Notes under the pieces: model-generated
Told to the model about the DNA's origin: nothing
Database searches by the model: none
The model's input: only the letters and a program-made list of their open reading frames with translations
Part shown: positions 1 through 21,108 of the stretch, piece by piece
Layout of the letters: each line of letters opens with the position of its first letter
How positions within the stretch are numbered: the stretch's first letter is position 1
Source of the DNA: a virus
Reading direction: 5' to 3' (one strand)
Length of the DNA stretch: 21,108 nucleotides
Virus record (IMG/VR): IMGVR_UViG_3300038701_002264
Span: 1-21,108 of that record
Position numbers and translations under genes: made by a program

Positions 1-623
1 CGCTCTGCGCCTTTGCGCTTGCCGTCTTTATCGCCAAGCACTTGTGAGCGGATGTCAGCAACAAGCTCAAGCGGCCCTAGCCCGCGTGACATGCCGTTGA
101 CTAGTATCGTACGCAACGTGCCTCGCATGTCATCAGTAAAGCCTTTCAGATCCTCAAACGCGCGCGCCCCAACGAACGCAATGCGGTTTCGGTATGGTGT
201 CGAGCGTAGGACGTAATCAATCGTACGGATGTATTGCCCGCCAGTCTGCGTTTGCAGATTGCGCAGCTCTTGGCGGACGCCGGACTCGTATCCCAACTCT
301 GCGGCTTGGCTGAAGAAGTGATTCTGCGTCGCTTCGTCCTGCCCGTCGAAAAAGATCATGCGCGTAAGCTGGCCGATCTGATCGTCAATGCGACGAAGCA
401 GCTCGGGCGACAGATCGAACTTGTACCGATACTTGGCATTGCCAGCGTAATCAATCCAGTTACTCTGGCGCTCTGTGCGGGCGTAGGGGATCGCATCTAC
501 GATCTCGCGCAAGCCCTTATAGTACCGGCGGAAACGCTTCCCCAGCTCGGCGTTAGTCCGGCGCTGCAGCGTCGTCGTGCCGGTGGGATTGAATTTGCTC
601 GGCGGCACAAGCGGCTGTGGCAT
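1..623 (-). CDS. Phage head morphogenesis protein (SPP1 gp7 / Mu F-like), C-terminal part cut by window edge
   Basis: The minus frame is open from an ATG at 623 to the window edge, about 207 codons. Its start shares one base with the portal stop (TAATG), as is usual for portal followed by minor head protein. I read it as beginning MPQPLVPPSK, with an Arg/Tyr-rich helical region next (RRYYKGLREIV, then ARTERQSNW). Further on comes a segment typical of head-morphogenesis proteins, with RNRIAFVGARAFEDLKG and VNGMSRGLGPLELVADIRSQ. In this family the protein is a minor capsid component bound to the portal, needed for head assembly or DNA ejection. The family assignment rests on gene order plus these motifs. 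The diagnostic C-terminal part lies outside the window, so the exact subfamily is uncertain. Confidence 0.75.
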   Translation of the reverse strand, partial: MPQPLVPPSKFNPTGTTTLQRRTNAELGKRFRRYYKGLREIVDAIPYARTERQSNWIDYAGNAKYRYKFDLSPELLRRIDDQIGQLTRMIFFDGQDEATQNHFFSQAAELGYESGVRQELRNLQTQTGGQYIRTIDYVLRSTPYRNRIAFVGARAFEDLKGFTDDMRGTLRTILVNGMSRGLGPLELVADIRSQVLGDKDGKRKGAE

Positions 624-1954
624 TATTCAAGCTCGCCCAAGTCGTCCATGCTGCCACCTTGCATCTCACTAAGCAGCTTGGCGTCTTCTTCGTCCATCCC
701 GGCCACTCTTGCCAGCTCGCCCATGTCCAGATTGCCACCCAGCTGGGCTGCGGCACGCGCCAGGATCTCCAGCACTTCTGACTTGTCTCGTTTTGAAGGT
801 GACTGCAAGTCAGGCCACTTGATTTCGTACTGTTCAGCGCTGCGCAAAACGCCAACATCCATAAGCTGGTTGATAAACTTACGAAGCGATGGCGTTGCAA
901 AGAACTGCCGACGGGCCTCGACTTGCTTGGCCCACTGAGATTTATCTTCGTTGCTCGCTCGCTGGCTCATCTGCTCGCCGCTAAAGATCGTTAACGGGCA
1001 GCCTATGGATGTGGCGATATCGACTTTTGCAACTTCCGCAAACGGTGACGGATCAATCAGGCTGGTATTGATCGACTTAGCTTCAGCGCCAGCTACTGAC
1101 AGCGCAGAGTCAAACGACTGGATGAAAAGCTCCCACTTCTCTTTGAATTTCTTTTGCGCTTCCTCGGGAGTGCCACCATAAAGCTGCTGGATTTGATTTA
1201 GTGCGGCAGGATCGTTGAATACGATCTGTAGCATGCCCTTGGCGTTTTTCCAGAAGCCCTCACCGCCAGCGCCGCGTATCTTTTCGTAGTCGATCAGCGC
1301 ATTGAACGCAGCCTCCATCGCGCTCGTACCGTAAATGTCGTAATAGCCAGTTGAGCCCTCAGCCCAGACAACGACGCGGCTGGCGTCAACAGTTCCGCTC
1401 CGGCCTGTGTCGTTATTCGTGCTGCCTATCTCGCGTTCATTGAGGTTGTATTTCGTCGGAGTGCCGTACTTCGGGCTAGCCTGGTCTTGGTTCCATTCGC
1501 TTGGGTCTAGCTGGGATTCGTAAAACACTTTGACAGCTTGCAGGCCGTTAAGCCCGCCGCTAACGGTGCCAACGGGCTGGCTCAGGTCGGTCGCACCGTC
1601 CGCTAACTCTAGGAACGCGCCGCCCCAGCGGCCAACAGACTGCCGACGGTCAAGCTCAGCGAACGTAGCCCACAAGTTATGGCGCTCGCACAACGTATTG
1701 AACTGGGCGCGCAACGGGTCGTTTGGGTCTTCGGGATTGATTGCAACGTCTGGAAACTGGCTCCATGTCGTATCTACACGAATGTCGATCAAGCGCCGGC
1801 CTAAACCTGAACGCTTGTACATGGTGTAATACATGAGAAACGTAACAGCGCTGGGATAGCCGTACGTGTGCCACGCGCTAGAGTGCTTAGCATCGACTGA
1901 GCCGAGCGGGAATCCGCCCATTCCGCGCCCTGTAAGCTGCTGCATGTAGTTCAT
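623..1954 (-). CDS. Phage portal protein (DUF1073-like)
   Basis: This 443-residue protein forms the dodecameric ring at one capsid vertex through which DNA is packaged and released. The early segment (SAVTFLMYYTMYKRSGLGRR, then IDIRVDTTW), a central SQLDPSEWNQDQ stretch and the late segment around IFSGEQMSQRASNEDKSQW are characteristic of the DUF1073 portal family seen in many proteobacterial siphoviruses. Length is normal for the family. The head-morphogenesis gene follows with a one-base overlap, supporting the call. The start is odd: the ATG at 1954 directly follows the T-run of a terminator hairpin and has no SD. An in-frame ATG lies at residue 4, and another at residue 12 is preceded by a GGGCGCGGA stretch. 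An in-frame stop lies just upstream, so no longer form exists. Confidence 0.88.
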   Translation of the reverse strand: MNYMQQLTGRGMGGFPLGSVDAKHSSAWHTYGYPSAVTFLMYYTMYKRSGLGRRLIDIRVDTTWSQFPDVAINPEDPNDPLRAQFNTLCERHNLWATFAELDRRQSVGRWGGAFLELADGATDLSQPVGTVSGGLNGLQAVKVFYESQLDPSEWNQDQASPKYGTPTKYNLNEREIGSTNNDTGRSGTVDASRVVVWAEGSTGYYDIYGTSAMEAAFNALIDYEKIRGAGGEGFWKNAKGMLQIVFNDPAALNQIQQLYGGTPEEAQKKFKEKWELFIQSFDSALSVAGAEAKSINTSLIDPSPFAEVAKVDIATSIGCPLTIFSGEQMSQRASNEDKSQWAKQVEARRQFFATPSLRKFINQLMDVGVLRSAEQYEIKWPDLQSPSKRDKSEVLEILARAAAQLGGNLDMGELARVAGMDEEDAKLLSEMQGGSMDDLGELE

Positions 1955-1987
1955 AAAAAAGCCCGCAAACCGTCAAAGTATGCGGGC
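1955..1987 (-). terminator. Rho-independent terminator ending the accessory operon
   Basis: On the minus strand a 7-bp perfect stem (GCCCGCA with TGCGGGC, 1961-1967 and 1981-1987) with a 13-base loop is followed by six T. It lies downstream of the 2015-2245 gene and directly before the portal ATG, so it should separate accessory-operon transcription from the head genes. Confidence 0.8.
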
Positions 1988-1988
1988 G

Positions 1989-2015
1989 ATTGTATCGCGT
2001 TGGCGCGGGTTTTGC
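1989..2015 (-). promoter_or_regulatory. Possible -10-like element for the portal/head operon
   Basis: On the minus strand a TACAAT hexamer (1989-1994) lies just upstream of the terminator; the best -35 at 17-base spacing is weak (TAGCAA). A start near 1982 would omit the 5' arm of the terminator and so escape it. The surrounding 11-mer GCGATACAATC recurs on the plus strand at 11454-11464. This is a tentative call. Confidence 0.25.
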
Positions 2016-2245
2016 TAGTTGGCTTGCTTCACCGGCACGCCCTCTGCGTCCCACTTTCGCAGAATCTCAGCAATGCAAATGTCGTCGCTCTTGTCTTGCA
2101 GTGATTCCAAAAGCTTGATTGCTGACCGGATACTCTCTTCTATCATCCTCAGGGTTTCCTCTGCTCCGCCAAAGCCACTTAGTTCTTTAATGCCATCATA
2201 TGAGGCCCCTAGATTTTTTATTGCACTCTCGATTTCAGTCTTCAT
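2015..2245 (-). CDS. Small hypothetical protein, acidic, helical
   Basis: This 76-residue protein is the last gene of the accessory operon and I do not recognise it. It starts MKTEIESAIKNLG and is rich in Glu, Asp, Ser, Ile and Leu with regular hydrophobic spacing (for example IRSAIKLLESL), suggesting a small helical, possibly dimeric protein. No signal peptide, membrane segment or metal motif is visible. Its translation start is well supported by a GGGAG..GAG purine stretch just before ATG 2245. That leader is nearly identical to the one of the neighbouring 2264-2458 gene (GGGAGYGAGATATGAA), suggesting shared ancestry of the initiation region though the proteins differ. The terminator at 1955-1987 follows. 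Confidence 0.6.
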   Translation of the reverse strand: MKTEIESAIKNLGASYDGIKELSGFGGAEETLRMIEESIRSAIKLLESLQDKSDDICIAEILRKWDAEGVPVKQAN

Positions 2246-2263
2246 ATCTCGCTCCCTTCATCT

Positions 2264-2458
2264 TCAAATAAAGTGATCCAGCACAGAATCCCTAAATCTA
2301 TCGTGAGCTTCTATTCTATCAACAAGCTCGATATCGGCACCGCCTTGAGATCGTCTTTCAATCCCTTCAACTTCGCTGAGATATATATTTACTGATCTAA
2401 TTAGGCTGGAGACAACCTCCAGATCTTGCAGTTTCAGCTCTACCTCTAATTTTTTCAT
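2264..2458 (-). CDS. Small hypothetical protein, helical
   Basis: This 64-residue protein begins MKKLEVELKLQDLEVV and I do not recognise its family. The alternation of charged and hydrophobic residues (LKLQDLEVVSSLIRSVNIYL) suggests one long amphipathic helix followed by a charged segment and a DHFI end. It lies 18 bases upstream of the next gene and is preceded by a GGGAGTGAG SD region and a tetraloop hairpin at 2475-2490. Short genes of this kind are common in phage accessory regions, where some act on host proteins, but nothing in the sequence says what this one does. Confidence 0.55.
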   Translation of the reverse strand: MKKLEVELKLQDLEVVSSLIRSVNIYLSEVEGIERRSQGGADIELVDRIEAHDRFRDSVLDHFI

Positions 2459-2474
2459 ATCTCACTCCCAGTAC

Positions 2475-2490
2475 GCGGTGTATTCACCGC
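2475..2490 (-). other. Intercistronic tetraloop hairpin
   Basis: A perfect 6-bp stem (GCGGTG/CACCGC) with a 4-base loop directly follows the stop of the metallophosphoesterase gene, and the SD of the 2264-2458 gene comes right after it. There is no T-run, so it is more likely an mRNA stability, processing or translation element than a terminator. Similar hairpins occur at 5209-5226, 5488-5503 and 9569-9582. Confidence 0.55.
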
Positions 2491-2491
2491 A

Positions 2492-3652
2492 TTAACGAAT
2501 CATTCCGATATTAACAGTATGACGCTCTACTTCGCCATACTCTGGATGCAAAACAATTGCTTTGCTGTCTTGTTTGGCACGATAGCCATTCCACGCTGCG
2601 TATGCGTCCTTTGCCGCCATGGTGCGGAAGGACTCGGCAGTGCAACCAGGGTATTCTACACGGCGGTCATGGTGTATGTGCCCAGTAAGCGCCCATCTAT
2701 GAGCCGTATTACCCCACATTTGCGGCTCATCGCATGCCATCACGCTCGGCATGTCTTTCATCTTTATAGTGTGTCCGTGATGAATGCCAAGCATGTTCTG
2801 CCCAAACTGGTGGTAGTGGACTGGCGTCGGGCTGTCCTCGATCTCTACGCGCGGCTCGTTTTCATAAATGTTGGCCAGGGCCACATTCAGGAACAACGCG
2901 CTCGTATCGTCGTGGTTGCCGGTTGCGTTGATGACTTTGACTTCACCATGGTGCGCCAAAGCCTGCGTTATCATCCGTCGCATGATTCGTACGCCAGTCT
3001 TTATCATCTTGGCGTAACGGCTGTCAACGTCCAGAGCATGACCTGATCGGGTAGTGACGCCCTCCATGTTGTCGTAGTGGAAGTAATCGCCCAAGTTTAC
3101 GATAAGCGCCCGATTGCAGCTTGGTGCGGCCTCGATTAGTCGGGCAAAACAGTCCGCGTAGGCCGCCTCGGCAATATCTAAATCCCAATCTTCTCCCGTC
3201 TCCTCGCCCCAAGAAAGCATCCCGATGTGCGGATCGCCCAGCGGGTATACCGCCAGCATGTCGGTTAGCTGCACTGCTTTGCTCTTAGAAGCCTTGACCG
3301 GCTTAACATCCTGGCACAGCACGTCGATTGCGTCGCGCATGAGTTCGTACTGGCGCTCACGATCAATGCTTGTCTTCACCCACTGTAGAGACGGCTTGCC
3401 GTCTTTGTACAGAGTGCTTGTGCCTTTAACGGCGTACCCGTCCGGTACGGCATGCTGCATGTCGTGCTCCGGCGACAGACCGCGCTTTGCCACGGCCGCG
3501 TTCAGCGCCTTGATTGATCGGGATAAGCTGGAATGGTTCTTCCCTAATGCTTCAGCGGCTTTGCGCATGCTGCCGTGTTCTTCTATTGCATTTATGTACG
3601 AAGTCTGAGCTGTAGTTGCTAGCTCTTTGTGCAAATCTGTAAAGTTATTCAT
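2492..3652 (-). CDS. HTH-metallophosphoesterase fusion protein
   Basis: This 386-residue protein combines an N-terminal helix-turn-helix (about residues 15-52: AIEEHGSMRKAAEALGKNHS, then SLSRSIKAL) with a calcineurin-like metallophosphoesterase domain (about 130-340). The phosphoesterase motifs are complete: GDPHIG (D140, H142), NLGDYFH (D189), GNHDD (N246, H247), HHGH (291-294) and GHIHHD (H325, H327). They would coordinate two metal ions to hydrolyse phosphodiesters in nucleic acid, nucleotides or a second messenger; the substrate cannot be read from sequence. Proteins of this build occur in phage genomes, and the HTH suggests DNA targeting. The start has a strong GGGGGAG SD and an ATGA overlap with the upstream 60-residue gene. 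Domain calls are firm; the biological role is inferred only. Confidence 0.85.
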   Translation of the reverse strand: MNNFTDLHKELATTAQTSYINAIEEHGSMRKAAEALGKNHSSLSRSIKALNAAVAKRGLSPEHDMQHAVPDGYAVKGTSTLYKDGKPSLQWVKTSIDRERQYELMRDAIDVLCQDVKPVKASKSKAVQLTDMLAVYPLGDPHIGMLSWGEETGEDWDLDIAEAAYADCFARLIEAAPSCNRALIVNLGDYFHYDNMEGVTTRSGHALDVDSRYAKMIKTGVRIMRRMITQALAHHGEVKVINATGNHDDTSALFLNVALANIYENEPRVEIEDSPTPVHYHQFGQNMLGIHHGHTIKMKDMPSVMACDEPQMWGNTAHRWALTGHIHHDRRVEYPGCTAESFRTMAAKDAYAAWNGYRAKQDSKAIVLHPEYGEVERHTVNIGMIR

Positions 3653-3831
3653 AACTCCCCCTTGGTCTTCTCATTATGCGTCTCCTTCGCCGATATGTTC
3701 TCAACAGTTCGCCAGTGGCATCCGTGGCGCTTAGCGATTGCCTTGGCTGTGTATTCTTTGAGCTGCTTTTGCAGCACTGTACGCTTCGCCAGGTCGGCTT
3801 TAATTCGTGCGACTGATTCTTTAGTTAGCAT
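3649..3831 (-). CDS. Small HTH-like protein upstream of the phosphoesterase
   Basis: This 60-residue, Lys-rich protein begins MLTKESVARIKADLAKRT. Its second half, KAIAKRHGCHWRTVENISAK, has the pattern of a resolvase or MarR-like helix-turn-helix (AIAKRHGCHWRTVENI). It is followed by a short charged tail. The start is supported by a GGAGG SD six bases before ATG 3831; it overlaps the Rmf-like gene by 11 bases and the phosphoesterase gene by ATGA. Proteins like this in phages are often annotated as hypothetical DNA-binding proteins. Translational coupling to an HTH-phosphoesterase suggests the two act together, but this is inference. Confidence 0.65.
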   Translation of the reverse strand: MLTKESVARIKADLAKRTVLQKQLKEYTAKAIAKRHGCHWRTVENISAKETHNEKTKGEL

Positions 3832-4141
3832 CTACAACCTCCAAAATGCTTGCTTTTGCGTAGTCTGTTGACTTGGCTGGTATGACTGCAAGGTGATCGC
3901 GCATATCCACAATGACATGCGTTTGCTTAGTCTCGCCTACCAAGAATTCAGCTTCTGCACGCGCATAGTCAATGCAAGTAAATGGCGTGCTTTCCATATC
4001 CACCTCATTCCAGCCCGCCAGCCATGCGCATCGGCGGCCCGTGTCGTTAATGGGATACGGGCAAGCGCTTTTGCTCAAACCGAGGCGGCGGGCATTTCTG
4101 CCCTCGCCGATCAGGCGATTTAGTTTCCGCTCGCTGATCAT
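3821..4141 (-). CDS. Rmf/CrpP-like domain protein with C-terminal extension
   Basis: This 106-residue protein starts at ATG 4141, chosen because it forms an ATGA overlap with the DUF3310 gene; an upstream extension to 4222 would lie wholly inside that gene. Residues 12-48 resemble ribosome modulation factor: a Gly/Arg/Ala helix (GEGRNARRLG), then CPY at 27-29, an Arg pair and WLAGW at 40-44, matching the G..A...G....CPY.....R..WL.GW signature of Rmf and the phage- or plasmid-borne CrpP group. Rmf binds 70S ribosomes and drives 100S dimer formation; some CrpP proteins were linked to ciprofloxacin resistance. Residues 55-106 are an extra domain (YARAEAEFLVGE, HVIVDMRDHLAVIPA) absent from Rmf. 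The ribosome target is inferred from the motif; the extension is unidentified. Confidence 0.75.
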   Translation of the reverse strand: MISERKLNRLIGEGRNARRLGLSKSACPYPINDTGRRCAWLAGWNEVDMESTPFTCIDYARAEAEFLVGETKQTHVIVDMRDHLAVIPAKSTDYAKASILEVVDAN

Positions 4142-4881
4142 TCGACTGACTCCAGCAAGCGCTTTAGGTACCACTCCGCTTTTTCTAGCGACTGCTTGCC
4201 TCCCTTGTGCCGGAAACGCCAAAGGTATTTCTGCACATTGCCTCGCAAGTACCCCTCGAATTCTTCTTTGCTCATGCTCGCTCTAATTGCGTCGATGCAC
4301 TCAATCTCGCCGCTGGCGTAGTGAGCTGGGCTGTTGACTTCGTCGTCGGGTAAATCGACTAACAAAAAATCACCAGATTCTACTCCATCCTTGATGAACT
4401 CCTCTTTCTCTGACTCGGATTTAAAGAAAGGCTGTTTCACTTTCTTTTCCAGCATCCCCGCAAAATGCAGCGCGCGGCGAGCTGCTGTGTATTGATCCTG
4501 GGGTACAAACAGATCAACACTGTCTTTTAAGCGCACAAGCTTGACGCCGTTCAATGTAATCTCAAAAGGATGATTCATCATTGCTGTTTCGCGCACGTCT
4601 TCCGTCAACTCACTAACAAACGGCGCACGCTCGCGGAGTTGGTCGAGGGTTAAGCATTCGATGCCTTGATCTGCGTAATAGCTCACGCTTTGAGTGTGAG
4701 TTTTCCCACCCCTTACAGCCCAACATGAGTATTCATCCCACTGGAAATCGTACCCCAAATAGCCTCCAATCCCCGGCAGGGCCTCGAACAGCTCAGCCCC
4801 ATGCGCTACTGCTCGCTCAATAATCTCTCTCGCTTCTTCTTCCGATTTTGGAACGCAGTAAAAATCTTCAATTGGTTTCAT
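4138..4881 (-). CDS. DUF3310 domain protein with long N-terminal region
   Basis: This 247-residue protein has a C-terminal DUF3310 domain (about 180-246), recognised from VNSPAHYASGEIECIDAI, then LRGNVQKYLWRFRHKGGKQS and EKAEWYLKRL. In phages the domain is usually annotated as unknown or as a nucleotide kinase by comparison with T7 gp1.7; no P-loop is visible here, so any kinase role would use a non-canonical site. The first ~170 residues are unusual for this family: an acidic helical start (SEEEAREIIERAVAHGAELF) and an aromatic stretch (YLGYDFQWDEYSCWAVRGG). They match nothing I know. Both gene ends are coupled by ATGA. A role in nucleotide metabolism is plausible but unproven. Confidence 0.75.
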   Translation of the reverse strand: MKPIEDFYCVPKSEEEAREIIERAVAHGAELFEALPGIGGYLGYDFQWDEYSCWAVRGGKTHTQSVSYYADQGIECLTLDQLRERAPFVSELTEDVRETAMMNHPFEITLNGVKLVRLKDSVDLFVPQDQYTAARRALHFAGMLEKKVKQPFFKSESEKEEFIKDGVESGDFLLVDLPDDEVNSPAHYASGEIECIDAIRASMSKEEFEGYLRGNVQKYLWRFRHKGGKQSLEKAEWYLKRLLESVE

Positions 4882-5150
4882 TGCTTGAACTCCTCGTTAA
4901 AAAACTTATCGGTTATCGCCTGACACCGGCGCGCATACTTACTGCGCATCGCCTGCAATTGCTTAGGCTCAACTTCACGATATACGCGATACCGTGTGCC
5001 GTCAACCGTAATTTCTACGCCTGTTGCTGCTGCGTTGTGGATTTTTGTTTCCCATGTATCTAAAGCATCCTGTTGCCCATGTTTCATGCCGTGTATGAAC
5101 ATGGACACAGGCAATGATAAAATACATAATAACAGTACTATGTTAAGCAT
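4878..5150 (-). CDS. Membrane-anchored small protein
   Basis: The ATG at 5150 is chosen because GGAGGG lies seven bases upstream; a TTG at 5171 would give seven more residues but swallow this SD. The 90-residue product opens with a single hydrophobic segment (MLNIVLLLCILSLPVSMFIH), suitable as an inner-membrane anchor. Next comes a short HGMKHGQQDALDTWETKIHN segment and a beta-type stretch (GVEITVDGTRYRVYREV), ending in a basic helical tail. With a non-cleaved anchor the remainder would be cytoplasmic or periplasmic depending on orientation. The end is joined by ATGA to the DUF3310 gene. I do not recognise the family; phage-encoded inner-membrane proteins of this size sometimes alter host entry or cell envelope. 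Confidence 0.65.
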   Translation of the reverse strand: MLNIVLLLCILSLPVSMFIHGMKHGQQDALDTWETKIHNAAATGVEITVDGTRYRVYREVEPKQLQAMRSKYARRCQAITDKFFNEEFKQ

Positions 5151-5244
5151 AAATAGCCCTCCAACACCCAATAAACGTCCCCGCGCACACTACGCGGCCC
5201 CGATATGTGGCGACCAACCGGTCGCCGTTGTGTTTAATCTTCAT
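5143..5244 (-). CDS. 33-residue small protein
   Basis: Minus-strand ATG 5244 opens a 33-codon frame ending in TAA at 5143, overlapping the next gene's start by eight bases. It fills an otherwise empty gap between two well-supported genes. A GAAGGG SD-like stretch lies three to eight bases upstream. The product starts MKIKHNGDRLVATYRGRVV and continues CAGTFIGCWRAIYA, with alternating hydrophobic and charged residues suggesting a beta-hairpin followed by a short helix, a pattern I associate with short conserved phage proteins. The frame also holds a perfect 7-bp stem at 5209-5226, so the DNA may work as RNA structure as well. Coding status is probable, not certain. Confidence 0.5.
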   Translation of the reverse strand: MKIKHNGDRLVATYRGRVVCAGTFIGCWRAIYA

Positions 5245-5253
5245 ACCACCCTT

Positions 5254-5475
5254 CTAATACCCACCACGGGTTTCGTTTAGATACTCTACCAGTTTTGCAT
5301 AGGCCAATGCACATACTAGCGCCCTGTCGCACCCATCCAAGCTAACAACATCCAAGTACTCTCCAGCATTTGAATGCTCCGAAATCCGAACCGTGTAGTC
5401 TGTCAGCCCGTGATAGCAGAACTCAATATTCAGCCTCGGGGTATTCTCCACTAAATCAAACAGCTTACCTTCCAT
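5254..5475 (-). CDS. Small hypothetical protein
   Basis: ATG 5475 is preceded at good spacing by AGGAGG (5480-5486); a GTG six codons upstream would place the SD inside the gene, so the shorter form is preferred. The 73-residue product begins MEGKLFDLVENTPRLNIEF and continues CYHGLTDYTVRISEHSNAGE, followed by YLDVVSLDGCDRALVCAL and AYAKLVEYLNETRGGY. This looks like a small alpha/beta fold with a C-terminal helix. I do not recognise it. It sits directly downstream of the GC-rich hairpin at 5488-5503. Confidence 0.6.
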   Translation of the reverse strand: MEGKLFDLVENTPRLNIEFCYHGLTDYTVRISEHSNAGEYLDVVSLDGCDRALVCALAYAKLVEYLNETRGGY

Positions 5476-5483
5476 AAATCCTC

Positions 5484-5519
5484 CTAAGGCCACCGCAGTG
5501 GCCGGTTGTTAATCTTCAT
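5484..5519 (-). CDS. Possible 11-residue leader peptide with hairpin
   Basis: An ATG at 5519, overlapping the TGA of the preceding gene (ATGA), opens MKINNRPLRWP and then stops in TAG just before the SD of the 5254-5475 gene. The frame contains a perfect 6-bp stem with a 4-base loop (GGCCAC/GTGGCC, 5488-5503). Ribosomes translating it could melt the hairpin and help initiation downstream. Its start matches the ATGAAGATTAA of the 33-residue gene at 5244, so it might instead be a remnant of such a gene. Low confidence. Confidence 0.25.
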   Translation of the reverse strand: MKINNRPLRWP

Positions 5520-5962
5520 ATCAGACCTTTTGATTTAAGGTACTTCCTCCGCCACTCTTGCGCGGCCTCCATTATTGAGTCTCCGGAAACTGATCCCAAG
5601 ATTAAAATTTCGTGACTTGTGATGCAGTTATTATATGAGTAAACAATCTCCTTATCACTTGTAATCGATGCGGGCTTTTCTTGCGCTGGCTTAGGAGCAC
5701 TAACAAAGACAAGCCATATGTTTTCTCCATCCTTTACCCCCATCCTCTCTCGCAACTTCTTGTTTTCTATGGCGCAGGCAAGCTCGGATGGGTATCCACC
5801 CTCAATCTCTGATATGTCCTCCGGATTAAGATCCATTTTATCTGCAAGCCATTCGATATTGTCCTCCAGCTGCTCAATGTCATCCCACTGAAGCGCGAAA
5901 TTTGGCCCGAGAAGCCAGTCTAGATTCACGATCCTGTCAACTCTTACATTTGGGTCTATCAT
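5516..5962 (-). CDS. Hypothetical acidic protein
   Basis: The start at ATG 5962 is chosen because GAGGG lies seven bases upstream (5970-5974). Longer starts at 5968, 5989 and 6010 lack suitable spacing, and the last two overlap the preceding gene. The 148-residue product begins MIDPNVRVDRIVNLDWLLG. It has an acidic helical region (DDIEQLEDNIEWLADKMDLN), a short LRERMGVKDGENIWLVFVSA strand-like part, a Pro/Ala linker (PKPAQEKPAS) and a C-terminal domain ending EAAQEWRRKYLKSKGLI. I do not recognise the family. The two-part layout, with a linker near residue 95, suggests two domains; no catalytic motif is visible. Confidence 0.6.
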   Translation of the reverse strand: MIDPNVRVDRIVNLDWLLGPNFALQWDDIEQLEDNIEWLADKMDLNPEDISEIEGGYPSELACAIENKKLRERMGVKDGENIWLVFVSAPKPAQEKPASITSDKEIVYSYNNCITSHEILILGSVSGDSIMEAAQEWRRKYLKSKGLI

Positions 5963-5978
5963 TGTCATACCCTCTTTT

Positions 5979-6356
5979 TTAGTCTTCATCCAACAAACAC
6001 CCGCGGTCAACGCCGCGAGCGAGCCAGCTGATCACCTGTTGATAATGATGCTTAAGGCGATGACTAATCTCTTGAACGTCGCCGCGTCCGTTCTCGATTG
6101 CCATGATCAGCTCCCCCGCCGCTATCCGCTCCTGCTTCATGTGATCATGCAAAATAGCCCACTCGCTTTCGTCGTGAGTGTCGAAAAACGCTGACATTAC
6201 CTCGGCGATGTCGCCGTCGTCGTCGTATGCCAAGATTGCGTATTCTTCGCAAGCGTCTGCGTGCGCCTGCTCTGAGCGCTCTTGCTCGTCGTAACGCTCC
6301 TGCGCTTCCTGCCCATCCCTGGCGGCTGCTAACTCGTGTTGTTCGTATGCGCTCAT
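5979..6356 (-). CDS. Hypothetical Glu/Ala-rich helical protein
   Basis: ATG 6356 has an AGGAGG SD and an ATGA overlap with the upstream gene; the longer reading from 6401 would overlap that gene by 49 bases. The 125-residue product begins MSAYEQHELAAARDGQEAQE and is dominated by Glu, Gln, Ala and Asp, likely a helical bundle or coiled coil (ERYDEQERSEQAHADACEEY). It then runs through an acidic DDDGDIAEV and ends LARGVDRGCLLDED. Very acidic phage proteins are sometimes DNA mimics or inhibitors of host enzymes, but nothing here proves it. No known family is recognised. Confidence 0.6.
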   Translation of the reverse strand: MSAYEQHELAAARDGQEAQERYDEQERSEQAHADACEEYAILAYDDDGDIAEVMSAFFDTHDESEWAILHDHMKQERIAAGELIMAIENGRGDVQEISHRLKHHYQQVISWLARGVDRGCLLDED

Positions 6357-6604
6357 TGCGAATCCTCCTGCACCAATCCGATAATGTCCTGCCACACCCA
6401 ATCCGCTTCTCGGTATGACATGTGTTCTAGCATCTTTTCCGCAATCTCTTCAGTAATTTCTACCGGCACAACCACGCACTCCTCAGGGATGGCGTAAAGG
6501 TCACGGGTTTCGTATCCGTTGCGCTCCATATGCTCGCGCGAGTAGTCGCTTCCGATCTTCCATTCCCCGCTTGCAGACTTATATTGCCACGCTACTGGTT
6601 CCAT
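6353..6604 (-). CDS. Conserved-type small phage protein (MEPVAW family)
   Basis: This 83-residue protein begins MEPVAWQYKSASGEWKIGS and continues to TRDLYAIPEE. The MEPVAW...LYAIPE pattern is a recurring N-terminal module in small phage proteins of enterobacterial and related phages, sometimes linked to larger Ea22/Ead-type proteins. The second half (VEITEEIAEKMLEHMSYREA) is helical and acidic. The start has AAGGAGAG upstream. It overlaps its two neighbours, by 13 bases and by ATGA, so the genes are tightly coupled. Its function is unknown; the motif recognition is from memory and could be checked by profile search. Confidence 0.6.
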   Translation of the reverse strand: MEPVAWQYKSASGEWKIGSDYSREHMERNGYETRDLYAIPEECVVVPVEITEEIAEKMLEHMSYREADWVWQDIIGLVQEDSQ

Positions 6605-6834
6605 AGCCCACTCTCCTTTTCTGATTTCAGCCTCTCTATTTCATCTGACAGCGCTCGAAAGCGTATCGAATCGAGCTTCATTGATTCGTGAAGCTCTTCC
6701 AAGAATTCCTCAAGTTTTCTGGTGCTAATTGTTTTTTGTCTATGACAGACGAACAGTAGTCTTTCAAGGTCAGAACCTTTCGCCAATTCGCTAGCTCTCA
6801 AAATCGTGTTTTTTCGGTTGTAGAATCTGTACAT
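6592..6834 (-). CDS. Small basic hypothetical protein
   Basis: This 80-residue protein begins MYRFYNRKNTILRASELAK and has a Lys/Arg-rich N-terminal half followed by an acidic heptad-like helix (ISTRKLEEFLEELHESMKLD, then LSDEIERLKSEKES), suggesting a small coiled coil. A GGGAGAG SD precedes ATG 6834. It overlaps the upstream gene's 3' end by 37 bases in another frame, a large but not unusual overlap for phage. I do not recognise the family. Confidence 0.5.
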   Translation of the reverse strand: MYRFYNRKNTILRASELAKGSDLERLLFVCHRQKTISTRKLEEFLEELHESMKLDSIRFRALSDEIERLKSEKESGLWNQ

Positions 6835-7241
6835 TTTTCACTCTCCCACTTAACAAATAATTCCCGCAGATCTTCTGAAATTTCTTTTAGTGCTGCTGAC
6901 CGTGCTGCTGTCAACTCTCTCTGTGCAATCTCGCCGCAAATAAACTTGCGCTTAGCCTCGATTGCTAGGCGCGGGCGCTTGTCGCCTGGGAACTTACTAT
7001 CAAATCGATGCAGGCATTTTTCAGCCCAGTCACAGCCAAGCAGGCCAATATCGTCCTGCTGCGATTTGCTTAGCTTGCCCCAAGCTTCCGCCAGATACCA
7101 CCAAACATCATCCCGCCCACTTCTATCGAATGCCTCTGACAACTTCACTTCTTTGTCGCCGTGAGCCAAATAAAAATCCGCAAAGCCGTCGCGGCAAGCC
7201 TCAAGCTCAATCAGTTCGTGAATATCCAATGTTGTTTTCAT
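6798..7241 (-). CDS. Putative Imm5-like / conserved phage protein
   Basis: This 147-residue protein begins MKTTLDIHELIELEACRDGF. It carries ACRDGFADFYLAHGDKEV and WWYLAEAWGKLSKSQQDDIG, followed by a segment with Asp/Arg-Pro-Arg and an Ile-Glu-Ala helix (FPGDKRPRLAIEAKRKFI). That last pattern resembles the PddpRPr.AIEaar element of a phage and immunity-protein group often annotated putative immunity protein (Imm5-like). I know it only as a pattern. The remainder is helical and charged. It starts at ATG 7241 with GGAGAG upstream, coupled by ATGA to the small gene at 7238-7390. The role is uncertain; the resemblance does not prove an immunity function. Confidence 0.55.
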   Translation of the reverse strand: MKTTLDIHELIELEACRDGFADFYLAHGDKEVKLSEAFDRSGRDDVWWYLAEAWGKLSKSQQDDIGLLGCDWAEKCLHRFDSKFPGDKRPRLAIEAKRKFICGEIAQRELTAARSAALKEISEDLRELFVKWESEKCTDSTTEKTRF

Positions 7242-7390
7242 TGCTCGCTCTCCGTCCTCAGCTTGGCTGCATACTTGATTAACTTCTCTCGCTTGTCGGC
7301 TGGCACCCAGATAATTGCCTGAGTGTAGCCTTTTGCCTGCATATCTGCGCGCAGCTTGTCTGCGCCATTGGTTGTATTGGCTTCGCTCAT
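7238..7390 (-). CDS. 50-residue protein, MazE/RHH-like pattern, first gene of the accessory operon
   Basis: ATG 7390 opens a 50-codon frame that ends in an ATGA overlap with the next gene. Product: MSEANTTNGADKLRADMQAK, then GYTQAIIWVPADKREKLIKY, then AAKLRTESEQ. The core LRADMQAKGYTQAIIWVPAD resembles the LRA.GlrpvqiWVPD signature of DUF3018/MazE-type antitoxins and related ribbon-helix-helix proteins: a beta strand followed by two helices. An ACGGAG SD lies at fitting distance. It is the first gene after the promoter with an overlapping inverted repeat (7414-7431), so it could be the repressor of its own operon; that is inference. No toxin partner is evident next door. Confidence 0.65.
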   Translation of the reverse strand: MSEANTTNGADKLRADMQAKGYTQAIIWVPADKREKLIKYAAKLRTESEQ

Positions 7391-7413
7391 GCGCGCTCCG
7401 TTTGATTATCTTA

Positions 7414-7448
7414 TGTGCTCAAGATAGCACAATGATTGCGGTCGTCAA
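7414..7448 (-). promoter_or_regulatory. Sigma70 promoter with overlapping operator-like dyad
   Basis: On the minus strand TTGACG (7443-7448), a 16-base spacer and TATCTT (7421-7426) make a good sigma70 promoter. A 6-bp inverted repeat TGTGCT/AGCACA (7414-7419 and 7426-7431, spacer 6) overlaps the -10 and the likely start site, the usual place of a repressor site. It would start the accessory operon at gene 7238-7390. Confidence 0.75.
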
Positions 7449-7462
7449 CACATTTTGCAGAT

Positions 7463-7487
7463 AAAAAAAACCCCGCACGAAGCGGGG
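7463..7487 (-). terminator. Rho-independent terminator after terL
   Basis: On the minus strand a 6-bp GC stem (CCCCGC/GCGGGG, 7471-7476 and 7482-7487) with a 5-base loop is followed by eight T. It closes the packaging operon just before the accessory-operon promoter. Confidence 0.9.
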
Positions 7488-7542
7488 CAAGGAGGGAGGA
7501 GCAAGCAATGATCAATGGAGAGGTTGCAGACTAACCCATGCA

Positions 7543-8934
7543 CTAAAATAGTGCAATACTTATCGCGTCATCGACTCGCGCAAACGCCATGACGAACGCG
7601 TCCGCCAAGTCTGGCGACGGGACGCCACGCTTTGACAGGTCGGCTTTGCTCTCGACCTTGACACGCCCGTTTCCATCGTAGTCCTTTTGGGGTAGTGACA
7701 ACTCTGCTTTCAGTCGCTCCAACTCGTCAATATCGCTGCTTATGCTTATTAACTGATCAGGCTCGTACCGTGTGCCGTTCGTGATCGCGTCATACGTGTT
7801 CCGGAATCTGTCCGCCAGCAGCCACCATGCCTGCGCCTTTGCGTTGGCAAACATTTCTTTGTGCTTGACGCCAGGCTGGTAGTCTCGGTCGGCATCAATA
7901 AGGTCACGACTGCCCGCATTGAACTTGACGTAACTCACAGGCATGTAGCCTTGGTCTCTGCTGCGCGCTGTGTTGATCTCATCGAACTTGGCACCAGCCG
8001 AAGCGCCAACGCCAATGCTGTCATAGATGATCTTGCTGCGCGTTTGCAGCGCTGTGTTGTACGCGCGCGTGCATGACTGAAGTAATTCGTCCGGTTGCGC
8101 TTTCCATGATTCCAAAGCCACCGCAACAGAACCAACGGCTCCAACAGTCACGCAACGGTCACCGCCACTGTCGGCAATGTCAAACCCAATCCTGGCCGGG
8201 CCATTAGCATCAAACCCAAGCGCTTTATGTGCATCGACTGCCGCCGCAATCCACCGCGGGTTGATAACCGCCTTGCTTGCGTCTGAGATTGGCTCGCCGC
8301 CGTACACATGAGCGAACAGGTCAGGATCAGCCTTGCGCATCAGCTCCATGTCGTCACGAAGCTCTTGCGGGAACCAAGGATTGTCATCCCAGTTTATCTT
8401 CTTGACGATGCAGTAGCGCTTTCCGTCCATGTAGTCTGGATACTGCCGATTAATAACAAAGCGTTGGTGTGTGTCGTCCAAGATGTGTTCGGGGTTATAA
8501 CTAACCCAGATCTCGCTACCGTCTTTCCGCAGCGTTGGAATCAGGAACTTCCATGACTCTTTTGTCACCTGAGCGGCTTCTTCCACCCAAGCCGCGTCGA
8601 AGCCGGAATAGCCTTTGATCTTTTGCTGGTTGCGGTGAAGGCCCTCGAACTTAATAACACCGCCCGACTTCGACCTTATCTCAGTCTTGAGTATGTCAAA
8701 CCATTGATGGAGGTCGCGACGGTTGATCTCATCGACAAACTCTTGATAAACAGAGTCGTCGAGGGATTTCATGATTTCGCGGAAGCAAACAACGCGCCAG
8801 CCGAACGACATGACGTTGTTGATCAGGATGGTTACGAATGTCCTGGTCTTAGCCGAGCCGCGCCCGCCGTAGGCGACCTTAAAGCGGGCGGGTTGGAGGT
8901 ATTCACGAAAGGCATGAGCGATGGCGCATTCCAT
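7543..8934 (-). CDS. terL: Terminase large subunit (Terminase_3 / PBSX type)
   Basis: The 463-residue motor and nuclease pumps DNA into the prohead through the portal and cuts the concatemer. The ATPase domain has Walker A GGRGSAKT (23-30), an FREIMKSLDDS segment typical of the PBSX group, and Walker B-like AAWVEEAAQ (E118/E119). The RNase H-like nuclease domain starts at GFDIADSGGDR (D251), with DSIGVGA in the middle and SPDLADAFVMAF near the C terminus. Length and motif order fit the Terminase_3 family. ATG 8934 overlaps the TerS stop (TGATG); a GTG one codon upstream is possible. A 6-bp inverted repeat (7540-7554) spans the stop. Unusually, portal is not next: an accessory unit of about 5.4 kb intervenes. 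Confidence 0.95.
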   Translation of the reverse strand: MECAIAHAFREYLQPARFKVAYGGRGSAKTRTFVTILINNVMSFGWRVVCFREIMKSLDDSVYQEFVDEINRRDLHQWFDILKTEIRSKSGGVIKFEGLHRNQQKIKGYSGFDAAWVEEAAQVTKESWKFLIPTLRKDGSEIWVSYNPEHILDDTHQRFVINRQYPDYMDGKRYCIVKKINWDDNPWFPQELRDDMELMRKADPDLFAHVYGGEPISDASKAVINPRWIAAAVDAHKALGFDANGPARIGFDIADSGGDRCVTVGAVGSVAVALESWKAQPDELLQSCTRAYNTALQTRSKIIYDSIGVGASAGAKFDEINTARSRDQGYMPVSYVKFNAGSRDLIDADRDYQPGVKHKEMFANAKAQAWWLLADRFRNTYDAITNGTRYEPDQLISISSDIDELERLKAELSLPQKDYDGNGRVKVESKADLSKRGVPSPDLADAFVMAFARVDDAISIALF

Positions 8935-9329
8935 CACTCACCCTTGATTACATACGTCGGCGCTGGGGGCTTCATGCTGCCGTCGCTTGAGGTGTTGTCA
9001 ACTTGTTGTTTGTCGTGATAACCGTGATTAGCAAGAACAAGCTTTGTAATCGTGGGGTTATACTTGCCAATCATGCCGCCATTCAGAGAAACTTGCTCTT
9101 GCAAAGTCTCAATCCCCTTGAGCGTATCCATAAACTCAGGATGACGTTCCTCCCACATATGGCTGACAGACTTGCTAATGCCAAGATAAACGCACAGCCC
9201 AACCCTTGACGGGATGGACTCTCCAAGCTCTTTCCCAAGGCCGCCAAGCCATTCATTTAAATACTTATCTGCGGCCTCTTGCATAGCTTCGTTGTATCTG
9301 GTCGGCCTCCCTATTTTCTTGCCATCCAT
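8934..9329 (-). CDS. terS: Terminase small subunit (gp3-like)
   Basis: This 131-residue protein recognises the packaging site and loads DNA onto TerL. It starts MDGKKIGRPTRYNEAMQEAA; the GRPTRYN opening, a central HTH (IPSRVGLCVYLGISKSVSHM then WEERHPEFMDTL) and the ending KLVLANHGYHDKQ are typical of small terminases of the DNA-packaging gp3 type. ATG 9329 is chosen because AGGTGA lies just upstream; a TTG at 9344 would add five residues. It overlaps terL by one base. The C-terminal tail (SMKPPAPTYVIKGE) may be the segment contacting TerL. Confidence 0.88.
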   Translation of the reverse strand: MDGKKIGRPTRYNEAMQEAADKYLNEWLGGLGKELGESIPSRVGLCVYLGISKSVSHMWEERHPEFMDTLKGIETLQEQVSLNGGMIGKYNPTITKLVLANHGYHDKQQVDNTSSDGSMKPPAPTYVIKGE

Positions 9330-9362
9330 ACCATCACCTGTCAATAGTTAAACATGGCCCGA

Positions 9363-9545
9363 TTATGCCACGGATGCCGCCTTGATAACACCCTCAGCCA
9401 CCAAGAAACACAAGCACCGCATTTTTGGATCTGGATGATCGCCAGGTACGTCCTCAATGCCATCGCCATGGCAGTAGTTCGGCACCGGCAATGATGTGCG
9501 GCCTAGGGTGCGGTGTACAAAGTAGTTGATTTCATACTCAGTCAT
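9363..9545 (-). CDS. Small hypothetical protein
   Basis: This 60-residue protein begins MTEYEINYFVHRTLGRTSLP. A short His/Asp/Pro-rich stretch follows (YCHGDGIEDVPGDHPDPKMR), then a hydrophobic C-terminal helix with CLCFLVAEGVIKAASVA. The Cys and His residues could bind a metal, but spacing fits no finger I know. AAGGA lies upstream of ATG 9545. The gene sits between the T5orf172-like gene and terS in the packaging operon. Its function is unknown. Confidence 0.55.
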   Translation of the reverse strand: MTEYEINYFVHRTLGRTSLPVPNYCHGDGIEDVPGDHPDPKMRCLCFLVAEGVIKAASVA

Positions 9546-9568
9546 TCGTTCTTTTCCTTGTTGTGTTA

Positions 9569-9582
9569 CCCGCCGAAGCGGG
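9569..9582 (-). other. UUCG-tetraloop hairpin between genes
   Basis: On the minus strand CCCGC-TTCG-GCGGG forms a perfect 5-bp stem closed by the very stable UUCG loop. It lies between the T5orf172-like gene and the small 9363-9545 gene, ahead of the latter's SD. No T-run follows, so it probably marks mRNA processing or stability rather than termination. Confidence 0.55.
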
Positions 9583-9592
9583 CTGTTGTTGA

Positions 9593-10276
9593 TTACTTGG
9601 TGATAAATCCTTGGTAGTATAGGACTTCTAGCGCTTGACCTACCGCCAACTCTGCCTCTTCCGCTGCCATCGCTATCGAATCTGGCGAAAAGCTTCGGTA
9701 GGAGAGCCTAGAAACAATATCGAAAAAATCTAACTGGCTGACTAGTATTACGCGCCCGATAACAGTTTCGAAGCGCGAAGTCCCGCCATCTTCTTTCAAC
9801 AGAAAATCTGACTCGCCACCATTCTCAATGACCCAGTCTTGCAGCTCTTTAGCTTGATATGCTGCTGCTTCTGCGACTCCCATGGAGTAATACTTGCCCA
9901 AAACAGGCTTGATCATTAAATCGTATAGTATGTCTTTTGATTTGCTGACAGCGCCTCTGTCAACTTCGACCTTTTCTGCGCTCGGCTCTCCTGTTGGCTC
10001 TAACCCCTCGCAGAAACCAACTATTGCGTCAAAATCAGCACCAACAAACCACTCTCTAGACCTAGCTTCAAATCTACTAGAGCAAAATGCCAATAGTTCG
10101 TTTTCTTGGTCTTTGACTTTGTGTCCCATTGGAAAGACCTTGCTCTGCTTTATTTCGCAGTCAGACGCTATCCTTGCTGTCGCAAGGTGCGCTCTTAGCC
10201 GGGATTCTGGATTTAAAGAGCGGCCAACCTTTGTTAGGCCGTTTGTAAACTCAACTGCGTAGATATATTCGCTCAT
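9593..10276 (-). CDS. T5orf172 / GIY-YIG-like nuclease-domain protein
   Basis: This 227-residue protein has an N-terminal T5orf172 (GIY-YIG-related, Mug113-like) domain: YIYAVEFTNGLTKVGRS (about 4-20), NPESRLRAHL (22-31) and FEARSREWFVG (69-79), placing the YIY, VGR, Arg and Glu elements of the fold in order. After a Pro/Ser linker comes an unrelated helical region (KDILYDLMIKPVLGKYYSMG, later SIAMAAEEAELAVGQALEVL) that I do not recognise. T5orf172 proteins are small nucleases or nuclease relatives common in phage, some in mobile contexts. It lies next to the packaging genes. SD is weak (TGGTGA). Whether it cuts DNA, and whether it is a homing nuclease, is open. Confidence 0.75.
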   Translation of the reverse strand: MSEYIYAVEFTNGLTKVGRSLNPESRLRAHLATARIASDCEIKQSKVFPMGHKVKDQENELLAFCSSRFEARSREWFVGADFDAIVGFCEGLEPTGEPSAEKVEVDRGAVSKSKDILYDLMIKPVLGKYYSMGVAEAAAYQAKELQDWVIENGGESDFLLKEDGGTSRFETVIGRVILVSQLDFFDIVSRLSYRSFSPDSIAMAAEEAELAVGQALEVLYYQGFITK

Positions 10277-10412
10277 GCATTCACCAAAAGTTAAGGCGGC
10301 CTACTTGCGGTGGAGTAGAGTGCAACAGATCACCCTTCGCTTTCGGCCATAACTAATTCTGTTGTCAGTGCTGTTTTTCGGCTTGGACTCCACTCCTTAC
10401 CGACAACCCGAA
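10277..10412. other. Short gap with inverted repeats, no convincing gene
   Basis: No plausible gene is seen in this 136-base gap. Two candidate frames were rejected (six codons MAESEG; a GTG frame of 30 codons with the SD touching the start). Inverted words GTTGTC/GACAAC and GTGGAGT/ACTCCAC are present and may form RNA structure in the packaging-operon transcript. Confidence 0.35.
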
Positions 10413-10613
10413 CTATAACACTCTAACCTCCCCCACCGCAACCCACCGGGCTTTGCCTTGGCGAATCCAAGTGCGCATGTGTGACCGGCTGATATTGAAT
10501 TGCTCTGCCACCCGCTCAAGCGTTCCGACGACGCCTTGGCACTCCACCAGCTTTACGTCGTCGAACAGTGGTAATCCGCGCGCTATGCGCAGATCATGTT
10601 TTGTGATGATCAT
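10413..10613 (-). CDS. Small HTH DNA-binding protein
   Basis: This 66-residue protein begins MIITKHDLRIARGLPLFDDV and contains a helix-turn-helix at about 32-54 (LERVAEQFNISRSHMRTWIR), followed by a wing-like GKARWVAVGEVRVL end. The layout is like an excisionase/AlpA-type or MerR-like regulator. GAGGAGAG precedes ATG 10613. It is the first gene after the promoter at 10647-10674, so it may act on that promoter or on the DNA it packages. I do not recognise a specific family. Confidence 0.65.
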   Translation of the reverse strand: MIITKHDLRIARGLPLFDDVKLVECQGVVGTLERVAEQFNISRSHMRTWIRQGKARWVAVGEVRVL

Positions 10614-10646
10614 TGGTGGCTCTCCTCTTGTGTTGTTGTCCTGCCC

Positions 10647-10674
10647 ACTTTAGCGCAGGCGGTGTGGTTGTCAA
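10647..10674 (-). promoter_or_regulatory. Sigma70 promoter for the packaging operon
   Basis: On the minus strand a perfect -35 TTGACA (10669-10674), a 16-base spacer and TAAAGT (10647-10652) lie about 35 bases upstream of the small HTH gene with its GAGGAGAG SD. The T5orf172-like, TerS and TerL genes follow in the same direction down to the terminator at 7463-7487. Confidence 0.65.
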
Positions 10675-11173
10675 CCCCAAGAATACATTCAGTTAAAAAC
10701 TTCTTAGACCTCTAAATATTTTCTGAGCGTGCACCCACTGGCGTTGACTGTGTTGACACTCCCGTGTTTGCGATTCACCGGCAGCGCCGATCTAGGGCAG
10801 TTAAACAGCCTGTAAGCCTCTCTAAGCGTTTTTCTGATAACACCCGCTACCATGACCCTAGTTGTTTGAGAAAATGGCTCCTGCGTAGCTGTAGGCGCTC
10901 CTATCGGCATCATGGCGCTCGGTTTAGGCTGCTGGTGTGGCACTAGCGGCTCAGCATGGTAAATACCGCCTAAACATCGGTAAAAAACACAATTTAAAGT
11001 CAGTAAAATGTAAAGACCCGCTCACGGCCTGCTCATCAAGGTCGTGAGTTGCTATTTCCAACTGAAAAACACACCCTGCACAGCTGGCACAAACCGTGTG
11101 ACACGGCTCTAGGCCGCATGAATACTGGGTTTGTGTTTTTTGTGACACACGCGGCACAGTGCCCTGTGTCGCT

Positions 11174-11198
11174 CCAGCCCCCGCCATTACTGGGCTGG
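11174..11198. other. Inverted repeat
   Basis: CCAGCCC (11174-11180) and GGGCTGG (11192-11198) can form a 7-bp stem with an 11-base loop. No T-run follows on either strand, so it is not an obvious terminator. Confidence 0.4.
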
Positions 11199-11226
11199 CA
11201 CATAAACAAACAAATTTTTAAAAGTA

Positions 11227-11250
11227 TAGTAGTAGTAGTAGAGGGGGGGG
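11227..11250. repeat. TAG microsatellite and G8 run
   Basis: Five TAG triplets (11227-11241) are followed by eight G (11243-11250). Such low-complexity DNA can slip in replication and lies in the non-coding interval. Confidence 0.85.
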
Positions 11251-11417
11251 TATATAGGTGCCACCCTATGTGTATTTGATCTTATGGGGCTATATTCTGA
11301 AAAAGGTGTGCCACTGTGCCGGAAGGCAAGAAACCCAGCAACCATGCGGGCTACAGACGAACAGAAGGCGGTACACCCCACTTGTGCCGGCACACCTCCC
11401 TCCGTGTCACACTGTGC

Positions 11418-11432
11418 AATGAGAATCATTAT
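11418..11432. promoter_or_regulatory. Fur-box-like sequence
   Basis: AATGAGAATCATTAT matches the core of the E. coli Fur consensus (AATGATAATCATTAT) at 14 of 15 positions. It sits next to a weak minus-strand promoter, where binding would block transcription start. No gene is clearly downstream. The match is seen directly; Fur control is inferred. Confidence 0.45.
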
Positions 11433-11462
11433 TGTATAACCCGATTGGAATATGCGATACAA
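11433..11462 (-). promoter_or_regulatory. Weak promoter next to the Fur-like site
   Basis: On the minus strand TTGTAT (11457-11462) and TATACA (11433-11438) are 18 bases apart, with the Fur-like site covering the likely start. It would transcribe leftward into the gene-poor region. Confidence 0.3.
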
Positions 11463-11500
11463 TCTCAAATGACAATGCATAGCAAACAATATTCAATCGC

Positions 11501-11525
11501 AAAAAAAAGCAGCCCGTAGGCTGCT
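11501..11525 (-). terminator. Rho-independent terminator after the primase gene
   Basis: On the minus strand AGCAGCC/GGCTGCT (11508-11514 and 11519-11525), a 7-bp stem with a 4-base loop, is followed by seven or more T. The stem includes part of the stop codon of the 11524-14172 gene and ends the replication operon. Confidence 0.92.
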
Positions 11526-14172
11526 ATTTCAATACTGTTTCTAGGGGTATCATCACCGATCTTGTCCTGAATAATCCTATCCTGACTGCGTTAGGTGTCT
11601 GCTTAGCACCCTCTGCTCTACCCAATACAGACTTCCATCCGCCGGCCCACGCAGTGTCCTTCAGTATGCTTTTTATGCTCTTGTGTGTGTTGCTGACCAC
11701 TAAAAATCCATCGCGCACTATCATTCCATGACGGGCTAACGCGTCGTTATCCTCAGCTGCCCCAACACCATCACTTGCTGCGCTACTGACCAGCTCGATG
11801 ACAGATCGAGTGACGCGCGCGCCGGAGCTGTCTACCGTGATCTGGTGCTCCAGGATCTGCGCAAGCAGTGACTCAGAATCACTAACCTGCTCTGCCTCCC
11901 TGGCGTCCTCAAAGTCAAGCGTCGCCACCCACGCGTTAGCCTCAGCCTGGGTAATCGCTGACTTGCTGCTCAGGTGCCAGTAACCGGCCAGCAGCGCACC
12001 CATCTGATCACCTATTCGCTGGCTTCCGATAACGTCACAAACAGCCGTGGCAAGCGTTTTCGCTGACTCACGAATCGCAGGGATAAGCAAGTAGCTGCGC
12101 GCGCGAAGGGATGCGCACGATTCTTCAGTCAGAAGCGCCTTAACTCGATCCCCGAAAGATGCGAACTCGGTGGAAGTCATGCGGGGCTTCTTGAGCTGTA
12201 TGACGCTGAAGCGTGATTCGTCGGCAGCTTGGCTGAGGCTGACGTTAATCGACTGCATCATGAACATCGAGCGCATGCGGAAAGCCATGGCCTCGCCGGT
12301 TGCGCTACCCTTGACGATCTCGGCGGTTGAATCGCTGGACGCTTGACGTGCCAACTCAATCACGCTCTGTATGCGTTTGGCGCCAGCCTGACCCTCAGCC
12401 TCGGCTTCGTCGAACATCACAGGTCGCGCGTCCTGCCCCATCGCCTGTCGGATGCCAGCTTCAGTGGTCGCGCCCTGAGCTATCATCGCGGCGGGTCCCA
12501 ATATCGGGGCCATGATGTTGTCGAGCGTCCAAGACTTACCGGCGCCGCGCTCAGCTGTCAGCCAGATATGAGGTCTCCACTTCAGGGCTCCGCAGATCGG
12601 AGCAAGCGCAAGCCAGCCGGCAGCAATAATGCCGTGCATCGACTTAGACCAGGCCAGTTCTGCGATAAGCTCGGCGACCTGCCGCCCTGTGTCGTCGCTG
12701 GCTGGAGTCCTAGTCGTCGGCAGCTCCATCGCAGGGCGCTTGGTGTAGATGAACCGGCTTTCCAGGTCGCTGATCGCCATGCGCTCGCCGTCAACAAGTA
12801 GAGCGTCCCCCAGATGGAACACTGACTTCCCTTGATCGTACCAAGCGCCCCGCCCTCGCTCGCGTTCGGGCGAGTATATGCCCTTGCGTTCGCAGGCGCG
12901 CATCAGATGGCTTGCGGCGTGCTGCCAGTCCGCGCCGTCGCCCTTGCTCTTAGGGTAGTTCATCTCCCACCATTCGAGGGGTGCCAGCGCCATCAGCTCA
13001 GCTGGGGATGTGTGCCCAGATCGGCTGATATTAGCAACCTGTTCTGTGCCGCGCGGCAAGTAGTAGTAGTGCTTGGCGTTGTATCCTAGCGCCTGAAACG
13101 GTCCACCAGTAGTGCGCTCTACTGTCTCTGTCTTCGTCTCACTCTGCTGCTCTGGCGGCATCTCGGGCGGCATCTCGGGAAGAGCGGGCGGCTCTTTGCG
13201 TGCCGGCTTCATGTCGTAATCACTAGCCAGCTGTTTAACCGCCGCTGATACGTCACCGCCGTGCTCATACTCGCAGTAGAGGTCGAAGGCGTTAACAGGA
13301 CGGCCTGTGTCCTCGCTACAAAGCGGGTCGGACGCATGGCATATCCAGCACGACATGCCAGACTTAAAGACCATCACACCAGGCAGACCTGTGCTGCTGT
13401 GCGGTGATAGCCAGCGCTTGCCGACTCGTTTGTAGCCGTACTGCTCGAGCGCCTGAGTCAGTGGCACGCGCGCTAGATGCTCGTCAATCGGCGTCGGGCC
13501 TTCCTGATTCCGCTTAACTGGCGTCTGCTTCGGCTCCTCGATTTTCTTTTCCTCCAGCCACGGGCACGCGTCAATAAGCTGCGGCTTGAAGCTGTCGAAC
13601 GCTTCCCAGATCGACAGTAACCATGCTGGAGGCTCTGGCCAGCTTGCTCGGTCGCTGGCTGGCTGCACAAGCCACTTGTAAGGTTCCAGCGTTTCGCAAT
13701 GAACGGATGGCGGCAAAATGTCTTGTCGCTGCTTGCCGTCGCATGCTGAGCGCAGCTCGAATACAGTGTACTTCTTCTTTTGGTTGTCCTTGGTTGGCCA
13801 GTTCACCTTGCAATAAGGCAGCTTCATGCCGTCCGGCACGCGGAACATAATGCGCCGCCCTTTAGGGCTGCCCTGAATAGTCGGGAATTTATCCAACTCA
13901 CTCTCTGGTATCCCGAACTCCTCAAGTATCGTCGAGAACGACTCGGCGCAGTCGATGTCCAAGGAGCAATAGCCAGACTGGCCCAACTCTACGCCCATAT
14001 TCCAGCCGTTGTTATGCGTCCAGTACGACTCAGCCTCGCTAGGGTCGGTGATTACGTTATTACCCCAGTCTTTCGCACTGGGGAATTTTCGTCCTGGCTC
14101 AATAGGCACAAGCCGAAATCCGAAACGCTCTGCATACGTCTTCGCGTATTGTGCTGGTGTTTTTTTGCTCAT
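11524..14172 (-). CDS. Primase-polymerase / ATPase replication protein
   Basis: This 882-residue replication protein has an N-terminal bifunctional primase-polymerase (Prim-Pol) domain with the catalytic pair in CSLDIDCAE (D72, D74), then GSPKGRRIMFR. A C-x2-C (C275, C278) and following Cys/His suggest a metal-binding segment (CWICHASDPLC). After a Pro/Glu linker with the repeat PEMPPEMPP comes a P-loop ATPase, with Walker A AERGAGKS (540-547) and Walker B-like MFDEAEAE (586-593). The layout fits phage primase-helicase proteins that prime and unwind at replication forks; the ATPase resembles DUF927-type modules. ATG 14172 overlaps the VRR-NUC stop (TGATG). Domain order is clear; whether it is a helicase in the strict sense is inferred. 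Confidence 0.85.
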   Translation of the reverse strand: MSKKTPAQYAKTYAERFGFRLVPIEPGRKFPSAKDWGNNVITDPSEAESYWTHNNGWNMGVELGQSGYCSLDIDCAESFSTILEEFGIPESELDKFPTIQGSPKGRRIMFRVPDGMKLPYCKVNWPTKDNQKKKYTVFELRSACDGKQRQDILPPSVHCETLEPYKWLVQPASDRASWPEPPAWLLSIWEAFDSFKPQLIDACPWLEEKKIEEPKQTPVKRNQEGPTPIDEHLARVPLTQALEQYGYKRVGKRWLSPHSSTGLPGVMVFKSGMSCWICHASDPLCSEDTGRPVNAFDLYCEYEHGGDVSAAVKQLASDYDMKPARKEPPALPEMPPEMPPEQQSETKTETVERTTGGPFQALGYNAKHYYYLPRGTEQVANISRSGHTSPAELMALAPLEWWEMNYPKSKGDGADWQHAASHLMRACERKGIYSPERERGRGAWYDQGKSVFHLGDALLVDGERMAISDLESRFIYTKRPAMELPTTRTPASDDTGRQVAELIAELAWSKSMHGIIAAGWLALAPICGALKWRPHIWLTAERGAGKSWTLDNIMAPILGPAAMIAQGATTEAGIRQAMGQDARPVMFDEAEAEGQAGAKRIQSVIELARQASSDSTAEIVKGSATGEAMAFRMRSMFMMQSINVSLSQAADESRFSVIQLKKPRMTSTEFASFGDRVKALLTEESCASLRARSYLLIPAIRESAKTLATAVCDVIGSQRIGDQMGALLAGYWHLSSKSAITQAEANAWVATLDFEDAREAEQVSDSESLLAQILEHQITVDSSGARVTRSVIELVSSAASDGVGAAEDNDALARHGMIVRDGFLVVSNTHKSIKSILKDTAWAGGWKSVLGRAEGAKQTPNAVRIGLFRTRSVMIPLETVLK

Positions 14173-14534
14173 CACTCGCCTGCCTCCTCCAGCAGTTTTA
14201 TTGCATCCTCTGGGCTGCGTACTATGCCAGCAACTCCGCCAGCCTGTCTAACCCTTTCGATGAAGTTAGACTGTTCTGCGCTTGCTCTGCCCTTCGCTGT
14301 CTTAATCTCGACTGCAAGAAAACGCCCCGAGGGAGCGATTCCAATGAGGTCAGAGCTTCCCGTACACAAGCCGAACCGCACCAGCCTTGCGTTAGTAAGC
14401 GTAACCTGCTGAGCGGCCTTGTGTATCACCTTTCCAACGTACGCACCGCTGGTCTCGTTACGCCAAACAATGCAGCCAGCTTCAGAAAGCGTCAGCATGA
14501 CTTGGGTTTGAATTTTGGTTTCTGGATTTGACAT
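14172..14534 (-). CDS. VRR-NUC domain nuclease
   Basis: This 120-residue protein is a single VRR-NUC domain (PD-(D/E)XK fold): GSSDLIGIAPSGRFLAVEIK with D62, E76 and K78, then GRASAEQSNFIERVRQAGG with the conserved Gln, and a VAGIVRSPED end. Such stand-alone nucleases are usually beside phage helicases and primases and are thought to resolve branched DNA (Holliday-junction or flap type). AGGAG seven bases before ATG 14534 fixes the start. It overlaps the helicase 3' end by 53 bases in a different frame. Confidence 0.9.
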   Translation of the reverse strand: MSNPETKIQTQVMLTLSEAGCIVWRNETSGAYVGKVIHKAAQQVTLTNARLVRFGLCTGSSDLIGIAPSGRFLAVEIKTAKGRASAEQSNFIERVRQAGGVAGIVRSPEDAIKLLEEAGE

Positions 14535-15963
14535 TACGTAACTCCTGGTAAATGCGTTTAGCGTCTGCAAAGTCTTGCGCCGTTGGTTTCTTGCCTACTC
14601 GTGCTGCTGCGACGTTGGCAGCCCATCCGCTGGGGTTCTTGATGCCGCGCTGAATTCCCAGTTTGATCAAGTCAGTCAGGGTGCGGGCAGACCCCTGCTG
14701 TTTTTTTCGCTCGCGTCGAATCGCATCTACGTCAATTTCTGTCAGCTCGCCATCGACCACCTCAAGCTCTGCCTTGCTCTTTTTCGGCAACTCGTGGCCG
14801 CATACCGGGCAAGCATCCGGCCCCTTGCGGAAGACAGCAAAGCACGAAGGGCACTGCTGGGCAGCGATGTCAGCGTCTTCGTCGTCCTTTTTCTTGCGAG
14901 ACTTCTTGCCTTCTAGCGACCATTCGCGTTTTTCGTCCGGCAATCCGTGGCGCGTCCAGTTGCTGACCTGATCTAGAATTATCAGCTTGTCCTTGCCCGG
15001 GGCGGGACGCAAACCACGACCAATCGCCTGCATGTAAATGACAAGCGACTGAGTGGGGCGCAAGAATTGCACCACTTCAATGGCCGGAATATCAACGCCT
15101 GCAATCATCAATTGCACGCTCGTTAAAACCAGCGTCTCGCCGCTTTCAAGGCGCTCTAACTTGGCCTCCCTTTCTGCTTCAGTATGCCCGCCGTGAATAG
15201 CTTCAGCGGCAACGCCAGCAGCGCGGTAAGACTCGCAAACATGCTCAGCGTGTGCGATTGATACGCATAACACAACGCAGCGTTTTCCGTTTGCGTGCTG
15301 TTTGTAGGCGGCAACAGCGTCGCCGGTAATAGTGGGTTTATCCAGCTTCTCCTCAGTTGCTTTAATGTCGTAGTCACCGCCTTTGGTCTTAACGTCGCTC
15401 ATGTCCAGCACGTTGCGGGGCGCGATTAGTCGATAATCAGAAAGATAGCCGCGATCAATAAGCATGCGGACGCTCGGCCCCTCTACGATAGTGTCGAATA
15501 CGTCGCCCAGCGCTTTGCCGTCTGTTCGCTGTGGCGTCGCGGTCAGGCCGATGATTCTAGCGTTTGGGAATTGCTCGAATATCTTTAGATAGCTGGCGGC
15601 AACACCTAGGTGTGATTCATCTACAATAATCAGCGCTGGTTCTTCGTACTTATCGAGTCTACGCACCAGCGTCTGGACGCTCGCCACCTGCACTTCCATT
15701 TTCGATACGCGCTTGCCACTGGCAATAATCCCGTGCTCCAGCTTCTGCTTCCACAGCGCCTTGCTTGTTTGCTTGAGCAGCTCGTTTTGGTGCACTAAAA
15801 AGAAGCTGCGTAAACCCCTTTCTTTTGCTGTACCCATCATGAACACAGCCAGCGCTGTTTTACCCGCCCCTGTCGGTGCGGTTAGAAGCACGTTTTTATG
15901 CTTCTTCATGGCTTGACGCAGGTCATGAATGGCCTGCTCTTGATAGTCCCTTAATTGAATCAC
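14482..15963 (-). CDS. SF2 DEAD/DEAH-type helicase with zinc ribbon
   Basis: This 493-residue helicase has the SF2 motifs in order: Q-like RDYQEQAI (5-12), Walker A APTGAGKT (29-36), DESH (115-118), TATPQRTDG (141-149), HGGHTEAER (257-265) and motif VI QAIGRGLRP (312-320). A C-terminal zinc ribbon (CPSC 371-374, CPVCG 385-389) follows, then a basic tail. Superfamily 2 helicases of this form assist phage replication or recombination by unwinding or remodelling DNA. The start is GTG 15963, in GTGA overlap with the small HTH gene, with GGAGGTG as SD; the conserved N-terminal motif supports that start. It sits upstream of VRR-NUC and primase. Confidence 0.92.
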   Translation of the reverse strand: MIQLRDYQEQAIHDLRQAMKKHKNVLLTAPTGAGKTALAVFMMGTAKERGLRSFFLVHQNELLKQTSKALWKQKLEHGIIASGKRVSKMEVQVASVQTLVRRLDKYEEPALIIVDESHLGVAASYLKIFEQFPNARIIGLTATPQRTDGKALGDVFDTIVEGPSVRMLIDRGYLSDYRLIAPRNVLDMSDVKTKGGDYDIKATEEKLDKPTITGDAVAAYKQHANGKRCVVLCVSIAHAEHVCESYRAAGVAAEAIHGGHTEAEREAKLERLESGETLVLTSVQLMIAGVDIPAIEVVQFLRPTQSLVIYMQAIGRGLRPAPGKDKLIILDQVSNWTRHGLPDEKREWSLEGKKSRKKKDDEDADIAAQQCPSCFAVFRKGPDACPVCGHELPKKSKAELEVVDGELTEIDVDAIRRERKKQQGSARTLTDLIKLGIQRGIKNPSGWAANVAAARVGKKPTAQDFADAKRIYQELRNVKSRNQNSNPSHADAF

Positions 15964-16136
15964 TCTTTCACCTCCAGCGCCTCGGCAATCCGTTTTAGCA
16001 TCTGGTAGCTGGGATTGATCTTGCTACCCGCCGCAATGGCTTGGATATACGATCGAGTACAGCCGACCTTACGTGCTATATCTGCGTAGTTGCCGTGATC
16101 AAGCAAGCGCGCTTGGATTTTTTTTAGTGTTTGCAT
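15960..16136 (-). CDS. Cro-like XRE family HTH protein
   Basis: This 58-residue protein is essentially one XRE helix-turn-helix: DIARKVGCTRSYIQAIAAGS as helices 2-3, then SYQMLKRIAEALEVKE. ATG 16136 is chosen because AGAGGA lies upstream; a TTG at 16166 would add ten residues. It is the first gene of the leftward replication operon, directly beside an inverted repeat overlapping divergent promoters (16152-16197). A Cro-like repressor binding that repeat, controlling itself and the rightward recombination operon, is the natural reading, though not proven. Confidence 0.8.
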   Translation of the reverse strand: MQTLKKIQARLLDHGNYADIARKVGCTRSYIQAIAAGSKINPSYQMLKRIAEALEVKE

Positions 16137-16151
16137 CCTTATGTCCTCTGG

Positions 16152-16197
16152 TAGTTGACGTGGCAATTATGAGTTGGCATACTGAAAAAGTCAACTA
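16152..16197. promoter_or_regulatory. Overlapping divergent promoters with operator dyad
   Basis: Rightward: TTGACG (16155-16160), 17-base spacer, CATACT (16178-16183). Leftward: TTGACT (16189-16194), 17-base spacer, CATAAT (16166-16171). Both are bracketed by a perfect 8-bp inverted repeat TAGTTGAC/GTCAACTA (16152-16159 and 16190-16197), with an extra AGTTGGC half-site between. The two -35 boxes lie in the repeat arms, so one regulator bound there would control both directions. Confidence 0.8.
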
Positions 16198-16214
16198 ACA
16201 AAGGACAAAAGCAA

Positions 16215-16478
16215 ATGCAAGAAACTTACATTACAAGAACGCCAAACCGTAGAGTTTTTCACTTTGACGACTACACTGCCAAGTGCAATTACATAAAGCG
16301 CCAGATTGAACAGGCTCTTTATTCTGGAAATTTTGGCGGATATGAGGTGGACACCAACGGCCTGTGTGAAGTATTACCAGGCCTAAAGGTTGGCAATGAG
16401 ACTGCAATTGAATGGACGCTTGAAGCCATTGATATTATTGAGGCTCGTGGTTTTGAACTTGAGGTGAAATTAAAGTGA
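16215..16478 (+). CDS. Hypothetical protein, first gene of the recombination operon
   Basis: This 87-residue protein begins MQETYITRTPNRRVFHFDDY and ends AIDIIEARGFELEVKLK. The middle (YIKRQIEQALYSGNFGGYEV) is a helix and strand, and the C-terminal part another helix-strand unit, suggesting a small alpha/beta domain. AAAGGA lies nine bases before ATG 16215. It overlaps the exonuclease gene by GTGA, so it belongs to the recombination operon. I do not recognise a family; a partner or regulator of the exonuclease is possible. Confidence 0.6.
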   Translation: MQETYITRTPNRRVFHFDDYTAKCNYIKRQIEQALYSGNFGGYEVDTNGLCEVLPGLKVGNETAIEWTLEAIDIIEARGFELEVKLK

Positions 16479-17326
16479 AACCAATACCACACACAGAGCT
16501 AACCCCAGAGCTAGCCGCCGCTGGCTGCCTAGTGCTGGATATGCCAAACGATGAATACCACGCGTACCCAGCCATCAGCAAGTCGGGGCTTGACTTAATT
16601 AACCGAAGCCCTGCGCATTACCAGTACGCGGCACCGCGAACACCAAGCCGTGCAATGGAAATCGGCACAGCGATACACACAGCACTGCTTGAGCCTGAGC
16701 GCTTCAACGCAGAGTATGTGCTTCTCAAGGAAACCAAAGACCGCCGCGCCAGCGAATATAAGGCAGCAGTCAAGGTTCACGGTTCGGAGCGTGTGCTTGT
16801 GTCATCAGAAGCGGCACACGTTGCGGGGATGCAAGAGCAAGTGCTCAGCCACACGCCAATCCCAGAGGGTTACAGCGAACTGTCAGTATTCGCAACATGC
16901 CCAGACACAGGCGTTTTAATGAAGTGCAGGTTCGACCGCCTAACTCACGATGGCTTGGCTGTTGATGTCAAAAAAACGCGGGACAGCCGCCCTGATGAGT
17001 TCGCCAAGTCGGTGTTTAACTATCGTTATCATGTTCAGGACGCTTTTTACCGTTATGTGTTCGAGTGCGCAACTGGCCAGCAGCTGAGAGGCTTTGAGTT
17101 TTTGGCAGTGGAAGAAAACCCGCCGCACTCGTCAGCGTTCTATGAGCTGTGCGAAGAAAGCCAACGAATCGGCCACGACGAAGCCATGCGAGACTTGCAA
17201 ACCTACGCAGACTGCGTAAACTCCAACAGCTGGCCGACTTACGGTGGCAAGGAAACGACAATAATAAGTCTGCCTGCATGGGCACTGGCGAAGTATGAAG
17301 ATGATCTAGTGGAGGAAATTGTATGA
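16475..17326 (+). CDS. RecE/DUF3799-type exonuclease (PD-(D/E)XK)
   Basis: This 283-residue protein is like the exonuclease VIII (RecE C-terminal) family of 5'-3' exonucleases that prepare DNA ends for single-strand annealing. Motifs: NDEYHAYPAISKSGLDLI near the N terminus, GTAIHTALLEPERF (H68), ELSVFATCPDTGV (E135), CRFDRLTHDGLAVDVKKT (D154, D164, K166) and the Q188-x3-Y192 element in YHVQDAFYRY. All catalytic positions appear intact. It starts with GTG 16475 in overlap with the upstream gene, with GAGGTG as SD. The downstream gene and SSB complete a recombination module; a typical annealing protein (Beta or RecT) is not visible in this window. Confidence 0.88.
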   Translation: MKPIPHTELTPELAAAGCLVLDMPNDEYHAYPAISKSGLDLINRSPAHYQYAAPRTPSRAMEIGTAIHTALLEPERFNAEYVLLKETKDRRASEYKAAVKVHGSERVLVSSEAAHVAGMQEQVLSHTPIPEGYSELSVFATCPDTGVLMKCRFDRLTHDGLAVDVKKTRDSRPDEFAKSVFNYRYHVQDAFYRYVFECATGQQLRGFEFLAVEENPPHSSAFYELCEESQRIGHDEAMRDLQTYADCVNSNSWPTYGGKETTIISLPAWALAKYEDDLVEEIV

Positions 17327-17919
17327 CAGACGTTTCATTTGCGATGGAAGCCAAGAGCGACCAGTTAAACGCTATGGATATTGTGGGCGATGAGGGGAGG
17401 ATTATTCGCATTCGCGCTGTTGAAGTGAAACAAGGCAACGAACAGCCGGTTTGGGTTTACTTCGATGGCGACAATAACCGACCATGGAAGCCCAGCAAGG
17501 GTATGATACGCATCTTGGCAGGTGCATGGGGGAAGGAATCCAGCGTATGGGTTGGCCGCAGCGCTCATCTTTACTGCGACCCCGATGTCATGTACGCAGG
17601 CAAGAAAGTTGGCGGCATACGCATTCGGGCGCTTTCTGATATTGATAAAGGCGGCGCACGTTTTAGCATTACCATCAATCGCCAGAAGCGCGAGCCGTTC
17701 CAGGTGCAATACCTCAACACCACTAGGCCCACATACCCTGAAGACAAATTCAACGCAGCACTGCCAGCCATGGTTGAAGCCATGCAGTCTGGGAAAATGA
17801 CACTTCAGCAAATTATTAGCCGCTGCCAGCAGACTGGCGATTTAACAGCAGAACAGCTGGCTCAGCTGGAAGCTAACGCACCGAAAGACATTGAACTGAC
17901 AGAAGAGGAAGAATTTTAA
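17323..17919 (+). CDS. Conserved phage protein in recombination module
   Basis: This 198-residue protein begins MTDVSFAMEAKSDQLNAMD and carries PWKPSKGMIRILAGAWG, then WVGRSAHLYCDPDVMYAGKK and VGGIRIRALSDIDKGG. The pattern recurs in phages between exonuclease and SSB genes, where it is usually hypothetical. The body looks rich in beta strands, possibly an OB-type or similar fold; the tail is helical and acidic, ending LTEEEEF. It is coupled by ATGA to the exonuclease and by TAATG to SSB. A role in annealing or protecting single-stranded DNA is suggested by position; no catalytic motif is visible. Confidence 0.7.
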   Translation: MTDVSFAMEAKSDQLNAMDIVGDEGRIIRIRAVEVKQGNEQPVWVYFDGDNNRPWKPSKGMIRILAGAWGKESSVWVGRSAHLYCDPDVMYAGKKVGGIRIRALSDIDKGGARFSITINRQKREPFQVQYLNTTRPTYPEDKFNAALPAMVEAMQSGKMTLQQIISRCQQTGDLTAEQLAQLEANAPKDIELTEEEEF

Positions 17920-18305
17920 TGAACGTATTCACTTTTAGCGGCAACCTTGGCCGCGACTGCAAAACAAACAACGTAGGCGGCACCGCCGTTTGCAATTTCG
18001 CCGTGGCCGTAAAAAGCGGCTACGGTGATAAAGAGCAAACGCTGTGGCTAGATTGCGCGCTATGGGGCAAGAAGGCCGAAAGCCGACTGCCAGAATACCT
18101 ACTTAAAGGTCAGCAAGTCGTGGTGAGCGGTGAGCTAGGCACGCGAGAGCATGAGGGCAAGACTTACCTCACTTGTCGGGTAAACGACTTGTCTCTGGTG
18201 GGTAAGCGCGACGGTGCCAACCAGCAGTCTGCGCCAGTCCAGCAGCCAGCGCCGGCACAGCAGCCGCAGCCGTCTGACGACTACGATGACGATATTCCGT
18301 TCTGA
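17919..18305 (+). CDS. ssb: Single-stranded DNA-binding protein
   Basis: This 128-residue protein has a complete SSB layout: an OB-fold (FTFSGNLGRDCKTNNVGGTA, WLDCALWGKKAESR, LLKGQQVVVSGELGTREHEG, KTYLTCRVNDLSLV), a Gln/Pro/Ala-rich flexible linker (about 103-117), and the acidic C-terminal tip DDDIPF. That tip normally recruits partner proteins such as recombinases and primases. It coats single strands in replication and recombination. The gene begins by TAATG overlap with its neighbour and ends by TGATG overlap with the next. Confidence 0.95.
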   Translation: MNVFTFSGNLGRDCKTNNVGGTAVCNFAVAVKSGYGDKEQTLWLDCALWGKKAESRLPEYLLKGQQVVVSGELGTREHEGKTYLTCRVNDLSLVGKRDGANQQSAPVQQPAPAQQPQPSDDYDDDIPF

Positions 18306-18586
18306 TGCCAGCCACAGAAAAGGGCGCGCAAGCGCCCGATATCCCCCGCGAACTAGACCGAAAGTGGCACAACGCCATAATCGCGCAGCTTCCTTGGTCA
18401 AAACAGCAGCAAGCCCGCGACGGCTACAAGCGGGTGTTTAGCGAAACATGGGAAGCATTGCCAGACGACCAACGCCGCGAAAACGCAGCCGCGAGGGCTG
18501 CTAATATTCGTTTAAGGACGTTTGCGGAAAAGCTGATAGGTAGGCAGGCCGTAGAGCGGATAACCGCTCAGGCGACCAGACGGTGA
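18305..18586 (+). CDS. Small hypothetical protein ending the recombination operon
   Basis: This 93-residue protein begins MPATEKGAQAPDIPRELDRK and is highly basic and helical (LPWSKQQQARDGYKRVFSET, then ALPDDQRRENAAARAANIRL). ATG overlaps the SSB stop (TGATG), so it is co-translated. Its last 19 bases overlap the 3' end of the papain-like gene on the other strand, with no terminator visible between the convergent operons. The Arg/Lys richness would suit nucleic-acid binding, but no family is recognised. Confidence 0.6.
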   Translation: MPATEKGAQAPDIPRELDRKWHNAIIAQLPWSKQQQARDGYKRVFSETWEALPDDQRRENAAARAANIRLRTFAEKLIGRQAVERITAQATRR

Positions 18587-19008
18587 GACCACGCTGCGAA
18601 AAGGATATCACGCGGCGTGCACTTCGATGAAAGCTTAGGCAGCTCGATGCCGACGTACTCACGTAAGCACTCCGCCACCAGCTCTGCACAATGCCAGCGA
18701 TGCGTAATATCAAAATCGGAATGAGACAAGATACCGAATATCGCTGCCCAGTCGTAACCCATGCCCAACACTTTATTAAGAAAGGCTTTCAGGCCTTCCT
18801 CGTTCTTGCACTCTAAGCTAAACGACTTAATGCGTTTATTGGCCGATTTAAATTCCTCGACCGTGCGACAGATGACGCCGCCGAAAATCTTTGCCTCGTA
18901 GACGAAGCCATCAATTTCAATCGCGCAATGATGCCACGTCGAAAAAGTAGCGCCGCGAATCAACGCAGCGCCTGGTAGTAGTGAGCTTGTGAAGTGTAGG
19001 GTTACCAT
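18568..19008 (-). CDS. Permuted papain-like (NlpC/P60-type, YiiX-like) protein
   Basis: This 146-residue protein has the order of permuted papain folds: an early His in TWHHCAIEIDGFVYEAK (H26/H27), a central FGGVI strand, and a late nucleophile Cys in RWHCAELVAECLREY (C107), the reverse of classical NlpC/P60. Such proteins cleave amide bonds in peptides, lipids or cell-wall material. It lies at the end of a tail-fibre and membrane-protein run, so a lytic or DNA-entry role is reasonable, but no signal sequence is seen. It overlaps the upstream gene by seven bases and, at its 3' end, the convergent plus-strand gene by 19 bases. Fold from motif order only. Confidence 0.65.
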   Translation of the reverse strand: MVTLHFTSSLLPGAALIRGATFSTWHHCAIEIDGFVYEAKIFGGVICRTVEEFKSANKRIKSFSLECKNEEGLKAFLNKVLGMGYDWAAIFGILSHSDFDITHRWHCAELVAECLREYVGIELPKLSSKCTPRDILFAAWSHRLVA

Positions 19009-19475
19009 AGTTTAATCTCCAATTCGACCCCCGCCCCATCGTAACTGTTACGGTCACGATTAACAGCGCAGGAGTTGTGTCGATAGTATGCCGACAAGCC
19101 TACTCGCCCTTTACGCACAAGTGAAGCGCCCAACATGATGTTGCTTGTTAACTTGCTACTCGCGCCAGCTGGATAGCACTGCACAGACTGCGGCCTAAAA
19201 CTGGAATCAACACCAACCCGCACATAGCCAGTGCTCAAGTATTCGAAGTCGGCAGCATTAGCTTTAGAAGGAAGCAGAAAAAACGCCACTACAACTATTA
19301 GCAGCACGACTCCCAGCACCGCACGGATGCCAACAGCCGCGCCTGTGTCGCGCAGGTAGTTCACCATCCGCGACCAACCGCCGGTTTTGTGCAGCGCGAC
19401 GTGGTTTGCCACAATAGCAAACAGCCCCAGCAGTATGCCGCCGACGCACAACAGGAAAAACGAAAATTCGCTCAT
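19002..19475 (-). CDS. Membrane protein with beta-rich C-terminal domain
   Basis: This 157-residue protein has two hydrophobic segments, FSFFLLCVGGILLGLFAIVA (about 4-23) and VLGVVLLIVVVAFFLL (about 53-68). An ANA-A-type site follows the second (72-75), resembling a signal-peptidase cleavage motif. The ~80-residue remainder (LSTGYVRVGVDSSFRPQSVQ, MLGASLVRKGRVGLSAYYRH, then VELEIKLW) alternates like outer-membrane beta strands and ends in an aromatic residue. If cleaved, that part would be released to the periplasm or outer membrane; otherwise the protein is anchored inside. Position beside a papain-like protein suggests lysis or envelope modification, but no holin family is recognised. Confidence 0.65.
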   Translation of the reverse strand: MSEFSFFLLCVGGILLGLFAIVANHVALHKTGGWSRMVNYLRDTGAAVGIRAVLGVVLLIVVVAFFLLPSKANAADFEYLSTGYVRVGVDSSFRPQSVQCYPAGASSKLTSNIMLGASLVRKGRVGLSAYYRHNSCAVNRDRNSYDGAGVELEIKLW

Positions 19476-19477
19476 AT

Positions 19478-20014
19478 CTAAGCCCTCAGTGTGATTGCGT
19501 ATCTGAACAGATTGTCCAGGTCTTTGTCAGTGTAGCCCAAGGCTTTACCGATTACACCCACCCACTCGGCATTACGCTCGACTGAACAGCTATACTGCCA
19601 ATCGATCTGCACTTGCCGCTGCTCAGCCGGTGTTGAGAAGTTGCCAGCGTCTGCAATAAACGCATCAATTTGCGCCAGCTTATCGACGTGCGGAAGCGAC
19701 GACCGATTAAGCAGCGCAGAACGCGCTTGGCGCATGGTTACTCGCACCGGTACGCGGTTTAAATCAAACGCGGGTAGCGTTGCGACGAACTCGTCAAGCG
19801 GAACGCCTTTGCTGTCTGCCCAGTACTCGCTGAATAAATAGCAGATTTCCTCTGACCATTCTTCGAGCAATTGAGCATAGTGCTGACTAGAGCTATTACC
19901 GCAAAACCGGCACCGCCGCTCGGCATCCTCAACATACAAAAACCCAAACTGTCGCGCCGTGGCGCTGAACAGCTCGGACATTTTTTGCATTAGCAGATCA
20001 TAGTTTTTGGGCAT
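19478..20014 (-). CDS. Tail-fibre-assembly-like paralogue with CxxC motif
   Basis: The product is about 178 residues. The start is unclear: ATG 20014 is taken, with ATG 19990 and 19981 as alternatives; none has a good SD. The C-terminal half clearly matches that of the upstream gene: TLPAFDLNRVPVRVTMRQAR vs TLPDFDLLAVPFKVTARQAR, a shared DK.A.I.A.I helix, a WxxSxxxER stretch, and DLDNLFRYA vs QIDDLFRYA. The N-terminal half differs, with CRFCGNSSSQH and an acidic helix (EEWSEEICYLFSEYW). In place of tail assembly-like function it could be a partner or specialised copy. Confidence 0.7.
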   Translation of the reverse strand: MPKNYDLLMQKMSELFSATARQFGFLYVEDAERRCRFCGNSSSQHYAQLLEEWSEEICYLFSEYWADSKGVPLDEFVATLPAFDLNRVPVRVTMRQARSALLNRSSLPHVDKLAQIDAFIADAGNFSTPAEQRQVQIDWQYSCSVERNAEWVGVIGKALGYTDKDLDNLFRYAITLRA

Positions 20015-20693
20015 AGCGGAACAGGTCATCAATTTGAGTTTGTGTTAGTACCAGTGCATCAGTTGCAATAGTATTCAACAGTGCGTTACTGCGCTCAAAG
20101 TCTTGCGACGTTTCCCAATAATTACGCGCTAAAGCTTGCTGGTTTGCGTCCGGGATAGCATCAATGTAAGCATTGATAGCGGCTATTTTATCGTCGCCGT
20201 CCTGAATGCCCTGATTGATTAACGCCTCGCGCGCCTGTCTCGCTGTGACTTTAAATGGCACTGCCAGTAAGTCAAAATCAGGAAGCGTGCTAACGAAAGA
20301 CAAATCAGAGGGCGCGGGAATGTTACCCTCCTTGATTTCGTTTATGTGATGGCGCACGTCCATTTTTACCTGCGCTCGCCAGTCACGAAGCAGAGCAGAA
20401 ACCCACCGCTCGTCGTTTTGCTCGTAACTCTCGATTGCTTCTTCTACTGTGCGAAACTCGTTTTCTGCTGCGTTCTTTGCGAAGTGTGCATCAACCGCCT
20501 CAAGCAGCTTTGGCTTATATTCTTCGAGCGTTGGGGCAGGAATCGGCACATCTTGCCAAATGTTGCCGACAAAACGATAGCCGGGCACCGGCTCTTTGTG
20601 CGTCCAACCCTGAGGTATCGGCGTTTTTTCGTCTTGTTGCTTCGTTGCGCCAGTAGCGTAACCGTAAGCGTCAAATTGATAAATGGTAATCAT
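19998..20693 (-). CDS. Tail fibre assembly / chaperone-like protein
   Basis: This 231-residue protein begins MITIYQFDAYGYATGATKQ, with a short repeat-like N-terminal module (PIPQGWTHKEPVPGYRFVGN) common in phage tail-fibre assembly proteins that bind or mature fibre tips. A helical middle (EEYKPKLLEAVDAHFAKNAA; LLRDWRAQVKMDVRHHINEI) and the C-terminal domain shared with the next gene follow. Location right behind a tail-fibre-like gene supports the call. It overlaps the next gene by about 17 bases if that gene starts at 20014. The C-terminal domain's own function is unknown. Confidence 0.7.
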   Translation of the reverse strand: MITIYQFDAYGYATGATKQQDEKTPIPQGWTHKEPVPGYRFVGNIWQDVPIPAPTLEEYKPKLLEAVDAHFAKNAAENEFRTVEEAIESYEQNDERWVSALLRDWRAQVKMDVRHHINEIKEGNIPAPSDLSFVSTLPDFDLLAVPFKVTARQAREALINQGIQDGDDKIAAINAYIDAIPDANQQALARNYWETSQDFERSNALLNTIATDALVLTQTQIDDLFRYAQKL

Positions 20694-20694
20694 A

Positions 20695-21108
20695 TTATTG
20701 CACCTTTACAAAAGATGGGTATGGCGACGTGCCGGCACTTCTAAGTAATAGGTCTGTGTTAGATATTGAAAAATCCAAGATTGTGCCTGTGCTGCCCGAT
20801 GCTATGAAATTAGCACCATCTGTTGTGATTGAAAAAAGGTTGTTCGCCGTCCCGCTGTCTTGCTCAGCCCAGCCTATTAAGTTGGTGGTCGTTACTATTA
20901 CACCAGAGCCCCCAACAGCAAAATATCTGCCCCCACTAAACGTTACGGCAAAAAGGTTGCCAGTTATCCCGCTATCCCGCAAAGCCCAGATAGCCAGGTC
21001 TGTCGACGTCAGTATTGTACCGTTGCCACCCACGACAACGTAATTGGTACCGTCGTGCATTACTGAGAATAGTATGATGCCGGGCACACCGCTAGACGGT
21101 AGATTGCT
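20695..21108 (-). CDS. Tail fibre-like protein with Ycf48-like beta repeats, N-terminus cut
   Basis: The frame is open to the window edge, and codons upstream of the GTG at 21087 are also sense, so the true start lies outside. The visible 137 residues hold about three imperfect repeats of roughly 40 residues: NYVVVGGNGTILTSTDLAIW, RYFAVGGSGVIVTTTNLIGW, NFIASGSTGTILDFS, separated by LRDSGITGNLFAVTF and EQDSGTANNLFSITT. This is the YvavG..GtI.tS.dg..W pattern of beta-propeller (Ycf48-like) proteins, often in phage tail or fibre proteins. It likely helps form the host-recognising part of the tail. A short tail of about 20 residues follows. The next gene begins two bases after the stop. Confidence 0.75.
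   Translation of the reverse strand, partial: SNLPSSGVPGIILFSVMHDGTNYVVVGGNGTILTSTDLAIWALRDSGITGNLFAVTFSGGRYFAVGGSGVIVTTTNLIGWAEQDSGTANNLFSITTDGANFIASGSTGTILDFSISNTDLLLRSAGTSPYPSFVKVQ

Follow-up and report, generated by a model that had tools for sequence, protein, structure and literature searches.

Genomic context of the Rmf-like gene

The 21-kb viral fragment analysed here (21,108 nucleotides), which we call the window, carries terminase, portal, primase-polymerase, helicase, SSB and other genes. On its minus strand, at 3821..4141, lies a gene with an ATG start and a TAA stop that encodes a 106-residue protein with a predicted Rmf/CrpP fold, residues 27-44 of which read CPYPINDTGRRCAWLAGW. 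The start codon is preceded by GGAG and overlaps, as ATGA, the stop of an upstream DUF3310 gene (4138..4881, minus strand; C-terminal match to PF11753 at E 3.3e-19, and phrog_236, a 'nucleotide kinase' in PHROGs). At its other end the gene overlaps by 11 nt a downstream gene for a 60-residue HTH-like protein (3649..3831, minus strand; weak matches to HTH_23 and HTH_Tnp_ISL3, below cut-off), whose GGAGG and ATG fall within the final codons of the Rmf-like gene, and a metallophosphoesterase or 'DNA repair exonuclease' gene follows in the same operon direction (2492..3652, minus strand; phrog_704, E 9e-122). The Rmf-like gene is part of a small-gene cassette between the large terminase gene, after which a terminator-like hairpin is found (7470..7488, minus strand; from a pattern scan only), and the portal gene, both genes being assigned by Pfam. 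This cassette occupies window positions 2000-7470, and the hairpin ahead of it, at 7488-7470, is a strong one; the terminase gene of Vibrio phage 1.013.O has the portal gene directly after it. A PADLOC search for defence families gave no match.

The terminase is 78% identical to that of a Vibrio cyclitrophicus phage and the exonuclease is nearest to those of Vibrio and Aeromonas phages, so that by these two proteins the nearest isolates infect Vibrio, Pseudoalteromonas and Aeromonas, all gammaproteobacteria. In five isolate phages with a related terminase or exonuclease, no Rmf/CrpP-family gene was found, and the gene is therefore accessory.

A second IMG/VR contig, 3300038701_001700, encodes an Rmf-like protein of the same length that is 84% identical over all 106 residues, and shares with the window the gene order DUF3310, Rmf-like, HTH-like, exonuclease and portal. 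Both the GGAG and the ATGA overlap are retained there. Between the two contigs, dN/dS of the Rmf-like gene is 0.27 in the coding frame, falling to 0.13 in the part encoding the N-terminal domain, while the antisense frames give 0.50 to 1.2. Since the second contig keeps the start signals, the gene order and the protein, and since the constraint is confined to the sense frame, the reading frame is a real gene. The neighbouring DUF3310 gene differs between the contigs, encoding 78 residues in the other and about 170 more at the N-terminus in the window (4361-4871, minus strand), apparently because some 500 bp were inserted or deleted within it.

The most conserved 120 nt in this comparison run from 3917 to 3798 on the minus strand, with 98.3% identity against a mean of 86%, and encode the predicted hairpin and C-terminus of the Rmf-like protein together with the start of the HTH-like gene. 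Almost no synonymous change is seen in the block, where dS is about 0.05 compared with 0.53 in the N-terminal domain. Recent recombination or a role in translational coupling could account for it, two origins that a comparison of two sequences cannot separate. An RNA element was considered at 3797-3927 and rejected, as no stable fold was found in that interval (z +1.1) and an Rfam search of the window gave no match.

An N-terminal domain with a predicted Rmf fold

The first 50 residues (3992..4141, minus strand) are predicted to form a helix (residues 4-19), a loop containing the CPY motif and a second helix (34-51). An earlier note on this DNA had proposed an Rmf/CrpP-like domain here from the sequence pattern, a proposal that profiles, PDB sequences and the predicted structure all bear out. 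The Pfam family PF04957 (RMF) matches residues 5-48 at E 1.3e-7 (32.0 bits against a cut-off of 27.9) and the NCBIfam family NF041886 (Rmf_CrpP_fam) matches at E 9.1e-9 (34.8 bits against 28); as these E-values are already corrected for library size, the matches are not due to chance. PHROGs adds a match to phrog_10492 at E 1.3e-8. The more specific NCBIfam models all fall below their cut-offs: the true Rmf equivalog NF011162 scores 25.2 bits against 40, the phage Rmf-like equivalog NF041887 30.3 against 40, and the CrpP-related NF041856 22 against 35, covering residues 13-30 only. A PDB search with the single sequence finds Rmf chains at E of about 0.01, and one with the family alignment finds 2jrm (1.8e-7), 4v8g (3.2e-7) and 6h4n (4.1e-7), all of them Rmf chains, with no other chains below E 0.2. 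The CPY, R, AW and GW residues of the motif are invariant among eight aligned phage proteins.

Structure prediction leads to the same fold. In an AlphaFold2 model built from an eight-row alignment, residues 1-50 have a pLDDT of 85-93, and Foldseek ranks Rmf first and second for this domain (probabilities 1.00 and 0.80). By VIA-align, the best match is ribosome-bound Rmf in 9iot (Z 8.2, rmsd 2.8, 51 residues aligned), followed by ribosome-bound Rmf in 6h4n (Z 6.3) and by Rmf in 2jrm (Z 6.2), with the first non-Rmf structure at 2.6; the model may in part reflect the similarity in sequence to Rmf and is thus not fully independent evidence. Taken as a prediction, the Rmf fold of residues 1-50 is solid, and we regard membership of the Rmf/CrpP superfamily as close to certain.

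What sets the protein apart from Rmf of E. coli and Vibrio (PF04957), with which it shares the CPY...R..W..GW helix-loop-helix, the profile match above cut-off and a predicted fold like that of ribosome-bound Rmf, is a loop two residues longer, some 57 extra C-terminal residues and the missed Rmf equivalog. Eight residues from CPY to W, as in E. coli Rmf, and a length of about 55 residues are typical of Rmf without formally defining it, and compare with ten and 106 in the window protein. In function, true Rmf is marked by binding to the 30S near the 3' end of 16S rRNA and by the promotion of 100S dimers. The ten-residue loop is also found in several proteins from Pseudomonas phages and IMG/VR.

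A C-terminal extension found in two contigs

Residues 51-106 (3824..3991, minus strand) make up the extension, about 57 residues beyond the Rmf domain and 62 residues after the GW. In the full-length AlphaFold2 model they form a helix (55-71) and a beta-hairpin (75-88) at a pLDDT of about 47-68, and the segment modelled alone gives a similar picture at a mean pLDDT of 59. A structural search with this low-confidence model reached a best Z of 3.7 among many unrelated folds, matches that do not convince, and the model is too weak to assign a fold. The C-terminal half is also family-less by profile, no Pfam family matching even at E 10. Two further candidates were discarded, namely phrog_5407, which matched one of the two proteins at E 0.03-0.06, a chance-level score, and also came up in control genomes that are unrelated, with E values as high as 1, and a match in Edwardsiella phage pEt-SU, which is to an unrelated protein of 270 residues.

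Searches for relatives of the segment led back to the same two contigs. In tblastn of phages, E was 2 or more throughout. A scan of IMG/VR for VD..DHLAV gave 75 stretches, and among the frames recovered from them the Rmf domain was present only in the known relative; a scan of 28 records with a C-terminal profile likewise found the segment only in the two known contigs. Among everything searched, residues 51-106 occur only in the window and in 3300038701_001700, and the extension rests on these two sequences. The earlier note had spoken of a C-terminal domain of about 50 residues: a segment of about 55 residues is real, and at these pLDDT values it is at most a putative independent domain.

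Rmf-like genes in other phages

Many phage proteins in BFVD share the N-terminal part, some of them already named 'Ribosome modulation factor'. In a set of 99 distinct Rmf-like phage reading frames, collected by two spacing patterns plus profile relatives and, being pattern-selected, not giving population frequencies, 90 end within 20 residues past the motif, six end at 21-40 and three extend more than 40, these being the window protein, its relative and an unrelated extension (locus L164). The protein thus shares its domain with the phage Rmf/CrpP-fold proteins (NF041886/NF041887, phrog_10492, phrog_13106), which mostly end at most 20 residues past the motif, whereas its own chain continues for 62 after the GW. 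In a genome collection, a protein scan and a strict Rmf motif both turned up no relative, although patterns this strict are weak evidence of absence.

The genes occupy varied positions. Distant relatives of the N-terminal domain are flanked by helicase and primase genes in L103 and have a helicase nearby in L100, and in Streptomyces phage Cumberbatch the Rmf-like gene sits between those for the capsid maturation protease and the scaffold. Among 91 loci fetched with one Rmf pattern, 80 match the actinophage Rmf-fold protein, and a protease homologue is present in 79 of the 80; only the best tblastn piece was kept for each gene, so that the spacing of protease and Rmf-like genes is exact for 28 loci and approximate for the others. 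The arrangement with the gene between capsid maturation protease and scaffold is seen at 5317-5487 of L208 (MT451982 gp6) and in actinophage-type loci among L112-L202. As Rmf is described from gammaproteobacteria, a head-operon role in Streptomyces phages is unexplained.

Several other arrangements came to light. A protein annotated as Rmf/CrpP on plasmid p7 of Azospirillum argentinense (WP_137119194.1; L012, 1-927) has, by eye, about three Rmf-like repeats, and its gene adjoins a RuvC gene; another locus, L099, appears to carry two such repeats in tandem. Rmf-like matches unannotated in their records lie at 601-723 of L007 and of L009, in Pseudomonas phage Rollin and Pseudoalteromonas phage B8b. 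In two longer phage reading frames, of 224 (L089) and 215 (L097) residues, the motif stands at the C-terminal end, so that the domain may serve as a C-terminal module too. Our literature search on phage Rmf-like proteins or phage-encoded hibernation factors found nothing specific.

Proposed function and alternatives

The window protein is a phage accessory protein in which an N-terminal Rmf-fold helix-loop-helix is followed by a lineage-specific C-terminal extension. Because of its homology to Rmf, ribosome targeting, which the earlier note had suggested, is the most likely single mechanism, a reading drawn from homology that we nevertheless judge less likely than not. Rmf binds the back of the 30S subunit and fixes the 3' end of 16S rRNA, including the anti-SD (PMC6746590). 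By analogy, the Rmf-fold domain would dock on the host 30S, at the back of the subunit and close to the 16S rRNA 3' end, and, once docked, would dampen or redirect translation initiation; the helix and hairpin of the extension might add contacts or exclude host factors, and translation of the gene is probably coupled to that of its neighbours in the cassette between terminase and portal. The profile matches, the family-profile search of the PDB that returns Rmf alone at E below 0.01, the fold match, the invariant motif residues and the low dN/dS of the N-terminal domain argue for this mechanism, as do the hosts of the nearest isolates, which belong to the gammaproteobacteria, the class from which Rmf, including that of Vibrio cholerae, has been described. 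Against it stand the missed Rmf and phage Rmf-like equivalogs, the longer loop and the case of BatR, a C-terminally extended Rmf homologue. In Pseudomonas aeruginosa, BatR (PA3049) reportedly binds the kinase SrkA and takes no part in ribosome hibernation (PMC13411936). A more elaborate proposal, a two-part ribosome modulator whose Rmf-like domain sits at the anti-Shine-Dalgarno end of the 30S while a C-terminal hairpin module reshapes initiation, seems to us improbable; if true, coupled phage messages, for instance, might be favoured over host messages.

The example of BatR also opens the possibility, less than likely on present grounds, that the Rmf fold serves as a small protein-binding adapter that tunes a host or phage enzyme such as a kinase, a nuclease or a replication protein, with the extension giving specificity. 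The position of relatives' genes between helicase and primase or near a helicase fits such a role, but the sequence names no partner, and the likeness to BatR is limited, the extension of that chromosomally encoded protein being 15 residues long with a single predicted helix and that of the phage protein about 57 with a predicted hairpin. The head-gene loci point in another direction, to a virion or packaging stage (head assembly or a late-stage packaging accessory), and the location between terminase and portal, the Cumberbatch gene and the protease homologues at nearly all matching actinophage loci are consistent with this; however, the actinophage form is a different subtype that has no extension, the immediate neighbours here are DUF3310, HTH and exonuclease genes rather than head genes, and relatives of the L103 type lie in a replication module. 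We consider this possibility unlikely.

Two other explanations bear on parts of the protein or on its family name. The C-terminal part might be an out-grown tail instead of a functional domain, kept because the next gene has its ribosome-binding site and start within this DNA. The GGAGG and ATG in the last codons, the 120-nt block with its near absence of synonymous change and the low model confidence for residues 51-106 would all suit such a tail, but about 100 conserved nucleotides exceed what a start region alone explains, the block is silent on constraint if it is a recent recombination tract, and a regular helix and hairpin are predicted for the protein segment; on balance we consider a mere tail unlikely. 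That the protein is a fluoroquinolone-modifying enzyme of the CrpP type is scarcely credible. It shares the NCBIfam superfamily model with CrpP of plasmid pUM505, through the joint Rmf/CrpP family NF041886, but the CrpP-related model covers only a short segment well under its cut-off, and the enzyme activity claimed for CrpP itself, ATP-dependent modification of ciprofloxacin, is disputed.

The Rmf fold does not fix function, since BatR reportedly acts outside hibernation, the activity of CrpP is disputed and actinophage-type loci have an Rmf-fold gene among head genes; the related phage genes beside helicase and primase or head genes suggest other roles. Because the Rmf fold is common in phages, the window protein is a modest, extended variant of a known and common phage domain. 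Rmf-fold proteins are widespread in phages, some of which infect hosts, Streptomyces among them, beyond the gammaproteobacterial range from which Rmf has been described, and we found no known function for any of the phage proteins. With its large extension, the window protein is a tractable case in which to distinguish phage targeting of the 30S platform from reuse of the fold for something else.

Follow-up and report, generated by a model that had tools for sequence, protein, structure and literature searches.

Small repressors and antitoxins provide the closest described counterparts of the locus analysed here. Repression protein F of the plasmid RSF1010, UrfF being the annotated name of this protein on an RSF1010-type plasmid, is described as autoregulating promoter P4 of the E-F-repA-repC operon (PMC2200642). 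P4 carries an inverted repeat, GTACTCA-N14-TGAGTAC, around its -10, together with the palindrome TGAGTACTCA, and palindromes also occur upstream of two other UrfF loci. A similar placement is found among toxin–antitoxin systems, for which a single source reports, in its passages on these two operators, that the site bound by Mtb MazE6 covers 18 bp on the -10 and that the operator of E. coli mazEF is palindromic at the -10 (PMC9477884). Three members of the MazE-like antitoxin family PF11455 (formerly DUF3018) adjoin PemK/MazF toxins, two of them as entered in table rows of PMC6354349 and PMC4914505.

The window, that is, the whole stretch of DNA analysed, corresponds to the complete IMG/VR record IMGVR_UViG_3300038701_002264 (21,108 bp), which is probably a fragment of a tailed phage. 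Its genes include those for the portal, the large and small terminase subunits, a Prim-Pol, a helicase and an SSB, and no tRNA gene was found in its 21,108 bp. Among named relatives, two Vibrio phages come closest, at 78% identity in the terminase large subunit (TerL), while bacterial-genome matches to the window TerL are distant (35–43% identity, five loci). In the two Vibrio phages the portal directly follows TerL, and in another related locus (L003) TerL is followed by a frame equal in length to that found after TerL in both of them. The TerL–portal interval of the window (about 1955–7542) extends over about 5.6 kb and is filled mostly by small genes; that of L002, a sibling with a TerL 95% identical to that of the window, measures about 3.1 kb. 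A gene with a ribosome modulation factor domain lies at 3821–4222 on the minus strand (PF04957 RMF, 31.6 bits against a cut-off of 27.9); during infection it could have a bearing on the hibernation of host ribosomes. A GIY-YIG/T5orf172-like gene recognized below the cut-off (9593–10276, minus strand) lies upstream of that for the small terminase subunit and is possibly a homing or mobile element, and a stem-like sequence, TTGCACTATTTTAGTGCA, runs across the TerL stop codon at 7539–7556 and is identical in L002. The features around the gene under study are as follows.

5979–6356, minus strand: next gene after the accessory block, listed as 140 aa from a TTG, with an ATG at 6356
6353–6604, minus strand: block gene of 83 aa without a significant family match
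6369–7397, minus strand: accessory block of 1,029 bp with genes of 50, 147, 80 and 83 aa, absent from L002
6592–6834, minus strand: block gene of 80 aa without a significant family match
6798–7241, minus strand: 147-aa gene, Imm-5 like (PF21805, 31.2 bits against a cut-off of 25), start in an ATGA overlap
7238–7390, minus strand: 50-aa gene for a probable remote MazE-like/UrfF-like protein (open reading frame, coding score, weak family matches)
7407–7426, unstranded: second, interlocking dyad TATCTT-N8-AAGATA, broken in L002
7414–7431, unstranded: exact dyad TGTGCT-N6-AGCACA over the -10, the left arm (minus-strand sense) reading as an extended -10
7421–7448, minus strand: predicted promoter TTGACG-16 nt-TATCTT with a TG extended -10 (consensus match)
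7470–7488, minus strand: predicted intrinsic terminator after TerL (consensus match), conserved in L002
7543–8937, minus strand: TerL, upstream of the cassette

The very short, easily missed gene proposed in the first-pass annotation is real. Scored with codon usage trained on 14 genes of the window, its frame reaches 0.415 bits per codon, a value attained by none of 745 off-frame segments and by 2.7% of 149 true coding segments, while the five remaining frames of this segment (7390–7238) range from -0.33 to 0.03 bits per codon. A GGAG ribosome site precedes the ATG by 5 nt, and the stop codon overlaps the ATG of the 147-aa gene in an ATGA (7241–7238). The 50-aa gene is also the first gene behind the predicted TerL terminator and extended -10 promoter, both of which are assigned from consensus matches. 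A scan of 1.5 kb returned two promoter-like sites (1.3 expected) and three terminator-like sites (1.7 expected), so that by count alone neither prediction is significant.

Comparison with L002 delimits the block in which the gene resides. Homology between the two phages covers TerL, the terminator and the promoter, stops eight bases short of the 50-aa gene's ATG and restarts 12 bases ahead of the ATG (6356) that opens the first gene past the block; both junctions thus sit just before a start codon, and the 83-aa gene runs a few bases past the block edge. The homologue of that next gene (85% identical over 129 residues) is, in L002, the first gene behind the same promoter, which is retained as TTGAAG/TAATAT. 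At E ≤ 0.01, the 14,133-bp L002 record (L104), itself a fragment, matches none of the 50-, 147-, 80- and 83-aa genes, and a dedicated search of this fragment with the 50-aa protein was empty. Since L002 is without the 1,029-bp block but has the terminator and promoter, the 50-aa gene is optional cargo and, as seen in this one sibling, the promoter persists without it. The frame is therefore not conserved in this one close relative, through absence of the whole block and not through decay of the frame. For the 83-aa gene no viral relative was found, and for the 147-aa gene a single one was (L105:5001–5588), in which both ends are kept and the middle is expanded by SARSAAWSA-type repeats.

At the level of the protein, three libraries gave matches that fall on an overlapping core of the 50 residues: Pfam PF11455 (MazE-like; 16 bits against a cut-off of 22, E = 0.012, positions 5–39 of 65), PHROGs phrog_11804 (15.4 bits) and NCBIfam UrfF (NF041430; 15.1 bits, the equivalog cut-off being 100, E = 0.018). 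By these curated cut-offs the protein is a member of neither PF11455 nor UrfF, and library scores of this size can arise by chance, since the unrelated NCBIfam family TseB scores close to UrfF (14.0 bits, E = 0.029, residues 21–43). Controls were applied through HMM and pairwise shuffle tests, which were picked after the library matches had been seen. An HMM built from four UrfF proteins gives the 50-aa protein 10.7 bits, a score reached by four of 2000 shuffles, the best of 413 other frames of the window scoring 4.6; with one MazE-family protein added to the four, the score rises to 17.9 bits and is reached by 0 of 2000 shuffles. In pairwise alignment, RSF1010 F shares 11 of 29 residues, ungapped, and two of 2000 shuffles align with F as well as the 50-aa protein does, while none of 2000 equals its Smith–Waterman match to a MazE-family protein whose gene adjoins a PemK/MazF gene (L225); for three other UrfF proteins, 29, 192 and 197 of 2000 shuffles do as well. 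The two families are themselves linked, because RSF1010 F weakly matches PF11455 (17.9 bits, below the cut-off) and phrog_11804, and the MazE-family protein reaches 15.8 bits with the UrfF HMM; two other UrfF proteins scanned matched no Pfam family at E ≤ 1. We therefore take the 50-aa protein to be, probably, distantly related to a MazE-like/UrfF group, with the MazE-like core as the nearest part.

Close relatives of this protein were not recovered. Candidate stretches in viral_contigs (16) and in genome_contigs (492) gave no confirmed relative, and none was found in phages, in plasmids or in the records of L002, L003 and the two Vibrio phages. Over 50 of 82 TerL-related loci phrog_11804 had no match and PF11455 had two below the cut-off, the better in L085 and the other in a 252-aa frame of L086; the L085 match was set aside by eye as unrelated sequence. 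Core-motif scans of viral_contigs returned 0 and six matches, and none of the six frames resembled the 50-aa protein by eye. Matches of up to 29 bits in tblastn, located on the same strand just past the TerL segment and sharing a common WLPHDA motif, were taken as TerL coding, and tblastn of RSF1010 F and of the L225 MazE-family protein in phages gave no match. Among the matches listed in a literature search on MazE-like antitoxins, UrfF, IncQ F repressors and phage orphan antitoxins, no phage UrfF-like or toxin-free PF11455 protein appeared.

A single-sequence AlphaFold model of the 50-aa protein (mean pLDDT 78.9, pTM 0.37) places helices at residues 7–19 and 31–49 and forms no strand in the monomer, the strand-like stretch 22–30 being assigned from alignment only. 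Instead of the strand and two helices (beta-alphaA-alphaB) of a ribbon-helix-helix (RHH) protein, the model has a single helix after the strand stretch, and a helix-strand-helix order with nothing past the last helix would not be canonical RHH. A PDB sequence search returned only the TseB relative YpmB (E = 0.25), and a fold search of the PDB with the model gave three matches, the best at E = 7.4, none of them meaningful. Of the MazE/RHH-like core originally proposed, the MazE resemblance stands as real, if remote and below the cut-off (16 against 22 bits), while a strict RHH assignment is not supported, given the one helix after the strand.

Set against the systems described above, the 50-aa protein and RSF1010 F are both tiny and have in common an M-A-K-G...Q...W core, and both are encoded in operons whose promoters carry inverted repeats spanning the -10; the layout of P4 resembles that of the window dyad. 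On the other hand, F is longer (68 against 50 aa), is encoded by the second gene of its operon, is plasmid-borne and has a basic strand stretch (RQRKFWL), while the counterpart in the 50-aa protein, TQAIIWV, contains no basic residue. With PF11455 the shared core is M-A-G...WVP-D, but the match stops at position 39 of 65, the last 26 positions being absent, whereas the L225 member scores 93.9 bits over positions 2–65; unlike the three family members that adjoin PemK/MazF toxins, the 50-aa gene does not. Antitoxins of the Mtb MazE6 type are similar in having a strand-like stretch followed by a helix and a target (a proposed one, for the 50-aa protein) centred on the -10, and differ in their RHH fold from the predicted helix-strand-helix with its one helix after the strand stretch.

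Our best single guess, still a tentative one, is that the 50-aa protein represses its own operon. An accessory (cargo) operon situated between the terminase and portal genes would be transcribed from an extended -10 promoter of its own, with the terminator setting it apart from TerL; at its head, the 50-aa gene would encode a minimal helix-strand-helix protein, kin to UrfF and, in their N-terminal part, to MazE-like antitoxins. We infer that this protein dimerizes through its strand and that the dimer binds promoter DNA near the -10 of its own gene, where it would damp transcription of the cargo, much as the RSF1010 repAC operon is damped by F. Autorepression, as first suggested, is plausible because the MazE resemblance extends to the autorepressor F, and it is preferred because the layout of the window is of the P4/MazE6/mazEF type; the part of the suggestion that made the dyad the target is unsupported. 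Several observations argue against autorepression: family matches below cut-offs, with TseB scoring nearly the same and three UrfF proteins aligning hardly above shuffles; a dyad at chance level, conserved no better than the stretch preceding it, over a promoter that L002 keeps without the gene; the non-basic strand stretch; the absence of a second exact site in the window; and the upstream region of the L225 MazE-family gene, in which no such repeat was seen.

The reading that survives best beside autorepression, and one that we regard as a serious possibility, is that a good extended -10 promoter happens to contain a chance dyad and that the 50-aa cargo protein acts elsewhere, for example on a host factor, its DNA binding having been lost or never present. 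The dyad TGTGCT-N6-AGCACA does overlap the -10, as the first-pass annotation stated, and is exact and the sole exact copy in the window; it is nevertheless not unusual by chance. The whole window holds 80 perfect dyads with 6-bp arms (spacer 0–12) against a mean of 78 in 20 shuffles, and 11 sites matching this dyad with up to three mismatches against 12.3 expected. Within 7391–7469 (79 bp) there are two interlocking dyads, at least one being found in 30% of shuffles and at least two in 11%, and the three dyads of the 152-bp intergenic stretch, terminator stem included, are reached by 5% of shuffles.

Promoters with a TGTGC-type extended -10, a known promoter element, allowed the two arms to be considered separately. 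The control pattern TTGACA-N11-TGTGCTATNAT, in which the right arm is not required, matched at least 83 viral sites, of which 73 distinct ones were analysed; it needs TTGACA and TATNAT, and the promoter of the window itself (TTGACG, TATCTT) does not fit it. Among these 73 promoters listed, AGCACA at the symmetric position matches a mean of 1.93 of six bases, with 29 of 32 other offsets lower and three higher (up to 2.22). Three of the 73 listed have five or six matching right-arm bases, a count equalled at six other offsets, and column shuffles of the 73 give a mean of 0.96 such sites and reach three in 6.5% of trials; no enrichment of the right arm over other offsets was therefore found among the comparable viral promoters listed. 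Seventeen promoters besides that of the L002 record (18 stretches) were discarded as support for the dyad, because the pattern used to find them already required CACA in the right arm. The 147-aa homologue in L105 is preceded by TTGACA and TGTGC-TAATAT, and the right arm is absent there. In L002, 11 of the 12 arm bases are kept with one arm pair broken, and identity to the window is 14/18 in the dyad and 115/130 in the stretch before it, all of this with the gene absent.

With dyads at chance level and an unenriched right arm, an extended -10 element is the best reading of TGTGC; AGCACA is not a general feature of such promoters, a minority of which may be regulated. The proposal that the dyad is the operator of the 50-aa protein is consequently unsupported, since its left arm reads as an extended -10, its right arm is unenriched and, in L002, the promoter and a slightly broken dyad persist in the absence of the gene. 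These results, together with the non-basic strand stretch, favour a chance dyad and a protein acting elsewhere, whereas the position of the gene at the head of the operon, directly behind the promoter, and its remote relationship to a proven autorepressor speak for autorepression.

A further suggestion, that the protein is an antitoxin without its toxin, would make it a product that binds and neutralizes a host PemK/MazF-type toxin during infection, as a counter-defence. This is improbable in our judgement and less likely than autorepression of the cargo operon. It gains from the PF11455 similarity, from the match to the L225 protein that no shuffle equalled and from the lack of a toxin in the window, in which the PF02452 profile of PemK/MazF found nothing at E ≤ 10, whereas it matched in four of 14 control genomes. 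The C-terminal tail of MazE-type antitoxins usually holds the toxin. In the 50-aa protein this tail is missing along with everything after PF11455 position 39, and PADLOC gives no match; no toxin was found in the window, but the stretch expected of an antitoxin is lacking too. The 147-aa Imm-5-like neighbour was discarded as a toxin partner: its model, all-helical and poor (pLDDT 55.5), does not allow a fold search, and no 50-aa-like frame lies directly upstream of its homologue in L105.

That the dyad is instead the operator of another phage regulator controlling the cargo operon here and in L002, such as the 68-aa Cro/C1-type HTH protein at 16166–15960, is very unlikely: this HTH_3 protein is present in the window, and the promoter region and most of the dyad are common to the window and L002, but the window has one exact site, its inexact sites are no more numerous than expected and the dyad is less conserved than the stretch before it.

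A practical lesson follows from the promoter controls, in that an operator-like dyad overlapping an extended -10 needs such a control before it is named an operator. The comparison with L002 reveals a phage gene block that is present or absent precisely behind a fixed promoter. A larger proposal, which we hold to be rather unlikely, is that a toxin-free 50-residue repressor with the core shared by MazE-like proteins and RSF1010 F heads an exchangeable phage cargo block and limits its expression wherever the block lands, as a 'repressor-first' cassette that joins a resident promoter at the ribosome-binding site. The sequence evidence, weak but controlled, links a phage micro-protein with plasmid repressors of the RSF1010 F type and with MazE-like antitoxins, and the helix-strand-helix core of this group may occur on its own as a toxin-free regulator.
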